The position numbers and the translations under genes are program-made. From NCBI GenBank assembly GCA_003151825.1, contig PLYO01000039.1, forward strand, positions 19,061 to 83,060: DNA of 64,000 nucleotides, read 5' to 3'. Below, one piece after another: positions 1 to 64,000 of this stretch. The first letter of the stretch is position 1. Every line of letters begins with the position of its first letter. The stretch is from Ignavibacteriota bacterium (lineage in GTDB: Bacteria > Bacteroidota > Ignavibacteria > Palsa-1295). The notes beneath the pieces are model-generated. The model was not told the origin of the DNA. It worked only from the letters and a program-made list of their open reading frames with translations, and did no database searches.

Positions 1-300
1 AAGCTAAGGGTAGACCCGCCCAGGACTTTTCGATCACCCCCAGGCGCCATTTGATTTCAGTGTGCAGGGGTCGACATACATGTACTTCAGCGGTCAGCAT
101 ACACTCTCAACGCTCGCAGCCAGTAACTACGCATAAAAGGCAAAAATGTTTCACGGTATCATAAGATTTTTGTTATTTATAACCTAAATTGCTCAAATTA
201 GCCTAAAATAGCCAATTTTGACGTTGGGTACGATGCAATCCGTTCGCGTAGCCTGCCCTTTGTCGAATGGGTGCCTATAGTTTCACTCCCGATATACGGC
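1..300 (+). repeat. Long dispersed repeat, copy 1 (about 300 bp), reaching the window edge
   Basis: This non-coding stretch is clearly similar, at roughly four bases in five by eye, to 38005-38320. Shared blocks include AAGCTAAGGGTAGACCCGCC, ACACTCTCAACGCTCGCAGCCA, CATAAGATTTTT and CCAATTTTGACGTTG. The similarity starts at base 1, so the element may continue to the left of the window. Both copies lie directly upstream of a small toxin-antitoxin-like unit. No ORF is conserved between the copies. The remaining bases up to 441 hold only a GC-rich spacer. Confidence 0.85.
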
Positions 301-441
301 GGGAATTTCCGGAAGTCAAGCGATTCCTGAAAATAATCGAAAATTTTTAAGACCCGCCGTGGCGGGGTGCCGATGCCGAAATTAGGAGCGGGAGTGGGAA
401 AATTTCTGCTTGCAATTCCCGCGCGCGCGGAAAGAAAGTCG

Positions 442-449
442 TAATTTCG
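442..449 (+). promoter_or_regulatory. Putative -7 promoter box TAATTTCG
   Basis: TAATTTCG is a one-mismatch fit to the Bacteroidota -7 box TAnnTTTG. It ends four bases before the GTG at 454, so transcription would begin at or next to the start codon and give a leaderless message. No clear -33 element is seen. Confidence 0.45.
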
Positions 450-453
450 TGAC

Positions 454-1020
454 GTGAAAAAGAAACAGACGCGCAGAATGAACGTGAGGATCGATAAACT
501 GACCAGATCGATCCAGCTCCGAATTTCCGGAGATAGGTTCGATACCATGATCCAACGGCTCTGGCCTGCGGATTCCAATCTTCTCTTGGGTGGCGCCTGG
601 CAGTTCGACTGGGAGCGAGAACTTCGTCAGAAAAATCGTGAAGTCTATACGCTGACAACTCTCCTGAATCCGACGATCATTCAGGGACTTATGAGCTTAG
701 AAGAAAGAGACGGTCATATTTTCGTTCACTTGATCGAGAATGCGGAATTCAATAAGGGCCGGCAAAAGCTCTTCGAAGGGGTTGCCGGGAATCTCTTTGC
801 ATTCGCCTGTAAGTTATCATTCGAGAAGGGGTTCGAGGGTTATGTAATCTTCGAGTCCAAAACGAAGCTAATTCCTCATTATGCGGAGTCTCTTGGAGCA
901 AAACTAATATGGGGTATTCGGATGTTAATTGATACACCAGCGGCGCTCATATTGGTTCGCCAATATTTTAAGGATTTTGACAATAACAATTTCGACAATG
1001 GCACACACAAAAACACCTGA
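454..1020 (+). CDS. GNAT-fold protein, putative toxin of a toxin-antitoxin-like pair
   Basis: 188 residues from GTG 454; an ATG at 478 is the alternative start. The second half (about residues 90-170) reads like the acetyl-CoA-binding part of a GNAT domain: a helix after a Gly-rich turn, then VIFESKTKLIPHYAESLGAK, where the PHYAESLGAK stretch matches the usual GNAT 'YEKLGF' segment. The gene overlaps the next small gene by 23 bases, lies just after the long repeat and is followed by the cassette-end repeat. Such GNAT/small-protein pairs are common in Bacteroidota and are usually annotated as hypothetical. A toxin role is inferred from size, overlap and neighbourhood only. Confidence 0.6.
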   Translation: MKKKQTRRMNVRIDKLTRSIQLRISGDRFDTMIQRLWPADSNLLLGGAWQFDWERELRQKNREVYTLTTLLNPTIIQGLMSLEERDGHIFVHLIENAEFNKGRQKLFEGVAGNLFAFACKLSFEKGFEGYVIFESKTKLIPHYAESLGAKLIWGIRMLIDTPAALILVRQYFKDFDNNNFDNGTHKNT

Positions 1021-1192
1021 TTTCGCACGGCTCGACGATATTGACGTCTATATTCAAAGCACACCGATGAGTGCCGAAGAAGAAAAACGCTTCAGCGAAG
1101 TTCTGAAAGCGTACCGAGCAAAGCATAATGTTCGGCAACCGCCGCACAAAGTTCCAAGAGCTTCGAGGCGCAGCAAAGCCACAAGCAGGTGA
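998..1192 (+). CDS. Small partner protein, putative antitoxin
   Basis: 64 residues, starting at an ATG inside the end of the GNAT-like gene (23-base overlap), so probably translationally coupled. It is hydrophilic, with an acidic N-terminal half (DDIDVYIQS), a helix MSAEEEKRFSEVLKAYRAK, and a strongly basic tail ending RRSKATSR. The last nine or ten codons lie inside the direct repeat at 1151-1200, so the tail of this protein is encoded by the repeat. No DNA-binding motif is recognisable. The antitoxin role is an inference from gene order. Confidence 0.5.
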   Translation: MAHTKTPDFARLDDIDVYIQSTPMSAEEEKRFSEVLKAYRAKHNVRQPPHKVPRASRRSKATSR

Positions 1193-1200
1193 AATAACAA
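1151..1200 (+). repeat. Cassette-end direct repeat, copy 1
   Basis: The sequence runs from GTTCCAA to AAATAACAA with the core GCGCAGCAAAGCCACAAGC. It matches 38926-38974 and 39648-39684. Read in the same register, each copy encodes a short basic tail, RSK(A/V)(T/A)SR, followed by TGA. Here that register is really used, as the end of the small partner protein. Confidence 0.85.
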
Positions 1201-1220
1201 TCGCATTGCTTAAGCAATTT

Positions 1221-2924
1221 TTAGGCGTCAGCGCGGTTGTCCAATTCTGAAAAAGCTATGGTGAAGTTGTTGGCCCAATCGTCAAAGGTTTTCGATAGGA
1301 GAGTATTTTTGGGGGAGTCGCTAGAAGATATCTTCTTAAGATACTCGCTCACGTCCATACTTTCATAATATGGATTATTCCGCTTTTTTCGAAGCAAACC
1401 AAACAAATGAATGTTTGATATTCCTAAAACCGACTCAAGAGCCTGCACACTCATAATATGGTAATGGAAATGGTTCGGTACTACAATCCCCATTTGAGAC
1501 AGAACCGACTGAATATCAGATTTTAAAAGTGAGTTTGGAAAATAAATCGGATCAAACGTAACAATGACGTGCTCCCAATGCCGAATACGACGAAACTCGT
1601 CAAGCTCGGGATATTTGCTAATGTTTTCTGAGAATGAAACAAATTGAGCAATTGCTTCCGAAATATTTTGCGTGATATCTCGTTGAATGTCTTCTGTTTT
1701 CCCGAAAAGTTTGGCATCGCGGTATAGACCTGCCTGCTTAACCTCGATTACAACAGCAGTTCCATCCTGTATTACGAACCAGTCGGGGCAACGACCGGGC
1801 TTATGACTCGGACCATACCGCATCTCGGGTTTTATAAGAGCGAACTTTCCGAGAGCGGCATCCAAGAGTCTACCTACATATACTTCAAATACTTTCCCAA
1901 ACGCATTACGGAAAGAATTTCCCTTCTGATGTTTATAAGGTTCGCTCATAACGTAGTATAAGCCTTTAGTAACCCGATCACTTAAAAGCTGTGGGACAGG
2001 CACTAAATATCCTTGGGAATGATCGTCCATTGGCGAAAGATCTGATCGAACTATAGGATAAATAACGAGCGGATTGAATCGAAATGGCTCATGCTGTCTG
2101 TCGAGTTTATCACGCATTGGGCGCGTAAGCTTTCGGAATGATTCGTAGTCAGTGGAAATCCAATCAATGAATTTTTGTTCGGACTCCCGGCTCACGCCAA
2201 AATTCGCTTCAAGTTTACTCCCCTCAACCCCCTCAAGCGGCAGATGTGATACATATCCTCTTTTGGATGCGACGAAAAACAAGTATCCGAAAGTAAACAA
2301 TTGACCTAATTCGAGGCCCGTTTCTCGAACGAGGAGTTCATTGATATCCAGTTGTCTTCCTTCGGGAATGGTGGGCCAAATTTGTTCATATATAAGAATC
2401 GTTCGGGCCATCTCATAGGCAACTGCGGAATTAAAGTCGAACTGCGCCCCTCCCATCATACGGACTAACTCAGGACCCTTTACTTCTTTTGCGAAGGATT
2501 CAATTTTGCCCATGTAATGGTCAACTAAAGTGGCAATATCGCTTGCCATCATTTCTCGCTGTGGCTCGTCGTTGCTCTCCTCAATTAGCCGCATCGCGAT
2601 GTAAGCTAACGGAGCTTCTTGCACCGGAACCCCTTCAACGTACTTCGCTCCCTTGGTCACAAGAAGGTCATGCCCCATGCTCCCAATCAGGCCGAGAGAT
2701 CGACTGACTTTGAACTGTCTCAGTTGCTCGATAAAGTCTTGATCATCATACTTTTCTTTTCGCTGAATGTACTCGATTACATCCATTCCTAAGAATTCGC
2801 CGAGTGGTTGCATATTTTCAGGAATCGCTTTTAAAACATCTATTTCTGCATAGCCTATCCTCGACAGCATCTCGCTTAAAAGTAGAGCTGTGTAGAATAA
2901 GCAAACGGCTAACACCACGGGCAC
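1221..2924 (-). CDS. Solitary PD-(D/E)xK-type nuclease-like protein, candidate defence gene
   Basis: 567 residues from GTG 2924, or 549 from ATG 2870. The GTG lies inside a dispersed repeat and would add a hydrophobic leader, so the ATG seems the safer start. Around residues 355-396 there is a restriction-endonuclease-like core: a helix FRNAFGKVFEVYVGRLLD, then CPDWFVI with Asp381, then VVIEVKQ with Glu394 and Lys396, which fits the D-x(n)-E-x-K pattern. The long helical N-terminal part is not recognised. No methyltransferase or helicase is adjacent. It lies between accessory repeats and looks more AT-rich than ruvB next door. Target and mechanism are unknown. Confidence 0.65.
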   Translation of the reverse strand: MPVVLAVCLFYTALLLSEMLSRIGYAEIDVLKAIPENMQPLGEFLGMDVIEYIQRKEKYDDQDFIEQLRQFKVSRSLGLIGSMGHDLLVTKGAKYVEGVPVQEAPLAYIAMRLIEESNDEPQREMMASDIATLVDHYMGKIESFAKEVKGPELVRMMGGAQFDFNSAVAYEMARTILIYEQIWPTIPEGRQLDINELLVRETGLELGQLFTFGYLFFVASKRGYVSHLPLEGVEGSKLEANFGVSRESEQKFIDWISTDYESFRKLTRPMRDKLDRQHEPFRFNPLVIYPIVRSDLSPMDDHSQGYLVPVPQLLSDRVTKGLYYVMSEPYKHQKGNSFRNAFGKVFEVYVGRLLDAALGKFALIKPEMRYGPSHKPGRCPDWFVIQDGTAVVIEVKQAGLYRDAKLFGKTEDIQRDITQNISEAIAQFVSFSENISKYPELDEFRRIRHWEHVIVTFDPIYFPNSLLKSDIQSVLSQMGIVVPNHFHYHIMSVQALESVLGISNIHLFGLLRKKRNNPYYESMDVSEYLKKISSSDSPKNTLLSKTFDDWANNFTIAFSELDNRADA

Positions 2925-2947
2925 CTATTGTGGGTTCCGGGCAATAA
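2917..2947 (+). repeat. Partial copy of an 85-bp palindromic repeat
   Basis: CGGGCACCTATTGTGGGTTCCGGGCAATAA matches the beginning of the repeats at 42442, 42731 and (in part) 41455. Only the first third is kept here. It overlaps the GTG start of the nuclease-like gene. Confidence 0.75.
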
Positions 2948-3015
2948 ATGGTGAGGTTTTTATTGCTGCCTTCCGAAATACGAAATTGAGTCCGTCATAA
3001 TGGTGTTGTACTCTA

Positions 3016-4034
<1,019 letters not shown>

Positions 4035-4038
<4 letters not shown>

Positions 4039-4099
4039 CCGTGACCTTCAGGTCACGGCGTGATAAACCAAAAGACCGTGACCTGAAGGTCACGGCTAC
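4035..4099. repeat. Perfect 24-bp inverted repeat, each arm itself palindromic (GTGACCTNNAGGTCAC)
   Basis: The arms at 4035-4058 and 4076-4099 are perfect inverted copies (GTAGCCGTGACC...), and each contains CCGTGACC-TNNA-GGTCACGG. Relatives lie at 36238-36292 and, degraded, at 52109-52132. It begins at the ruvB stop codon and may act as a transcription terminator, but no T-run follows, so it is better described as a dispersed palindromic repeat. Confidence 0.85.
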
Positions 4100-4110
4100 A
4101 CCACAAAACC

Positions 4111-4767
4111 ATGAAAGGCACACCGCTAACCGAAGCCACCTACGAATACATCGTCACCCATTTTGCGGCCGGCGAGCGCTCGCTGCTCGAACGCATGAGC
4201 GTCCGCGCGACTGCGGCGGGTATGCCGATGATCAACATTTCTGAGGATCAGGCAAAATTCATTGCGTTTTTCCTTAAGGCCATCAAAGCGAAGCAGGCGC
4301 TCGATGTCGGCACGCTTTTCGGTTACAGCGCGGCCATTATGGCGCGGGCGATGGGCACCGATTCCGAAGTTGTCAGCCTGGAGTTCAATGAGAAGCATGC
4401 CAATGTGGCGCGCGAGAATATCGAGACGCTCCACTTGCGAAATATAAATCTTAAGATCGGCCCCGCGATCGAGACGATGAAGCTCCTGCGCCGCGAATCG
4501 TTCGATTTTATTTTGATCGACGCCGATAAGCCGAATTATCTCAAGTATTTGAACGAGGCGCTCCGGCTGATTCGTCCCGGCGGCGTGATTGCCGGCGATA
4601 ATGCGATGGCCTTTGGCAAACTGACTGACAAGATTTCGAAGAGCGACCCGGATTTCGCCAACATCACCGCGATCCGCGGATTCAACGAGACGTTTTCCAA
4701 TCATAAATCGCTCTTCGGGACGCTCATTCCTGTCGGGGATGGCATGGTGATGGGGGTGGTCGGATAA
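4111..4767 (+). CDS. Class I SAM-dependent O-methyltransferase (Methyltransf_3 family)
   Basis: 218 residues, normal for the catechol/caffeoyl-CoA O-methyltransferase-like family. The SAM-binding motif I LDVGTLFGYSA is at about residues 64-74, the acidic motif SLEFNEKHANVA follows, and the metal/substrate region FILIDADKPNYLKYLNEAL and PGGVIAGDNAM complete the fold. Family members methylate hydroxyl groups of small aromatic substrates using a divalent cation. The substrate cannot be told from sequence or neighbours. It stands alone between the ruvB inverted repeat and an exported protein gene. Confidence 0.92.
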   Translation: MKGTPLTEATYEYIVTHFAAGERSLLERMSVRATAAGMPMINISEDQAKFIAFFLKAIKAKQALDVGTLFGYSAAIMARAMGTDSEVVSLEFNEKHANVARENIETLHLRNINLKIGPAIETMKLLRRESFDFILIDADKPNYLKYLNEALRLIRPGGVIAGDNAMAFGKLTDKISKSDPDFANITAIRGFNETFSNHKSLFGTLIPVGDGMVMGVVG

Positions 4768-4781
4768 AAACGCGTCCTTGT

Positions 4782-4789
4782 TACTTTTG
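4782..4789 (+). promoter_or_regulatory. Putative -7 promoter box TACTTTTG
   Basis: Matches TAnnTTTG exactly. It lies 34 bases before the ATG at 4824, which leaves a short untranslated leader for the exported OmpA-like protein. Confidence 0.45.
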
Positions 4790-4823
4790 CCCGGTCGAAG
4801 TGTTAAACCGTTTTGAATATTGC

Positions 4824-5621
4824 ATGACTTTTTCGAAGTTCGCTCGCCGCTCGCTCTTACTCTTTTTATTTTCGGTCCTTGTTGGTCATAACAGCCATGC
4901 ACAAATCTCGAAGTCTGTCGGGCTTTTAAAGGCCGACGTAACTTTAAGTGATGGAACGCCCGTGCCCAACGTTCCCGTCTCCATTTTTAAGGGCGTGGAC
5001 AAACTCAGCACGACCAAAACAAGCCCGGACGGAAAAATCACCACGATTCTTCAACCCAATGCGATGTATCGCTTGGTGGTAAGTTCGAGCGGTTATCTTT
5101 ACCACGAAGATACCCTCCGCATCGGGGCGCTTACGTCGTATCAGGAGTTTCCGGTACATATCGTTATCTCGCCGCTTAAAGAGGGTCAGGTCTTCGAGCT
5201 TCCGCAGCCCATCTTCGCGCCTAAATCGCAGACTGTTTTATCTTGCGGAGTGCCGGCGTTAGACCGCATCGTCGAGCAACTGAAACATAATCCCAAGCTT
5301 GCGGTGACGATCACGGTTTATCCCGACGCGCTCGCAAAAAATAAGAAGGATACGGCCCCAAAAACCATCGCGGCGGGGCGTGAAATGTCCATGCGCTCCT
5401 ACTTGCTCGGCAAAGGCGTTGCGGAATCGCGCTTTAGCGTGCAGAGTGAACTGACGAGCATTCCTCCTGGGCGGTTTTCGCCGAGCGACCCATCCTTTCC
5501 GGCGACCCAAGCCGACCCTGTTGCCACAAAGAGTAAGAAAAAGAAGAAATCACCAGCGGCTCCGGCCCAGCCGGGGATGGTGCCGCAGTTTGTCGAGATT
5601 GTGGCGCACCTGGCGCAATAG
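4824..5621 (+). CDS. Exported protein with carboxypeptidase-like Ig domain and OmpA-like C-terminus
   Basis: 265 residues from ATG 4824; a GTG at 4800 is in frame but lies before the signal peptide. A signal peptide (RRSLLLFLFSVLVG...SHAQ) is followed by a beta-sandwich of the CarboxypepD_reg type (VTLSDGTPVPNVPVSIFKG, then TTKTSPDGKITT). The C-terminal half (residues about 125-235) looks like an OmpA/MotB peptidoglycan-binding domain: QPIFAPKSQTVL, LDRIVEQLKHNPKLAVTITV, then AAGREMSMRSYLLGKGVAESR. The very end is a Lys/Pro/Ala-rich linker (KSKKKKKSPAAPAQPG) and a short strand. It probably sits in the periplasm or outer membrane. The exact role is unknown. Confidence 0.75.
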   Translation: MTFSKFARRSLLLFLFSVLVGHNSHAQISKSVGLLKADVTLSDGTPVPNVPVSIFKGVDKLSTTKTSPDGKITTILQPNAMYRLVVSSSGYLYHEDTLRIGALTSYQEFPVHIVISPLKEGQVFELPQPIFAPKSQTVLSCGVPALDRIVEQLKHNPKLAVTITVYPDALAKNKKDTAPKTIAAGREMSMRSYLLGKGVAESRFSVQSELTSIPPGRFSPSDPSFPATQADPVATKSKKKKKSPAAPAQPGMVPQFVEIVAHLAQ

Positions 5622-5651
5622 CATTGGCTATGAGCGTGTAATTTAGTAGGA

Positions 5652-5690
5652 CACATGGGTCGCATGGGATCCCATCGGTCCGATTGGGTT
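5652..5690. repeat. Short palindromic repeat (ATGGGTCGCATGGG type)
   Basis: ATGGGTCGCATGGGATCCCA is a near palindrome. Relatives are at 47922-47950 (ATGGGACCCATACGACC) and 53139-53166 (ATGGGTCGCATGAGACC). All lie between genes. Confidence 0.6.
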
Positions 5691-5711
5691 GATGAGAAAG
5701 TCAACCGAAGG

Positions 5712-8700
5712 CTACTTCATGGCTCCTTCAAAGGCTACCTTCCGCGAATCCTTCATTCCGGCGGAGGAAACTTGGAGGAAGCACGATCCTTCCGGGATGT
5801 TCGGGAGTTCGAGCGGGAGCGTTTGCGTGCCGGCGGGGCAGTTCACGGTTGTCCGCCACTCTTCGCGGCCCAGCATATCGGTGAGCGTAATCGTTACCAC
5901 GCCCGCGCTCGCAAGCTGGAAACACAGATCGACATGCGCCGAGCCTGTCAGCAGCGAGACCGGATTTGGCCTGACCGAAATAATTCCCAGCGCGATGTGT
6001 CCATCTAATAAGGTTCGGAGCAGGGGAGTGCCGCAGGCATCGGTCTCGGTGAAGCGAACCGGCTCCGGCATGGCAATCGAGGCGAGCACGCAGCCTTCGT
6101 AATTTTGGGATGTATCGTTAAAGCGAAGGCCGGACATTCCAATATCGCAGCCGATGCTGTCGGTGACGGCGATGGTAAAATAACAACGTACAAATTCCGT
6201 TCCCGATTGGGCGGCGCCGCCGCCAATGTGTCGAACGCGAAGTTCCATCGAACCGTTTGGATTTATCAGTGTATCCATAAGGCTCCAACCCGGCGCGGGA
6301 ACGATCTTTGCGAGTGTCAGCAAATCCCGGTTTGTGTAGAGCGTCAGCGCAATCGTTTGAAGGCCGGTGGTATCGCCAATGTCATCGAGCAGAACAGCGG
6401 CAATGGAGGTGGTGTCGCTCGCGGCGCCTGAGCACTGCATGGAACCGCCGCTCGCTTCGAGCGCAATGCGCGCCGAGGGAACCGTTCCGATTATACTTCC
6501 CGAAAGTACAATGGCTCGATCATAATTTACTTCCCGCGAACTGACGTCGAGCAAAGCCACGCCATCGCCGCTGCCATTGGGATCGAATTGGACGGTGTAA
6601 TAGAGCGTATCGCCGGGCGCAAGCATCGCCAGGCCGGTTAGAAGCGTGTCGAGTGTAAATTGCGTTTCGACCGGCAGCGCGTGGAGCAAAATCGAATCGA
6701 CCGAAACCGGATTGCAGCCCACATTCGCAATCCAAAATGTTTTCGAGACCGGCACGCAGGGCCGCGTAACGAAAACAGAATCCGGCACGGAAAAAGCGAG
6801 CGCATGTCCGCCGGGCAGCGAGGCGTAGGAAAACGCGATGAGCGTGTCGATGTTTTGTCCCACCAGCGCGAGCTGCGTGGATGCTAATGTATCTCCCGGC
6901 ACAACATGAAAAGTAATCCGCACGGAACTATCCGGAGGAAGGATAAGCGGAAGCGCAAACGGCAGCGTGAACGTAACGCCAGGATCGCCCGCGAGCGTAG
7001 TATCGGAGAGGATGACGTCATCGCAATTTCCAAGATTGGTCAGCACGAACGACGAATCGAGAGATCCACACGGCGCGATACTATTGAATGAAAACGCCGA
7101 ACCGCTCAACGCAAGAAGATGGGAACTCGGAATAACGTAACCCGTTAGGGAGATTGTCTGAAGATGATCGCTGTCAGCGATTGGGTCGTGGATGGTGACG
7201 ATTGCCGAGTCCGTTACGCCGCCATTTTCCTTTGGCTGCAACGCAATAAATATGTGGAGCGTATCGCCCGGCGGCATCGCCACTGGGAACGATGGGTTGG
7301 TTACCGTATAATTCGTGCCATTATTTAAAGCAACCGATGTTGCGATAACCGTGTCGCACGAAAGATTGACAATCTGTCCCTCCAACGTTAGTGCGTGGCA
7401 TGCCAGCAATGTGTCGAAGGCGAGTGCGGGCGTGAGGAGCGAATCGTGGAACGCTGAAATTCCCACGCCGGAAACCGTGAGGAAGGTATCGACCACCTCC
7501 CCGGCCAGATCGAGCGTGATGCGAAGCCGGTTTGACGAAGTATCCACGCTTGCGGGCTTAAAGTGAACGAGAATAGAATCGATCCCGCTATCGTTCACGA
7601 GCGTAATTGGGAATGATTTCTGATCGAACGAATATTCGCTGTCCGCATGCTCCCATGCGATATTTTCGATGGTCAGATCGCGGCATTCGCTGTTGCTGAA
7701 CGTGATCCACCGGGATGCGTCGGAGCACGGAGCGTTGACAACGCCCATTTTAAACAGCGTATCCTCCAGCCCGACTTGCACCGGAATATTGTAAAGGACT
7801 TGCAGGCTAAGCGTAACGGTCGTATCGACTCGTGCCGTGCCGCTTTGGTAGCGAATCGTAAGCTGTGTACTGTCGGTTCCCTGGCTTCCGGGCGTCACAT
7901 GGATATTTAAATTCACTCCGTCGGATGCGGGAATAACCTTTGGGAGAGAAAACGCACCCAAATGAAAAATAGAAGTATCGCTGAGGGAGATAGTTAGCAA
8001 TTCGATCGAATCGCAAGGCGAGGCAGTAAGGGGAAGGAGGGTGTCGATGGAGGCGCAAGCATCGAGCGCAGACAATGCGAGCGATCCAACATCCAGGCTA
8101 CCGCTTCGTGACACCGCAAGCGTAAGCGGCACGGTATCCGCGATCGTAATGGTGCTGCCGCTCATCATGCGGAGTGCAAGCTCCGAGGTAAAGTTTCCAT
8201 TCGTGAGCGAGGACGCGAGGAGGAAAACGGTGTCCGAACTCCTGGGCGGAATTACTTGCGGCAGCGTAAGCGGGAGAAGCTGGAAGTGGGAACTATCGCT
8301 GAGCGATGCTCCCGTAACGGTGAGCGTATCGCAGGAATAATTGTGGATGACGATCATGGAGTCTTTCGCCGTGCATGCATACGGAGCCGAAAGCGCAAGC
8401 AACGGGTTGATGCTGAAGCTCGTGGAGTTCTTAGCGGTGCCATAGAGCGTGATGATCGTATCGAGCGTACTGGTGCCCAAATTGAATTCGAGCAGCAGTT
8501 TGCCGGAATCTTTGAGCGAGGGGCTTGGCACATATTGGACGAGGAAGCTGTCGATTCCGGTTAGCGTCCAGGGCAGTCCGATTCCCGGCACCGAAAAAGT
8601 TTGTCCGCCGGAGATGAATTGTGCCTTGGTGAGCACGGCGGCCGTGCAGGAGGTGCCTGCGCTAATATGAATCGTCGAGTCAGTCGCCGAGCATCGGACG

Positions 8701-9710
8701 CCCGAAAACGCAATCGTTGTTTTATCGAGATGAACAGTCGCGGTAGCAGCGGCCAATGCATTGTGGATATACCACAAGTTGCCAGCCTCATCGCCCGCAA
8801 AAATTTGCGAGTCCACGGCATAAAAGCGCGTATCGCGATTGTTTTCAGGGCCACAGATGCTAAGCCAGTCCTTACCAGCGTCTATCGAGCAATAGAATCC
8901 ATTATTGACTGTTTGCACATAGAGAATGGCACTCGTTCCCCTGATGCATCCGATCGGTGTCGGGAAAAAAGTGTAGGGATTCGTCCAGAGCGCGCCGCCA
9001 TTGGTGGAAATAAAAAATTGATTCGTTTTTTCCGCAACCGCCACGAACGTGCTCGTACCCGGAAGGGCATACGGCGACCACGTTTCGGCATGAAGCGAGG
9101 GAGCGTCATTCCAGGTCATGCCGCCATCGGTGGAATAGAGCGTGCTTGGCGCATTGAGGATACCCACGAAGCCCATGCTTCCGCTATAGGTTACGCCGTT
9201 CTGGGATGCCGGCGCGAAGGTATTCCATGTGACCCCGAAATCCGTGGACTGATACCCATTGGCGTTCCAGCACGGCGCGGTGAGCATGTTCGAGGCCGTG
9301 CAATATCCAATCGAGACAAAAGCCCCGCCGGAAAAGACCGAAGTCCAGCTCAGTCCTCCATCGGTCGTTTCCCAGATGGCGCCGCTCAAATTATTGACGC
9401 TTCGAACGCTGCACCAGCCTTGCAGGGTGTTGCGAAAAGCGAAGTCCGTAATTTCCGACGGGAAGGCGGTCGATGGCGTCGTTGCCTGATTCCAGGTCAC
9501 GCCATTATCGGTCGTGCGCCAAATGGTCGAGTTCGCAAGCCCCACGAAGCCCGTCGTTCCGGTTCCTTGCTGATCCAGAAAATAGACGCTTTCGACTTGC
9601 GACGGGAATGTTTTTACGACCGCCCACTGCGCCTGCGCTGGAGAAGTTATAACCGAAATCGCTCCGAAGAGGAGAGCCGTGAAAAGCGAAGAAAAGATTC
9701 GGTTAGCCAT
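5712..9710 (-). CDS. Giant T9SS-secreted protein: BNR/YCF48-like N-terminus, ASH repeats, cohesin-like domain
   Basis: 1332 residues from ATG 9710. A signal peptide (ends SPAQAQ) is followed by about 300 residues of beta-propeller-like units with repeated GVTWN and GGLSW/GGMTW motifs, as in sortilin/BNR proteins. Then come six or more ASH-type Ig repeats of about 100 residues, each with a conserved Cys and phrases such as 'LPKVIPASDG' or 'LPLILPPDSSVRI'. A cohesin/dockerin-like sandwich (about residues 1115-1215) precedes a T9SS type A C-terminal domain opening SVRPNPVS. The protein is expected at the cell surface or outside. The gene stands alone. Confidence 0.88.
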   Translation of the reverse strand: MANRIFSSLFTALLFGAISVITSPAQAQWAVVKTFPSQVESVYFLDQQGTGTTGFVGLANSTIWRTTDNGVTWNQATTPSTAFPSEITDFAFRNTLQGWCSVRSVNNLSGAIWETTDGGLSWTSVFSGGAFVSIGYCTASNMLTAPCWNANGYQSTDFGVTWNTFAPASQNGVTYSGSMGFVGILNAPSTLYSTDGGMTWNDAPSLHAETWSPYALPGTSTFVAVAEKTNQFFISTNGGALWTNPYTFFPTPIGCIRGTSAILYVQTVNNGFYCSIDAGKDWLSICGPENNRDTRFYAVDSQIFAGDEAGNLWYIHNALAAATATVHLDKTTIAFSGVRCSATDSTIHISAGTSCTAAVLTKAQFISGGQTFSVPGIGLPWTLTGIDSFLVQYVPSPSLKDSGKLLLEFNLGTSTLDTIITLYGTAKNSTSFSINPLLALSAPYACTAKDSMIVIHNYSCDTLTVTGASLSDSSHFQLLPLTLPQVIPPRSSDTVFLLASSLTNGNFTSELALRMMSGSTITIADTVPLTLAVSRSGSLDVGSLALSALDACASIDTLLPLTASPCDSIELLTISLSDTSIFHLGAFSLPKVIPASDGVNLNIHVTPGSQGTDSTQLTIRYQSGTARVDTTVTLSLQVLYNIPVQVGLEDTLFKMGVVNAPCSDASRWITFSNSECRDLTIENIAWEHADSEYSFDQKSFPITLVNDSGIDSILVHFKPASVDTSSNRLRITLDLAGEVVDTFLTVSGVGISAFHDSLLTPALAFDTLLACHALTLEGQIVNLSCDTVIATSVALNNGTNYTVTNPSFPVAMPPGDTLHIFIALQPKENGGVTDSAIVTIHDPIADSDHLQTISLTGYVIPSSHLLALSGSAFSFNSIAPCGSLDSSFVLTNLGNCDDVILSDTTLAGDPGVTFTLPFALPLILPPDSSVRITFHVVPGDTLASTQLALVGQNIDTLIAFSYASLPGGHALAFSVPDSVFVTRPCVPVSKTFWIANVGCNPVSVDSILLHALPVETQFTLDTLLTGLAMLAPGDTLYYTVQFDPNGSGDGVALLDVSSREVNYDRAIVLSGSIIGTVPSARIALEASGGSMQCSGAASDTTSIAAVLLDDIGDTTGLQTIALTLYTNRDLLTLAKIVPAPGWSLMDTLINPNGSMELRVRHIGGGAAQSGTEFVRCYFTIAVTDSIGCDIGMSGLRFNDTSQNYEGCVLASIAMPEPVRFTETDACGTPLLRTLLDGHIALGIISVRPNPVSLLTGSAHVDLCFQLASAGVVTITLTDMLGREEWRTTVNCPAGTQTLPLELPNIPEGSCFLQVSSAGMKDSRKVAFEGAMK

Positions 9711-10086
9711 TAGGAAGGACGTCTCATAAGAGAGACACGCGAGCGGGCTGCGATATTACCATCCCGTAATCCTTTTTTCGCGCCGAAGGTTCTTTGGCCG
9801 TTCGGAAAGAGGATCATAATAATTGTAGTGGCGGGGTTCCTCGCCTCCTGCTACCCAAACGAGGTCACATTCGGGTAAAATCTGGCAGGCGCGGGCGCAT
9901 CATGGGTGATGCTTACCGCGCCACTACACTTCATTCAAACGGAGCCATTACCGCTTTTCAAGCGCGGGCCATTTTTTTGTCGTATATTTGTATCCATAAG
10001 GTTTGAGCGGCCCCGCCGCTCGCCCGTGTTTTTGAGGTTTTCATCAATTTTTGAGGTTTTTCAATCATTTTTTAGAAAATTCGATT
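9711..10086. other. Intergenic region with an inverted repeat and a promoter
   Basis: The gap of 376 bases holds arms GTAGTGGCG (9825-9833) and CGCCACTAC (9919-9927) enclosing GC-rich DNA. A -7 box at 9984-9991 follows, and then a T-rich leader with a repeated TTTGAGGTTTT motif before the next gene. No ORF of note. Confidence 0.6.
9984..9991 (+). promoter_or_regulatory. Putative -7 promoter box TATATTTG
   Basis: Exact match to TAnnTTTG, about 95 bases before the start codon at 10087, so the message would carry a leader. The leader contains two copies of TTTGAGGTTTTTC-like sequence of unknown meaning. Confidence 0.5.
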
Positions 10087-10719
10087 ATGAAAAAGAGCTG
10101 GATTTTGGTATTATCGGTAATGGTTGTGGCTTTGGTAATCGCCCTTATTTGGTGCTGCACTTCCAAAGATAATACCTCGATGGGGCTGCGAGGACATATT
10201 AACCTGAATACGGGCCGAATACATTTAAATGGACATGTTTCATTGCCGAAGGGTTCAAAAATCAAGCCCGCTTTCACAAGCAAGGACAAGATGTATGGAG
10301 TGCCAGCCGCAACCACTATCACTCCACCTAATCTTGCAAAACCCTATCCCAATCATACTCCGATCAAAGTTAATATGGATCCAAATAATCCTGATGAGGT
10401 TTCCGTGTCGTATTATTTTTTTGGCATCCCTCCCACTTTGATAATCTCAGAACTGGATGCAAACGGTGCGGCCACAGGTAAGACCTTAAGGATTGCTACG
10501 ACAGGTAATCAAGCTGGGAGCTGGAACACCGTAATCGTTCCTTACTCACCAAATTTTGCCATCGATGTTGACGGAACATATGATGGAGGCACTGTCACGA
10601 ATTCCCCAAATCTAAATATCATTCCTCCCACTTTAGGATTATTAACATCACATTATTTCTACAATAATAATTACTTATCTGTCCAAGTGATGGATGAAGC
10701 AGTTGACGATTTCAATTAA
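10087..10719 (+). CDS. Exported protein of unknown function
   Basis: 210 residues from ATG 10087, chosen because it gives a clean N-terminal hydrophobic segment (WILVLSVMVVALVIALIWCC) after two lysines. The double Cys could be a poor lipobox, since Trp at the -1 position is unusual, so either a lipoprotein or a membrane anchor is possible. The rest is rich in Asn, Pro and beta-forming residues, with no recognised domain. It runs convergently into the TIR protein gene: its stop TAA (10717-10719) overlaps that gene's stop on the other strand, the two sharing the bases TTAA. Confidence 0.7.
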   Translation: MKKSWILVLSVMVVALVIALIWCCTSKDNTSMGLRGHINLNTGRIHLNGHVSLPKGSKIKPAFTSKDKMYGVPAATTITPPNLAKPYPNHTPIKVNMDPNNPDEVSVSYYFFGIPPTLIISELDANGAATGKTLRIATTGNQAGSWNTVIVPYSPNFAIDVDGTYDGGTVTNSPNLNIIPPTLGLLTSHYFYNNNYLSVQVMDEAVDDFN

Positions 10720-12566
10720 TCGTCACTTGCTAATTTTTCTTCAGCGACGATACGCTCAAGCTCGGAAACCAGAGCTGCGAATTCAAGCTCATGTTCGGGT
10801 ACTTTAGTGTGAAGGTTTTGGGTCTTAGCTAATTCTATTTCACGGTAGCCTCGCTCAATGGATAATCGGAACAGGTTAATCCTTATGTCGGGCTTCCCGA
10901 GATGATCAAAAACAATTCCCAAATTATAAAGAGTGTTCCCATTGAGACCGGCATTTTGTAGTAAAGCATTCGCAGCAATTTCTGCTTCCGAATCGTGTCC
11001 ATTCCAGATAAGGATTAGTGCACGGGAAACTCTTGCATTATCATCCAACGGCTCACGAAGTAAGTATCGGTCAAGAGCTGTAATAGCTTGCTCTGAAACT
11101 CGTTTTAACTTTTCGACCTCATCTGCTGCTTTCAACGCAACAACAAGATTGAAATAATCTTTAGCATTTTCAGTAATTTCAACGACACATTGAAACGATT
11201 CTATGGCCGAGAGATAATCCAATTGATTTAAGTATATGGTTCCCAATATGGAAAATGATGTAAGATTTTTAGGGTCCATTTTTGAAGATACCGTGAGACA
11301 TCGTATTGCAGAAGGAATATTACCTTCTAACCAATCAATCATTCCTCGCATGGAGAGAGATCGGGATGTCTCGCCATAAATTTCTTCAACTTTTTTGACA
11401 AATCCTTCCGCCTTTGTAAGCCACTTTCTATTTCGCGAGTATTCCTTAAAATAAACACAGCACGCGGATGCCGCCCCAATATATGCTCGTTCATACGTCG
11501 GGTCGAGCTTCGCGGCTTGCTCATAAAGTTCGAGCGCACGTAAGTAACTTTCTTTAGTGAAATAGTATTGCTCGTGCCGGCCTTTGAGGTAGAGTTCGTA
11601 GGCTTCAGCGTTCTCGGTGGGGCGTGTTTCCATTTGCTCTATTTCTTTTGGCGCAAGTTTCAAGCTCAGCGCGTCGGCAATACTTTTCGAAACCGACTCC
11701 TGAAATGCAAAGACGTCTTCGAAGGAGCCATCGAATTGATTGGCCCATAGCTGTTCGGTCTGCCGCGCGTCAATGAGCGAGGCATTGATGCGAATTTTCT
11801 TTCCGGCCTTGCGCACCGCGCCCTCGATGATGTAGCGCACTCCTAATTCGCCGGCGATCACGCGGGTTTTCGCATGACGCTCGCGATAGTGGAGCACATC
11901 GGAGCGGGATGGAACTTTCATGTTTTCGAGATGGCCGAGCGTGGAGATGAGTTCGTCCATCATGCCGTCGGCAAACCATTGATTATCATGCTTGGGCGAA
12001 AGATCGTCGAACGGCAGCACGGCCACGCGGATGGAACTGTCATCCGCGTCGTAGAGACGCGCCGGTGGCGCGTCTCTACCGGTATCGGGAACTCCTTTTA
12101 ATAATTCCAGCGCGTGAAGAATCGCGGGACGGTCGTGAAAATATACGCGCTGGATTCCCACGAGCGGATATTCGAAATGGGATGGCAGCGTAACCTTTTC
12201 GATCACCACCGGAAGGATATTTCTTCCTTTTTCGGAGGCGAGTTGCACCTCTTTCGCCACATTGCGCGAAGCGATGGATTCCGGCGAGAGGAGTAGGACG
12301 AGCGTCGAGCAGGCATTGATGGCTTCGACAATTTCCGCCGTCCAATTTTTCGCTCCGCCAATACCGCCCTGATCGATCCAGACGGAAAAACCTTTCACGC
12401 GCAGCTCATCCGCAAGCGTTAATGCCTGCTCGCGGTTGGGTTTCGCATAGGAGATAAAGAGTTCGGCCACGTTATGAATCGGAACGTGATGAGGAACAGG
12501 CGGGGATGGGAGGAAGTGTCCGAAGGGACTTATCTTGTCTCGAATGTGGTTGCTTTGGGCAGTCAA
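10716..12566 (-). CDS. TIR domain - TolB-like domain - TPR signalling protein
   Basis: 616 residues if the TTG at 12566 is used. A GTG at 12470 would begin right at the TIR domain and leave about 100 bases for divergent promoters, so the start is uncertain. The TIR_2 domain (about residues 33-150) has ELFISYA, GFSVWIDQGGIGG and SPESIASRNVAKEV, the last Glu fitting the NADase position of active TIRs. A FlgO/TolB-like domain follows (VAVLPFDDLSPKHDNQWFAD, ...VRYIIEGAVRKAGKKIRI), and then six or so TPR-like helix pairs. The TolB-like plus TPR part is typical of proteins fused to adenylate cyclases or TIR in this superphylum. It could be a signalling scaffold or an immune NADase. It is divergent from the VWA protein gene. 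Confidence 0.82.
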   Translation of the reverse strand: MTAQSNHIRDKISPFGHFLPSPPVPHHVPIHNVAELFISYAKPNREQALTLADELRVKGFSVWIDQGGIGGAKNWTAEIVEAINACSTLVLLLSPESIASRNVAKEVQLASEKGRNILPVVIEKVTLPSHFEYPLVGIQRVYFHDRPAILHALELLKGVPDTGRDAPPARLYDADDSSIRVAVLPFDDLSPKHDNQWFADGMMDELISTLGHLENMKVPSRSDVLHYRERHAKTRVIAGELGVRYIIEGAVRKAGKKIRINASLIDARQTEQLWANQFDGSFEDVFAFQESVSKSIADALSLKLAPKEIEQMETRPTENAEAYELYLKGRHEQYYFTKESYLRALELYEQAAKLDPTYERAYIGAASACCVYFKEYSRNRKWLTKAEGFVKKVEEIYGETSRSLSMRGMIDWLEGNIPSAIRCLTVSSKMDPKNLTSFSILGTIYLNQLDYLSAIESFQCVVEITENAKDYFNLVVALKAADEVEKLKRVSEQAITALDRYLLREPLDDNARVSRALILIWNGHDSEAEIAANALLQNAGLNGNTLYNLGIVFDHLGKPDIRINLFRLSIERGYREIELAKTQNLHTKVPEHELEFAALVSELERIVAEEKLASDD

Positions 12567-12568
12567 AT

Positions 12569-15500
12569 ATGTTCCGTAAACTTCTCGTCATTGGCTTTAT
12601 GCTTTTAGCCGCGCTTCCTGTGCGCGGGCAGATCGTGCTCACGATTTCCGCTCCGGATATCGATAGTTTTCCCATCGTCAAGGTGGGCGTGAACGTAACG
12701 CAGAATGGCGGTCCCGCCACGCAGATCGGAGGTTCCACTTTTACCGTCCATGAGGATGGTACTCCTGGCAATGTGCTGGGGCTTGCGGGCTGCGGCGGGA
12801 ATTCGAGCGCCGGGATTGCGATCGTGCTCGATACGAGCCAGTCTATGGATGCGAGCTTGGGTTCCGGGCCGCCCGGTAACCGCACGTATGCCATGTTCGA
12901 CACTGCGATCGAACAGTTTATCGCAAGTTTTCCTGGCCCCTCGCAACTCGTGCTCGTTCCCTTCGCGGATAATTCCACCTACTGGTATCCCGACACCATC
13001 ACGCAGTTATATACGATGCCCAATAATCCCCGGGATTCGGCGCTGTTTAAGCACCGTCTGGACAGCGTAAAATATATTGGGACGAGCACCAATGTCATCT
13101 CCGGCATCGAGGAGGCCGCTCGGGCGCTTACCCTAAGCTCGCTGCCGCGCCGAGACATGATCCTTGTCACCGATGACGCCGTGGCGGACACCGCGGGCCT
13201 GGCGCAGTTGCTCGGTTCGCTTGGCATTCGGCTCTATGTGCTCGAAGTGGCGCGCGATTCCGTCCATACGTTTTATAATAATTACAATCTTGCCCTTGCC
13301 ACCGGCGGCGGATATTACGCGGCGTACGATACGACGTTATACTTGCCCATGCTGCTCGCGATTGGGCAGCTTATTTTTGCCGAGCATTGCACGCTCGAAT
13401 ACCGAAGCCTTCTTCCGTGTCCGGCATGGAGCAGGCATGAGGTTGCGGTAACGCTCAACTATCAAGGCTCGGTCGAGCAGGCCGATACATCGTATGTCTT
13501 AGGCCGCGATCCGCAAGACACGCTGCCTCCGCGGCTTGCGCTCGATACGCCCGGAGTGTTCTCACGCAGGCTCCATGCCTATAATTCATTCCCGTGCGAG
13601 AGCGGCCTGGAATCGCTCACCGATTCTGCTTCTTCGAATTTTACTATTCTGCCAACGGGCTTTATGGTGGATTCCGCCAGCGATTCGCTCGTCGTGATCG
13701 ACACCCTCTATCCTGCCGACGCTTATTTCATCGCGACAGACACGGCAGGCACCGTGAGCCGCATTCATATTCATTATCAGCCGCAGCCGGATATTCACCC
13801 ACCGCAATTTGGAGTGCCGATTCGAGTGGGAACGAATTATACGGAAGACGTTCAGGAAATGCTCCCGTGGGATCGAGGACTCGATACGATTTATCTCGCC
13901 GCAGGCGCAAAAAATCTTTCGCTCGACAGTATTCGCTATGCCGGAAAGCAGCTTGCGCATATTTTTTTTCATATTCTTAATGCGAGCGATACCGCCAAGG
14001 GTTGCCTGACCGCGATCGATTCCGCCGGTAACGCCGATAGCCTGTGCATCGAATGGGATGGCGAAACCGCCGATACCTTGCCGCCGCTTTTTAAGCAAGA
14101 CGCAATTGCCGAACCACGGCTTGCTCTCTCCGGCGTTATCACCGAAGAACGTCCGCACGACCGCGGCGTCCGCCAAGTAATTCTCACGCCGATTTCCAAC
14201 ACCGCCGCGCCACAAATCTTTTATGACTCCGCGCAGGAAGCGCGCGTCGCAGTTGCGCTTGTGGACTCCATGTATCCGGCGGTTGCGCGCGTCGAAGCCT
14301 ACGATAGCGCCGGCAATGGATTGCTCGACTCGCTCGTGTATGAACCGCTGCCGGACACGCTCGTGCCAATTATTACCTACACGACGCCAACGAATACCAC
14401 ATTCCTTTTTTATGCAACCGATACGGAGGCGTGGGATCGCGGTCTGGCAAGCTTGTCGCTGCTTCCATCCACCGTCAATGCTTCGAGTGGAGCGGCAGTT
14501 TTTACCGATGCCCATCGCGCTTCGCTTGCGGTCACGGTTACGGATCGAACGCTAAACGCGACGATTGCCGTCCAAGCCATCGACAGTGTTGGGAATCAAA
14601 CGACGGTGACTGTCCCATTTGCGGCAATCCCGCTAATTTCGCTTGGCGATAGCGTGATCGATTTCGGCCCGGTCGCGGCGGGCACAACCGTTACGCGCTC
14701 GATCGTGCTGACAAATCCCAACGATATTCCTCTCACGCTCCCTATGCAGGCACTGTTAGGAGACGCATCGGATTTCACCATCCTTTCTTCAACAACGCCT
14801 GTCTTCCCCGCATTGGGTTCCCAAACGCTGACGTTTGAATTTCATCCCACGCTTTTGGGAACGTATCAGGCGTCCACGACACTCGAGTTTCACCAGCCCG
14901 ATGCGAGCGTCACGCTCGTGGGCCGAGGCGTGGGAGCCGTCCAACTTGCGCTCGATACCGTTACGGTCACGGCCAGCCAGAGCGGCGTATTGCATCTTTC
15001 TGTCGATGTCGAGCCAAAGCCATCGAATCTGGATACGATCGGTTTCACCCTGACGTACAATCCGGACATGCTGACGCTCGGCGATTTCCCGTCGTGCCCA
15101 AGCGGGTCGCTCGATACCGGGCTTTGCCTTTATCATGCCTATTGGAGCGGCGGCACGGAAGGAAACAAGCAGGCATTGCTTGTAAGCAACAGTCCCGGCG
15201 CGTTAACAACGCTCAGCTTTGGCCATGCTGTGCTCGCGATTCCGTTTCAAACGTATGTTTCCACGCACGATACCACCACCGTGCATATTCAGCCGCTCAA
15301 TACCTATTCGGCAAATGTTGATTCCACGCAAGATGGCCTTGTGCGCGCGGGCGATACCTGCGGCACTGCGGCGATGCGTACCGAGATGACGGGCGGGCTA
15401 CTGGCGTTCCGTATCGTCTCTATCGTTCCCAATCCCGCGCAGTCATCTCTGGTGATGACGGTGAACAGCGCGGCGGAATCCGATGCGGAGATTCGCATTG

Positions 15501-15664
15501 TTTCCGTTTCTGGGCTGGCGGAACAGATAGTTCCTTGTCATCTTTCTCGTGGAGAACAATCGGTGCTGTTACCGGAACTGCCGAAAGCTTCCGGCACGTA
15601 TGAAGTGGTCGTTCGCATGAATGGGACCGATGTGGACCGGCGGCCAATTGAGGTTGTGCGCTGA
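12569..15664 (+). CDS. T9SS-secreted von Willebrand factor A domain protein
   Basis: 1031 residues from ATG 12569. After a signal peptide (LLAALPVRGQ) comes a VWA domain with the metal-ion site DTSQSMD at about residues 90-96 and the strand MILVTDD near residue 198. The middle contains three or four similar modules with the phrase (P)(W/H)DRG(L/V) and 'YDSAGNG'/'DSVGNQ'-type turns. One ASH-type Ig domain (about 690-790) with VIDFGPVAAGTTVTRSIV follows, then a cohesin-like domain and a T9SS type A C-terminal domain starting IVPNPAQSS. Likely a metal-dependent adhesin or surface scaffold (inference). Confidence 0.88.
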   Translation: MFRKLLVIGFMLLAALPVRGQIVLTISAPDIDSFPIVKVGVNVTQNGGPATQIGGSTFTVHEDGTPGNVLGLAGCGGNSSAGIAIVLDTSQSMDASLGSGPPGNRTYAMFDTAIEQFIASFPGPSQLVLVPFADNSTYWYPDTITQLYTMPNNPRDSALFKHRLDSVKYIGTSTNVISGIEEAARALTLSSLPRRDMILVTDDAVADTAGLAQLLGSLGIRLYVLEVARDSVHTFYNNYNLALATGGGYYAAYDTTLYLPMLLAIGQLIFAEHCTLEYRSLLPCPAWSRHEVAVTLNYQGSVEQADTSYVLGRDPQDTLPPRLALDTPGVFSRRLHAYNSFPCESGLESLTDSASSNFTILPTGFMVDSASDSLVVIDTLYPADAYFIATDTAGTVSRIHIHYQPQPDIHPPQFGVPIRVGTNYTEDVQEMLPWDRGLDTIYLAAGAKNLSLDSIRYAGKQLAHIFFHILNASDTAKGCLTAIDSAGNADSLCIEWDGETADTLPPLFKQDAIAEPRLALSGVITEERPHDRGVRQVILTPISNTAAPQIFYDSAQEARVAVALVDSMYPAVARVEAYDSAGNGLLDSLVYEPLPDTLVPIITYTTPTNTTFLFYATDTEAWDRGLASLSLLPSTVNASSGAAVFTDAHRASLAVTVTDRTLNATIAVQAIDSVGNQTTVTVPFAAIPLISLGDSVIDFGPVAAGTTVTRSIVLTNPNDIPLTLPMQALLGDASDFTILSSTTPVFPALGSQTLTFEFHPTLLGTYQASTTLEFHQPDASVTLVGRGVGAVQLALDTVTVTASQSGVLHLSVDVEPKPSNLDTIGFTLTYNPDMLTLGDFPSCPSGSLDTGLCLYHAYWSGGTEGNKQALLVSNSPGALTTLSFGHAVLAIPFQTYVSTHDTTTVHIQPLNTYSANVDSTQDGLVRAGDTCGTAAMRTEMTGGLLAFRIVSIVPNPAQSSLVMTVNSAAESDAEIRIVSVSGLAEQIVPCHLSRGEQSVLLPELPKASGTYEVVVRMNGTDVDRRPIEVVR

Positions 15665-15729
15665 AAACTCGACAAATTATTTTATACTTCCGAACAAAAC
15701 CAAGCCTCTATAATAATTGTAGTAACACT

Positions 15730-16023
15730 ATGCGCAGCTTAGAAGTAAATCGAGAAAAACTCGATGCCTTATGCCGGCAGTATCGCGTACGGCGATTGGC
15801 CGTGTTCGGCTCGGTATTGCGCGGCGAGGATACTCCCGGCAGCGATCTCGATTTGCTTGTCGAATTTGAAGGCCAGCATACGCCCGGATGGGGAATGTTT
15901 CGTTTGGAGGAAGAACTTTCGTATTTGTTCGGCCAGAGCGTCGATCTTAACACTGCCGGATTTATCAGCCGTTATATCCGCGATCAAGTCGTGAATACGG
16001 CTCAGACCATCTATGTCCGATAG
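15730..16023 (+). CDS. mntA: MntA-type nucleotidyltransferase antitoxin
   Basis: 97 residues. The minimal nucleotidyltransferase signature GSx10DxD is complete: Gly27-Ser28 and Asp39/Asp41 (GSV...SDLDLLVEF). In type VII toxin-antitoxin systems MntA AMPylates, and so silences, the HepT toxin. It overlaps the following hepT gene by 11 bases, as expected. A degraded AATAATTGTAG box lies about 12 bases before the ATG. Confidence 0.92.
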   Translation: MRSLEVNREKLDALCRQYRVRRLAVFGSVLRGEDTPGSDLDLLVEFEGQHTPGWGMFRLEEELSYLFGQSVDLNTAGFISRYIRDQVVNTAQTIYVR

Positions 16024-16363
16024 CGATCAGTTGCGCATCCGCCACATGCTGGATGCTGCAAAAGAAGTCGTGTCATTCACGAAAGGGCGCGAGCGGTCGG
16101 ATTTGGTAAACGACCGAATGCTCTTCCTTTCGCTTATGTCGTTGTATCAAATTATTGGAGAAGCTGCAAGTCATGTCAGCGATGAATTACGCCGCGAGCA
16201 TCCAGCGATTGAATGGAGAGAAGCATCGAGCATGAGAAATCGTCTCATCCATGGATACTTCGACGTGGACTATAATGTCATGTGGGATACCGCTGTTGAA
16301 AATATTCCCACTCTTATCGCTCAACTTACTCCACTTATTACACAATTTCGGCTCGAACTTTAA
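16013..16363 (+). CDS. hepT: HepT-type HEPN ribonuclease toxin
   Basis: 116 residues, all helical. The HEPN catalytic motif R-x4-H-x-Y is intact (Arg75, His80, Tyr82 in RNRLIHGYF). HepT toxins cut or bind RNA and are inactivated when the partner MntA attaches AMP to the Tyr of this motif. It overlaps the upstream mntA. The intact motif suggests a live system. Confidence 0.92.
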   Translation: MSDSDQLRIRHMLDAAKEVVSFTKGRERSDLVNDRMLFLSLMSLYQIIGEAASHVSDELRREHPAIEWREASSMRNRLIHGYFDVDYNVMWDTAVENIPTLIAQLTPLITQFRLEL

Positions 16364-16394
16364 ATAATCCGAAGATTTTTCCGGTGAGCGCTGC

Positions 16395-17774
16395 ATGTCC
16401 AAAGTAAAAACTCAATTCGTCTGCCAGTCCTGCGGATACATTTCGCCGCGCTGGATCGGTAAGTGCGCGGAGTGCGGAACGTGGAATAGCTTTGTCGAAG
16501 AAACGACATCCCCGTCTTCCGGCAGCGCGCGGGCGCTTGGCGCGCGTGGCATGGAAACGAATGGGCAGGCGCGCCATCCAATTCGGCTGAGTGAAGTGGA
16601 TACCGCAGATGAAGGGCGCATTCTCACCGGCATTGCGGAATTCGATCGTGCGCTGGGCGGCGGCATCATGCCCGGCTCGATTGTCCTCGTCGGCGGCGAC
16701 CCCGGGATTGGAAAATCGACTCTTATGATGCAAGTCGTGCGCGGGCTTATGCCCGGCTCGAATACGCTGTATGTTTCGGGCGAAGAATCGGCGCGCCAAT
16801 TAAAGAGCCGCGCCGAACGGCTTGGGCTGGTCAACGACAATCTCTACATCCTCTCTGAAACGAATGTCGAAACGGTGCTCGAAGCCATTCGGAAAATGTC
16901 GCCGGAACTTGTTATTGTCGATTCGATTCAGACGATGTACCGCCCGATGATCGAGTCTGCGCCCGGAAGCGTCTCGCAAGTCCGCGAATCGACCGCGCTG
17001 CTCATGCAAGCCGCGAAAATGACGGGCATTCCAATTTTTATCATTGGCCATGTTACAAAAGACGGCATGATCGCCGGCCCGAAAGTGCTGGAACATATCG
17101 TCGATACCGTATTGCAATTCGAAGGCGAGCGAACTCATGCCTATCGCATCCTGCGCGCGGCTAAAAACCGCTATGGCTCGACGAACGAAATCGGTGTTTT
17201 TTCGATGACCTCGCAGGGACTTGAAGAAGTTCCGAATCCTTCGGAAGTATTTCTCTCCGAACGGCGCAGAAATGCGAGCGGCTCTGCCGTTACAGCGGTG
17301 CTGGAAGGGACACGGCCCGTGCTCATCGAAATTCAGGCTCTTGTTACGAACTCCAGTTACAGCGCGCCACTCAGGAACGTCACCGGCTACGATGCGAAAC
17401 GAATCGCCATGCTGCTGGCCGTGCTCGAAAAGCAATTGGGAACCCGTATGGGCCATAGCGACGTGTTCATCAATATCGCCGGCGGACTTTTCATCGATGA
17501 ACCGGCCGCCGATCTTGCCATTGCAATGGCGGTGCTTTCGAATCAACTCGATCTGGCGATCGATCCCACGGCGTGTCTTATCGGCGAAATCGGCTTGGGT
17601 GGGGAAGTCCGCGCCGTGCCGCAAGCGGAACTTCGCGTGGCCGAAGCCATCAAGCTCGGATTTCAGCATATTATTGTGCCGAGAGCGAATATGAAATCCA
17701 TGCCGAAAGTGGCGGAAAAAGTTATCCTGCGTCCCGTGGCGCATATCGAGGAAGTGCGGGCGCTGGTGTTATGA
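16395..17774 (+). CDS. radA: DNA repair ATPase RadA (Sms)
   Basis: 459 residues, full length. The N-terminal zinc finger has Cys10, Cys13, Cys24 and Cys27; the RecA-like domain has Walker A GGDPGIGKST at about residue 100; the C-terminal Lon-like domain has GGLFIDEPAADLA. RadA helps branch migration and processing of recombination intermediates. The RadA signature motif KNRFG reads KNRYG here (about residue 257), a conservative change. The stop overlaps the start of rdgB (ATGA). Confidence 0.97.
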   Translation: MSKVKTQFVCQSCGYISPRWIGKCAECGTWNSFVEETTSPSSGSARALGARGMETNGQARHPIRLSEVDTADEGRILTGIAEFDRALGGGIMPGSIVLVGGDPGIGKSTLMMQVVRGLMPGSNTLYVSGEESARQLKSRAERLGLVNDNLYILSETNVETVLEAIRKMSPELVIVDSIQTMYRPMIESAPGSVSQVRESTALLMQAAKMTGIPIFIIGHVTKDGMIAGPKVLEHIVDTVLQFEGERTHAYRILRAAKNRYGSTNEIGVFSMTSQGLEEVPNPSEVFLSERRRNASGSAVTAVLEGTRPVLIEIQALVTNSSYSAPLRNVTGYDAKRIAMLLAVLEKQLGTRMGHSDVFINIAGGLFIDEPAADLAIAMAVLSNQLDLAIDPTACLIGEIGLGGEVRAVPQAELRVAEAIKLGFQHIIVPRANMKSMPKVAEKVILRPVAHIEEVRALVL

Positions 17775-18367
17775 TGCAGATCGTTCTCGCCACACACAAT
17801 CCCCACAAGCGCGAAGAACTGCGCCAGATTCTTCTCGCCGAACTTGGAAATTCTATTGAAGTACTAACGCTTGATGATATTAATCCTCCCATTGGCGACA
17901 TCGAAGAAACCGGCACAACGCTCGAAGAGAACGCGCTGATAAAAGCGCGAGCCGTTCACGAAATCACAAAGCTGCCAACCGTTGCGGATGATACCGGACT
18001 CGAAGTATTTTCCTTAGGCGGTGCGCCGGGCGTTTATAGCGCGCGATATTCCGGGGAAGGCGCGACATACGCAAGCAACGTCCAAAAGCTACTCTCGGAA
18101 CTTGGCGGCAATCCCGACCGGCGCGCAGTTTTTTCCACCGTCATTGCTTATATCGATGAATCGAATAAAGAACATACATTCCGAGGCGAAGTGAAAGGAA
18201 AAATTGGCTGGGAACCGCGTGGAACGAATGGCTTCGGATACGATCCTATCTTTATCCCCGAAGGTGAATCGAAAACATTCGCCGAAATGACCGATGAGGA
18301 GAAAAACGCCGCCAGCCACCGAGGGCGGGCGTTGCGCGCGTTTGTCGAGTATTTGCGCAACGTGTAG
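17771..18367 (+). CDS. rdgB: XTP/dITP pyrophosphatase, RdgB/HAM1 family
   Basis: 198 residues from ATG 17771, which overlaps the radA stop as ATGATG; upstream in-frame codons lie inside radA and are not needed. The N-terminal substrate site ATHNPHK, the ADDTGLEV motif (about residues 74-81), the GAPGVYSARY loop and the GTNGFGYDPIF motif near the C-terminus are all present. The enzyme removes non-canonical purine nucleotides (ITP, XTP) to nucleoside monophosphate and pyrophosphate. Genome maintenance coupled to radA makes sense. Confidence 0.96.
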   Translation: MMQIVLATHNPHKREELRQILLAELGNSIEVLTLDDINPPIGDIEETGTTLEENALIKARAVHEITKLPTVADDTGLEVFSLGGAPGVYSARYSGEGATYASNVQKLLSELGGNPDRRAVFSTVIAYIDESNKEHTFRGEVKGKIGWEPRGTNGFGYDPIFIPEGESKTFAEMTDEEKNAASHRGRALRAFVEYLRNV

Positions 18368-18478
18368 CACAGGCTTTCAGCCTGTCCCCGGGCTTTCCAG
18401 CCCGCGTGGTTACGACCCGCCATGACACGACATCGACGGACTAAAAGCCATCCGACAGACTGAAAGTCTGTTCTACAC
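18363..18478. repeat. Palindromic dispersed repeat (TGTAGCACAGGCTTTC type)
   Basis: An imperfect inverted repeat running from TGTAGCACAGGCTTTCAGCC to CTGAAAGTCTGTTCTACAC. Relatives are at 58287-58485 and 52047-52096. It starts on the rdgB stop codon and separates two convergent genes, so it may also end transcription. Confidence 0.8.
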
Positions 18479-18494
18479 GCGCGATTCATACTCG

Positions 18495-19238
18495 CTATTT
18501 CGCCTCGTTAAATTTTTTCTCGAAGAGATCGTTCGTTTTGCGCAAGTCGGGTTCCCGAGAGCAGAGGAGATCGACTTTGAACTTGTATTCCACGTCGTTC
18601 AATGCGCCGAGGCGATGCAGGGCAACGAGCGCCATCATGCCGATTGCATTATTCGGATGCCGGTCGAAGCAATTCTGGAGCAACTCGAAGGCTTTCTTTT
18701 TTTCTTTCGCGTCGCTGGCCGCGATTTGCTCCATGCCGAACTCGGCGTCGATCGCATACGCAAAAGGCGCATAGCCCGACAAACGATAATACGTGATATT
18801 CCACAGCGCCCCGACGGAGTCCATGGTGTGAACGATTTCGTCGTAAGCCCTCATGGCGGCGGCATCGCTTTTCTGCAGACGTTCGAACTCGGCATACGCC
18901 ACAAGAATGGGCGCCTTGGAGGAACGAAAACGAAACAGCGGCAGCGCTTTTCTGAAGAGCGAGTCTGCTTTGTGCGGCTCGTTCTTTTGAATTTCCAACA
19001 CTCCCTGGCTGCCGTAAGCGATGGCCAGCGCATCGGTATCTTTCCGTACTTCGGGATTGCTGGCGGCATTGCGCCAGGTTTGGATGACGTCGTCGAGCGT
19101 CACGGTGCTATCCTGCAGTTTATTTTGATACGCGAAAGCGGACCGGATAATTGCACGGCCCTTCGATTCCTTCACTTGCGAATGCGCCATGCAAGGAAAA
19201 ACGGCCGCGGCAAAAAATAAAAAAGGAATAGACTTCAT
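18495..19238 (-). CDS. Exported TPR-like protein of unknown function
   Basis: 247 residues from ATG 19238 (a TTG one codon earlier is possible). A signal peptide (IPFLFFAAAVFPCMAHSQ) is followed by helical repeats resembling TPRs: LAIAYGSQGVLEIQKNEPHK and IGMMALVALHRLGALNDVEY. Predicted periplasmic. No enzyme motif is visible. It lies between two intergenic palindromic repeats and has no operon partner. Confidence 0.72.
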   Translation of the reverse strand: MKSIPFLFFAAAVFPCMAHSQVKESKGRAIIRSAFAYQNKLQDSTVTLDDVIQTWRNAASNPEVRKDTDALAIAYGSQGVLEIQKNEPHKADSLFRKALPLFRFRSSKAPILVAYAEFERLQKSDAAAMRAYDEIVHTMDSVGALWNITYYRLSGYAPFAYAIDAEFGMEQIAASDAKEKKKAFELLQNCFDRHPNNAIGMMALVALHRLGALNDVEYKFKVDLLCSREPDLRKTNDLFEKKFNEAK

Positions 19239-19276
19239 CAATAGGGTAATATATCTATAACACTTTTTTAAATAAG

Positions 19277-19394
19277 GTCATTGCGAGAAGAATCAAACGA
19301 CCGGAGGGAGTTTGATTCGACGAAGCAATCCTGTGAGATCAAGCGTAATCTCAATGGATTGCTTCGTCGTCCCTCCGGGACTCCTCGCAATGAC
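19277..19394. repeat. Palindromic dispersed repeat (GTCATTGCGAG type)
   Basis: Ends GTCATTGCGAG and CTCCTCGCAATGAC, with inner arms CGACGAAGCAATCC and GGATTGCTTCGTCG. The same outer arms form the 55-bp element at 37027-37081. This is a widespread intergenic repeat type with no coding capacity. Confidence 0.85.
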
Positions 19395-19429
19395 ATTCTT
19401 GAAAATGACGTAATCAAAGAATCCTTAAA

Positions 19430-20170
19430 TCATAATTTCCACATTGCGCCAATCGTGACGCGGATGTCTCCCGATTTCGCGGTCGCGGGATTGATGGGAT
19501 CGGGAAATGCTATCCCATCTGTGGCTGTGCGAGCCGGACTTGACTTAAAAATTTTCGTAATTCCCACGGCGTATCCGGCTTCGAACAGGAGCATCGGCCC
19601 ATGGGGTATTTCGTCCATGAATCCGAGGCCACCATAGATTGAAAGATCGGTCGTTTGAAGATAGGACTTCAGATTGCTAATGGGCGCGAGTGTCCCGCTC
19701 GCGGTTTCCGATTCCTGGAGCAGCGAGCCAATAGATGGCCCGGCGCAAAGGTACGGTCGCACGGTTCCGATGCCGAGCGCATATTTCAGCAGGATGGGAA
19801 TCTCGAGATAATTCATGGAAAAATCATCGGTTCCCGAATAAATTGTTCCATTCGGACCCTGACGATTCGCCGCCGCGGACGAGTATAACTCGTTAATTCC
19901 TTTCTGGTCGAAGAGAAGTCCGGTGCTTACGGCCCAGGTCCCATTGAACCAATGCTCGAAGGTCACTCCGCCGATGGCGCCAATCCTTAAGCTGGAGGAG
20001 GAATTATAGGGGAGCGAATCGAATGCTTCGCCGGCGATATTCGCGCCGCCGCGGATGCCGACCCACGTGCTCGATCCCGCCAATAGTAACGTGGATTGCC
20101 CGTAAACCGCCGCAGGCAACGCTGCAAAAAAGAAAATATAGCTAAGGTATCTCAAGAATTTCAAACGCAT
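19430..20170 (-). CDS. Outer membrane beta-barrel protein, PorT-like
   Basis: 246 residues from ATG 20170. A signal peptide (IFFFAALPAAVYGQ) is followed by alternating amphipathic strands: WVGIRGGANIAG, LRIGAIGGVTFEHWF, AVSTGLLFDQKG, NYLEIPILLKYALG, VRPYLCAGPSIG and FEAGYAVGI. This strand order, with the 'LEIPILLKY' step, is typical of the Bacteroidota PorT/outer-membrane-beta-barrel family (OMP_b-brl_2). The reverse-strand box TATATTGT lies six bases before the ATG and could drive a near-leaderless message. Function beyond an envelope barrel is unknown. Confidence 0.8.
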   Translation of the reverse strand: MRLKFLRYLSYIFFFAALPAAVYGQSTLLLAGSSTWVGIRGGANIAGEAFDSLPYNSSSSLRIGAIGGVTFEHWFNGTWAVSTGLLFDQKGINELYSSAAANRQGPNGTIYSGTDDFSMNYLEIPILLKYALGIGTVRPYLCAGPSIGSLLQESETASGTLAPISNLKSYLQTTDLSIYGGLGFMDEIPHGPMLLFEAGYAVGITKIFKSSPARTATDGIAFPDPINPATAKSGDIRVTIGAMWKL

Positions 20171-20255
20171 AGTTCTACAATATACAACATTATTGAAACG
20201 CCCCGATGAATTTTAAAAATCCATCGGATGAATTCAAAAAATCCACCGTTGAATT

Positions 20256-22403
20256 TTAAAACGTCCATTGAGCGGAAAGCTGGCTTTCGATCTGAGGCAT
20301 GCGGGTAATTGCCGAAGGCATCGCTGACGATCCGTCGAAGGTCTCATCTTTTATGACAGAATACCAAACAGAGCCATTCAGCATAGGCCCCACCCCATGC
20401 CATCGCATAAGCGAAACGATGACGAGCGGCCCGATACGTGTCTGGCGCTCCAATTCTTGAAAGACCGGGCCGCCGGCAAGGGAAGCGGTGTTCTGGCCGT
20501 CATTGAATAGAAAGAACCCCCGAACTCCGGCACGAACGCTCCATGGCGATTGGCCGCCTGTTCCAGAGAGTCCAAGCAATAGCGAGCCGGAAAGCTCGGT
20601 TATCCGCGTATCGAGGACTTCACTAAAGGTTGGCTCGTCGTAACTTCCGCGCTCGGAAATCTGGAGCATCGAGCCTTCTTCGATGGTAAACGGATACGCC
20701 GGGCCAAAGGGCTGTATGCCAAGGGGCGTGCGGATCGAATCGGAAAGCGTCAGACCGCGCATAACATAATTCCCAATGCCTTGAAGCGCCGGAACGGAAT
20801 CGAGATAATCGAGCACAGTATAGTTAGCAAACACTTCGCCGTCCGCCTCGGCGAACACCGTGGACCCGTTATAAACCGCGTGGGTCGATAGCGTGAGCGA
20901 CTGCGTTACATTGTTTTGCGCGCTCCGGTCGGCCAGGAGATACACTAAATGCGTTCTCGCGGCCCTGAGATCGACCCATGCATGCAACTCGTCCGAAAAA
21001 AAGCGGTCGTAACGCGCCAGCGCGCTGGTAACAAGATTGTCATGATCGTCGTCATTGAGCGAGCTGGGGGTATCGTAATTTAAGAGATTCGCATCGGTCT
21101 CAAGTTGAAATCGCTCGCGCTGGCTCGGCTGATATACGACGGTTGCTTCGGCCTGCGTAATCCGCTGTTCGTAGCTCGACTCGTTCAGAATATTCGCGAA
21201 TTGGGAGACGAGGGATGGGTCAAGCCCCGTGAGTGCATTCCCCAAGAGCTGCACATTTTCTGTCTTCTCGTCGTAGCTCATGCGTCCCTCAGCGGACCAT
21301 TCGCTCGATGCGACGAGGTCGAGCCGGCCGCCAATGAGCGTCCGAAGCGTCGATATTTCGTTTGGGACCAGCAAACTCGAAATCGCGGAAAAACTGCTCG
21401 AGGCCAGTTCAGAGGTTGGAAGATCGCTTTGGCGCATGATCGAACTCGGCTCAAGCGCTGCATTTATCGTCGCGGTGAGCGCTTTGCCGGAAACAGGATA
21501 ATTCAGCGAATCCCGGAGGCTGAGCAAGAGCTCCGTGCGCTCTTGTTTGATCGGCGAGGAGTTCGAGTCGCTATTGTAAAAAAAATCCCGCCGTCCGAGC
21601 CCGGCATCGAGATACGCGTGGTTGGAATCGAGCGTTCCCGGCCCTCCGACGGGATTAGCGCTGGAAATGGAAGCGCGATCGTCTGAATATCGCTGATCGC
21701 GCTCCTGAAAAAACCGTTCATCTACCTGCGCGCCCGCCGAGAGGAGCGTATTGTCGCTGACGAGTTCCGAGGGAGCGTAAAACATCCCTCGCACGATCGG
21801 GCCGGCGGCCGTGCTGAGTCCGGATTGCGCCTGCTCGGCAATTCCGGCAGCGGCGGAAAAATCCAGATCGGACTTGAGTGGAAGATACCGAAGCCCTGCC
21901 ACGCCGTAACCATCCGCCTCGCTGGGAACAAGCGTCGCGGCGGAGAAGCCGGGAAGGCCGCTCGTGGCATAAGAACTCCCATAAAAAGCTACCATCGGGC
22001 GAATGGAGCCGCCATTCATAGGTTCATCGGCGTAAATAGAGTCAATCGTGGAAGTGGATCGTATCAAATTATCCTGCAAGAACCGGGAATTCCCTTCCAA
22101 GTGAACCGTATCGATGCTGGCGCTGCTCGATCGGGCGACGGCGGGTGCCAATGGAGCGCCATACTCGAATCGGCCATGCCACTCATAAATCGAAAGCAGG
22201 TGATCGAAGGAAAACAGGGCGCCATTAGGAATGACCGAAGTATGGAGTGTGGACGAGTCGGGCCGAATCGCGGAATGCGCCGTATCGATAAGCATCTGGG
22301 CGCGAGCGTTCGGGAGCGAAAACGCATCCAAAAGCAAGACCGAGAGCATACTACCGAAGAGAACGCGCCGAACCATGAGCGCAAAAATAACCATTCGCCT
22401 CAT
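20256..22403 (-). CDS. Large outer-membrane beta-barrel-like protein
   Basis: 715 residues from ATG 22403, chosen because GGGGAGGG directly precedes it and because the signal peptide (LFGSMLSVLLLDAFSLPNARAQ) then lies at the N-terminus. The remainder is rich in alternating aromatic/hydrophobic strands and Ser/Asp turns and ends in ...SAQWTF, a terminal Phe as expected for BAM-inserted barrels. A region VARSSSASIDTVHLEGN near residue 90 resembles exposed loops. It resembles TonB-receptor-like barrels in style, but no plug domain is visible. Function unknown. Confidence 0.68.
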   Translation of the reverse strand: MRRMVIFALMVRRVLFGSMLSVLLLDAFSLPNARAQMLIDTAHSAIRPDSSTLHTSVIPNGALFSFDHLLSIYEWHGRFEYGAPLAPAVARSSSASIDTVHLEGNSRFLQDNLIRSTSTIDSIYADEPMNGGSIRPMVAFYGSSYATSGLPGFSAATLVPSEADGYGVAGLRYLPLKSDLDFSAAAGIAEQAQSGLSTAAGPIVRGMFYAPSELVSDNTLLSAGAQVDERFFQERDQRYSDDRASISSANPVGGPGTLDSNHAYLDAGLGRRDFFYNSDSNSSPIKQERTELLLSLRDSLNYPVSGKALTATINAALEPSSIMRQSDLPTSELASSSFSAISSLLVPNEISTLRTLIGGRLDLVASSEWSAEGRMSYDEKTENVQLLGNALTGLDPSLVSQFANILNESSYEQRITQAEATVVYQPSQRERFQLETDANLLNYDTPSSLNDDDHDNLVTSALARYDRFFSDELHAWVDLRAARTHLVYLLADRSAQNNVTQSLTLSTHAVYNGSTVFAEADGEVFANYTVLDYLDSVPALQGIGNYVMRGLTLSDSIRTPLGIQPFGPAYPFTIEEGSMLQISERGSYDEPTFSEVLDTRITELSGSLLLGLSGTGGQSPWSVRAGVRGFFLFNDGQNTASLAGGPVFQELERQTRIGPLVIVSLMRWHGVGPMLNGSVWYSVIKDETFDGSSAMPSAITRMPQIESQLSAQWTF

Positions 22404-22465
22404 CCCTCCCCGACAATTTTGATGGATTTCATTTGCCACATCCATGTGTTTACGGCATTAACAAT

Positions 22466-23422
22466 ATGCGAGCAGAGACGTTATTGCGTGAAATCGAAGT
22501 GCTGTCGAACGACCCGTCCTCCGAATGGGAGGACCCAGAACTTCGTTCCCTTTTCGCGCTCTTAGACGACCCGGACGAGCGCATCGCACGCGCCGTCACG
22601 GAGCGGATTCTTCAGCGCGGCAGCGAGGCTATCGCCCCGCTTGCAACCTTTGCCCAGCATGCCGACAGCACGCTCGCCAAAGCGAGAGCCGAGCGAATTG
22701 CCGCGGAATTTAGCACGGGCTATCTCTCGCGCGAGTTCGAAACGCTGGCTCATCAGTTTGCCGAAGGCAGCCACTTCGCATTCGAGAATGGTCTTTTGCT
22801 CATCGCCCGGTTTGGTAATCCGATGCTCAACGTCAATGCGGTACGCAAAGAGCTTGATGGTTTTGCGCTGCAATTACAATATCGCCTCGACCGAGTTTCC
22901 TCCGCGCTCGAAGTATTGGACGAAATCAATCAGTTCTTTTTCGAAGACCTTCGCTTCCGAGGAAATCAGACAAAATTTTTGGAGCCGGAAAACAGCTATC
23001 TCGATTGCGTCATCGAGCGGCGCACAGGCATCCCGATTTCGCTGGCGTCCGTCTATCTACTTCTTGTCCGCTCGCGTTTAGGGCTGCCCTTCAGCGGCGC
23101 GAGTGCGCCGGGGCATTTTCTCGTTCGCTATGACGGCCTGCCCGGCGAGCCGCTCTTTATCGACGCCTTCAATGCCGGCGTAATCCTGCGCGAGCGCGAC
23201 ATCAAGCATTATCTCGAAGCTTCGGGTCTTCCGTTTCATAAACAGTTTCTGGATCCCGCGCCGCCGCGCGCGATCCTGCTGCGCATGTTGCGAAATCTCA
23301 TCATCGTCTTTGTCGAGCATGGCAACGGTTCGGCCCGCGCGGCCATCGAGCGATTTATGCGCATCCTCGCGCCAAACGCCAGTGAAAGTATGAGTTTTCT
23401 TCGAGGGCTCGAAGACCATTAA
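22466..23422 (+). CDS. SirB1 family transglutaminase-like protein
   Basis: 318 residues from ATG 22466. Residues about 120-260 match the SirB1/YchA transglutaminase-like domain: LDEINQFFFEDLRFRGN, ENSYLDCVIERRTGIPISLA, VYLLLVRSRLGLPFSG and the His-containing APGHFLVRYD, then FIDAFNAGVIL. The family (UPF0162) is common beside prs or release-factor genes. Its biochemical activity is not established. The N-terminal 100 residues are helical, possibly HEAT-like. It is followed 53 bases later by prs in the same direction. Confidence 0.87.
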   Translation: MRAETLLREIEVLSNDPSSEWEDPELRSLFALLDDPDERIARAVTERILQRGSEAIAPLATFAQHADSTLAKARAERIAAEFSTGYLSREFETLAHQFAEGSHFAFENGLLLIARFGNPMLNVNAVRKELDGFALQLQYRLDRVSSALEVLDEINQFFFEDLRFRGNQTKFLEPENSYLDCVIERRTGIPISLASVYLLLVRSRLGLPFSGASAPGHFLVRYDGLPGEPLFIDAFNAGVILRERDIKHYLEASGLPFHKQFLDPAPPRAILLRMLRNLIIVFVEHGNGSARAAIERFMRILAPNASESMSFLRGLEDH

Positions 23423-23475
23423 GCACCAGAGCAATAGACGAGGGACCAAGTGTTAACCATCCCAAAGTATCCCGC

Positions 23476-24414
23476 GTGAGCCATCCCAAAATCGTTTCCG
23501 GACGGAGCAGCATAAAGTTCGCCGAGAGCGTCGCCGCCACGCTCGCCATTCCGCTCGCGAGCGTTCGCATTAAAAATTTCGCCGACGGCGAAATTTGGGT
23601 CAAGTACGACGAGAACATTCGCGGCGAAGACCTCTTCATCATCCAATCGACGATGCCGCCGGCGGATAATCTGCTCGAGTTGCTCATGCTGATCGACGCC
23701 GCCGTCCGCGCGAGCGCCAAACGCGTCACGGCCGTCATCCCTTACTTTGGATATGCGCGACAGGACCGCAAGGACCAGCCCCGCGTCGCGATCACGAGCA
23801 AACTCGTCGCCAATCTCATTACGAAAGCCGGCGCCGACCGCGTGATTGCGATGGATCTTCACGCGCCGCAGCTACAAGGTTTTTTCGATATTCCCGTCGA
23901 TCACCTTTATGCTTCGAATACCTTTGTAAAATATTTCAAAGAAGAGAAAATCAAGCAGATGATTATTGCGTCGCCGGACGTGGGTGGAACGAAAATGGCG
24001 CGCTCTTACGCGAAGCGGTTCGATACCGATCTCATCGTCATCGATAAACGCCGCCCGGCGCCGAACGTGGCCGAAGTGATGAACATTATTGGAAATCCCG
24101 CCGGGAAAAACGTTATCCTTATCGACGATTTAATAGACACCGCCGGAACGTTCACGAACGCGGCCTATGCGCTGAAAGAAGCCGGCGCCAAAGCGATCTA
24201 CGGCGCCTGCACCCACGCCGTGCTGAGCGGGCAGGCGATTCGCCGTATCGAGGAATCGCCGCTCGAAGTCGTGATTGTGTCCGACACGATTCCGCTCCGG
24301 CAAAAATCCCAGAAAATCCGCGTGAAATCCGTCGCAAAAGTCTTCGCCGAAGCCATCAAACGCACCCACGAAGACCGCTCCATCTCCTCGCTCTTCGATG
24401 TGGAGAAGGGGTAA
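23476..24414 (+). CDS. prs: Ribose-phosphate pyrophosphokinase
   Basis: 312 residues from GTG 23476, normal length. The enzyme makes PRPP from ribose 5-phosphate and ATP for nucleotide, His and Trp synthesis. Motifs: FADGEIWVKY, YFGYARQDRK (ATP-binding flexible region), MDLHAPQLQGFF, SPDVGGTKMA with the following RDK-like VIDKRRP catalytic loop, and the PRPP-binding loop VILIDDLIDTAGT. The start is assigned from family length. A hairpin follows the stop. Confidence 0.96.
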   Translation: MSHPKIVSGRSSIKFAESVAATLAIPLASVRIKNFADGEIWVKYDENIRGEDLFIIQSTMPPADNLLELLMLIDAAVRASAKRVTAVIPYFGYARQDRKDQPRVAITSKLVANLITKAGADRVIAMDLHAPQLQGFFDIPVDHLYASNTFVKYFKEEKIKQMIIASPDVGGTKMARSYAKRFDTDLIVIDKRRPAPNVAEVMNIIGNPAGKNVILIDDLIDTAGTFTNAAYALKEAGAKAIYGACTHAVLSGQAIRRIEESPLEVVIVSDTIPLRQKSQKIRVKSVAKVFAEAIKRTHEDRSISSLFDVEKG

Positions 24415-24416
24415 CG

Positions 24417-24480
24417 GTCTGAACCATGATTTGGGGAGATTTTTGTGATTTATTAAATCGCCTCAAATCATGATTCAGAC
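24417..24480. terminator. Hairpin after prs, possible terminator/repeat
   Basis: Arms GTCTGAACCATGATTTGGGG and CCTCAAATCATGATTCAGAC pair almost perfectly around an AT-rich loop. There is no clear T-run on the + strand, so it may be a dispersed palindrome that also ends the prs transcript. Confidence 0.55.
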
Positions 24481-24501
24481 AATTTTGCGCTGCGCTTTTC
24501 G

Positions 24502-24509
24502 TAATTTTG
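24502..24509 (+). promoter_or_regulatory. -7 promoter box TAATTTTG, five bases before ATG
   Basis: Exact TAnnTTTG match. Only CTCC separates it from the ATG at 24514, so the transcript would be leaderless. The same arrangement precedes acs. Confidence 0.6.
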
Positions 24510-24513
24510 CTCC

Positions 24514-25011
24514 ATGCCAAACTCAAGGACAGAAAATAAACCGCCGGGGTATTCCATCAGGCGCGCAACGTTAGAAGACGCCGATACTATCGTTGCGCAT
24601 CGAAAAGGGATGGTACGAGACATTCATCCTTCTAAAACAGCTTTGCTCGACGGTATGGGTACCGCGTTCGAGCAATGGCTGATTCCTCGGGTTCGAGAAG
24701 GAAAATATCTTGGCTGGTTAGCGGTATCGCCTGATGGATTGGTCGCTGCAGGAATAGGACTCTGGCTGATAGACTGGCCACCGACCATACTTTCCACTTC
24801 CACGTACCGAGGATACATTCTGAATGTCTATACCGATCCCGCGCATCGCAAGAAAGGACTTGCGAGACGGTTGACACAAACGGCGCTCGACTGGTGCCGC
24901 TCAAACAACATCAATGTCATTGTTCTCCATGCGAGCCAATATGGACGGCCGCTCTATGAATCTCTGGGGTTTTCAGCGAACAACGAAATGCGGCTCATTC
25001 TCGAAAAATGA
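24514..25011 (+). CDS. GNAT family N-acetyltransferase
   Basis: 165 residues. A GNAT domain with the acetyl-CoA pyrophosphate loop region YTDPAHRKKGLARRLTQ at about residues 109-125, then ALDWCRSNNINVIVLHAS and the closing YGRPLYESLGF. The substrate cannot be predicted. It has its own promoter box (leaderless arrangement) and stands 54 bases before acs, which also has its own box. Confidence 0.9.
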   Translation: MPNSRTENKPPGYSIRRATLEDADTIVAHRKGMVRDIHPSKTALLDGMGTAFEQWLIPRVREGKYLGWLAVSPDGLVAAGIGLWLIDWPPTILSTSTYRGYILNVYTDPAHRKKGLARRLTQTALDWCRSNNINVIVLHASQYGRPLYESLGFSANNEMRLILEK

Positions 25012-25052
25012 TTTTAGATCGTACACTCCGCGACGGTGTCCCCGGTATTTCG

Positions 25053-25060
25053 TAATTTTG
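25053..25060 (+). promoter_or_regulatory. -7 promoter box TAATTTTG before acs
   Basis: Exact TAnnTTTG match, separated from the acs ATG (25066) by CAGAC only. It supports this start codon and a leaderless acs message. Confidence 0.6.
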
Positions 25061-25065
25061 CAGAC

Positions 25066-27093
25066 ATGGCAAAGTCAACAACAAAGAAAAAACACTCGAA
25101 GCGATCCGATTCCATCGAGTCCACGCTTGGCGAGAAGCGGCTTTTTAAGCCGAGCAAAGCATTCTCCGAAAAGGCGCGCATTTCCTCGATGGCGCAGTAC
25201 GAGAAGCTTTATCGCGCAAGCATAAAAGACCCGGAGAAATTTTTCGCCAAGCAGGCGGAGGAACTTCATTGGTTCAAGAAGTGGAGGAAAGTTCTTGAAA
25301 CAAAGAACCCCCGCCTTTCCAAGGCGGGGGCAGGGGGTGGTTCGTTTGCTTTCACCCAATGGTTCACCGGCGGGGAAATAAATGCGTGCTATAATTGCAT
25401 TGACCGCCATCTTTCAAGTCCAAGAAAAAATAAAGCCGCAATAATCTGGGAAGGCGAGAACTTCGAGCAGCGAACGCTCACATACTCACAGCTTCACCGC
25501 GAAGTATCGAAAGCCGCGAATGTGCTGAAATCCCTCGGCGTGAAAACCGGAGACCGTGTCGCCATCTACATGGGCATGACGCCGGAACTTGCGATCGCCG
25601 TGCTCGCCTGCGCGCGCATCGGCGCGACGCATACCGTCATCTTTGGCGGATTTTCGGCGGAAGCCATCCGCGACCGCGTCAATGATTGCGATGCCAAGCT
25701 TATCATCACCGCCGATGGCGCTTTCCGGAGAGGAACAATTATTGATCTAAAGAAAAATGTCGATAATGCTGTTACAAGTGGCTGCCCGAGTGTAGAAAAA
25801 GTTCTCGTGCTAAAACGAACCGCTAACGCGGTCGTTATGATCGCGGGCCGCGATGTGTGGTGGCACGAGGCGATGGCAGAAGCGAGCGCGAATTGTCCTG
25901 CCACTCCGCTCGACAGCGAGCACCCTCTCTATATTCTCTACACTTCCGGCACCACCGGGAAGCCGAAGGGAATCGTTCACACCACAGCGGGATATTTGCT
26001 CGGCACCTACCTGACGATGAAATATATTTTCGATATTCGTGACGAAGATGTTTTCTGGTGCTCTGCGGATGTGGGTTGGGTGACGGGACACAGCTACGTT
26101 CTCTACGGCCCGCTTGCGAATGGCGCAACGATAGTAATGTACGAAGGCGCGCCAACGTACCCCGCTCCCGACCGTTTCTGGGACATCATCGAGCGGCATG
26201 GCGCAACTATTTTCTATACTGCTCCAACGGCTATTCGTGCTTTTATCCGCGCTGGCGACGAGCATTCCAATAAGCACGATATGTCGTCGCTCAGATTGCT
26301 CGGTTCTGTCGGCGAGCCGATCAATCCGGAAGCATGGATGTGGTATCACCGTGTGATCGGTAAAGGGCGATGCCCCATCGTCGATACGTGGTGGCAAACG
26401 GAGACTGGCGCTATCATGATTTCGCCAATTCCGGGCGCGGTTCCCACAATACCCGGCTCGGCTACGCTGCCGTTTTTCGGCGTCGAGCCGGAAGTCGTTC
26501 GAAAAGATGGAACGAAATGCAATCCTGACGAAGGTGGCTATCTCATCATTAAAAAACCGTGGCCTTCGATGCTGCGTGGGATTTACAAAGACCCGGAACG
26601 GTTCCAAAAACAATATTTTACAGAATATCCCGGACTTTATTTCACCGGCGACGGCGCGCGCCAAGATAAAAACGGATATTTCTGGATCATGGGCCGCGTT
26701 GACGATGTAATAAATGTCAGCGGCCATCGTTTGGGCACAATGGAAGTCGAAAGCGCGCTTGTCGGCCACGAATCGGTCGCGGAAGCGGCCGTTGTTGGTC
26801 GTCCCGATGAAATTAAGGGTTCCGCCCTCGTCGCGTTCGTTACACTGAAGAAAGGATGGCCAGCAGATGAATCCCTCAAAGAAAAACTACGCAATCACGT
26901 AGCCGAAATGATCGGCTCCATCGCAAAGCCAGACGACATTCGCTTCTCGGACGCGCTGCCGAAAACCCGCTCCGGCAAGATTATGCGCCGCCTGCTGCGC
27001 GAGCTTGCTTCGACCGGCTCTGTTGCCGGCGATACGACGACCCTGGAGGATTTTTCAGTATTAGAACAATTACGGGCGGGGGAAGAAGAATGA
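25066..27093 (+). CDS. acs: Acetyl-CoA synthetase (AMP-forming)
   Basis: 675 residues from ATG 25066. Activates acetate to acetyl-CoA via acetyl-AMP. ACS N-terminal domain ([20 protein letters not shown]), P-loop [11 protein letters not shown] at about residue 294, the WWQTETG motif, the hinge region [16 protein letters not shown], and the C-terminal catalytic Lys (about residue 638) in [10 protein letters not shown], the site acetylated in other ACS enzymes. Unusual: a palindromic repeat is inserted in frame at 25308-25338, adding about 12 residues between KVLE and FTQWF where other ACS proteins have only a short 'WNPPFA' step. The stop overlaps the aquaporin start by 4 bases. Confidence 0.96.
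25308..25338. repeat. Palindromic repeat inserted inside acs, in frame
   Basis: CCCCCGCCTT-TCC-AAGGCGGGGG is a perfect 10-bp inverted repeat with a 3-base loop, followed by CAGGGGGTGG. It encodes roughly [13 protein letters not shown], absent from ordinary acetyl-CoA synthetases. GC-only palindromes of this type are usually intergenic. Confidence 0.7.
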
Positions 27094-27905
27094 AATCTCC
27101 AATACCAGAAGCCTCTTCAACACTCTCGGCTTTTCTAAACTCCTCCTTAGAATGGCGCCGATTATTCGCAGAACTGTGGGGAACATTCCTCGCGGTGGTC
27201 GTCGCCGTCGGCGGGGGTACGGTTGCCTATTGGAGTCATGGAGCATCGCCGACGATGCAGGTCACGCTCGGTATGCTTGCTGCCGCAAAAGGGCTTATCG
27301 TCATGGCAATTATCTATTTCATGGGAACCGTAAGCGGAGCGCACTTAAATCCGGCTGTCACGATCGCGTTTGCAGTTCGAAGAAATTTTCCGTGGCGTCG
27401 CGTACCCGGTTATTTTATAGCACAGTTTGTGGGCGCGATGGGGGCAGTCTTTTTTATCATGTACATCTTTGGGGATATTGTTTCTCATGGCGCGACGGTT
27501 CCCGCGCAAGGAATCGACTCCGCCAGCGCTCTGCTGCTTGAAACCATGCTTACGGTGGGTCTTATCAGCGTGATTTTGGGAACTGCATCCGGCGCGAGGA
27601 ACATTGGCACCAACGGCGCGATTGCCGTCGGTGGATATATTGCGCTGGCTAATCTTTGGTCTGGCCCGATCACCGGCGCATCGATGAATCCATTCCGCAC
27701 ACTTGCACCGGACATTGTTCGCGGCGATTTCAGCACCACCTGGATTTATATCGTGGGTTCGCTCTTCGGTGCGCTCATCGGCGTTCTCTTTGAATGGATA
27801 TTGAAAGGCAAGCCAACGTCTTTCGGCGCCATCGCTGCGCAAGGAACGCTCGAAATGGAAAAGGAGAAGATTGAAAAACTCGGAGGAGACTTTGAAAACG
27901 GATGA
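27090..27905 (+). CDS. MIP family channel (aquaporin/glycerol facilitator-like)
   Basis: 271 residues, starting inside the acs stop (ATGA), so translationally coupled to acs. Six membrane segments are visible. The first pore motif is [10 protein letters not shown] (about residues 90-99). The second is [12 protein letters not shown], where the usual NPA is NPF, a departure from the canonical pair that should alter the pore. The N-terminal [21 protein letters not shown] and the [19 protein letters not shown] segment are typical. Coupling to acs suggests passage of a small neutral solute such as acetic acid or glycerol (inference). A charged C-terminal tail follows. Confidence 0.9.
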
Positions 27906-27968
27906 ATGCTCCGTTTGAGTCAAGCTCGTTCCGAATGTTTCGATCCAACGCTCTGTTTAAATTAGAAA

Positions 27969-28823
27969 ATGGATGTTCTCGTCATGTCGCTGCGGGTGTT
28001 GCTGCCTATCGTCTATGCGGGGCTGGTGATTTATTTTGCCCGCACGTTTTTTCGGTCGGTTAGCCAGTCGGAGCGGCTGAAATTTGCAGTGCCCGCCGCC
28101 TATGTTACGCTTGCGCTTCACGCAGTCTATATCGGCGCTTATACGGCGGAGTTCCACCACGATCTCGTTGCCACGGTCTTCGAGCTGTGTTCGCTCATTG
28201 CGTTCACGCTGCTCGCGGTCTATGTGTTCGCGGAATTACGCACCTCGCGGGAAACTTCGGGAACCGGTTTTTTTGTGACGGTCGTTTGTTTCGTGCTGCA
28301 ATTGGTGTCTTCCCTTACAAACTCGGGCGCCGTACCGGAAGAGTCGAAAGCAATCCTGAGGGACCCCATCTTTAATCTTCATGTGACAACATCAGTTTTT
28401 GGATACGCGGCATTGATGCTCGCAGCAATTTATGGTGGACTATACCTTTTGCTTTTTCGCGCGATCCGAATGAACCAGTTTGGCGCAATCTTCGAGCATA
28501 TTCCGAGTTTGGAACGATTGGAACGCTATGGCCTGCGCGCGACGGCCTTCGGATTTATTTTTCTGACGCTCTCGATTGCGCTCGGAGCGATGCTTTATAC
28601 CCGAATTCCTCTCGATGTCACGACCACTCAATTTGTGCTCGATCCGAAAGTTCTGACGACGGTGCTCGTCTGGCTCGTCTTTGGCGCGACGCTGCTCGTG
28701 CGGCGCGTGATGCATCTGGAGGGCCGGCGGCTCGTGCTCTTTTGGATGTCGGGCTTTCTTCTGACACTCGTTTCGATGACGATCGTGAATTGGGTTGGGA
28801 CGGCGTTCCATAGTTTCTTATAA
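27969..28823 (+). CDS. hemX: HemX/CcsA-like integral membrane cytochrome assembly protein
   Basis: 284 residues with about eight hydrophobic segments. It resembles the CcsA/CcmC-ResC-HemX cytochrome c assembly family: LHVTTSVFGYAALMLAAIYG carries the conserved His in the 'LH...GY' region, and WLVFGATLLVRR plus NWVG near the C-terminus fit. HemX proteins lie next to hemA and modulate glutamyl-tRNA reductase level in Bacillus, while CcsA relatives present heme for cytochrome c maturation. Here hemA starts 6 bases after its stop, favouring the HemX assignment. Confidence 0.82.
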   Translation: MDVLVMSLRVLLPIVYAGLVIYFARTFFRSVSQSERLKFAVPAAYVTLALHAVYIGAYTAEFHHDLVATVFELCSLIAFTLLAVYVFAELRTSRETSGTGFFVTVVCFVLQLVSSLTNSGAVPEESKAILRDPIFNLHVTTSVFGYAALMLAAIYGGLYLLLFRAIRMNQFGAIFEHIPSLERLERYGLRATAFGFIFLTLSIALGAMLYTRIPLDVTTTQFVLDPKVLTTVLVWLVFGATLLVRRVMHLEGRRLVLFWMSGFLLTLVSMTIVNWVGTAFHSFL

Positions 28824-28829
28824 TCTAAA

Positions 28830-30122
28830 GTGCCGGAACATTTTCTCGCCGTCAGCATCTCTCATCACCACGCGCCTGTCGAGGTGCGCGAGCAATTGCA
28901 GCTTTCCGACGAGGAAGCGCGCGCGCTGCTTCAGAATATCGGAACGAATACGGAAGCATTAGTGCTCTCCACCTGCAACCGGACCGAAATATATGCTATG
29001 CCGTCAGGGGAAAAATCCGTTGAGAGCAAAGACCTCATCGAGTTTATCTTCAACGCGAAAAGGTTACAACATCAGACCGATGGGACGTATCAGCCCTATT
29101 TTGAAACGCTTCGGTCGCGGGAAGCCATCGAACACCTTTTTGCGGTCATCGCTGGCATCGATTCCCAAATTATTGGCGATCAGCAAATTTTCGCGCAAGT
29201 GAAGGATGCCTTCCGCATAAGCGAAGAAGCACATGCCAGCGGCGGATTTCTGAAAAAGCTTTCGCAAGCGGCGTTTCGTGTGGCGAAACGGGTCATCACC
29301 GAAACGACGCTCACCGAAGGCGCGGCAACCATCTCCTATGCCGCCGTAGAATTCGCGCGCAAGATATACGACGATCTTCATGCGCGGCACATCCTCATTA
29401 TCGGAGCCGGCGAAACCGGCGAACTTGCGGCGAAGCATTTTGTGGAACGAAACGCGGGCCGCATAACCATCGCCAATCGGAGCACGGAACGCGCGCGCGA
29501 AATGGTGGATCGTATCCGGCGAGAATCTTCTGTAGGAACCTTCGACATCGTCTCGCTCGGCGAGTTGGAAGATGTGCTCTGCAAAGCGGACGTCATTATC
29601 AGCGCGACATCCGCGCCGGATTACGTGCTGACCGAGCCGATGATGCGCGCGGCGTTGGCACGCCGGGAATCTTCCTCGCCCGTCGTCCTGATCGACATCG
29701 CCGTGCCGCGCGACATCGACCCGGCCATCGCAACACTCTCGAACGTCTTTTTGAAGGACATTGACGATCTGCGCACGATCGTCGATCGCAATGCGGAGCG
29801 CCGCCGGCTGGAAATCCCCAAAGCCGAAGCGATTATCGAGGAAGAACTGGCGCGGTTTCTCGAAATGCTCTCACGGCTCGAAGCGGGACCAACGATAAAA
29901 GCGCTCCGCGATAAATTCGAGGCCGTGCGGATGGAAGAACTGGAACGCAATCGAGGCAAGCTCGATGACCGCTCCTACGACATCATCGACGAAATGAGTG
30001 CGCGTATGTTGAACCGTCTGCTGCATGCGCCAGCCATCTCGCTCAAAGAGACGAATGAAGGAGGGAACGATATACTCACGCGAGTCGAGTTGATACGGAA
30101 ATTATTTGGGTTGGATAAATAA
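28830..30122 (+). CDS. hemA: Glutamyl-tRNA reductase
   Basis: 430 residues from GTG 28830, six bases after hemX. NADPH-dependent reduction of glutamyl-tRNA to glutamate-1-semialdehyde, the first step of C5 tetrapyrrole synthesis. The catalytic Cys is Cys49 in LSTCNRTEIY; the FAVIAGIDSQIIGDQQI region, the nucleotide-binding IGAGETGELAAKHF with NRSTERA, and the C-terminal dimerisation helix RNRGKLDDRSYDIIDEMSAR are present. No further hem genes lie in this window. Confidence 0.97.
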   Translation: MPEHFLAVSISHHHAPVEVREQLQLSDEEARALLQNIGTNTEALVLSTCNRTEIYAMPSGEKSVESKDLIEFIFNAKRLQHQTDGTYQPYFETLRSREAIEHLFAVIAGIDSQIIGDQQIFAQVKDAFRISEEAHASGGFLKKLSQAAFRVAKRVITETTLTEGAATISYAAVEFARKIYDDLHARHILIIGAGETGELAAKHFVERNAGRITIANRSTERAREMVDRIRRESSVGTFDIVSLGELEDVLCKADVIISATSAPDYVLTEPMMRAALARRESSSPVVLIDIAVPRDIDPAIATLSNVFLKDIDDLRTIVDRNAERRRLEIPKAEAIIEEELARFLEMLSRLEAGPTIKALRDKFEAVRMEELERNRGKLDDRSYDIIDEMSARMLNRLLHAPAISLKETNEGGNDILTRVELIRKLFGLDK

Positions 30123-30253
30123 GCCGGACATTTCCACTCTGCCAATTTCGACAGGGCTACATCCCTTTCGTGAAACAAATTCCTACCATCATGAAATTAT
30201 TCCCGCCGTATCCGTGTCAGTTGGGAAGAATTTTCGATTCGCTCAAATCCTGA

Positions 30254-31813
30254 ATGCTGACCGCACAACAACTCTTCAATCTTGGCCTCTCGAACGAGCG
30301 AAAAGGCGCCATCGACCGGGCGCTCCATTTCTATTCGAGCATTATCGTTTCCTGGCCCCAGGAAATCGCGCCATATCACCGGCTTTCGGTCATTGCGCTT
30401 CAGCGCGGCGACCCCGCGCTGGCGCTTGCCTGGACCGATAAAGCCATTGCCGTCAACGATGGATTAGTCGAGATTTGGAACAATCGCGCGCTTGCGCTGG
30501 CGGAGCTGAAACGGTATGAGGAAGCCCGGGAGTCATTTGAGAAGGCTATTGCTATTCGTGCCGATAATTGGGAAGCTTATTACAATATGGGCCGGATGCT
30601 GCTGGTGCAAAAGCGCTTTTCCGAAGCGGAGCCGGCGATGCGCCGGGCTGCGGAACTCGACCCTTATTCCGCGCCCACGTTCAACAATCTCGGGCTGCTC
30701 TTGCATGAACTCTATCGCTACGAGGAAGCATGCGCGGCCTACGACCGTGCGATAGAACTCGTGCCCGATTATCTCGAAGCCACCTCGAATCGGGCTGCAT
30801 CGCTCTACTGCTGGCACCGGCTGCCGGAAGCCGTGGCCGCATATCAGCGGGCACTCACGCTGGCTCCAGAGAACGCGGGTGTCCATTTCTCGCTTGCATC
30901 GGTGCTGATGTCGCAGGGCGATCTTGCGCAGGGATTTCAGGAATACGAATGGCGATGGAAAATGGGGGACTGGCCGAAACTACGGAATTATCCCACTCAG
31001 CGCCTTTGGAATGGCGAGCCTCTGAACGGACAGACCCTCCTCGTATGGCACGAACAGGGTTTGGGAGATACGATCCAGTTCATCCGGTTTATTCACGATC
31101 TCGCAAAACAAAATTGCGAACTCATTGTGGAAGTGCAGCGGGAATTATACCGGCTCTTGCTCGCCTCCTTTAGTTTGCCGAATGTCCGCTTGGTCAATTC
31201 GGGCACGCGGCATTCGGATTTCGATCTTCATCTGCCGATGATGAGCCTCCCCCGGCTTCTCGAAATTCGTTATGATTCGTTCCGTCCTTTTAAACCCTAT
31301 CTGCGCCCTCGCGGAAATGAAATCGATGAATGGCGCCGAAAGTTGAAGGCCATGACGCCCGCGCCAAACCGCAAGAAAAAACGGATCGGTATTGTCTGGG
31401 CCGGAAATCGGGAGCATCCTTCCGACGCTATCAGGTCCATCCCCTGGGAAACATTTGCACCCATTGTCAACGTCAACAAAAAGCGCTTCCAATTTTTCAG
31501 CCTCCAGCCCGGCAACCACTTCGAAGACGCCGATGTCATCGACCTTGGAGATGCATTGCGCGATTTTGCTGTAACAGCCGCGATCATCGCAAATCTCGAT
31601 CTCGTCATCTCCGTTGATACGTCCATCGCTCATCTTTCGGGAGCGCTCGGCAAGCGTGTGTGGGTGATGCTGTTTCACACGCCAGATTGGCGTTGGAAGA
31701 TCGACGAGGAACGGACGCCCTGGTATTCTTCAATGAGCCTGTTTTCTCAAAAAAGGCCGGGCGTTTGGGAGGATGTGATTACCGAGATAAACGAGATGCT
31801 CGCGCTCGAATAA
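30254..31813 (+). CDS. TPR protein with glycosyltransferase family 9-like domain
   Basis: 519 residues. Six TPR units (about residues 1-215, e.g. VEIWNNRALALAELKRYEEA and APTFNNLGLLLHELYRYEEA) precede a GT-B-type domain resembling ADP-heptose LPS heptosyltransferases: LLVWHEQGLGDTIQFIRF, KRIGIVWAGNREHPSDAIRS and the closing VISVDTSIAHLSGALGKRVW. TPR/GT9 fusions of this type are linked to flagellin or surface protein glycosylation, but no acceptor is visible. It is followed directly by asnB and a GT4 gene, suggesting a surface-glycan cluster. Confidence 0.87.
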   Translation: MLTAQQLFNLGLSNERKGAIDRALHFYSSIIVSWPQEIAPYHRLSVIALQRGDPALALAWTDKAIAVNDGLVEIWNNRALALAELKRYEEARESFEKAIAIRADNWEAYYNMGRMLLVQKRFSEAEPAMRRAAELDPYSAPTFNNLGLLLHELYRYEEACAAYDRAIELVPDYLEATSNRAASLYCWHRLPEAVAAYQRALTLAPENAGVHFSLASVLMSQGDLAQGFQEYEWRWKMGDWPKLRNYPTQRLWNGEPLNGQTLLVWHEQGLGDTIQFIRFIHDLAKQNCELIVEVQRELYRLLLASFSLPNVRLVNSGTRHSDFDLHLPMMSLPRLLEIRYDSFRPFKPYLRPRGNEIDEWRRKLKAMTPAPNRKKKRIGIVWAGNREHPSDAIRSIPWETFAPIVNVNKKRFQFFSLQPGNHFEDADVIDLGDALRDFAVTAAIIANLDLVISVDTSIAHLSGALGKRVWVMLFHTPDWRWKIDEERTPWYSSMSLFSQKRPGVWEDVITEINEMLALE

Positions 31814-31818
31814 AATCA

Positions 31819-33678
31819 ATGTGCGGAATTGCAGGACTTCTTTCGCTCGATGGATCACCTTTAGGGGATGATGATCTTCGCGGTCTTGCAGCGGCGAGCC
31901 TGGCCATGCGGCACCGCGGCCCGGACGACGACGGCTTTTTCGTTTCCGATGATCGCCATGCGGCCTTTGCCCATCGGCGTCTATCTGTTATCGATCCCAC
32001 TCCCGAAGCGCGCCAGCCGATGATCGGCGCGCAAGGTAGCGTGCTTGTCTTCAACGGCGAGATTTATAATTTCAAGGAACTTATCGCTGAATACAAGCTG
32101 AACGTGCCGCCATCGGATACAGCCGTCCTGTTGACGCTTTTGGAAACTCGCGGGATTTCTATTCTTCCCAAGCTGCGCGGGTTCTTCAGCTTCGCATGGT
32201 GGGACGATAACAAGAAAGAGCTTATCCTCGCACGCGATTCCATAGGTAAGAAGCCGCTGTATTATGGAATTTTCAAAAAGCGGCTCGTCTTTGCATCGGA
32301 ACTTCGCGCGCTCGTTGCAAGCGGATTCGTTCCCGTTCAATTATCGCAGGAGGCGCTTGCAAGTTATCTGCGATTTTACTGCGTGCCACATCCCGCCTCT
32401 ATGCTCGAAGGAGTGCAAATGCTGCCACCGGGTTGCACACTCAGGATTTCTCCCGATGGCAACCCTATCGTTAATCGCTGGTATCGTTTGCCGGAACATA
32501 GCGAAGTTCACATGGAGTATGAAGAAGTACGCCGCGAAACGCGCCGGATTTTCGAGCGTTCCGTCCGTGATCGGTTGGTGAGCGATGTGCCCGTCGGCGC
32601 GTTTCTTTCCGGCGGCCTCGATTCCAATGCGATTGTGGGGCTTGCGAGTAGAGAATCAGCAAAGCCAATCGAGACATTTTCGATTGGCTTTGCATCCAAC
32701 CATGCGTTGGACGAGACTGCGTGGGCCGCGATAGGAGCAAAAGCCGATGGCACCATTCACCACGAATGGAAAATTTCCGATGCTGAAATCGCTGACTTAT
32801 TACCAGAATTTTTTCATGCAATGGATTCGCCGACCGGCGATGGATTAAACAGTTTCCTCGTCTCGAAGGCCACGCGAAGGGCGAGTCCAAGTTTAAAAGT
32901 GGTCCTGAGCGGCGTGGGCGGTGACGAAGCGTTTCTCGGATACCATAAATATCGCTGGCTTGCAAAAAGGGCTTTCATACTTCGAGCATTGTGGTCGTTA
33001 CCGGGTGGTCTTCGCGCATCCATTTCAGAAACGCTGATGAGGATGCCACACACACGTCTTGGTTCGGCGATACGAGCTTCGATTATGCCCGAACATTCGC
33101 GAAATCTATTCAGTCAAAAGGAAATTCAAAGCTTGACGGGAACTTTCGCGCCAACGGTCGAGGAGGATAGCATTGAAAGCGACCCGCTTTATGCTCTGCT
33201 CCGATCCGATGTGGAACATTACCTCCCCGATATGCTCCTTCGCGATCTGGACGCGATGACCATGTCCCAAAGCCTCGAAGCTCGCGCGCCGCTATTAGAC
33301 AGGGAACTTCTCGAATTTACATGGCAGCTTCCGCTTTCGATTAAATCGCGTGGGACGACCAAGCAATTACTCTTGGATGCCGTGAGCGATATTCTTCCAA
33401 ACGAGCTAAAGCAAAAGCCAAAAACAGGATTCGAGCTCCCCATGCGCGAATGGCTGGTGCGTGGCACGCTTCGGCCCTGTTTAGATATGCTCGCAACGGA
33501 TTCGCTGCGGGTAGTCGAAGCCGGCTTACTGAATCGCACGGCGGTTACGCGAGTGTACCACGATTTTCTTCAAGGGAAATCCCACTACTTGAAACCGTGG
33601 AGCATTATGGTTCTTGAACATTGGTATCGCTCGATGGAAGCCATCACGCGATTGGTCAATTCCTCTGCAAGCGAATGA
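31819..33678 (+). CDS. asnB: Asparagine synthetase, glutamine-hydrolysing
   Basis: 619 residues from ATG 31819, which places the catalytic Cys at position 2 after Met removal (MCGIAGLLS). The N-terminal class II glutamine amidotransferase (RHRGPDDDGFF, AHRRLSVID) and the C-terminal synthetase with the PP-loop SGGLDSNAIV at about residue 265 are complete. Such paralogues beside glycosyltransferases often amidate sugars or peptides instead of making free Asn, so true substrate identity is open. The stop overlaps the next gene's start (ATGA). Confidence 0.93.
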   Translation: MCGIAGLLSLDGSPLGDDDLRGLAAASLAMRHRGPDDDGFFVSDDRHAAFAHRRLSVIDPTPEARQPMIGAQGSVLVFNGEIYNFKELIAEYKLNVPPSDTAVLLTLLETRGISILPKLRGFFSFAWWDDNKKELILARDSIGKKPLYYGIFKKRLVFASELRALVASGFVPVQLSQEALASYLRFYCVPHPASMLEGVQMLPPGCTLRISPDGNPIVNRWYRLPEHSEVHMEYEEVRRETRRIFERSVRDRLVSDVPVGAFLSGGLDSNAIVGLASRESAKPIETFSIGFASNHALDETAWAAIGAKADGTIHHEWKISDAEIADLLPEFFHAMDSPTGDGLNSFLVSKATRRASPSLKVVLSGVGGDEAFLGYHKYRWLAKRAFILRALWSLPGGLRASISETLMRMPHTRLGSAIRASIMPEHSRNLFSQKEIQSLTGTFAPTVEEDSIESDPLYALLRSDVEHYLPDMLLRDLDAMTMSQSLEARAPLLDRELLEFTWQLPLSIKSRGTTKQLLLDAVSDILPNELKQKPKTGFELPMREWLVRGTLRPCLDMLATDSLRVVEAGLLNRTAVTRVYHDFLQGKSHYLKPWSIMVLEHWYRSMEAITRLVNSSASE

Positions 33679-34832
33679 AGATTGGAATCGCGGCCATCGG
33701 ACGGCTTTCGGAGGATACCGGAGGCAAGAACTATATTGTTCATTTTTTGCGAGGCATTGAGCTCATGCGTCCGCCGCATTCCTTTATTCTCTTCGTAAGC
33801 GAGGGCGAAGCTTCGAAGCTTGGCATCGAGGAAAGCGATTCGTTGAAAATCCTAACAATTCGAAATTCAAGCCGCACTCCGCTCCACAAAGTTTTTGCGG
33901 AGCAAATAAAATTGCCTCGTCACATTGCGCGTGAGAAAATCGATGTGATGTATTATCCGGGAAATTTTGTCTCGCTATTCTCGCGCGTCTTATCCGTCGT
34001 GAACATCCGTTCGATGGCCCATTGCTATTCGAATTATGGCGTGAGCGGCATGAGGCGTATCGTGCGGTCTATACTCATGGCGCCATCCGCACGAAAGGCA
34101 TGCGCGGTGATTGCTCCAAGCGAAGACATTAAACACGACGTTATCCGCTTTACAAAAATTGATGGCACGAAAATTCACGTCATACCGCATGGCGTAGATA
34201 TTGCTCTCTTCGATGGCGAGCAAAATCAAAAATCTGCGGATAGCGAAGCATTGCTCGATCGTTATCATTTAACAGCCGGCAATTATCTGCTTTATGTTTC
34301 CGCGTTATGGCGATATAAGCGGCAGGACCAGCTCATTCGTGCGCACGCCGAACTCGTGAAGCAAGGCTATTCTGATTTGAAGCTCGTCATTGCCGGCAAA
34401 GGGACCGGAACGGATAAGAAATATCTCGATGAGATTTATTCGTTGCCGAAGTCCCTGGGAACGGACGGTCTCGTTATTTTCACCGGAGGATTGCCGCAAT
34501 CCGATTTGCGGTATCTTTATGCAAATGCTCGCGCCTTCGTTTTTCCATCGAGTTACGAGAGCTTTGGAAATCCGATCTTCGAAGCATGGGCAAGCGGTAT
34601 CCCTATTGCGGTTTCTAATGTCCATTCGTTTCCTGAAATTGCGGGTGATGCGGCGCTTTTTTTTAATCCCAATGACGTAAGGGACATAAGGGACAAAATT
34701 TCGCAATTGCTTTCGGAGCCGGCGATTAACCAGTCGCTCGTGCGGCGCGGCAAGGAACGGGTGAAATCCTTTACCTGGGACGCCGCTATTACGCGAACGC
34801 TCTCGCTGCTTGAAAATGTTAAACGCAACTGA
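33675..34832 (+). CDS. GT4 family glycosyltransferase
   Basis: 385 residues from ATG 33675, overlapping the asnB stop by 4 bases. GT-B fold: N-terminal acceptor domain, then the C-terminal donor domain with YLLYVSALWRYKRQDQLIRA, LVIAGKGTG, the GGLPQSDLRYLYANARAFVF segment and the nucleotide-sugar motif PSSYESFGNPIFEAWASGIP (E-x7-E). It likely transfers an activated sugar to a lipid or oligosaccharide precursor on the cytoplasmic face. It forms an operon with the TPR-GT9-like and asnB genes. Confidence 0.92.
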   Translation: MKIGIAAIGRLSEDTGGKNYIVHFLRGIELMRPPHSFILFVSEGEASKLGIEESDSLKILTIRNSSRTPLHKVFAEQIKLPRHIAREKIDVMYYPGNFVSLFSRVLSVVNIRSMAHCYSNYGVSGMRRIVRSILMAPSARKACAVIAPSEDIKHDVIRFTKIDGTKIHVIPHGVDIALFDGEQNQKSADSEALLDRYHLTAGNYLLYVSALWRYKRQDQLIRAHAELVKQGYSDLKLVIAGKGTGTDKKYLDEIYSLPKSLGTDGLVIFTGGLPQSDLRYLYANARAFVFPSSYESFGNPIFEAWASGIPIAVSNVHSFPEIAGDAALFFNPNDVRDIRDKISQLLSEPAINQSLVRRGKERVKSFTWDAAITRTLSLLENVKRN

Positions 34833-34856
34833 TACCCCACTTTCCATCACGCTGCC

Positions 34857-35156
34857 ATGACTAAAGCCGACATTGTCACTCGCATTGCAACTGCAACCGG
34901 AATTACGAAGCTCGAAACCGAGATTCTTGTCGATGGTTTTTTCAAGACCATGACGGACGCGCTCGCCAACGGCGATCACATCGAAATTCGCGGCTTTGGC
35001 ACGTTCCGTACCAAAAAACGTCCGCCGCGCATGGCGCGCAATCCCCGCACGGGCGAAGCCGTTCCGCTCGCCGAGCACTTCGTTCCCACCTTCAAGCCGT
35101 CGCGAGAGCTTCGGCAGATTATCGACGACCGCCAGAAAAAACTCGCCAAAAGCTGA
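34857..35156 (+). CDS. HU family DNA-binding protein
   Basis: 99 residues. HU/IHF fold: N-terminal helices (MTKADIVTRIATATGITK), the strand GDHIEIRGFGTF, and the DNA-bending beta arm around MARNPRTGEAVPL with the conserved Asn-Pro tip. It acts as a nucleoid-associated protein. The KKRPPRMARNPRTG stretch fits HU better than IHF, although the two are hard to separate here. Confidence 0.95.
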   Translation: MTKADIVTRIATATGITKLETEILVDGFFKTMTDALANGDHIEIRGFGTFRTKKRPPRMARNPRTGEAVPLAEHFVPTFKPSRELRQIIDDRQKKLAKS

Positions 35157-35187
35157 TTACGCGCGCCATTCTTAAGCTTCATCCCTA

Positions 35188-36048
35188 TTGAACGAAACCT
35201 CGAACGAAAAACAGACCCCGATCTTCTGCCCAAGCTGCGGAGCAAGCGTGGCGGACGTGGCCAGTCCCGGCATGGCCCTGCGCTGCCCGGTCTGTGGAAC
35301 GGAATTCCAATACGAACCGGATAAAAGTTCCGAAAGCTCCGTGGCCGATTCGGATGCTCGCGCAACCGGCTTAGACAACCGCCGGCTTTCGACCGAAGAA
35401 ATACTTCTCGATCGGCTTAAAAATGAGCCTCCAAAGAAAAAGCCGATTTCCATACAAACCATAGCACTCCTTTTTATCGCAGTACTCGGCATTGCATTCG
35501 GAGTCTTTCAAATTACATCTCGCCCCGATACCTACGCACCCGGACATGAAGTCGATACCACGGCGCTGCTCCAAAAGCACTTGTTTTTCCAGCATATCGT
35601 CGATTCGCTCCAGACGCAAATTACTCAGAACCCATCGAACCTCGATCTTCATCTCTCGCTCGCCGACGCCGATTACGACGCCGGATTGTGGGCTGACAGC
35701 AAGAAAGAATTCCAGATTTATCTTGCTGCCAAGCCGGATGACGCGGATGCTCGAGTCGATTACTCTTACGCCATCGCGCAAGATAACGGCGATTTGAATG
35801 CTGCCATTGCCGAAATCGACACGGCGCTCCAGTATCATCCCGACCATCTGAACGCGCTCATCAACGCCGGCATCATGACGGCGCAGACCGTCACCGATAC
35901 GAACCATGCCACTGCGCTTGCCCGGTCAAAAAACTACTTCGAGCGCGCAAGAGCGGTCGCCGAAAAGACAAATCCCGGCATTGCCCGCCGCATCGATACG
36001 CTCATCATGGAAATCGATAGCACGGGGCTAAGAATGCGGCAGCGATAG
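35188..36048 (+). CDS. Zinc-ribbon, single-TM, TPR protein
   Basis: 286 residues from TTG 35188, chosen because later starts would remove the zinc ribbon. The N-terminal zinc ribbon (CPSCG...CPVCG) is followed by an acidic linker, one membrane helix (TIALLFIAVLGIAFGVFQI, about residues 92-110) and periplasmic TPR-like helices (NLDLHLSLADADYDAGLWAD, HLNALINAGIM). The arrangement is a cytoplasmic zinc ribbon with an exported TPR domain. Function unknown. Confidence 0.75.
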   Translation: MNETSNEKQTPIFCPSCGASVADVASPGMALRCPVCGTEFQYEPDKSSESSVADSDARATGLDNRRLSTEEILLDRLKNEPPKKKPISIQTIALLFIAVLGIAFGVFQITSRPDTYAPGHEVDTTALLQKHLFFQHIVDSLQTQITQNPSNLDLHLSLADADYDAGLWADSKKEFQIYLAAKPDDADARVDYSYAIAQDNGDLNAAIAEIDTALQYHPDHLNALINAGIMTAQTVTDTNHATALARSKNYFERARAVAEKTNPGIARRIDTLIMEIDSTGLRMRQR

Positions 36049-36130
36049 GCTTCGGAAACTCTCTTGCCCGAACGCTGTTCTAACCCCGCAATTTTCATAT
36101 TCCATCATTCACACTTCATAATTTCTTTAC

Positions 36131-36226
36131 ATGCCAAGCGGAAAGAAGCGTAAGCGCCATAAAATGGCCACCCACAAACGGAAGAAACGTTTGCGGAAGA
36201 ATCGTCATAAGAAGCGGGTTCGTTAG
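36131..36226 (+). CDS. AURKAIP1/COX24-type small basic ribosomal protein
   Basis: 31 residues, MPSGKKRKRHKMATHKRKKR then LRKNRHKKRVR, from ATG 36131 to TAG 36226. The Lys/Arg/His-rich sequence with the PSGKKRKRHKM start matches the AURKAIP1/COX24 (mS38-like) proteins that Bacteroidota encode as very short genes and that associate with ribosomes. It is too short for usual ORF cut-offs. It lies between the zinc-ribbon TPR gene and the palindrome at 36238. Confidence 0.9.
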   Translation: MPSGKKRKRHKMATHKRKKRLRKNRHKKRVR

Positions 36227-36237
36227 TTGCCTTTGTT

Positions 36238-36292
36238 GCCGTGACCTTTAGGTCACGGCTTTGGCGCCCCGTGGCTTAAAAGTCACGGCTAC
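36238..36292. repeat. Palindromic repeats of the GTGACCT-AGGTCAC type
   Basis: GCCGTGACCTTTAGGTCACGGC followed by CCGTGGCTTAAAAGTCACGG; related to the perfect inverted repeat after ruvB (4035-4099). It lies between two convergent genes and may terminate transcription. Confidence 0.75.
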
Positions 36293-36298
36293 GAATCC

Positions 36299-36820
36299 TC
36301 AGTTCAATAGCGCCTGAAGCCGATAGAAGGCATCCTTCGCCAACGTATAATTCGGTTCGAGATCGAGCGAGGTTTTATACTCATTCAGCGCCTCGAACCA
36401 GAGTCCCCGGCGTTCCAAAATGCGTCCGTAATTATAATGCGGGAAATGCGGCGTGGCATAGCGCTTGGCCTCCATTGCTTGCTCTAAGTAGGGAATCGCT
36501 TCATCGAGATCGCCCTGCTGAATGAGATACGCGCCGATGTCGTTATACGGGTTCCCAAACTCCGGATCGAGCTCGATCGCATTGCGGCACTCCGCAATCG
36601 CCGAATCGTAATCGCCTAAAAAGCTATACGCCCAGCCGAGGAAGGTATGCGCTTCCGGCGTCGGCAGCACTTCGATCGACTTCTTGTAATTTTCGATTGC
36701 TTCGTTTAAATGACCGGACATTTGCAGCCGGTACGCGCGCTGAAGAAACTCCTGCGCCCGCTCCTTGAGCGAGGAGGAATCCTCGGGTTCACCGATTCCA
36801 GCATTATTGACGTGTTCCAT
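36299..36820 (-). CDS. TPR protein
   Basis: 173 residues from ATG 36820, preceded by a good ribosome-binding site GGAAAGGAGC nine bases upstream. Four tetratricopeptide repeats fill the protein: RAYRLQMSGHLNEAIENYKK, THTFLGWAYSFLGDYDSAIA-like, YNDIGAYLIQQGDLDEAIPY and YNYGRILERRGLWFEALNEY. Cytoplasmic, with no signal peptide. TPRs mediate protein interactions; the partner is unknown. Confidence 0.85.
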   Translation of the reverse strand: MEHVNNAGIGEPEDSSSLKERAQEFLQRAYRLQMSGHLNEAIENYKKSIEVLPTPEAHTFLGWAYSFLGDYDSAIAECRNAIELDPEFGNPYNDIGAYLIQQGDLDEAIPYLEQAMEAKRYATPHFPHYNYGRILERRGLWFEALNEYKTSLDLEPNYTLAKDAFYRLQALLN

Positions 36821-37026
36821 AATTTGCTCCTTTCCGGAGTATCCTTTTTAGTGTATTCGCAAATAGCGATAAATATGTTTCAACAGCTTTCGAAGCCATC
36901 CCTCCCTCTGAGCATGAATCGTGCCATTCCTAATAATAAGACACAGGAATCGTCAAAAAGTAACAGCCGGAACGAAGGAAAGTGGATTCCGGGAGTTACA
37001 TGAGCCATTATTAATGTTGACAGAAT

Positions 37027-37081
37027 GTCATTGCGAGGAGAATCGAACTCCCTCCGGTCGTTCGATTCTCCTCGCAATGAC
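37027..37081. repeat. 55-bp palindromic repeat (GTCATTGCGAGGAG type)
   Basis: Perfect 21-bp arms GTCATTGCGAGGAGAATCGA(A) and their inverted copy enclose a 13-bp loop. Same family as 19277-19394. The rest of 36821-37122 is AT-rich spacer between divergent genes in which nothing else stands out. Confidence 0.9.
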
Positions 37082-37122
37082 GCTTTAATAATCCGCATAA
37101 ATCCGCGTAATCCATCTAAGGT

Positions 37123-37617
37123 ATGCCACAATTTTCTTTCGATGTCGTTTCCGAAGTCGATCAGCAGGAGGTCGATAATGCGATCAATCAGGCCCGCAAG
37201 GAAATCGACCAGCGCTACGATTTCAAAGGCTCGAACACCAAAATCGACTGGGATCCGAAGGAGAAAGTCATCACGCTCCATACCTCCGACGACATGAAGC
37301 TCCGCGCCCTGACCGAAACGCTGAACCAGAAGATGATTAAGCGCGGAGTCTCGATGAAATCGCTCGATTATCAAAAAGCCGAGCCGGCAACGAATTCCAG
37401 TCTTCGCCAAACCGTCAAGATCAAGACCGGACTCGAATCCGAGCAGGCGAAGGTCATTACCAAGCTCGTCAAGGAGCTGAAGATGAAAGTGCAAGCCCAG
37501 ATTCAGGGCGACGCCGTCCGCATCACCGGCAAAAGCAAGGACGATCTCCAGACCGCCATCCAAACCCTGAAATCCCAAAGTCTTGATTTCCCGATCCAGT
37601 TTACGAATTTTAGGTAG
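37123..37617 (+). CDS. yajQ: YajQ family nucleotide-binding protein (UPF0234)
   Basis: 164 residues, normal length. Starts PQFSFDVVSEVDQQEVDNAI and contains the family blocks EIDQRYDFKGSNTKIDWD and KTGLESEQAKVITKLVKELK, ending with LKSQSLDFPIQFTNFR. YajQ proteins have two ferredoxin-like domains, bind nucleotides, and in Xanthomonas bind cyclic di-GMP. It stands alone after a palindromic repeat. Confidence 0.97.
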   Translation: MPQFSFDVVSEVDQQEVDNAINQARKEIDQRYDFKGSNTKIDWDPKEKVITLHTSDDMKLRALTETLNQKMIKRGVSMKSLDYQKAEPATNSSLRQTVKIKTGLESEQAKVITKLVKELKMKVQAQIQGDAVRITGKSKDDLQTAIQTLKSQSLDFPIQFTNFR

Positions 37618-37705
37618 CTCCAAAATCATCGAAATCTTTTTCGGATGCTATAAGAAAACAGAGCCTGCCCTTTGCCGAAGGATACTTTTCGTGCGGGGGG
37701 GGTGG

Positions 37706-37864
37706 GTAGTGGCTCAGTTTGGGGTTTAACGATAAATTGAAGTGTCATTCCCGCGAACGCGGGAATCCAGGACTTGAGATTATTCTGAATTTGAAGTCTG
37801 GATTCCCGCGTTCGCGGGAATGACAAATAAACTTTTTTAGAATTATTTCAAATTGAGCCACTAC
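37706..37864. repeat. Palindromic element with GTAGTGGCTCAGTTTG ends
   Basis: Outer arms GTAGTGGCTCAGTTTG (37706-37721) and CAAATTGAGCCACTAC (37849-37864) enclose a second palindrome, 37744-37824, of the GTCATTCCCGCGAACGCGGG type. A third copy of the outer arm is at 42922-42937, in the same orientation as the right arm. The ends look like relict mobile-element ends. Around it, 37618-38004 has no ORF of substance. Confidence 0.8.
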
Positions 37865-38004
37865 CGGAGTTTGGAGTTCATGAACTGTGGTATTTCTGAG
37901 TCAATTTCGCCATTTGTTGCAGTTAAAGCGAAAAAGTCCTGCCATACAGTACACTACAACAGGCCACAATAAATTTTCAAGGAACACGGCAATTAATGTC
38001 TCCT

Positions 38005-38320
38005 AAGCTAAGGGTAGACCCGCCCAGGACTTTTTCAATCGCCCCCAGTGCGCCATTTGATTTCATTGTGCAGGGATCACCCATATCTGTACTGATAGCG
38101 GGATGTTTACACTCTCAACGCTCGCAGCCAGTCATTACGCATAAAGAGCATAAATGTTTCACTACACCATAAGATTTTTATCATTTTTCATCTAAATTGC
38201 CAAATCGGCCCCAAATCGCCAATTTTGACGTTGTGGACGATGTAATCCCCGCATAGAGCCTGCCATGAGCTTGCCGAATGGGTGCCTATGGCGAAATTGG
38301 GACGGAATTGAGATTTTTAA
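38005..38320 (+). repeat. Long dispersed repeat, copy 2
   Basis: Second copy of the element at 1-300, beginning with the same AAGCTAAGGGTAGACCCGCC and ending near TGCCGAATGGGTGCCTATGG. It lies immediately upstream of the BrnT/BrnA-type unit, as copy 1 lies upstream of the GNAT unit. No shared ORF. Confidence 0.85.
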
Positions 38321-38351
38321 AGAACGCGGTTAGGCCGTAGGACTTCCTTCG

Positions 38352-38359
38352 TATTTTTG
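38352..38359 (+). promoter_or_regulatory. -7 promoter box TATTTTTG before brnT
   Basis: Exact TAnnTTTG match four bases before the ATG at 38364, so a leaderless message is likely. The region upstream belongs to the long repeat, so the repeat may supply the upstream promoter part. Confidence 0.6.
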
Positions 38360-38363
38360 TGGC

Positions 38364-38672
38364 ATGGGATTGATCGATAAATACGACGGCTTCGACTGGG
38401 ATGCCGGAAATAGCCGCAAGAACTGGGACGGACACCGCGTTTCTCGTGATGAAATCGAACAGGTCTTCTCAAACCGTCCCTGGTACGATTATGAGGCAAC
38501 GGGCTACGTTGGGACGGAGAAAAGAAGAATCGTTCTTGGCAAAACCGATTCGGGCAGGCCATTGTTCGTAGTTTATACGGAACGGAAAAACCGCGTCAGA
38601 CCTATTTGCGCGCGGGACATGCACAAGACGGAACGAAAGCTGTACGATGAAAAAGTTAAAACCTATTCCTGA
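38364..38672 (+). CDS. brnT: BrnT family RNase toxin
   Basis: 102 residues. BrnT/DUF497 fold: FDWDAGNSRKNWDGHRVSRD with the family 'FeWDpaKaxxNlxkHgvsFeEA' pattern, then YVGTEKRRIVLGKTDSGRPL, FVVYTERKNRVRPICARDM and the closing RKLYDE. The usual activity is RNA cleavage that stops growth. The key His/Arg positions (His24 or nearby, Arg in RPICAR) are visible. It overlaps the antitoxin gene by 26 bases. Named by family resemblance. Confidence 0.85.
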   Translation: MGLIDKYDGFDWDAGNSRKNWDGHRVSRDEIEQVFSNRPWYDYEATGYVGTEKRRIVLGKTDSGRPLFVVYTERKNRVRPICARDMHKTERKLYDEKVKTYS

Positions 38673-38919
38673 TTTCAAAACCGAGGACGAGGAATTCGAA
38701 TTCTGGTCAACCCACGACTTTACGGATTACCTCGACCCGGAGAAGTTCGTTTTAAAAGATCCTCCGATGGTGCCGAAGACCCTCAGCTTCAGCGCCCCGG
38801 CGGAAATGGAGCAAGAAGTAAAACGCCTCTCGAAAGAACGAAAAGTAAATATCGAGGAGATGGTGCGCCAGCTCGTCGCCGCGGGATTGAAACAGCAGCG
38901 CGTTCAGCCGGGGGCGTGA
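38647..38919 (+). CDS. brnA: BrnA/CopG-like antitoxin
   Basis: 90 residues from ATG 38647, overlapping brnT. The N-terminal half KLKPIPDFKTEDEEFEFW...HDFTDYLD is typical of CopG/BrnA antitoxins that wrap the toxin. The C-terminal half (KTLSFSAPAEMEQEVKRLSK...IEEMVRQLVAAGL) is a ribbon-helix-helix-like DNA-binding segment, so autorepression is expected. The cassette-end repeat begins 7 bases after the stop. Confidence 0.82.
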   Translation: MKKLKPIPDFKTEDEEFEFWSTHDFTDYLDPEKFVLKDPPMVPKTLSFSAPAEMEQEVKRLSKERKVNIEEMVRQLVAAGLKQQRVQPGA

Positions 38920-38925
38920 ACGGTA

Positions 38926-38974
38926 GTTCCAAAACCCCGAAGCGCAGCAAAGTCGCAAGCCGGTGAAATAACGA
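38926..38974 (+). repeat. Cassette-end direct repeat, copy 2
   Basis: GTTCCAA...GCGCAGCAAAGTCGCAAGC...GTGAAATAACGA, closely matching 1151-1200. In the shared register it would encode KRSKVASR and then TGA, but that register is not in frame with brnA here. Confidence 0.85.
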
Positions 38975-39007
38975 ATTTTTCAAATTGATACAAATGACTA
39001 ACCAAAA

Positions 39008-39640
39008 ATGAAAATTCAAGGCTTTAATCTGATTTCAGATGTGATAGGCAACATTGATTTCTGGGGAATTTTAATAGTACTGTTGAGTTACTCAGTAGCA
39101 AAGCTTAAGTATAGCGGCCCAAAGGCCCTAGCCCGCGCTTTAGCAACAGGCTACTACTACAACTTTATCTATTTGCTCGGAGCAAAACTGAAAAAAGGGG
39201 AATTTGTTCTTCCGACGGACGAGGGACTTGGGAAAGCTAAGCTTGGAAATGATGACGTGAAGCTCGTTCTTTATCTTCCCAAAAAATTGGAACACACCCT
39301 GTGGGATAAAGCTGTCTCAAGCGCCGCTTCAGGGAAAAAACCGGTCACCGTATTGCTAGAAGGAGATGAACAGCGTACAGTGACTTACGTCGTTGAGTGG
39401 CATGGGAATAACCCAACTGTTTTGATCAAAGACTTCCCAAGGACCTATTACTCGATTAAATTCTTCGAAGACTACAGGCGCCGCGCATGGTACTTGCCGA
39501 AAAGAAAGGAAGTGGGGGCATCCACCTTAAACGCTTTCAAGGAAAGGCTCCTCGATTTGGTCCGTGAAGACGAACTCTTTGATCATCGAAAGACTGACAA
39601 GACGTTCAATGAAAAGATAGTCTGGCAAGAGGTTGAGTGA
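39008..39640 (+). CDS. Prokaryotic STING-like cyclic-dinucleotide receptor with one N-terminal membrane segment (candidate)
   Basis: 210 residues. One hydrophobic segment (FWGILIVLLSYSVA, about residues 18-33) is followed by a domain that lines up with STING: GYYYNF (48-53) at the 'SYYIGY' helix of human STING, the strand VKLVLYLP at 'RLYILLP', RTVTYVVEW (Arg123) at the 'RVYSNS' lid strands, KDFPRT (Asp142, Thr146) at the Asp-x3-Thr ligand site of bacterial STINGs, and a final helix plus EKIVWQEVE at 'RLIAYQEP'. Bacterial STINGs bind cyclic di-GMP in CBASS defence and fuse to TIR or TM effectors; this one has only the TM segment. No CD-NTase is in the window. Recognised by pattern only. Confidence 0.68.
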   Translation: MKIQGFNLISDVIGNIDFWGILIVLLSYSVAKLKYSGPKALARALATGYYYNFIYLLGAKLKKGEFVLPTDEGLGKAKLGNDDVKLVLYLPKKLEHTLWDKAVSSAASGKKPVTVLLEGDEQRTVTYVVEWHGNNPTVLIKDFPRTYYSIKFFEDYRRRAWYLPKRKEVGASTLNAFKERLLDLVREDELFDHRKTDKTFNEKIVWQEVE

Positions 39641-39647
39641 TAATCTC

Positions 39648-39684
39648 CGAAGCGCAGCAAAGCCACAAGCCGATGAAAATAACG
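39648..39684 (+). repeat. Cassette-end direct repeat, copy 3
   Basis: CCGAAGCGCAGCAAAGCCAC...GATGAAAATAACGA, without the GTTCCAA part seen in copies 1 and 2. Its tail-encoding register (KRSKATSR, TGA) is in frame with the STING-like gene but is cut off from it by the tandem stops TGA TAA. Confidence 0.85.
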
Positions 39685-39704
39685 ACTGGTATCGGGAAAG
39701 TGCG

Positions 39705-40394
39705 TTAGGATGTTAAGTATTCGCGAAAAAGAACTCTCGCATACCCTCGACCATACGAATACATAGCGAAGCGGCTGACTAAAACCGGAATTAAATAGAT
39801 CCCCAAAATAATCATATTCGTAAGCAATGCTCCAGGAATCGAAAGTATTAAGCCAAAAATCGTGACGTTAATAAGACTTAAAACGACCGCTACGAGGCTT
39901 CCTCCACAAAAATTACGAACGAATCCATATTCCCAATTATGTTGTAGAAGAAGATGGCCGTCTTTGACGCGTGCACGGACAAGTTCAATCGATTCACGCA
40001 ATCGTGTTAAATCATCTGTGGACGACAAAGATAGGTTGCCGAGATCGATCCCAAAATCGTTCCTGATTTTCGATTTTATCTTTGTTTTATAATCCGCGCT
40101 AAATTCGTGGCTTTCATCTGACATCATAATTGAACTTGGCATTCGCAAGCCAGAAGAAAAATACGAATTTTCAAAAACACCGATTGCAACAGAGCGAATG
40201 ATTTGGGAAAGGAGATAGAATCCAGCCGTACCGCTGAAGATCGGAAACATCACTCGTAACAAGGTACTCCATGTTGAAGATTCAATCGGAATAGAAACCG
40301 CAGCAAAATACCCCGCTGCAACAAATGGTCCTAAGGCCAGCAGAGTAGGGTACTTCCGAGCATACCGATTGTATAAATTTTTCTCCTTTTTCAT
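39705..40394 (-). CDS. Four-TM membrane protein of unknown function
   Basis: 229 residues. Two N-terminal membrane helices (YPTLLALGPFVAAGYFAAVS, then LLRVMFPIFSGTAGFYLLSQ), a cytoplasmic middle of about 90 residues with a charged helical stretch (ADYKTKIKSKIRNDFGIDLG; TRLRESIELVRARV), and two C-terminal helices (SLVAVVLSLINVTIFGLILS; NMIILGIYLIPVLVSRF). The layout recalls 2TM/4TM pore-forming effectors of nucleotide-signalling defence systems, but no specific family is recognised. It follows the MBL-fold gene by two bases and so forms an operon with it. Confidence 0.72.
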   Translation of the reverse strand: MKKEKNLYNRYARKYPTLLALGPFVAAGYFAAVSIPIESSTWSTLLRVMFPIFSGTAGFYLLSQIIRSVAIGVFENSYFSSGLRMPSSIMMSDESHEFSADYKTKIKSKIRNDFGIDLGNLSLSSTDDLTRLRESIELVRARVKDGHLLLQHNWEYGFVRNFCGGSLVAVVLSLINVTIFGLILSIPGALLTNMIILGIYLIPVLVSRFAMYSYGRGYARVLFREYLTS

Positions 40395-40396
40395 CT

Positions 40397-41242
40397 TTAA
40401 AATCGAATGGTGTTATACGTTGCGGAACCTTTCGAATCTACGTTCACTAAAATATGTCCGTCACTCCGTGTTGTCAGGACCTTCCGGCGTTGCGAATGTA
40501 CTAAAATACCATTTCCGCTCACTTGAGAGGCATAATCCTGCGCCATCCCGTCCTGCGTGTCATGGACAAGACTCTTATCCGATATTACAATGACCTCTGG
40601 TGCGCAGAACTTAAACACCCCTTCCACGTAGCCGTTCTCTCGCCCGTGGTGAGAGGCAACGAAGAGTTTCGTTCTTGAAAGTAGGCTACATACTTCTGGT
40701 TTTTGAAGCATTAGTCTCCATCCCTCGTGTTCGAGATCACCAGGCACACAGATTACGAAACCATTGTAATCGATAAAAACCAGCTGGCTAAGATCGTTCG
40801 TTGAAGGAGAGGTCGTAAATTCATTCTTACTTAGAGTGAAGCAATGTGTTTTAAATGGAGGAGTGTAGGTATTTGGTAGATCGTTAATGTATTCCTCCTT
40901 AATCTCACAAACAGCAGTCACGGCTCGTGTTATAGTGGGTTTGATGAGCTTAATTTCTATGCTCGAGAGATTCTTTGCAAATATAACCGATCTAATGTAA
41001 ACTTTCGAGCGAAGCCCTGGAAGACCCGAAAAATGGTCTTGATCATAATTGGTCAGAATCAGCTGACTCAATTGTGGTCTGCCATTCACCCCCGGAATGA
41101 GATTATACTCGATTAGCACATCGATCGGATCGAAGTCGGGCGTATTGCCGCAATCGATCATCGTACCATACTCAGGTTGCGATTGTGGATATAGAAAAAT
41201 ACACTGACCAAGTTCTACGTTGAAAATAATAATGTCCAGCAT
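40397..41242 (-). CDS. Metallo-beta-lactamase-fold hydrolase, ComEC/Rec2-like
   Basis: 281 residues. MBL-fold blocks: MIDCGNT (about 28-34), LTNYDQDHFSGLPGL (63-77), VPGDLEHEGW and VASHHGRENG (His197/198). The metal motif HxHxDH reads Asn65-x-Asp67-x-Asp69-His70, a variant also seen in ComEC-type MBL proteins, so metal binding is likely but altered. It has no membrane part. Relatives hydrolyse phosphodiesters or nucleotides. It is first in a two-gene operon with the four-TM protein and convergent to the STING-like gene. Confidence 0.82.
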   Translation of the reverse strand: MLDIIIFNVELGQCIFLYPQSQPEYGTMIDCGNTPDFDPIDVLIEYNLIPGVNGRPQLSQLILTNYDQDHFSGLPGLRSKVYIRSVIFAKNLSSIEIKLIKPTITRAVTAVCEIKEEYINDLPNTYTPPFKTHCFTLSKNEFTTSPSTNDLSQLVFIDYNGFVICVPGDLEHEGWRLMLQKPEVCSLLSRTKLFVASHHGRENGYVEGVFKFCAPEVIVISDKSLVHDTQDGMAQDYASQVSGNGILVHSQRRKVLTTRSDGHILVNVDSKGSATYNTIRF

Positions 41243-41805
41243 GTTTGTATTTGATAAAGTTCAGGGTTTGATGAGCAAACAGGTGCCCATCAGCCTTCCT
41301 ACTAATATACGAAGAAATCTTTGTCCTTCTCTTGCTTTTGTAGTTTTCGTCAACATCGGGAAAGAATACATCTTTACCCCTTATCGCAAAATTGTTTTTA
41401 GTTCTCAGTGCGCTGAGCCAATTCACGGCAATCCCCGCGTGGTGTGTACCCTCTGTGGAGGATGGGTTCCGGGCAATGACAGAGCCATGCTGCCCGCGCC
41501 AATGGTATTCGTTCTGGCGGCTTTCGCCGCCGCCCAAATCCCCCTCACCCATTCGGCAAGCTCAGGGCAGGCTCTAATCTCTCCCCCCAGGGGGAGAGGA
41601 ACAGGAATCGAAGGGAGGGGCCGGGGGAGGGGTCGTTGCACATCACCCACACCGCGTTTAAAGACATAGCGCGAATGAATGTTCCTAATAAGAATGTTGA
41701 GAACATTTTCCCGAATATCCCTTGAGTAGCCGCTTCCATAACGCACTCGCGAAAATTATATCGTGGCTATCGGCCCGACGAAAAGGCGAGCCAAATGCTC
41801 CGCGC
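41243..41805. other. Repeat-rich gap
   Basis: The 560-base gap holds AT-rich DNA upstream of the MBL gene, one copy of the 85-bp repeat (41455-41538), and a GC-rich palindromic patch at 41545-41640 with CTCTCCCCCCAGGGGGAGAG. An apparent ORF spanning 41220-41669 runs through these repeats and is not considered real. Confidence 0.6.
41455..41538 (+). repeat. 85-bp palindromic repeat, copy (5' end diverged)
   Basis: GGGTTCCGGGCAATGACAGAGCC...TGCCCGC...GGCGGCTTTCGCCGCC matches the copies at 42442 and 42731. Internal palindromes GGGCA/TGCCC and GGCGGnnnTCGCCGCC could fold into two hairpins. Confidence 0.8.
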
Positions 41806-42165
41806 GTGTATATGACGCAAACATTTTTGCGGCAGCTCGAATCGGTTGAAAAGGATGACCGCATGATGGCCGAGAACGTTATCAAAATGTTAAGCGCCGA
41901 CCCCGATAAGCCGAAGAGAGGAAGGAATGTAGATGGAACTCGTTGCCATAAGACCGATCTCGCCAAGGGTACGCGTCCTGCGATGTATCGGATTTTATAT
42001 TATCACCGAAAATCGAACAATGCGGTCTATCTTATCCTTTTGTTTCCGAAGTCGAAACAGGGCAACTTAAAGGCCGATCAAATAAAGAAGATTAATTATG
42101 TGACGGATGCAATCGAGAATGGGACGATCCCGGACCTTATTTCGCTCGACGAACGTGCTCCATAA
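41806..42165 (+). CDS. RelE/ParE-like toxin candidate
   Basis: 119 residues if started at GTG 41806; ATG 41812 is the next start and a TTG at 41722 would add an unlikely basic leader. The sequence VYMTQTFLRQLESVEKDDRM, then KTDLAKGTRPAMYRILYYHR and AVYLILLFPKSKQGNL, fits the RelE/HigB fold (beta-alpha-alpha-beta3) with the central basic strand and the 'LFPKS-Q-NL' end. Such toxins cut mRNA on the ribosome. It overlaps, tail to tail, a small antitoxin-like gene on the other strand, which is unusual for this family. Confidence 0.62.
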   Translation: MYMTQTFLRQLESVEKDDRMMAENVIKMLSADPDKPKRGRNVDGTRCHKTDLAKGTRPAMYRILYYHRKSNNAVYLILLFPKSKQGNLKADQIKKINYVTDAIENGTIPDLISLDERAP

Positions 42166-42388
42166 TTTTTCGGAGCGACTCTTCCGGGTTTTTCATATCT
42201 AACTCATAGACACGGCCTTCCATTAAGTCATTCAGGCTATCGTCCAGCGCCTTATCAATAGCTTCGCGGCTGAAGACTGCCTCCTGTTTCGCATTCTTTT
42301 TATGGCGAATAGCGGCTTTTTCCCCTTTTTTCGAGGAGAGTATATCGGAATTTAATACGGCGGTATCCATATTCTTTATATGATACAC
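42137..42388 (-). CDS. Small antitoxin-like protein
   Basis: 83 residues from ATG 42388; ATG 42370 (MDTAVLNSDIL) is the alternative. Lys-rich N-terminal part, then a helix SREAIDKALDDSLNDLMEGR and VYELDMKNPEESLRKIMEHV. This resembles the C-terminal, toxin-binding half of RelB-like antitoxins, but the N-terminal part is not a clear DNA-binding domain. It overlaps the RelE-like gene by 29 bases at the 3' ends. Function inferred from proximity. Confidence 0.5.
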   Translation of the reverse strand: MYHIKNMDTAVLNSDILSSKKGEKAAIRHKKNAKQEAVFSREAIDKALDDSLNDLMEGRVYELDMKNPEESLRKIMEHVRRAK

Positions 42389-42441
42389 ATTAAGAGCTAA
42401 TTGAGTTTCAGAGTTATTGTTACCACTTTGTTCTTAATAGC

Positions 42442-42527
42442 GGGCACCTATTCTGGGTTCCGGGCAATAATAGAGCCATGCTGCCCGCACCCATGGTACT
42501 CATTCTGGCGGTTTTCGCCGCCCAAAG
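42442..42527 (+). repeat. 85-bp palindromic repeat, most complete copy
   Basis: Begins GCGGGCACCTATTCTGGGTT and ends GGCGGTTTTCGCCGCC. Other copies: 42731-42822, 41455-41538 and a fragment at 2917-2947. Possible hairpins: CCGGGCA with TGCCCG, and GGCGGTTTTCGCC. Confidence 0.85.
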
Positions 42528-42535
42528 CCCTTAGC

Positions 42536-42727
42536 TCCGTAGGAGCGCCATCTTTGTAGCCCCCGGTTTCAACCGGGGGTTAAGAAAAGCCAAGAAAATT
42601 AAAGCTCCATAGGAGCGGCATATTACCGGCGGGTATATATCGCTCCTAACGGAGCTATGAAATGTATTTGGGAATCAAACCGTGGGTTGAAACCCACGGC
42701 TACAAAGATAACGCTCCTACGGAGCTA
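42536..42727. repeat. Nested palindromic element (AGCTCCGTAGGAGCG type)
   Basis: Outer arms AGCTCCGTAGGAGCG and CGCTCCTACGGAGCT enclose GTAGCCCCCGGTTTCAACCG, a middle AGCTCCATAGGAGCG/CGCTCCTAACGGAGCT pair and AACCGTGGGTTGAAACCCAC. This is a composite of several short palindromes with no coding capacity. Confidence 0.85.
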
Positions 42728-42730
42728 AGG

Positions 42731-42822
42731 CCACGGGCACCTATTCTGTGTTCCGGGCAATGATAGAGCCTGCTGCCCGCACCAATGGTACTCATTCCGG
42801 CGGTTTTCGCAGCACAAGTGCT
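42731..42822 (+). repeat. 85-bp palindromic repeat, copy
   Basis: CACGGGCACCTATTCTGTGT through GGCGGTTTTCGCAGCAC. It differs from 42442-42527 at only a few sites and lacks one CA step. The gap 42389-43069 holds only these repeats, spacer and the amt promoter. Confidence 0.85.
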
Positions 42823-42921
42823 TTTTCGTTATTCGCCGCGCGAAAAGACCAGCGAAACCGATCATGCGCGCTTTGCTGCATCCGACTAAGCTCAGAATGA
42901 CGTAAAAACTGAATTTCCATT

Positions 42922-42937
42922 CAAACTGAGCCACTAC
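42922..42937 (-). repeat. Island-end inverted repeat CAAACTGAGCCACTAC
   Basis: Perfect inverted copy of GTAGTGGCTCAGTTTG at 37706-37721, and both are flanked by G- or C-runs further out (CGGGGGG... and ...CCCCCCG). Together they bracket 5.2 kb of accessory genes. They could mark a mobile island or be relict insertion sequence ends. Confidence 0.7.
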
Positions 42938-42996
42938 CACTTCCGCCCCCCGACTATAAAATTTTCACAAGGCAACCGTTAGCATAAAGAACAATA

Positions 42997-43028
42997 TTTG
43001 GATTTGGCTCCCAATCGTCGTATTTTTG
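42997..43028 (+). promoter_or_regulatory. Promoter of amt: TTTG - 20 bp - TATTTTTG
   Basis: A -33 TTTG (42997-43000) and a -7 TATTTTTG (43021-43028) are 20 bases apart, the canonical Bacteroidota spacing. A good ribosome-binding site AAGGAGAT lies 8 bases before the ATG at 43070. This is the clearest promoter in the window. Confidence 0.7.
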
Positions 43029-43069
43029 TACCGATACGTTCTCGATTCATCTAAAAAAGGAGATAAACC

Positions 43070-44308
<1,239 letters not shown>

Positions 44309-44327
44309 AAAAGACCGATCAAAAAAA

Positions 44328-44476
44328 ATGTCATTCTGAGCGTAGCAAATCGTAGCGATAGCGGAGATTTGCGAAGCGAAGAATCTTTTGCAGTTCACCT
44401 GACTGCTGATCTGCGAGAGATCCTTCGACTCCGTTCATCCCTCCTTCGTCGGGATGAACTCCGCTCAGGATGACAT
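44328..44476. repeat. Palindromic repeat (TGTCATTCTGAGCG type)
   Basis: Ends ATGTCATTCTGAGCG and GCTCAGGATGACAT, with inner fragments GCGAAGAATC and GAGAGATCCTTCGAC. This is a widespread intergenic repeat type. It separates the convergent amt and E2 genes and probably ends one or both transcripts. Confidence 0.8.
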
Positions 44477-44486
44477 CTTTCCACTT

Positions 44487-46220
44487 TCAAAGTTCGCCGC
44501 GAAACGCTTCCATATACTGCTTCACGCGCTCGGTGAACTGGACGGCGTAGAGACCATCGATCAGGCGGTGATCGTGGGAAAGACCGAGGAACATCATGGA
44601 ACGAATAGCAATATAATCGTTGCCTTCATTGTCGGTTTTTACGACGGCGCGCTTGACGATTGCGCCGGTCGTCATGATGGCAAGGTTCGGCTGATTGATG
44701 ATCGGCGTCGATAAGATATTACCGAACATGCCGGGATTGGTGAGCGTGAAGGTTCCACCGGAAATATCGTCGGGCGTCAGCTTCTTCGTCCGAGCTTTGT
44801 TGGCGAGATCGCCCACAGCAGATGCGAGACCTGCAAGCGAAAGTTTATCGGCATGTTTGATGACGGGCACAATAAGCGCGGGTGGGAGCGGCGAGTTTTC
44901 CTGCTGCGGCATCGCAACGGCAATACCGAAATTGATTTCGTTGCGAACGACGATATTCGTTCCATCGATCGAAGCGTTGATGAACGGGAACTCGCGGAGC
45001 GCCTTGATCATGCACTCGATGAAAATCGGCGTGAGCGTCAGCTTCACACCGTATTGCTGCTGGAAGGCGTCTTTACCCTTCTTTTGATAATTAACAATGT
45101 TCGTCACATCCACTTCGCTAACGCTCGTGACATGCGCGCTCGTATGAACCGAGCGCACCATGTGCTCGCCAATCTTTTGCCGGATATTATCCATCGGGAT
45201 AATAGTTACCGCTTCGCCGCTCGCCGCGAAAATAGAAGCGGCCATTGGCTGGGGTGGTGCAGGCTGGAAGCTCTGCACACGTGGAACAGAGCTTCCAGCT
45301 TGCCCTTTCCTTGATTCGACATATTTCAGCATGTCGTTCTTGTTGACGCGGCCGTCCATGCCGCTTCCGGGAATGCGGGAAAGTTCCTCAAGGGAAACGC
45401 CTTCCGTCTTTGCAATATTTTTTACGAGCGGTGAGTAGAAGCGGTCGTCTTTAGTAGCAGTAGCTGGCGGCGGTTGCGTTTGTTGCGGTGCTGGCGCGGC
45501 AGCTGTTTTTGGCTCTGGCGCTGAAGGCGCTTGTTGTGGCGCTGGGACGGATGGGACGGATGGGACCGAGGAGACGGATGTCGCGGCACCGCCTGATATA
45601 TAAGCTATTGTTGCTCCGACGGCAACTGTTTCGTTTTCTTTAGCGACAATTTTCGAAAGCGTTCCGGCAAATGGCGCGGGAACTTCGGTGTCAACCTTAT
45701 CGGTCGAGATTTCAAGAATTGGCTCATCCTTTTCTACTCTATCTCCCTCTTTCTTCAACCAGCGAAGAACGGTTCCTTCCGCGATAGATTCGCCCATCTT
45801 CGGCATTACGACCGGCTGCCCTTGCCCGGCCTGCCCATTCGATGGCTGCTGTTGCGCGGTAGGCGGCGGTGCAGGAGCGGGATTTGGTGGTGGTGCGGCT
45901 TTCGCCGCTTCTGTCTTTTGCGTCTCTGCCTTTTGCGCGGCGGGCGTGGGAACCGCGCCACTACCGGCAGATGCTGCTTCGCCAACGGCGCCAATAGACG
46001 CGATCGGTTCGCCGACGGCGACCGTCTGCTTTTCCTGCGCCAAAATTTTCAGCAGGGTGCCGTCAACCGGCGAGGGAACCTCGGTATCGACTTTATCGGT
46101 CGAAATTTCGAGGATGGGTTCGTCTTTTTGCACGGCATCGCCTTCCTTCTTCAGCCAGCGGAGGATCGTGCCTTCGGTAATCGATTCGCCCATTTTGGGC
46201 ATTACTACGTTCGTTGCCAT
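44487..46220 (-). CDS. Dihydrolipoamide acyltransferase (E2) with two lipoyl domains
   Basis: 577 residues from ATG 46220 (NVVMPKMGESITEG). Two tandem lipoyl domains, each with EISTDKVDTEVP carrying the lipoylated Lys, are joined by Ala/Pro linkers. A peripheral subunit-binding domain (SPLVKNIAKTEG...IPGSGMDGRV) and the catalytic domain ending in the active-site motif HDHRLIDG follow. E2 of a 2-oxoacid dehydrogenase complex: the GESITEG start and overall form suit 2-oxoglutarate or branched-chain complexes more than pyruvate. The E1 and E3 genes are not adjacent, so substrate specificity is not fixed. Confidence 0.93.
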   Translation of the reverse strand: MATNVVMPKMGESITEGTILRWLKKEGDAVQKDEPILEISTDKVDTEVPSPVDGTLLKILAQEKQTVAVGEPIASIGAVGEAASAGSGAVPTPAAQKAETQKTEAAKAAPPPNPAPAPPPTAQQQPSNGQAGQGQPVVMPKMGESIAEGTVLRWLKKEGDRVEKDEPILEISTDKVDTEVPAPFAGTLSKIVAKENETVAVGATIAYISGGAATSVSSVPSVPSVPAPQQAPSAPEPKTAAAPAPQQTQPPPATATKDDRFYSPLVKNIAKTEGVSLEELSRIPGSGMDGRVNKNDMLKYVESRKGQAGSSVPRVQSFQPAPPQPMAASIFAASGEAVTIIPMDNIRQKIGEHMVRSVHTSAHVTSVSEVDVTNIVNYQKKGKDAFQQQYGVKLTLTPIFIECMIKALREFPFINASIDGTNIVVRNEINFGIAVAMPQQENSPLPPALIVPVIKHADKLSLAGLASAVGDLANKARTKKLTPDDISGGTFTLTNPGMFGNILSTPIINQPNLAIMTTGAIVKRAVVKTDNEGNDYIAIRSMMFLGLSHDHRLIDGLYAVQFTERVKQYMEAFRGEL

Positions 46221-46310
46221 CGAGTAAAATTTAGGTGATGAAATGACATTAACACATTTTGGGCCTAAAGGCTTCCGCAATTTAACGGCTTAACCACGGA
46301 ACGCCCGCAA

Positions 46311-47555
46311 TCACCCACAACCGTTATCCATAAGCATGTTCCAGTCCATGTTAGCTGGCGGTGCAATTTTCGAAATAAAGAGCATCCACTCGTTTTCAAG
46401 TTGCGAGATCGAGAATCCGTAAATATTTTCAAACTTTGTAAACCCTTCCACCCACAACCGTTTCATTTTTCGAATTCCATATTGCTCATAGAGGTATTTG
46501 AATATAGCGGCACTTTCTAAGTACGCTATTACTTCGTTCTCTCTCGCTCTATTGTCGAAATCGTTAATCAATGCATCGAACGAAAGGAGTTTTTTCTCTT
46601 TCCGCATATATGCATTAATGCTGTAAATCGGATTATCGTAATAGCAGCCATTACCGGTAAGATCGGTATAGACGGCACTACCTTCATTGAGCAATCGCGA
46701 TGTCGAGTAATGCCAACAGTCGTTTGCGATATAGTGAAACAGTTCGTGTTCGAACGCGCCCCTTCGCACGCTATCGAAGACGAAAAAGGCCAAGCTTTGA
46801 CCTGGCATTGCCATTCCTCCATGCACATAGTACCCAGTGAGTTGCTGCAACTCTCCGGCAGAGTCGAGCAAAATTAAATTGATTCCCATGTGGTAGGAAT
46901 TCGTATCGAGTACCGTTAGAATTCGATCGAATGCAACCGATAGCTTGTGCTCTAATTCGGGCACATGACGAGCCGAATAGGAATTACCCCGGAAATACAT
47001 TCGAAAGTTACCATAGTTGACCGAAATAAACGGCAACGAATCGTTATCGAGAAAGTGGCGCATGTATTCCGTATGAGGATAGAAAATAATCTCCTTTTCG
47101 TCTCCCGTAAAAGTAGTCCTCCTCTGGTATCGATCTGCCTCAAGCCGCGCGTTCTCGCTGTTCGATTGTACAATCTCTACCAATTTTTTCCATCGATCGG
47201 AGTTGTGTAGTGAGAATAAGTCCGCATCTTGCACGAGATGGTCCACGTTTGCGTAGTTCATCTGCGTGGCAATCCACTCCAAACGCGAGAATGCGGAATC
47301 GGGCTCATTTCCTAATGCCCAGGAACACGCGGCATTATACCGAATGTCTTCATACCGGACCGGAACCGCCTTCTCCACTTTCTGAGCCGCGGCGAGATCG
47401 TAATAATGCGCCGCATTCCTAAAATCTTTTGCTTTGTAGAGCGAGTCCGCTCTGTTATTGAGTGCGAGCATCTCATAATACAACGGAAAGCCCTTTTGGC
47501 CAAAGGCCGAGTTCGAAATAATAATACTGGCGAATAAAAGAAAGGCTCTTTTCAT
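46311..47555 (-). CDS. Exported zinc metallopeptidase-like protein (peptidase MA-like)
   Basis: 414 residues from ATG 47555, chosen for the signal peptide (AFLLFASIIISNSAFGQ). The N-terminal third is TPR-like (LNNRADSLYKAKDFRNAAHY). The C-terminal half contains His270-Glu271-Leu-Phe-His274 in FEHELFHYIAND and, 17 residues later, NEGSAVYTD with Glu291 as a likely third zinc ligand, as in gluzincins. Predicted to act outside the cytoplasm. Substrate unknown. The gene lies 8 bases upstream of, and in the same direction as, the end of the ATL gene. Confidence 0.78.
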   Translation of the reverse strand: MKRAFLLFASIIISNSAFGQKGFPLYYEMLALNNRADSLYKAKDFRNAAHYYDLAAAQKVEKAVPVRYEDIRYNAACSWALGNEPDSAFSRLEWIATQMNYANVDHLVQDADLFSLHNSDRWKKLVEIVQSNSENARLEADRYQRRTTFTGDEKEIIFYPHTEYMRHFLDNDSLPFISVNYGNFRMYFRGNSYSARHVPELEHKLSVAFDRILTVLDTNSYHMGINLILLDSAGELQQLTGYYVHGGMAMPGQSLAFFVFDSVRRGAFEHELFHYIANDCWHYSTSRLLNEGSAVYTDLTGNGCYYDNPIYSINAYMRKEKKLLSFDALINDFDNRARENEVIAYLESAAIFKYLYEQYGIRKMKRLWVEGFTKFENIYGFSISQLENEWMLFISKIAPPANMDWNMLMDNGCG

Positions 47556-47563
47556 GGCGGTTC

Positions 47564-47935
47564 TTACGGTGTATCGGAAATGAGTTTCGGGTCCCAAAAA
47601 TGTTCCTCCATATCAACCAATTCTCCTTTGAAGGTCACTCCTTCGCGGCGGAGCATCGTCCGCATTCGGTCGTAGCCGCCGAAATGATGCGCGCCCGAAA
47701 GGGCGCCGATGCGATTGATAACTCGCTGCGCCGGAACGTCCGAACCTTCCGGCAGCGCACCAAGCGCCTGCCCGACCATGCGCGAGGAGCCTTTCATGCC
47801 CAGCACTTCCGCGATCGCGCCGTAGGTCGTCACCTTTCCGATGGGGATTTGTTCTACAATTTCATACACGCGCGCGTAAAAATTTGGCTTCTTCTTTGGA
47901 AGCTGAAAGTGGTGTTGGTCCCTGATGGGACCCAT
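47564..47935 (-). CDS. DNA alkyltransferase-like protein (ATL/MGMT family)
   Basis: 123 residues from ATG 47935; in-frame codons upstream run through the divergent gene and are not used. MGMT DNA-binding domain: FYARVYEIVEQIPIGKVTTY, GAIAEVLGMKGSSRMVGQAL. The catalytic PCHRV motif reads PAQRV, so the acceptor Cys is replaced by Ala. This defines alkyltransferase-like proteins, which bind O6-alkylguanine and hand it to nucleotide excision repair instead of repairing it directly. The start lies in a short palindrome shared with the divergent gene. Confidence 0.9.
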   Translation of the reverse strand: MGPIRDQHHFQLPKKKPNFYARVYEIVEQIPIGKVTTYGAIAEVLGMKGSSRMVGQALGALPEGSDVPAQRVINRIGALSGAHHFGGYDRMRTMLRREGVTFKGELVDMEEHFWDPKLISDTP

Positions 47936-47960
47936 ACGACCTATAGTTCTCATAAAAATC

Positions 47961-49259
47961 TTGCAAAATTCAAAAATAGCAATTATCGGCGCTGGCGTGA
48001 GCGGGCTTGCGGCAGCTACCCAGCTGACGCAGCGTGGCTTCCGTAATCTTACCATCTTCGAAGCCCGAAAAGAAGCTGGTGGAAGAACGCGCTCTTACAT
48101 CGACCCCCACACCAGCGACACGCTCGATAACGGTCAGCACCTGCTTTTGGGTTGCTATCGCTCGACGATCGAATACCTGCAAGCCATTGGCTCCGATGCG
48201 CTCTTGCAGCGCACTCCGCTTTCGATTCGTTTCCATGAAGCGGGCCGGGAAACTCCCGCGATTTTTCAAATCCCGCCGGACTCCCAGCCTCCTGTTAACC
48301 TGCTTGCGGGACTTTGGAGTTCACATTTGCTTACTACGCGAGAAAAATATGCTGCGACACGGCTTGGTCTTGCAATGGACACGGGATCGAATACGGAACG
48401 GTACGATGACATGACATGCCAGACGTTCTTTGCCACGCAGCATCAGCCCGATGCCCTCATTGCCAAACTTTGGGAACCCATCGTGCTTGCGACGATCAAC
48501 GCTCCCGTCGAAAAGGCAAGCGCGGTACTTTTTATCAATGTATTTCGTGAAGCATTTTTGTCGGGCCGCGAAGCAAGCGAACTCCTTCTACCTTCCGTGG
48601 GCCTATCCGATTTGCTGATCGACCCAGCCCTTCGAATGCTGGAAAAAAGCGGAGCAACGATCAGGCTTTCCACCCCCGTTCGCGCAATTGAACTACAGAA
48701 TGGTAATTTTAAAATCGTAACGGATGACGCAACGGAAGCATTCGATACGGTAATTTACTGCGGCCAATCCTCCGACCCTTTGCCATTGCAAGTCCGGAGT
48801 GTTATTCCCGATTTCGAATACTCGCCCATCGTCAACGCATACTTTTGGCTCGACCGGGAAATTCTCTCCACGCCTGTCCATTCCTTTATGGGAACAACGT
48901 TGCAGTGGGCATTCCCTCGGCCATCCGAAGGTTTCCCACAACGGCTTGCGCTGACCGTCAGCGCGGCGAATGCGCTTGTGGAGAAAACGAACGAAGAAAT
49001 TCGGCATATTCTTTGGACGGATCTTTGTGCAGCGATTCCCACAGTACGCGAAGTAAGGCTTATGCACCACCAAATCATCCGCGAAAAACGGGCGACACCG
49101 TTGCTCACCCCTTCCGTCCAACAAAGCCGTCCACAAGCGTCCACTGCAATCCCAGGCTTATTTCTTGCCGGTGACATTGTGCAAAATGGGTTGCCCGCAA
49201 CTATCGAGGGCGCGGTGCGTAATGGGTACGCTGCCGCTCGCGCGGTGATGAATCCGTGA
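47961..49259 (+). CDS. hpnE: FAD-dependent oxidoreductase, HpnE/phytoene desaturase-like
   Basis: 432 residues from TTG 47961; an ATG at 47925 would add residues encoded in a palindromic repeat, so the start is uncertain. Dinucleotide-binding IAIIGAGVSGLAAATQLTQR at the N-terminus, then EARKEAGGRTRSY, LDNGQHLLLGCY and the C-terminal FAD motif LFLAGDIVQNGLPATIEGAV. This matches hydroxysqualene dehydroxylase (HpnE), which completes squalene synthesis from hydroxysqualene with HpnC/HpnD. Those partners are not in the window, so a related carotenoid-type desaturase remains possible. Confidence 0.82.
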   Translation: MQNSKIAIIGAGVSGLAAATQLTQRGFRNLTIFEARKEAGGRTRSYIDPHTSDTLDNGQHLLLGCYRSTIEYLQAIGSDALLQRTPLSIRFHEAGRETPAIFQIPPDSQPPVNLLAGLWSSHLLTTREKYAATRLGLAMDTGSNTERYDDMTCQTFFATQHQPDALIAKLWEPIVLATINAPVEKASAVLFINVFREAFLSGREASELLLPSVGLSDLLIDPALRMLEKSGATIRLSTPVRAIELQNGNFKIVTDDATEAFDTVIYCGQSSDPLPLQVRSVIPDFEYSPIVNAYFWLDREILSTPVHSFMGTTLQWAFPRPSEGFPQRLALTVSAANALVEKTNEEIRHILWTDLCAAIPTVREVRLMHHQIIREKRATPLLTPSVQQSRPQASTAIPGLFLAGDIVQNGLPATIEGAVRNGYAAARAVMNP

Positions 49260-49356
49260 ATATTTTTTATGCAAACTAAACCGTTCATTTTGGCAATCTA
49301 CTCTGAGGATCGTCTGTTTTCATAGGAATTCGCAATAGTATCACAAGACATTTTTT

Positions 49357-50790
49357 ATGGCAGAACCGAACGTTACCATATCCCCCGAAACGCCTCAAAC
49401 ACCGTCCGCACGGAAGGATGGGAAACAAGCGCCGCCTGCAATAAAGCCGATGACTCTGGGCCGCAAAAAGCTGAAGCTGGGGCCGTGGCTTATCGGTCTC
49501 GTCATCGCCGTGCTCGGCGTAGCATTTTGGTATTTTTTTATACGCACGCCTGCCGCGCCTCCGCTTATCATTCGGTATGCGGCGGTAGATACCGGCAGTA
49601 TCACCCGAAGCGTAACTGCGACCGGTACGCTTCAGGCAACAACCACCGTATCGGTAGGAAGCCAAGTTTCTGGCCTCGTTAAAAAGATCTATGTTGATTT
49701 CAATTCCAAAGTAAAAGTGGGACAACTCCTCGCTGTGCTCGACACTGCTCCTTATGTTGCCTCCGTTACACAAGCGGTTGCAACCGTCACAAAAGCCAGG
49801 TCTGACCTCATGTTAGCCACGGCCAATGAAGCTCGTGAACGTGAACTGCTCGAGCAGCATCTCGTTTCACAATCCGATTACGATGCATCCATTAATGCCC
49901 TCAAGGATGCGCGCGCAACGCTCTCGGTTGATTCTGCAGAATATGCGCAGGCCAGAGTGAATCTTGGCTATTGCTATATTCACTCCCCTGTTTCCGGAGT
50001 AGTGCAGGCGCGCGATGTCGATAGCGGGCAAACGGTTGCTGCAGGACTGAACGTCACGGTATTATACGTGATCGCGCAGGATCTTACGAAAATGCAAGTC
50101 GCAGCCGCCGTGGACGAGGCGGATATTGGACAGGTTGCCATAGAGGAGCCCGTTAAGTTTACGGTCGAAGCATACCCGGGTCAGGAATTCGATGGTGTTG
50201 TCTGGCAAGTTCGTATCAATCCGGTTACGACATCCAACGTAGTCACTTACACGGTCATTATCAATACCCCGAACCCGGATGGCAAATTGCTTCCCGGCAT
50301 GACCGCAACCGTGAACATCATCAATGCAAGCCGGACAAACGTGATGCGCATACCCGTCAGCGCTACGCGTTTCACACCGCCAGACCAATTACTTGCGCAA
50401 TTGCCTCAGACCGTGCGGGACTCCGTTCGCACCCATCGCGGACAGGGAACTCATCGTGCTCCTGGCGATACATCCCATCATGGCGGAATGGGCGGAGGTG
50501 CGTCCTCTTCTACAGGAACAGGCGCTGGCGAAGTGCAGTCCTCATCGGCAACGGTGTATGTGCAGACCACCACACCGAAAGGACCTGAGATCCAGGCTGT
50601 TCATGTCGTGACAGGACTTTCGGATGCAAATTATGCGGAAATTTTGCACAGCAATCCGCCGCTCCATGCCGGCGATAGCGTTATTGTCGCGGCATTTTCC
50701 ATGTCACCCACCACGTCCACATCATCCTCTCCACTAAGTACGCCTCGGCCGGGTGGCGGAGGTGGTGGTTCACGTGGCGGAGGACGCTAA
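49357..50790 (+). CDS. MacA-like periplasmic adaptor (HlyD/RND membrane-fusion family)
   Basis: 477 residues. One N-terminal membrane helix (WLIGLVIAVLGVAFWYFFI, about residues 48-66), a biotinyl-lipoyl-like hairpin with VSVGSQVSGLVKKIYVDFNS, a helical hairpin (ARSDLMLATANEARERELLE), a second half-lipoyl SPVSGVVQARDVDSGQTV and beta-barrel strands. The C-terminal part is unusual: a long low-complexity linker rich in His/Gly/Ser and a Gly/Ser/Pro tail ending GGGGGGSRGGGR. It probably joins an inner-membrane exporter to an outer-membrane channel. Followed 25 bases later by a MacB-like permease. Confidence 0.88.
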   Translation: MAEPNVTISPETPQTPSARKDGKQAPPAIKPMTLGRKKLKLGPWLIGLVIAVLGVAFWYFFIRTPAAPPLIIRYAAVDTGSITRSVTATGTLQATTTVSVGSQVSGLVKKIYVDFNSKVKVGQLLAVLDTAPYVASVTQAVATVTKARSDLMLATANEARERELLEQHLVSQSDYDASINALKDARATLSVDSAEYAQARVNLGYCYIHSPVSGVVQARDVDSGQTVAAGLNVTVLYVIAQDLTKMQVAAAVDEADIGQVAIEEPVKFTVEAYPGQEFDGVVWQVRINPVTTSNVVTYTVIINTPNPDGKLLPGMTATVNIINASRTNVMRIPVSATRFTPPDQLLAQLPQTVRDSVRTHRGQGTHRAPGDTSHHGGMGGGASSSTGTGAGEVQSSSATVYVQTTTPKGPEIQAVHVVTGLSDANYAEILHSNPPLHAGDSVIVAAFSMSPTTSTSSSPLSTPRPGGGGGGSRGGGR

Positions 50791-50815
50791 TAATTTATAG
50801 AACATCGTTGCCAAT

Positions 50816-52039
50816 ATGTTTACCCAATTTTCGAATAGTATCGTGATGGCATTTCAGTCGCTCCTGAGTAATAAGGTCCGAGCGATGCTGACCATGCTGG
50901 GAATTATCATTGGGGTGGGAGCAGTGATTACCATGAATGCCATCGGCCAGGGGGCCTCGCAAGCGGTAGCCAGCCAGATCAATGCAATGGGAACCAACGT
51001 GCTGCTCATTTTTCCGGGAGCGACCAATCTGGGCGGAATTTCCTCCGGCGCCGGCGGAAGCGTTCATCTTACCGAAGACGATGCCAATGCGCTCAGAAAA
51101 TCAACGTGGTTAAGTTACGTCGCGCCAACCGTAGGAACCGGTGTGCAAGCCATTGCGGGAAATTCAAATTGGGCCACGCGCATTACCGGAAGTACGCCAG
51201 ATTATCTCCTGGTTCGGAACTGGCCCGTCGTCAGCGGCAGTAATTTTACCGATGCCGACGCGAGAACAGGAACGAAAGTTTGCATTCTCGGAAAGACCGT
51301 TGCTACCAATTTGTTCGGGGATGGCGTCGATCCGGTCGGGCAGAGCGTGCGGATCAAACAAGAGCCCTTCAAAGTGATCGGTCTCTTGCAGGAAAAAGGT
51401 TCCAATTCGTTCGGCCAGGACCAGGACGACGTTATCATCGCTCCGCTCGCAACCGTGCAGCACAAGCTCATGGGTATTACCTGGGTCAACAACATCATGG
51501 CAAGCTCCATCTCGGCGGAGGCCACCACCCCCGCCACGCAGGACGTGACCGATATTCTTCGACAGCAGCATAAGCTGCTCGCTTCCGATGACAACGACTT
51601 TCAAATTCGTTCCCAAGTCGAGATTGCCCAAGCCGCCGAGCAAAGTACCGCGACCATGAAGAACCTGCTCAGTTCCGCCGCGATCATCTCGCTCCTCGTC
51701 GGAGGAATTGGTATTATGAATATCATGCTCGTCAGCGTAACTGAGCGGACGCGCGAAATCGGGATTCGCAAGTCCATCGGCGCGAAACAGATGAATATCA
51801 TGCTCCAATTTTTGACCGAAGCCATCACGCTGAGCCTTGTCGGTGGAATTATCGGGGTGGTGCTTGGCTATATCGCATCCTCCTTCGTATCGAAATCGAA
51901 TGGCTGGATACTTGTCGTCTCGCCAAGTGCCGTTGGGCTATCATTTGCCGCAGCATCGTTAGTAGGCATCTTTTTTGGTTGGTACCCCGCCCGCAAAGCC
52001 GCACGGTTGAACCCCATCGAGGCGTTGCGGTATGAATAA
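50816..52039 (+). CDS. MacB/FtsX-like ABC transporter permease
   Basis: 407 residues. N-terminal helix AFQSLLSNKVRAMLTMLGIIIGVGAVITM, a large periplasmic domain (residues about 60-280) of the MacB_PCD type, then three C-terminal membrane segments (AIISLLVGGIGIMNIMLVSV; LSLVGGIIGVVLGYIASSF; LSFAAASLVGIFFGWYPARK-like). Includes the conserved TERTREIGIRKSIGAK coupling loop. The protein has no ATPase domain, and no ATPase gene lies between it and the adaptor, so the energy subunit must come from elsewhere. Confidence 0.9.
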   Translation: MFTQFSNSIVMAFQSLLSNKVRAMLTMLGIIIGVGAVITMNAIGQGASQAVASQINAMGTNVLLIFPGATNLGGISSGAGGSVHLTEDDANALRKSTWLSYVAPTVGTGVQAIAGNSNWATRITGSTPDYLLVRNWPVVSGSNFTDADARTGTKVCILGKTVATNLFGDGVDPVGQSVRIKQEPFKVIGLLQEKGSNSFGQDQDDVIIAPLATVQHKLMGITWVNNIMASSISAEATTPATQDVTDILRQQHKLLASDDNDFQIRSQVEIAQAAEQSTATMKNLLSSAAIISLLVGGIGIMNIMLVSVTERTREIGIRKSIGAKQMNIMLQFLTEAITLSLVGGIIGVVLGYIASSFVSKSNGWILVVSPSAVGLSFAAASLVGIFFGWYPARKAARLNPIEALRYE

Positions 52040-52046
52040 CGAGTGC

Positions 52047-52141
52047 GTGTAGCGCAGACATTCCTGTCTGCGCCCGGGCTTGCAGCCCGTCTATTTTTTA
52101 CGTGAAGTATAACCGTGACCAAAAGCTCACGACTACTGTTA
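52047..52141. repeat. Palindromic repeat remnants before the ureohydrolase gene
   Basis: TGTAGCGCAGACATTCCTGTCTGCGCCCGGGCTTGCAGCCCGTCTA (52048-52093) is a member of the 18363/58287 family. CCGTGACCAAAAGCTCACG (52113-52131) resembles a decayed GTGACCT-AGGTCAC repeat. Confidence 0.65.
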
Positions 52142-52149
52142 GTATAAGC

Positions 52150-53133
52150 GTGATCCACACATCCCTCTTTACCGCGCCGCAATATCCTGCCGTTAATTCT
52201 GCTTCGGACGATCCGCGTCTCGCCGATCTTATTAAGATCGCGTCCGAATCCACTATTGCGGAAGCCGACGTAATTCTCTTTGGCATTCCCACCGATGAAG
52301 GTATTCGCCGCAATGGCGGACGTATCGGCGCGAGCGAAGCGCCGAATGCAATTCGTCAATGGCTTGGCAAGCTGACGCCGTTTGCCGGCCCGCATTTCAA
52401 TCGGCACTTGGATGAATTAAAAATTGTCGATCTTGGAGATGTTACAGCGGGCAACTTGGAAACCATGCACGAACAAGCCTTTTCGATTACCAAAGAGCTG
52501 ATTGCAAACGGCAAAATTGTTGTCGCGCTTGGTGGCGGGCACGATATTACTTATCCGCTGGTGCAGGCCTTCAAAAATGGGATGAAATGGGACGCGGTGG
52601 GTCTGATTAATATCGACGCCCACTTGGATGTTCGTGAAAAGAAAAATGGGCTGCATCATTCTGGTAGCAGTTTTCGGTTATTGCTCGAAGAAGGCGTCGT
52701 TAAAGGCCAGCATTTTGCGGAAATAGGAATTCAATCCTTCGTTGCATCCAAAGAACATTTCGATTGGGTTATTTCGCAAGGCGCGCGTATTCTCACGTTT
52801 GAAGATGCGACCGAAGCGCATCTTCCGAATGCATTCGAAGAATGCGAAGTCGCGATCACGCGCGGCGATCCGGATTTCCCAATCTATCTTTCCTTCGATA
52901 TGGACTCAGTCCGCGCGAGCGATTCGCCGGGCGTAAGCGCGCCCAATCCAACAGGATTTCTTGCAGAGGAAGCTTATGAGCTTTCGGTCGCCGCCGGGCT
53001 TTCGAAAAATGTGCGAATGTTCGACATCGTGGAAGTCAGCCCTCCGCATGATGCCGATGACCGCACCGCGCGCCTCGCCGCGCGAATGATCGCGGGGTTC
53101 TTGGCAGGTGTTGCCAACCGATCCGTCTCATAG
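52150..53133 (+). CDS. Ureohydrolase (arginase/agmatinase/formiminoglutamase family)
   Basis: 327 residues from GTG 52150; an earlier GTG (52102) lies inside repeat sequence. Manganese-binding motifs are complete: GGGHDIT (about residues 129-135), NIDAHLDVR (DAHxD) and SFDMDSVRASDSPG (DxD). The enzyme hydrolyses a guanidino or formimino group, releasing urea or formamide. The divergent N-terminal region does not reveal whether arginine, agmatine or formiminoglutamate is used, although the sequence style is closest to formimidoylglutamase-like proteins. It is followed by pdxS without a shared operon sign. Confidence 0.88.
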   Translation: MIHTSLFTAPQYPAVNSASDDPRLADLIKIASESTIAEADVILFGIPTDEGIRRNGGRIGASEAPNAIRQWLGKLTPFAGPHFNRHLDELKIVDLGDVTAGNLETMHEQAFSITKELIANGKIVVALGGGHDITYPLVQAFKNGMKWDAVGLINIDAHLDVREKKNGLHHSGSSFRLLLEEGVVKGQHFAEIGIQSFVASKEHFDWVISQGARILTFEDATEAHLPNAFEECEVAITRGDPDFPIYLSFDMDSVRASDSPGVSAPNPTGFLAEEAYELSVAAGLSKNVRMFDIVEVSPPHDADDRTARLAARMIAGFLAGVANRSVS

Positions 53134-53209
53134 GAACTATGGGTCGCATGAGACCTATACGTCCCATTAATTTTTGCACTAATACTGCAAAAAAAATGTT
53201 CAGCTACCA

Positions 53210-54127
53210 ATGAACATAAATGGTCACTCAAAAAATGGCGCGGAGCCGAAGCGCGGCACCCAGCTTGTCAAGCGCGCTTTTCCGCAGATGCTGAAAGGCG
53301 GCGTCATTATGGATGTCGTAAATGCGGAGCAGGCAAAAATTGCCGAAGACGCCGGCGCGGTCGCTGTGATGGCTTTGGAACGTGTGCCGGCCGATATTCG
53401 CGCGGATGGCGGAGTGGCGCGCATGTCCGACCCGGAACTAATACTCCAAATCATCGAGGCAGTTTCCATCCCAGTGATGGCGAAGGCGCGTATCGGACAT
53501 TTTGTGGAAGCGCAGATATTGCAAGCACTTGGAGTCGATTGCATTGACGAAAGCGAAGTGCTCACGATGGCCGACGAAGAAAATCACATCGACAAAACAA
53601 AATTTGAAATACCATTCGTCTGCGGCGCACGCAATCTTGGCGAAGCCTTGCGCCGCATTGCCGAAGGCGCCGCGATGATCCGCACCAAAGGCGAAGCTGG
53701 GACTGGCGATATCGTCGAAGCCGTGCGCCATGCCCGTTCGATCTTTGGAGAAATTCGCCGGCTCACTGGACTTTCCAAAGACGAGCGTTATTCCTACGCA
53801 AAAAATCTCGCAGCTCCACTCGATCTCGTAAATGAAGTTGCGGACACCGGGAAACTTCCCGTTGTGAACTTTGCTGCCGGTGGCCTTGCCACGCCTGCGG
53901 ATGCTGCACTTCTCATGCAGCTTGGCGTCGATGGTGTGTTTGTCGGCTCGGGAATTTTCAAATCAGGAGATCCCGCAAAGCGTGCAGCCGCGATCGTGAA
54001 GGCGACGACGTATTTCAACGACCCCGATGTCCTCGCCGAAGTAAGCCGCAGTCTTGGCGAGCCGATGGTAGGAAGAACGGTCTCCTCGCTCGCCGAACGA
54101 GAATTGCTTGCGGTCCGTGGCGTCTAA
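53210..54127 (+). CDS. pdxS: Pyridoxal 5'-phosphate synthase subunit PdxS
   Basis: 305 residues, normal length. TIM barrel that joins ribose 5-phosphate, glyceraldehyde 3-phosphate and ammonia to form PLP. Motifs: [20 protein letters not shown], the catalytic Lys in [34 protein letters not shown], and the phosphate site [20 protein letters not shown] with FVGSGIFKS. The stop overlaps the pdxT start region, so the two subunits are co-translated. Confidence 0.98.
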
Positions 54128-54701
54128 GATTATCGGCGTTCTCGGTTTGCAGGGAGATTTCCGCGAGCATATCGAGAAGCTTCACGCTCTCGATGCGCAA
54201 ACGAAGGACATTCGGCGTGTTTCCGACTTAGAAAACATTGATGCTCTTATCATTCCCGGCGGTGAATCGACAGCCGTTGCAATTGTAGAAAAATCCGATA
54301 CAGCTCACGGCATCTTTGAAAAAATTCGAGAACTTTCCTCTGATGGCTTACCCATCTGGGGCACCTGTATGGGATCGATCTTGCTTGCAAAAAATATTGA
54401 GGGTTCAACACAAGGCCGTTTGGGTGTGATGGACATTACCGTTCGCCGCAATGCCTTCGGACCGCAGCGGTTCAGTTCGGAAATGCCGATTTCTATTCCG
54501 GCCATCGGTGAGGAACCGTTCCCAGGCGTGTTTATTCGCGCGCCGCTCATTACAAACGTCGGCGAGAACGTCGAAGTGTTAGGAACGTTAGAACAAGGAA
54601 TAGTAATGGCACGGGAGAAGAATTTACTCGCGACTGTTTTCCATCCCGAAGTTGTGGATGATGCGCGGGTGCATAAGTATTTTCTTTCGATGATCGGGTG
54701 A
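54117..54701 (+). CDS. pdxT: Pyridoxal 5'-phosphate synthase glutaminase subunit PdxT
   Basis: 194 residues from GTG 54117; a TTG at 54108 would add three residues. Class I glutaminase that supplies ammonia to PdxS. Triad: the Cys in [12 protein letters not shown] (about residue 80), His and Glu in FHPEVVDD near the C-terminus. The oxyanion strand LIIPGGEST and the N-terminal [12 protein letters not shown] are conserved. Overlaps pdxS by 11 bases. Confidence 0.96.
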
Positions 54702-54703
54702 GG

Positions 54704-55162
54704 TTAGCCCCCGCCGTCAAGATTGAGGCCAATTGGGAATTTTAAATAGCAGCCCACACTATGAAACAATTCCCCATTAAATGGAATCCCAAGCTCGTAA
54801 TAAGGATAAAGAAACAGGCCACCCCATGCAATAATACTCAGACCAAAGTTTGTTTTCTCTTTTGAAAAAAACAACGTGGGACCTACATCAATACCGGGGC
54901 CTACATCAATACCGAGCCAATTCCATGACTCTATCCCTAAATGAATGCTCGTGTGTTCATGCCAAAAGTTTACATCCATCGTCAATCCGTAGACAAAATT
55001 CAAATTTTGAGGAAAGTACGTCACTTCGAATCCACCGGTAAAACCTCCGTTGTCACCAAACGTGTATCCTAACTTCGGGCCAACAGACCAAAATGGTTGT
55101 GACCGCACAATACCCGAAGAGATCAAACAAAGGAATGCAACAAAATAAATTGCTCTGTGCAT
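54704..55162 (-). CDS. Small exported barrel-like protein
   Basis: 152 residues from ATG 55162 (a GTG two codons earlier is possible). Signal peptide (IYFVAFLCLISSGIVRSQ), then amphipathic strands such as WSVGPKLGYTFG, FTGGFEVTYFP and LSIIAWGGLFLYPYYELG typical of small outer-membrane or periplasmic proteins. An 18-bp tandem duplication (54882-54917) doubles the peptide GIDVGP. The C-terminus stops abruptly at Gly-Gly-Gly, so the gene may be truncated. It is convergent with pdxT, two bases away. Confidence 0.65.
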   Translation of the reverse strand: MHRAIYFVAFLCLISSGIVRSQPFWSVGPKLGYTFGDNGGFTGGFEVTYFPQNLNFVYGLTMDVNFWHEHTSIHLGIESWNWLGIDVGPGIDVGPTLFFSKEKTNFGLSIIAWGGLFLYPYYELGIPFNGELFHSVGCYLKFPIGLNLDGGG

Positions 55163-55231
55163 ATCCACCTGAAACGCTCACGAATTATTTTAGTTGCTCA
55201 CCTAATGCTTTTGACAATTTTCTTCACATGC

Positions 55232-55262
55232 TTGTTCTTTGATGATTATTATCGTATTTTTG
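55232..55262 (+). promoter_or_regulatory. Promoter TTG - 20 bp - TATTTTTG for the EthD/enoyl-CoA hydratase operon
   Basis: TTG at 55232-55234 and TATTTTTG at 55255-55262, 20 bases apart. The ATG at 55284 lies 21 bases further on. Confidence 0.55.
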
Positions 55263-55283
55263 TACTTCAATCAAATTTTAATC

Positions 55284-55610
55284 ATGCATACACTTACCGC
55301 CATCTATCGCGCACCGGAAAACAAGGAAGAATTCGACAGCCATTATCGAGATGTTCACACGCCGCTGGCGAAGCAGATGGAAGGGCTTCGCAGAATGGAA
55401 GTGACATGGGTCGAGAAGATGCTCACGCCGGGCAACGATACGTTGCCGGCCACGCCGCATCTTGTCTGCACGATGTATTTTGACGATGCGGAAGCATTAA
55501 ACGCTTCGATGAAATCCCCCAATAGCAGAGCGGCTGCAAAAGACCTCATGTCTTTTGCGGGGCCGCTCGTTTCCATGATCATTGGATGCACCGAAGAAAT
55601 CCCCTTATAA
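55284..55610 (+). CDS. EthD family dimeric ferredoxin-like protein
   Basis: 108 residues from ATG 55284, placed by the promoter and the family start (MHTLTAIYRAPENKEEFDSH). EthD domain: YRDVHTPLAKQMEGLRRMEV with the conserved His near residue 23, and FDDAEALNASMKSPNSRAAA. Family members are small alpha/beta-barrel proteins acting in degradation or isomerisation of small molecules. Three bases before the enoyl-CoA hydratase gene, so in an operon with it. Confidence 0.87.
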   Translation: MHTLTAIYRAPENKEEFDSHYRDVHTPLAKQMEGLRRMEVTWVEKMLTPGNDTLPATPHLVCTMYFDDAEALNASMKSPNSRAAAKDLMSFAGPLVSMIIGCTEEIPL

Positions 55611-55613
55611 ATT

Positions 55614-56471
55614 ATGGCAAAGAAATCATCCCCGGAACTCAGTCCTTACCAGGAAAAACGAACGCTTGAATTCTCGCATATTCTTTATGAGAAGAACGAT
55701 TACGTCGCCACGCTGACAATCAACCGCCCGGAAGTACTCAATTGTCTGAATCTCACGACGATGCGCGAGATGATGATCGCAATCGAGGATGCCGCATGGG
55801 ACGACGATATTGCCGTGCTTGTCGTCACCGGCGCGGGTGATGTTGCATTCTCGACAGGCGCCGATCTCGGCGAGCAGGAGGAATTCTTCCTCGGCAATCC
55901 CGACGATTATTATAAATGGATGCGCGTGTTTATCGAGCTGCACGAGCGCCTTCGAAACATTGGCAAACCAACGGTTGCGCGGCTGAACGGGATGGTCGTC
56001 GGCGGCGGCAATGAAATTAATTTATCGTGCGATCTTGCGATTGCCGCCGATCACGTCATCATCAAACAAGTTGGGGCCGCGCGCGGGAGCGTGGCCGCCG
56101 CAGGCGCAACGCAATGGCTGCCACTTATGGTCGGTGAGCGCCGTGCACGAGAAATTCTATTCCTCTGCGAGGATATTTCTGCCGAAAAAGCATTGCAATG
56201 GGGACTCGTCAACGAAGTCGTGCCGAACGAAGACCTCGACCGCGCCGTCGCACGGCTGTGCGAGAAGCTTTACAATAAGTTACCCGAATGCCTTCGCTAC
56301 ACGAAGCAGCAACTCAATTTCTGGAAAGATTTTTCGTGGTCCATGACGATCGGTCACGCGCGCGATTGGCTTTCGATTCACAATCTTTCGCCCGAAGTCG
56401 CCGAGGGCATCAGCGCATTCACGGAAAAACGTCCCGTGAATTATAAGAAGATCAGGAAGCGGGCGGGATAG
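55614..56471 (+). CDS. Enoyl-CoA hydratase/isomerase family protein
   Basis: 285 residues. Crotonase fold: NRPEVLNCLNLTTMREM, the oxyanion-hole strands VLVVTGAGDVAFSTGADLGE and ARLNGMVVGGGNEINLSCDL, then RGSVAAAGATQWLPLMVGER and the C-terminal VAEGISAFTEKRPVNYK. The enzyme acts on an acyl-CoA; the exact reaction (hydration, isomerisation, ring opening) is unclear because the Glu positions vary. Co-transcribed with the EthD protein gene, which hints at aromatic or alkyl-chain degradation (inference). Confidence 0.9.
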   Translation: MAKKSSPELSPYQEKRTLEFSHILYEKNDYVATLTINRPEVLNCLNLTTMREMMIAIEDAAWDDDIAVLVVTGAGDVAFSTGADLGEQEEFFLGNPDDYYKWMRVFIELHERLRNIGKPTVARLNGMVVGGGNEINLSCDLAIAADHVIIKQVGAARGSVAAAGATQWLPLMVGERRAREILFLCEDISAEKALQWGLVNEVVPNEDLDRAVARLCEKLYNKLPECLRYTKQQLNFWKDFSWSMTIGHARDWLSIHNLSPEVAEGISAFTEKRPVNYKKIRKRAG

Positions 56472-56531
56472 AAAAGAGTTGTCGCGCACCTTCGATTAAT
56501 CACTTACGGAACCTCTGATGAAGCCTATCCT

Positions 56532-56557
56532 GTCATTCCCGCGAAAGCGGGAATGAC
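56532..56557. repeat. Short palindrome GTCATTCCCGCGAAAGCGGG type
   Basis: A 26-bp inverted repeat, GTCATTCCCGC-GAAA-GCGGGAATGAC, the same family as the inner part of 37744-37824. Confidence 0.85.
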
Positions 56558-56604
56558 AATGTACTCCTCGGTAATGATACGAGACTAAATCAGCGTTTCC
56601 TTAA

Positions 56605-56697
56605 TTATTGCTTCTTACTTTTTACTTCTTACTTTTTACTTCTTACTTTTTACTTCTTACCTCTTACTTCTTACCTCTTACTTCTTACCTTTTACTT
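56605..56697. repeat. Tandem repeat of CTTACTTTTTACTT / CTTACCTCTTACTT units
   Basis: About eight imperfect copies of an 11-14 base unit (TTACTTCTTAC with T- or C-rich variation). Its left part follows the preceding palindrome and its right end reaches the stop codon (56685-56687) and last codons of the gene on the - strand. Such repeats can vary in copy number. Confidence 0.85.
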
Positions 56698-58214
56698 CCC
56701 GACTCCCGTTCCTTCATGCGTTCGAGTATCCAATCCCAGAGCCACGCATAGGGAAGGATTTGCACCTCCTGCTCGGGATCGACGTTCTCGAATGTTTCCG
56801 TTTTCAGCCGCGTATGGAGTTTCGATCCCATCCGGAGGCAGTCTTTATAATCATACGAATACTTCACCATGATTTTTAGCAGCCGAAAGAAGATCGTGCT
56901 TTGCTCGGTCGAGCTGGCGCGAATGTAGCGCGTGCGGTAATTCTGGATCGGCTCCATCAGGTCGTCGATGGGATCGTAATTGTGCTGGTCGAACAAGTGC
57001 AATACCTGCGCGAAACGGAGCACCATGTTCATGCCGGGCTTATCGTGTTTTAGTTCATCGGCCCTGCGGACCATGGCGTCGAAATTAAAGCGGAGCGGCT
57101 TTTCTGGTGGTTTATAACCCGGCAGCGTCTCCAGCGCGAGATGAAGGAAAAATTTATAAATCTCGAAACGCTCGTTGTAAATTTCACCCTGCACATCGAA
57201 ACGAGCATGCACGGTGACCTCGGAATACAGCGCATTTGCTTCCTCGAAGCGGAGCGTATTCATCAGCAAATAATAATTCGACTCCATAAACGAGAACCAA
57301 CCATTCGAACCCTTATTGTAAAGCACCTCGCATTTTTCTGCCGCTTCCCGCGCGCCCTCGAAATTTTGAATGTCGCGATAGCTATTGAGCTGATAGAGCC
57401 AAAAATCTGCGACGCGTTCCTTCTGAAGCAGTTCGGGATAGGATTCGAGAAATGCAATTCCTTGCCGGGCGCCCTCGATGACTTCGGCCAGACGGCCCGA
57501 AGCCTGTCGCGCGCGGACGACAATTCGGTAATAATTGAGCCGGAAGGTGTATGTGCTCGTTTCATTCAACAAGCCACGTAGCTCGGTTTCGTATGCTTCG
57601 AACTGCGCAGCGAATTTGGAGTGGTCGCCAATATAGCGCCGGAAAATCATCGCGATCCGGTCGGTATATTCGTTCGAGAGAAGTTCATCCTGATATGCGC
57701 GCGCGAACTGCTTTACCAGCAGGTTATAATGATCGAATTCCTTCGCGCGCCCCATGTTGCTGGCCTGGCGGCGCAGGGCAATAACCATTGCAAGGGCAAC
57801 ATCCGTCAGCGCAAATTTTTGGGCAAGGTGAAGGTTCTTTTCAGCGATATTTTTTGCAACGCTGAACGCGCCAAGTCCCATCAAAACATCGACGATAAAT
57901 ATGTTTCGGTGTGTTAAATAAAAGGCTTGTGCCGATTCTGAAAAACCGGCGCGGCGAAGGTTGAGATGAAAAAGCGAATTGAGTATTCGTACTTTCAGAC
58001 GGTTTTTCGTGGAGCTGTACCGCGTGTCCGTGAGAGGGGACTCATAGAGAGCTTCAGCGGCTTCGCTATCGTTCGGGAAAATGCCGCTCCGAATTCCATC
58101 GTAAAGAAGGAATTCTTTATTATCGGTCTGCCCGCGGAAATCGGTATCGACCGTTTCGGTTCTCCGTTCGCGGAAGTTTTCGAGAATACGTATGATCTCC
58201 GGAAAATATTTCAT
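56685..58214 (-). CDS. Large helical protein of unknown function
   Basis: 509 residues from ATG 58214, with no signal peptide. Almost entirely alpha-helical, with repeated aromatic/hydrophobic spacing like degenerate TPR or SEL1 solenoids (ESAQAFYLTHRNIFIVDVLM; EALYNKGSNGWFSFMESNYYL-like; FEEANALYSEVTVHARFDVQ). No catalytic motif. The last codons run into the tandem repeat. This gene type is often found in Bacteroidota as 'hypothetical'; I do not recognise a family. Confidence 0.7.
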   Translation of the reverse strand: MKYFPEIIRILENFRERRTETVDTDFRGQTDNKEFLLYDGIRSGIFPNDSEAAEALYESPLTDTRYSSTKNRLKVRILNSLFHLNLRRAGFSESAQAFYLTHRNIFIVDVLMGLGAFSVAKNIAEKNLHLAQKFALTDVALAMVIALRRQASNMGRAKEFDHYNLLVKQFARAYQDELLSNEYTDRIAMIFRRYIGDHSKFAAQFEAYETELRGLLNETSTYTFRLNYYRIVVRARQASGRLAEVIEGARQGIAFLESYPELLQKERVADFWLYQLNSYRDIQNFEGAREAAEKCEVLYNKGSNGWFSFMESNYYLLMNTLRFEEANALYSEVTVHARFDVQGEIYNERFEIYKFFLHLALETLPGYKPPEKPLRFNFDAMVRRADELKHDKPGMNMVLRFAQVLHLFDQHNYDPIDDLMEPIQNYRTRYIRASSTEQSTIFFRLLKIMVKYSYDYKDCLRMGSKLHTRLKTETFENVDPEQEVQILPYAWLWDWILERMKERESGSKR

Positions 58215-58286
58215 GCGTTGTTTTACCGAGGAGTGTTATCGCTGAGGGCGTTGGAATCGTTTCGATATAATTTAGCTTAGGTATGT

Positions 58287-58485
58287 GTAGCACAGGCTTT
58301 TCCCAGCGTGTGCGCGGGCTTTCCAGCCCGTCGGTGTTTCCGCGAACGGATGGGCTGGGAAGCCCATCCGCAGGCAGTAAGCCTGTGCTACACCCTCCAT
58401 ATGGAGATTTCCGACCCGCCAGTGTTCCCGCAAGGCGAACAGACGGACTGGAAGCCATCCGCAGGCCGGGAAAGCCTGCGCTACA
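58287..58485. repeat. Composite palindromic repeat (TGTAGCACAGGC type)
   Basis: First element 58287-58394 (TGTAGCACAGGCTTTTCCCA ... CAGTAAGCCTGTGCTACACC), second element 58410-58485 (CGACCCGCCAGTGTTCCCGC ... GGAAAGCCTGCGCTACA). Same family as 18363-18478. An apparent ORF 58283-58564 is made of this repeat and is not a gene. Confidence 0.8.
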
Positions 58486-58572
58486 GAATACGAAAAAAAT
58501 ATTGAAAATAAATTTAAATACCGGGCACGAAACTAATCTGGCCTATGTTCGTTTGCATTGTTAAGTTAGATA

Positions 58573-58833
58573 TTGTTTAGAAGTAGAGTGGTTTGGGAGA
58601 GCAAAGATGCTTTCAAAAACTACTTTACTGATATGCCGCGCGGGAACGTGCATGAATGCCTCAGGCTGATTTTATGCGATAAATCAGCCGATTATGCGGG
58701 TTCCATATTGGTTGCGTGGATAAAACAATATACGAGGATTAAAGAGATTGAGAAACTGAGACATAATATGCTTTTCGTAACGAAAATTAGTTACGAACGG
58801 CTTTTAGGTGTTTCTATTAAAAATGTAGAATAA
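58573..58833 (+). CDS. Possible small protein, unknown
   Basis: 86 codons from TTG 58573; no good ribosome-binding site or promoter is seen. The peptide is mixed in character (ECLRLILCDKSADYAGSILV, LVAWIKQYTRIKEIEKLRH) with plausible helices, but no family is recognised. It lies in the repeat-rich gap 58215-59110. From 58834 to 59110 no other ORF or repeat was found. It may be a pseudogene remnant or chance ORF. Confidence 0.3.
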   Translation: MFRSRVVWESKDAFKNYFTDMPRGNVHECLRLILCDKSADYAGSILVAWIKQYTRIKEIEKLRHNMLFVTKISYERLLGVSIKNVE

Positions 58834-59110
58834 AAAAATGATTTGTATTTTGGTAACCTCAGTTGGCGATAATTCGATCACCATGATGGGCGAGGCTTTG
58901 AAATCGCCCATCAGGCTACACTGTCGATTCTTGCAATAGAGGTTTTAAGGGAAGCTCCGTACTTGCAATGCGGTTCGGGTTCTTTCCTTTTTTATTTCCC
59001 GATGTAAGGATCGATTTGAATAGCCCAAAATTTTTCATAGCCTGCACTCGGTGCATGCTTTTTCATTCCGATCAATTCAACCACTCAATTCCTCCATCAA
59101 CTCAAATTTA

Positions 59111-59470
59111 ATGATTCGCAACAAAAAGTTTTCAGCCATCCTCGCCGTATTGGCCATCGGCTTCTTTTCCGTCTTTGCTGACGGCCTTATCTTCAATAGC
59201 GGCAATCAGACTCAGGAAGAGCTGAACGTCACACTGAACATGCAGTCGGGCGCTCAAATCCCGGTCATGGTTGATCCTGGCCAAAACGTGCCAACGAATT
59301 TAAATGGCGATCAGGTCATTGGCATCTATTATAACGGGCAATACGATCCTGCCGGCGCGAATGCCGTCATGCAAGCCGCCGATGGAAGCACTGTCACAAT
59401 GATGTGGCAAATGGCCGGGGGTACGGCCCTTGGTTTTGTAGGAGAACCGCCAACCGGGACACTTAGCTAA
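59111..59470 (+). CDS. Small secreted protein, paralogue A
   Basis: 119 residues from ATG 59111. Signal peptide MIRNKKFSAILAVLAIGFFS...FAD, then a short beta-rich domain: ELNVTLNMQSGAQIPVMVDP, VIGIYYNGQYDP, AVMQAADGSTVTMMWQMAGG, ending GFVGEPPTGTLS. The same signal peptide and ending are shared with the next gene (59543), so the pair arose by tandem duplication. No known domain. Exported by the Sec route; role unknown. Confidence 0.78.
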   Translation: MIRNKKFSAILAVLAIGFFSVFADGLIFNSGNQTQEELNVTLNMQSGAQIPVMVDPGQNVPTNLNGDQVIGIYYNGQYDPAGANAVMQAADGSTVTMMWQMAGGTALGFVGEPPTGTLS

Positions 59471-59542
59471 TCATCGTAAAAAGTTTTAGAACACAGCAAC
59501 CAATCAACCAAAAATTTCCACCACGAATTACCTTACACGAAC

Positions 59543-59950
59543 ATGACACACGCCAAGAAGTTTTCAGCCATCCTTGCAGTACTCGTCATCGGCTTCTTTT
59601 CGATTTTCGCCGATAATGACGGCCACCGTGTATTCCATAGCTACAATCGTACTCAGCATGAATTAAATATCACTCTGAACCTGCAGTCAGGGGATCAAAT
59701 CACGCTTTCGATTGAACCCGGTCAACACGCCGAGACCGACCTCGACGATTGGTCACGGTCACATTTTAACGGTCAATCTCAGGGTAACGATAAGGTCGTT
59801 GGGATTACCTACAACAATCAGAGCGATCCAGCCGGTACGAATGCGGTCATGCAAGCTCCGAGCGGCGGCAATACCGTGATCCTGTGGCAAATGGATGGCG
59901 GTACGCCGGTAGGTTTTGTCGGAGAGCCCCCCACAGGTACGCTCAGCTAA
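59543..59950 (+). CDS. Small secreted protein, paralogue B
   Basis: 135 residues. Same design as paralogue A: signal peptide (KKFSAILAVLVIGFFSIFAD), strands ELNITLNLQSGDQITLSIEP, VVGITYNNQSDP, AVMQAPSGGNTVILWQMDGG, and the identical closing GFVGEPPTGTLS. It carries an extra 15-20 residues (DLDDWSRSHFNGQSQGN) in the middle. Following bases to 60374 hold a large hairpin and a promoter. Confidence 0.78.
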   Translation: MTHAKKFSAILAVLVIGFFSIFADNDGHRVFHSYNRTQHELNITLNLQSGDQITLSIEPGQHAETDLDDWSRSHFNGQSQGNDKVVGITYNNQSDPAGTNAVMQAPSGGNTVILWQMDGGTPVGFVGEPPTGTLS

Positions 59951-60151
59951 AAACATTCGCGGCTTAGGTTGCGAGAGCCGCGAAAATTGAAAAAGTAAGG
60001 AATTTGGCGCCATTTGGAAGCTTGTGGCGTGAGATTTCGGTAGGAACCGAGGAAGATTTTCGGGTCGTATCACCCTGTCACACGGTGAGCGGCCGGCGCG
60101 GACTTGAGCCATAAGTGCTTGAGCCGCAATTGGTTGCGGTAATATTAACCG

Positions 60152-60199
60152 ACGCTTTAGTAGGTCACCCGGTCAAGCCGGGTGGCCTAAAAGCGTTTT
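60152..60199 (+). terminator. Long hairpin followed by T-run
   Basis: ACGCTTTAGTAGGTCACCCGG pairs with CCGGGTGGCCTAAAAGCGT around a TCAAG loop, then TTTTC. A strong candidate terminator for the secreted-protein pair, or a dispersed palindrome. The stretch 59951-60151 between the second gene and this hairpin holds nothing else notable. Confidence 0.6.
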
Positions 60200-60240
60200 C
60201 ACCAGCCCAAAAAATCCGGTGAAAAAATGTAACAAAGTGA

Positions 60241-60273
60241 TTGAGGTGTTATAGCTATACCCCCGTATTTTTG
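60241..60273 (+). promoter_or_regulatory. Promoter TTG - 22 bp - TATTTTTG with a 210-nt leader
   Basis: TTG (60241-60243) and an exact -7 box TATTTTTG (60266-60273). The next large gene starts only at 60490, so the transcript carries a leader of about 210 bases that contains a 36-codon ORF and an inverted patch CTTAAGGCTTAAG. Confidence 0.6.
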
Positions 60274-60374
60274 TAAGCGAAACTAACGACGGGGAATAAA
60301 CCGGCGAAATCTTAAGGCTTAAGATTCATTCGGAAAACCCATCGGAAGTCAAACGAAAATTACGAAAAAACAAG

Positions 60375-60485
60375 ATGTCGTACTCATTTAGACATTCGAG
60401 ACGTAGCAGGCTTACCGCTCGCCAAACGGCGGCTGTATTGCTTGGGGCTATGCGCGAGTGTCTATTAGATACGAGGGAGAAGTAA
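60375..60485 (+). CDS. 36-residue upstream ORF in the leader of the crystallin-like gene
   Basis: ATG 60375 to TAA 60485: 36 residues, basic (MSYSFRHSRRSRLTARQTAA then VLLGAMRECLLDTREK). It ends 4 bases before the ATG of the next gene, whose ribosome-binding site (AGGGAG) lies inside its last codons, so translation is probably coupled. It may be a regulatory leader peptide or a true small partner. Confidence 0.5.
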   Translation: MSYSFRHSRRSRLTARQTAAVLLGAMRECLLDTREK

Positions 60486-60489
60486 AGAA

Positions 60490-61155
60490 ATGATACCGCA
60501 ATCGTTGATTTTGGAAGAAATGAGGCTAAAATTGTACCGACCTCCGCCTGCGGAGGATGGTGGCCCTCATTTTAAGTTCGACGGAAACGTGCTCACGCGC
60601 CGCGAATTCGAGTACTTTTTGATTAATACGCACGAGGCGGTCATTGTGGCCGGTACGGCGGTCGAGGAGCGTAACTTAGTTTATCTCTTCGATTCGCGCG
60701 ATGCTTTCGAAGCATGGAGCCTGCAAACGCGCTTCGCATCCTCGTTCGCGCACGCGGACGAGCTGGCACATCGCTATCATAACAGAAATTATCGCGAGGC
60801 CCCCGATTTCGGCGTGACCGTGCTTTCGAATGCTCCGCTGGAGCCCGAGAAAGAGGATTTCGGAAGCGCTCTGGCGATCGAGCAGCCCGGCCGTAACTCG
60901 AAAGCGCTCCTTTACGAAGGAACGGGCTTTTCGGGCCGGACGATGACGCTCGGTGTTTCCGCCATTGCGGACTTGAACGAATTTGAATTTTCGGACAGCA
61001 TTTGCTCGGCTCGCGTCAACGGCGTGCTCATGCTCTCGGACGAGGTCAGCTTTGACGGGTACCGGTTCTACATTACGGGTTCGCCCTATATTGCCGTGCC
61101 GGACATGCAGCGCTGGGGCTTCAATAAAGCCGCTCGTTCCGCAATCGTATGCTAA
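60490..61155 (+). CDS. Beta/gamma-crystallin-like domain protein
   Basis: 221 residues. The C-terminal half (about residues 137-221) shows the beta/gamma-crystallin Greek-key pattern: ALLYEGTGFSGRTMTLGVSA, then NEFEFSDSICSARVNGVLML with the FSDSICS stretch at the N/D-N/D-x-x-S/T-S calcium-binding site, followed by a second motif YRFYITGSPYIAVPDMQRWG. The N-terminal half (LVYLFDSRDAFEAWSLQTRF, FAHADELAHRYHNRNYRE) is unassigned. No signal peptide, so the protein is cytoplasmic or leaves by another route. Beta/gamma-crystallins bind calcium and are often stress or structural proteins. Confidence 0.62.
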   Translation: MIPQSLILEEMRLKLYRPPPAEDGGPHFKFDGNVLTRREFEYFLINTHEAVIVAGTAVEERNLVYLFDSRDAFEAWSLQTRFASSFAHADELAHRYHNRNYREAPDFGVTVLSNAPLEPEKEDFGSALAIEQPGRNSKALLYEGTGFSGRTMTLGVSAIADLNEFEFSDSICSARVNGVLMLSDEVSFDGYRFYITGSPYIAVPDMQRWGFNKAARSAIVC

Positions 61156-61430
61156 GTTTTCTCTTAACCATAACTCAAAATCGCAACCAAATAAAATAAA
61201 TCGCAACCAAATAATAAAATAGCAACACAAACCCGGATGACGACACATCATTCGGGATTCGGAGGAGCATTCATCGCAGATTGACTCTTCCGGCTTTTCT
61301 CTCACTCGAGTGTGTCAGGGTCTAACCCCCCGACACACTGGAATTGCAACACAAGGCGCATTATGCGCCAAAGAAAAACAAGCGGGTGATCGCACATCCG
61401 CGAACGGGCTAACCACCCGTTCTCTCACCT
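61156..61430 (+). other. Structured gap after the crystallin-like gene
   Basis: A doubled ATCGCAACCAAATAA repeat (61180-61215), a hairpin AGTGTGTC-AGGG/CCC-GACACACT at about 61309-61341, a short GGCGCATTATGCGCC palindrome, and AACGGGC/ACCCGTT before the terminator at 61431. Together they could be a 3' structured region or an unannotated small RNA; no known RNA family is recognised. Confidence 0.45.
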
Positions 61431-61473
61431 AAAAGACCCCTGGCAGCTCAAGTGCCGGGGGTCTTTTTTTGCC
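61431..61473 (+). terminator. Rho-independent terminator
   Basis: AAAAGACCCCTGGCA - GCTCAAG - TGCCGGGGGTCTTTTTTT: a GC-rich stem of 12-14 bp with a run of seven Ts. Ends the crystallin-like transcript. Confidence 0.9.
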
Positions 61474-61546
61474 TTTTAGAGAGGTCGCTCCGTCTAAGTT
61501 TGTTCCAAAAAAATAAAAAAAATGAACTTCTCTCACTAAATAATTG

Positions 61547-61587
61547 TATATTTGTGTGATTCACACAAATTCACACAAATTCACACA
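61547..61587 (+). promoter_or_regulatory. XRE gene promoter with palindromic operator and tandem TTCACACAAA repeats
   Basis: The -7 box TATATTTG (61547-61554) shares its last four bases with the palindrome TTTGTGTGA-T-TCACACAAA (61551-61569), which has 9-bp arms. It is followed by further TTCACACA repeats (61570-61587). A repressor bound here would cover the promoter of its own gene at 61603. Confidence 0.7.
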
Positions 61588-61602
61588 TAATTTAAAGCTA
61601 TC

Positions 61603-61986
61603 ATGTCCGAGACTCAGGGAGAACGAATACGCCGCGTGCGCGAAGAGCGCGGGCTGAAACAGGGCCACGTCGCCCGCGAAGCAAAAATTACGCAGGCGCA
61701 CTTAAGCCGCATAGAAAACGATGAGTCCGGCGTGACCGAGCATACCCTCAAGAAAATAGCGGATGCTATGGGGACTATTTTTGAAGACCTGATTATTCGC
61801 AAAGATAACTCCAAAGGGCCCGGAGTCAATAGCATCGACGATGTGCTATCGAGTGAATCGGCCATGGTGCGTTTCCTGAACGGCGAGCGGCCTGACAAAG
61901 AGACGTATGATTGGGTCCGCCGCTCGCTCGCCGTGATCCGCGCCGAGGTTCGCCGCCGCAATGATGAAGTGAAGGGGCTGTATTAG
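61603..61986 (+). CDS. XRE family transcriptional regulator
   Basis: 127 residues from ATG 61603. The HTH_3 domain (residues about 5-65) reads ERIRRVREERGLKQGHVARE, AKITQAHLSRIENDESGVTE, LKKIADAMGTIFEDL. The C-terminal tail (DSKGPG... RRSLAVIRAEVRRRNDE-like) is helical. It is followed 56 bases later by an ImmA/IrrE-type protease gene, the usual partner that cleaves such repressors under stress. Autoregulation through the palindrome at 61551 is likely. Confidence 0.93.
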   Translation: MSETQGERIRRVREERGLKQGHVAREAKITQAHLSRIENDESGVTEHTLKKIADAMGTIFEDLIIRKDNSKGPGVNSIDDVLSSESAMVRFLNGERPDKETYDWVRRSLAVIRAEVRRRNDEVKGLY

Positions 61987-62042
61987 GCTCCGGGAGTCGA
62001 ATTGCACGCCGCCCGGTAATTTTCGCCGTATATTAGGGGCTC

Positions 62043-62615
62043 ATGTTAGAGGCACCTATCGGGAGCATTTCGAGTCCCATGCCACTTCGGCGCGAACGAA
62101 TCGTTCAACTTGCGTCAGATATTCGTGCGCGATACAATCCGCGTGAAATCGACTACATTGCCAGCGAGCATGGCATTGTTCTCATTCGCTCTGCCGGCGC
62201 CGTTGGCCGCGACGCCGGCTTTGCTTACATCGAGTTCGTGCGACGACCCGAACTCATCGAGAGTCTTTCGCACCCCGATCGTCCAGTCTTAGTTTGGGGC
62301 GGTTGGCGGAAAGAACCGCTCTATTCCATCGTCATCAATACCAATTCCGGTATTCCGGAAGCCGAGGTCTTTTGGCACGAGTGGTATCATCTGTTTCACT
62401 CGCCGCTTGGCATCCAGCGAAGCGAGCGTTTTGAGCATCGTTATTCTACGGATGGGGCTTTGCACCATCAGGAAGAACGCCGCGCAGAAGAATTTGCCGC
62501 AGCGGTTCTTGTCCCATCCATCGAGGATTGCATGACGATTTTTGAAATATGTGAGCGGTTCGGGGTGAGTGAGCGATTAGCCGATCGCGCAATGAAGCTA
62601 TACTCTTCTCACTGA
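62043..62615 (+). CDS. ImmA/IrrE-type metallopeptidase
   Basis: 190 residues from ATG 62043 (ATG 62079, MPLRRERIVQL, is an alternative). Zincin motif HEWYH in EVFWHEWYHLFHS (about residues 112-124) and the helix HQEERRAEEFAAAVLVP with the third ligand Glu, as in ImmA/IrrE (Peptidase_M78). Such proteases cut XRE-type repressors to switch on stress or mobile-element genes. It forms a two-gene unit with the XRE regulator upstream. Confidence 0.93.
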   Translation: MLEAPIGSISSPMPLRRERIVQLASDIRARYNPREIDYIASEHGIVLIRSAGAVGRDAGFAYIEFVRRPELIESLSHPDRPVLVWGGWRKEPLYSIVINTNSGIPEAEVFWHEWYHLFHSPLGIQRSERFEHRYSTDGALHHQEERRAEEFAAAVLVPSIEDCMTIFEICERFGVSERLADRAMKLYSSH

Positions 62616-63124
62616 ACAGGACGAATATTTCCTTCGGGTGAGATAGGCGCGTCGTCGGTTTCGACTTTGCCGGCGCGGCTGAGGGCGCTGCCATATTTGC
62701 CGGTGGCTGGAATGAGTGTCGAAGCCTTGCCGAGACCCGAAGGAGGCATGTTATTGTAGAGGGTTTCGTATTGGCCGTCTTTGACGAGATACGTTTCGTG
62801 CCAGATGCCGACATCACCGGAATTGCCAATTCTGCGATTAAATTTCGTCCATGCAGGAAAATGCTTCGCGTCGCGGTTGCGAGCATAGTTCACGAGATGG
62901 TCGAAACTCCGCCAATATTGGACGAGCCAAAAGCCAGCCTGTCGTGCGCCGAGAAATCCGGACTCTGGATTCTTCGAAAGTTCCATAATCATTTTCGGCA
63001 TCGCGATGGCGACAGGGAACCACTTATGGATTTTCCAAATCTTATTGATACGCATTCCGATGATGAAGACGACGAAATCGCCTTCGATCTTCGCATGCAC
63101 TCGTTTGTCGATGGTCTTAGGCAT
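62609..63124 (-). CDS. DUF4188-like alpha/beta-barrel protein
   Basis: 171 residues. Contains the DUF4188 pattern: FVVFIIGMRINKIWKIHKWF, MPKMIMELSKNPESGFLG, FWLVQYWRSFDHLVNYARNR and the FPAWTKFNRRIG stretch with ...GIWHETYLV. Members are related to monooxygenase/heme-binding alpha-beta barrel proteins (phenylacetaldoxime dehydratase-like). Function unknown. The stop overlaps the end of the ImmA-like gene by 7 bases (convergent). Confidence 0.82.
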   Translation of the reverse strand: MPKTIDKRVHAKIEGDFVVFIIGMRINKIWKIHKWFPVAIAMPKMIMELSKNPESGFLGARQAGFWLVQYWRSFDHLVNYARNRDAKHFPAWTKFNRRIGNSGDVGIWHETYLVKDGQYETLYNNMPPSGLGKASTLIPATGKYGSALSRAGKVETDDAPISPEGNIRPVQ

Positions 63125-63253
63125 ATTTTCACTCCTTTTAGTATTGGAATTCCACAGCTAATTTATTCCTGCCTGCTTCGGTTCCTCTTTTCAACTCCGC
63201 CATTCGTTTCGCGAAGTAGGAATTATTTTATCTTCATCTTCCTTTGCTTTGGC

Positions 63254-63592
63254 ATGAAAGAGAAGATCAGCCTTGCTACCATTATCGAAGCCAGTAAGCG
63301 TGATGGTTTCCGCTACACCTGCCCTATGTGCGGGAACAAATTCGGTGCGATTATTGGGGACGATTCAAAAATATGTGAAGTGGGTGAAACCGGATCGCAC
63401 ACGCTTTGTGTCAAGTGCCAGACCGATTTAGTAATAGGTGAAGATGGCGCATTGCGCAGCGCAACTGCCGATGAGATGGTCGCTCTGTTCGACGAGGATC
63501 CTGACGCCTATATGCTTTTACAGGATATGAAGGCGGCCATTCGCGGAGACTTAGGCGCGAGGAAGCGGATGGTCTCTATGCTGAAGCCATAA
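63254..63592 (+). CDS. Small zinc-ribbon protein
   Basis: 112 residues from ATG 63254, the only start giving a compact protein; longer in-frame readings cross the divergent gene. Zinc ribbon with CPMCGNKFG (about residues 23-31) and LCVKCQTDLVIG (about residues 51-62). The rest is acidic and helical (DEMVALFDEDPDAYMLLQDM). Unknown role; such small zinc ribbons often act in transcription or as adaptor proteins. Confidence 0.62.
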   Translation: MKEKISLATIIEASKRDGFRYTCPMCGNKFGAIIGDDSKICEVGETGSHTLCVKCQTDLVIGEDGALRSATADEMVALFDEDPDAYMLLQDMKAAIRGDLGARKRMVSMLKP

Positions 63593-63649
63593 AAAAGTTC
63601 CGCTACACGGATACTTGGTTTCCGGCCTCAAAATGGTTCCGATTCGCCA

Positions 63650-64000
<351 letters not shown>

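Follow-up and report, generated by a model that had tools for sequence, protein, structure and literature searches.

In the published accounts covered here, as far as their accessible text goes, bacterial STING is described as the effector of a CD-NTase–STING operon and mainly as a reader of c-di-GMP. In the TIR-STINGs, the ligand closes a lid and the dimers stack into filaments, by which the TIR NADase is turned on (PMC9402430). Meanwhile, the output of TM-fused bacterial STINGs is given as membrane pores (PMC8748872), two N-terminal membrane helices are predicted in the known bacterial TM-STINGs (PMC10732462), and the role of the membrane part has been called unclear (PMC12421889). In the pocket, an aspartate (D252 of PcSTING, D251 of MySTING) contacts guanine N2 and, by the published numbering, the side chain of a threonine three residues further (Asp+3) contacts the phosphate (PMC8748872). 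The lid arginine reads the Hoogsteen edge of guanine, and both the lid and the Asp+3 site matter in the structures (PMC8748872, PMC9402430); two lid classes, RXR and RX(Y/F), are described. Bacterial CD-NTases often work without STING, and other STING-domain fusions exist (PMC10732462).

Here, we examined a 64,000-nucleotide stretch of DNA (the window) from a draft genome of the Ignavibacteriota, in which an initial annotation had proposed an orphan STING-like protein of 210 residues. The ORF and the motifs quoted for it are present in the translation as annotated, and its ATG is the first start codon past the preceding stop in the ORF listing. The coordinates of this gene and of the features around it are collected in Table 1.

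Table 1. Features of the window (nucleotide positions, except where residues of the STING protein are given).
Feature	Position	Strand	Evidence or remark
GapS1-like gene, 567 aa	1221-2924	-	NCBIfam NF047931, 2.9e-20, 72.6 bits (cut-off 320); no PADLOC match
yajQ (DUF520)	37123..37617	+	PF04461, 6.4e-65; gene order breaks after it
31-nt inverted repeat I2, left arm	38254..38284	+	97% complementary to 41546-41576
BrnT-type ribonuclease toxin	38364..38672	+	PF04365, 2.3e-19; upstream of STING
CopG-type (BrnA-like) antitoxin	38647..38919	+	PF12441, 6.3e-14; ends 88 nt before STING start
37-nt direct repeat, upstream copy	38932..38968	+	frame reads ..TPKRSKVASR*
STING-domain protein gene	39008..39640	+	210 aa; PF20300, leave-out profile, Foldseek
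Parts of the STING protein	membrane segment ~8-26; STING domain ~39-189 (residues)		
Motifs of the STING protein	LATGYYYNF stem 45-53; EQRTVTY lid 121-127; DFPRT 142-146 (residues)		
37-nt direct repeat, downstream copy	39642..39678	+	just past STING stop; SPKRSKATSR*, in frame behind two stops
229-aa membrane-protein-like gene (4TM)	39705..40394	-	ORF; several hydrophobic stretches by eye
281-aa metallo-beta-lactamase (MBL)-fold protein, PDC-M48B-like	40397..41242	-	PADLOC PDLC04674, 7.4e-30
31-nt inverted repeat I2, right arm	41546..41576	-	bounds island

The Pfam profile of prokaryotic STING (PF20300) matched the window protein with E=2.4e-10 and 41 bits, the cut-off being 27.1, over residues 42-183 and profile positions 2-130 of 137. 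In a search of the whole genome, the protein was the sole STING (41.6 bits), and no match over the cut-off was obtained in 14 control genomes. Since a lone profile match in a divergent protein calls for an independent test, a second profile was built from 18 other STING domains found in this analysis, with the window protein excluded. With it, the window protein obtained 52.1 bits, as compared with 7.0 for the highest-scoring of 2000 shuffles. The sub-profiles of TM-STINGs (n=4) and soluble STINGs (n=5) gave 37.2 and 33.4 bits (best shuffles 7.7 and 5.1), the TIR-STING sub-profile only 16.7 bits (best shuffle 10.4), and by these scores the TM and soluble STINGs are the closest to the window protein. 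NCBIfam yielded no match to it at E<=0.1. When its single sequence was searched against the PDB sequences, no STING was found, and the sole match (E 0.57) was unrelated. At E<=0.01, a profile of 13 sequences that includes the window protein (A1) retrieved 15 different PDB sequences. Fourteen of them bear the name STING or Cap12; the other one, 7ebd, is labelled 'TIR-like domain-containing protein' but, going by the title of its PDB entry, is a bacterial STING.

The AlphaFold2 monomer, predicted from an alignment with four Verrucomicrobial relatives, was of low confidence (mean pLDDT 55.9, pTM 0.59), its weakest part containing the membrane segment. All 33 matches of this low-confidence model to solved structures at E<=0.001 in Foldseek were STINGs, the first eight of them bacterial. 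The best match was 7ebl_A (E 5.0e-6, TM 0.64 by target), and 8hwj, the STING of Epilithonimonas lactis, was among the others. The STING identity was thus borne out by profile and by fold search, and we conclude that the identification of the predicted protein as a true STING-domain protein is strong.

The single N-terminal membrane segment noted in the initial annotation was likewise found: the best 19-residue Kyte-Doolittle mean was 1.89 at residues 8-26 and the next best 0.79. The same measure gives two segments in the proteins of loci L034, L035, L037, and L038 and one in L041 and L042. No TIR domain is present in the window protein, as only ~38 residues lie ahead of the STING domain, and the PADLOC 'TIR' effector match falls in the STING part (residues 44-151).

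In this architecture, an N-terminal membrane segment followed by a PF20300 domain without TIR, the window protein resembles Cap13, represented in our sample by the TM-STING L038 (genome G077). L038, however, has a CD-NTase next to it (365 aa; 9.4e-127 to a PADLOC oligonucleotide cyclase) as well as two hydrophobic segments, whereas the window protein has a single segment, changed pocket residues, and no CD-NTase that we found. As L038 is linked to a CD-NTase, the architecture alone is no proof of a CBASS-independent role. The Cap12 TIR-STINGs (SfSTING, PcSTING, MySTING, and ElSTING; 7un8, 7ebd, 7ebl, and 8hwj) have the STING fold, the stem motif, the guanine-N2 aspartate, and the pocket Asn and Phe in common with the window protein, which differs from them in the lack of a TIR domain and of the RXR/RX(Y/F) lid, in an arginine at Asp+3, and in that no CD-NTase was found.

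The pocket residues were compared in 24 aligned STING-domain proteins, including the window protein. The latter retains the stem LATGYYYNF, Asn52, Phe53, and Asp142, which fills the position of the guanine-N2 aspartate. Of the pocket pair proposed initially, Asp142 and Thr146, the aspartate stood, but Thr146 was dropped as the phosphate threonine, since the alignment puts Arg145 at Asp+3 and Thr146 at Asp+4. The lid-arginine column holds Arg in 20 of the 24 STINGs, the exceptions being L034, L035, L042, and the window protein, in which it holds Glu121 and an arginine (Arg123) follows two residues further; since the register of the lid may be off by about two residues, Arg123 might take the place of the lid arginine. 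The RXR or RX(Y/F) motif is absent from both registers, Glu121-Gln-Arg123 and Arg123-Thr-Val125. Arginine at Asp+3 occurs in nine of the 24 proteins (the window protein, L034, L035, L040, L048-L051, and L079), which are not independent, as six belong to a single clade (97/93). It occurs in none of the ten TIR-STINGs, so labelled from their N-terminal sequence and length, and in none of the seven STINGs with an adjacent CD-NTase. Judged from the alignment, the predicted pocket is unlike that of the CD-NTase-linked STINGs. Because the guanine-reading lid arginine aligns with a glutamate and the phosphate threonine with an arginine, the ligand is probably not c-di-GMP.

The E. lactis STING has been solved with c-di-AMP (8hwj). 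Its clamp includes a Tyr, an Asn, and a Phe that correspond to Tyr49, Asn52, and Phe53 of the window protein, and the lid arginine is unused (PMC10739871). Measured against the clamp as described there, the window protein has kept the stem Tyr, Asn, and Phe and has lost one of the two Thr, the lid Pro, and the lid Leu. As the STING solved with c-di-AMP uses Tyr, Asn, and Phe and not the lid arginine, c-di-AMP is a reasonable candidate ligand, to be taken as a lead only. It should be noted that the E. lactis operon's own CD-NTase makes c-di-GMP, and that c-di-AMP drives this STING into filaments and not into the bundles linked to activity (PMC12421889).

For the cyclase search, we used a profile of seven CD-NTases from STING operons (A3), which covers one clade well and the other clades less. 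It gave no match at E<=1 in the six frames of the whole 64-kb window and none at E<=10 across the draft genome, where the search ran without a positive-control genome. In a leave-one-out test, each of the seven members was recovered (240.7-380.4 bits), and over 24 loci the profile finds its seven and nothing else. Since it recovers left-out members, a CD-NTase of this clade should have been seen if it were in the assembly. The best match of the SMODS profile (PF18144) in the own genome was 13 bits. SMODS was rejected as a genome-wide control, as it detected one of seven known adjacent CD-NTases, and that one below the cut-off; in the other six genomes with a CD-NTase beside STING it missed the gene. 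Over the clades covered, the remark that no cyclase is visible held, and with it the proposal of a STING outside a classical CBASS operon.

The protein might still be a CD-NTase-dependent Cap13 effector, its cyclase missing from the draft or belonging to an unrecognised clade. The assembly is of draft quality (98.39% complete, 51 contigs, 6.57% estimated contamination), so that a CD-NTase could be absent from it; SMODS is insensitive to the STING-linked clade; the TM-STING L038 does adjoin a CD-NTase; and two genomes (G220 and G274) combine a STING without a nearby CD-NTase with a SMODS match over the cut-off elsewhere. However, the contig continues for tens of kilobases on both sides of the STING gene, and the A3 results for the 64-kb window and the whole genome speak against it as well, so that we regard a missing cyclase as quite unlikely. 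Within the limits set by the draft genome and the CD-NTase clades covered, the predicted orphan status is good. The explanation that we prefer, and to which we give an even chance of being right, is that of a divergent, Cap13-like STING receptor with a single membrane segment, encoded by a lone accessory gene outside recognisable CBASS and gated by a ligand whose signal would not come from a dedicated CD-NTase.

The diguanylate cyclase check suggested in the initial annotation yielded one GGDEF domain over the cut-off in the own genome, with RTDEHTF in place of GG(D/E)EF; none was found in which the motif is preserved. Each of the six genus mates (L083-L088) also has a single GGDEF match in which the motif is lost and the domain otherwise conserved. 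In genome G000 (L003), the motif-less domain comes after GAF domains, and a sigma-factor-like ORF (by eye) is next. The motif-less GGDEF of the seven genus genomes seems to have been kept as a receptor or scaffold. The own genome further contains one c-di-AMP cyclase (DAC) domain over the cut-off (121.8 bits) with DGA and RHR, which we take to be the functional motifs of DAC. This sole cyclic-dinucleotide synthase with recognisable intact motifs in the searches made would produce c-di-AMP.

Such a synthase would suit a housekeeping receptor that reads the cell's c-di-AMP and signals to the membrane, or that acts as a depletion alarm when phage enzymes destroy cyclic dinucleotides. Binding of c-di-AMP is known for the E. 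lactis STING (PMC10739871; 8hwj), and Panoptes is a precedent for sensing via decoy nucleotides (PMC12657218). A wider spread would be expected of a housekeeping receptor, yet the gene is accessory: PF20300 at E<=0.001 was found in none of the six genus mates and in none of six further family members (two of the latter 67% complete). The c-di-GMP product of the E. lactis CD-NTase and the filaments without active bundles described above (PMC12421889) are further points against it. We consider a housekeeping receptor unlikely, although it overlaps the preferred explanation on the ligand.

Under the preferred explanation of a lone, ligand-gated receptor, the most economical mechanism, by analogy, would be stacking as in the TIR-STINGs, the output being provided by the membrane segment. 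The STING domains would form dimers that bind a 3'3' cyclic dinucleotide, and the bound ligand would close the lid and stack the dimers side by side. This stacking would cluster the membrane helices, so that the inner membrane may be damaged or depolarised and growth would stop. Endogenous c-di-AMP could serve as the signal, as could a nucleotide imported or altered during infection. A bare STING domain without an enzymatic effector could also serve as a binder, sequestering cyclic dinucleotides as a nucleotide sponge or an anti-CBASS protein. In a sponge, however, the membrane segment would have no obvious purpose, and no relative turned up when the window protein (against viral contigs, plasmids, and phages), A5 and A2 (viral contigs), L050 (phages and plasmids), and L034 (plasmids) were used as queries in searches able to detect only close to moderate similarity. 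We therefore regard this role as highly improbable.

The initial annotation had stated that the bacterial STINGs known so far adjoin a CD-NTase. Of 395 genomes sampled across the phylum, 16 had PF20300 over the cut-off (21 had it at E<=0.01), as did 6 of 391 sampled across the class; with the overlap removed, the two samples gave the window and 19 other STING loci. Five sub-cut-off matches (L021-L025), including the L043 region, were left out of these counts, although the L043 region was part of the input to the A3 locus scan. An A3-type CD-NTase was present in the fetched stretch (usually ~8 kb each side) of only seven of the 19 loci, so that the general statement does not hold in this sample. 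These seven are six TIR-STINGs and the TM-STING L038. Among the 12 loci whose stretch lacks an A3-type CD-NTase are four TIR-STINGs (L033, L039, L077, and L078) and the STINGs of G220 and G274; the stretches of L033 and L041 are cut by contig ends, and CD-NTases of other clades could be missed. The TIR-STING L077, its TIR judged by eye, has a separate TIR-like protein close by. A contig scan with an alignment of four lone STINGs added four more loci, all from Verrucomicrobia and without an A3-type CD-NTase in the stretch. Combined, 16 of 23 other loci are without one; four of these 23 had entered the set through their similarity to lone STINGs.

The Verrucomicrobial STINGs are soluble and retain the lid arginine and the aromatic residue; L048, L049, and L051 are 59, 56, and 57% identical to L050. 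A STING fold was predicted for L050 (mean pLDDT 68.3), and all of its 21 Foldseek matches at E<=0.001 were bacterial STINGs. L048-L051 together with L040 make up a soluble lone STING clade with the motif Asp-Leu-Ala-Arg-Pro, in which a member from the window's class is nested. This member, the STING of G213, nests in the tree within the Verrucomicrobial soluble STINGs with weak to moderate branch support. The soluble lone STINGs are like the window protein in having no A3-type CD-NTase, no TIR, and an arginine at Asp+3, and residues around Lys151-Glu154 and AFKE are common to both. Unlike the window protein, they have no clear membrane segment and retain an RYY or RFY lid. As the lid arginine and the aromatic residue are kept, c-di-GMP binding by them looks possible.

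The window protein itself groups with L034 and L035 (89/89) on an end branch of 3.57 and falls in no starred set; because this branch is long, its place in the tree is uncertain. L034 and L035, its closest neighbours in the tree, are lone TM-STINGs from two congeneric species of another family. They have in common with it the loss of the lid arginine, the DFPRT motif, and a locus without an A3-type CD-NTase, and differ in their two hydrophobic segments, an identity of only ~25%, and other gene neighbours; one genome of the pair (G274) has the SMODS match elsewhere mentioned above. The window protein had no match in 60 relatives, two of which (G018 and G034) carry other, TIR-type STINGs by profile.

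The long end branch, the two changed pocket residues, the lack of a match in these 60 relatives, and the related STINGs that still adjoin CD-NTases are consistent with a remnant of a CBASS operon, in which a TM-STING effector was left or moved alone after the loss of its CD-NTase and is drifting without function. On the other hand, the ORF is intact, and the stem, Asp142, Asn52, Phe53, and the membrane segment are retained. The loss of the lid arginine and the arginine at Asp+3 are common to L034 and L035, also without an A3-type CD-NTase alongside, which suggests a lineage rather than decay. A functionless remnant thus appears improbable to us.

A wider and tentative proposal, which we hold to be rather unlikely, goes beyond the lone receptor preferred above. 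There may be a CBASS-independent branch of bacterial STINGs, consisting of lone receptors, membrane-anchored or soluble, with Asp-x-x-Arg for Asp-x-Pro-Thr and a messenger that does not come from a dedicated CD-NTase; in the lineage of the window protein, the lid arginine would also have been lost, and the messenger would be c-di-AMP or a phage-altered pool. If this were true, STING would be a general bacterial cyclic-dinucleotide receptor that was taken into CBASS in some lineages only. A lone STING with an altered pocket in a genome in which no STING-operon type of CD-NTase was found allows a direct test of STING sensing outside CBASS. No description of a lone bacterial STING was present among the literature matches listed, most subscription papers being outside their scope. 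The nearest parallels are eukaryotic: the genomes with choanoflagellate standalone STINGs and the fungal PNP-STING are, as described, without a recognised partner cyclase, like that of the window, but two tested choanoflagellate STINGs bind c-di-GMP and the fungal one is fused to PNP (PMC12424679). Lone bacterial STINGs bear on the origin of these standalone STINGs.

The neighbours named in the initial annotation, a BrnTA pair and an MBL/4TM pair, were recovered, the 4TM gene as an ORF and the other three genes by their profile matches (Table 1); the MBL/4TM pair is convergent with the STING gene. The MBL-fold protein scored 16.8 bits with PF00753, below the cut-off of 22.7, and PDC-M48B is a phage-defence candidate. 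The 229-aa protein had no Pfam or PADLOC match at E<=10 and no NCBIfam match at E<=0.1, and its gene and that of the MBL-fold protein probably form an operon. We infer a defence role for the STING protein from the BrnTA and PDC-M48B-like genes next to it.

The repeat-bounded island was also confirmed. The two 37-nt copies are 86% identical and bracket the STING gene alone, and the 31-nt inverted arms enclose the whole BrnTA-STING-4TM-MBL group. A 31-nt core of the 37-nt repeat has four copies in the genome at <=3 mismatches (none for a reversed-pattern control), and a trimmed form occurs three times in the window, 0.01 being expected. Every copy, when read in one of its frames, yields R(S/N)K(A/V)(T/A)SR followed by a stop (by eye for the contig-38 copy), for which reason the repeat may represent a common 3' coding end that serves as an insertion site. 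An RNA or an integron attC was rejected as its identity, as no Rfam family reached the gathering score, the window has no tRNA, and attC was judged by eye.

The third copy (1164-1194, +) lies just past the 3' end of the GapS1-like gene, GapS1 being presumably antiphage, as the name of the model suggests. The fourth adjoins a lone nucleotidyltransferase-like gene on contig 38 (L046, 652-1404, -). This gene was rejected as a hidden cyclase: A3 gave it -1.1 bits, its best matches were weak ones to lincosamide nucleotidyltransferase models, far below the cut-off, and to streptomycin adenylyltransferase, also below it, and PADLOC had none at E<=0.1. A dispersed, intergenic repeat of 69 nt (41463-41531 and 42454-42522, 90% identical) also occurs on L046 at ~500-580 (by eye).

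The GC content of the STING, MBL, and 4TM genes is 44.5, 43.7, and 41.2%, and that of the window 51.6%. The stretches of nine relatives contain no BrnT, antitoxin, STING, 4TM, MBL, RelE-like, AmtB, or E2 gene (tblastn, 1e-4). Upstream of the break, a TPR gene is beside yajQ in four of these nine and HU in three. As both adjoin yajQ in relatives too, contamination (6.57% estimated) is an unlikely source of the contig. After yajQ, seven of eight genus or family relatives have an amidase-like ORF (by eye from its motif) within 3.3 kb, directly after yajQ in five of the seven; none is listed in G006. Given the repeats, the gene-order break after yajQ, and the low GC, the STING gene is an accessory gene. 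The promoter and terminator scan was not informative (7 and 7, with shuffle means of 4.4 and 3.2). In one relative (G001, L065), the last 20 codons of yajQ (5938-5997) recur ~1.7 kb downstream (7688 region), as if an insertion had taken place at the 3' end of yajQ.
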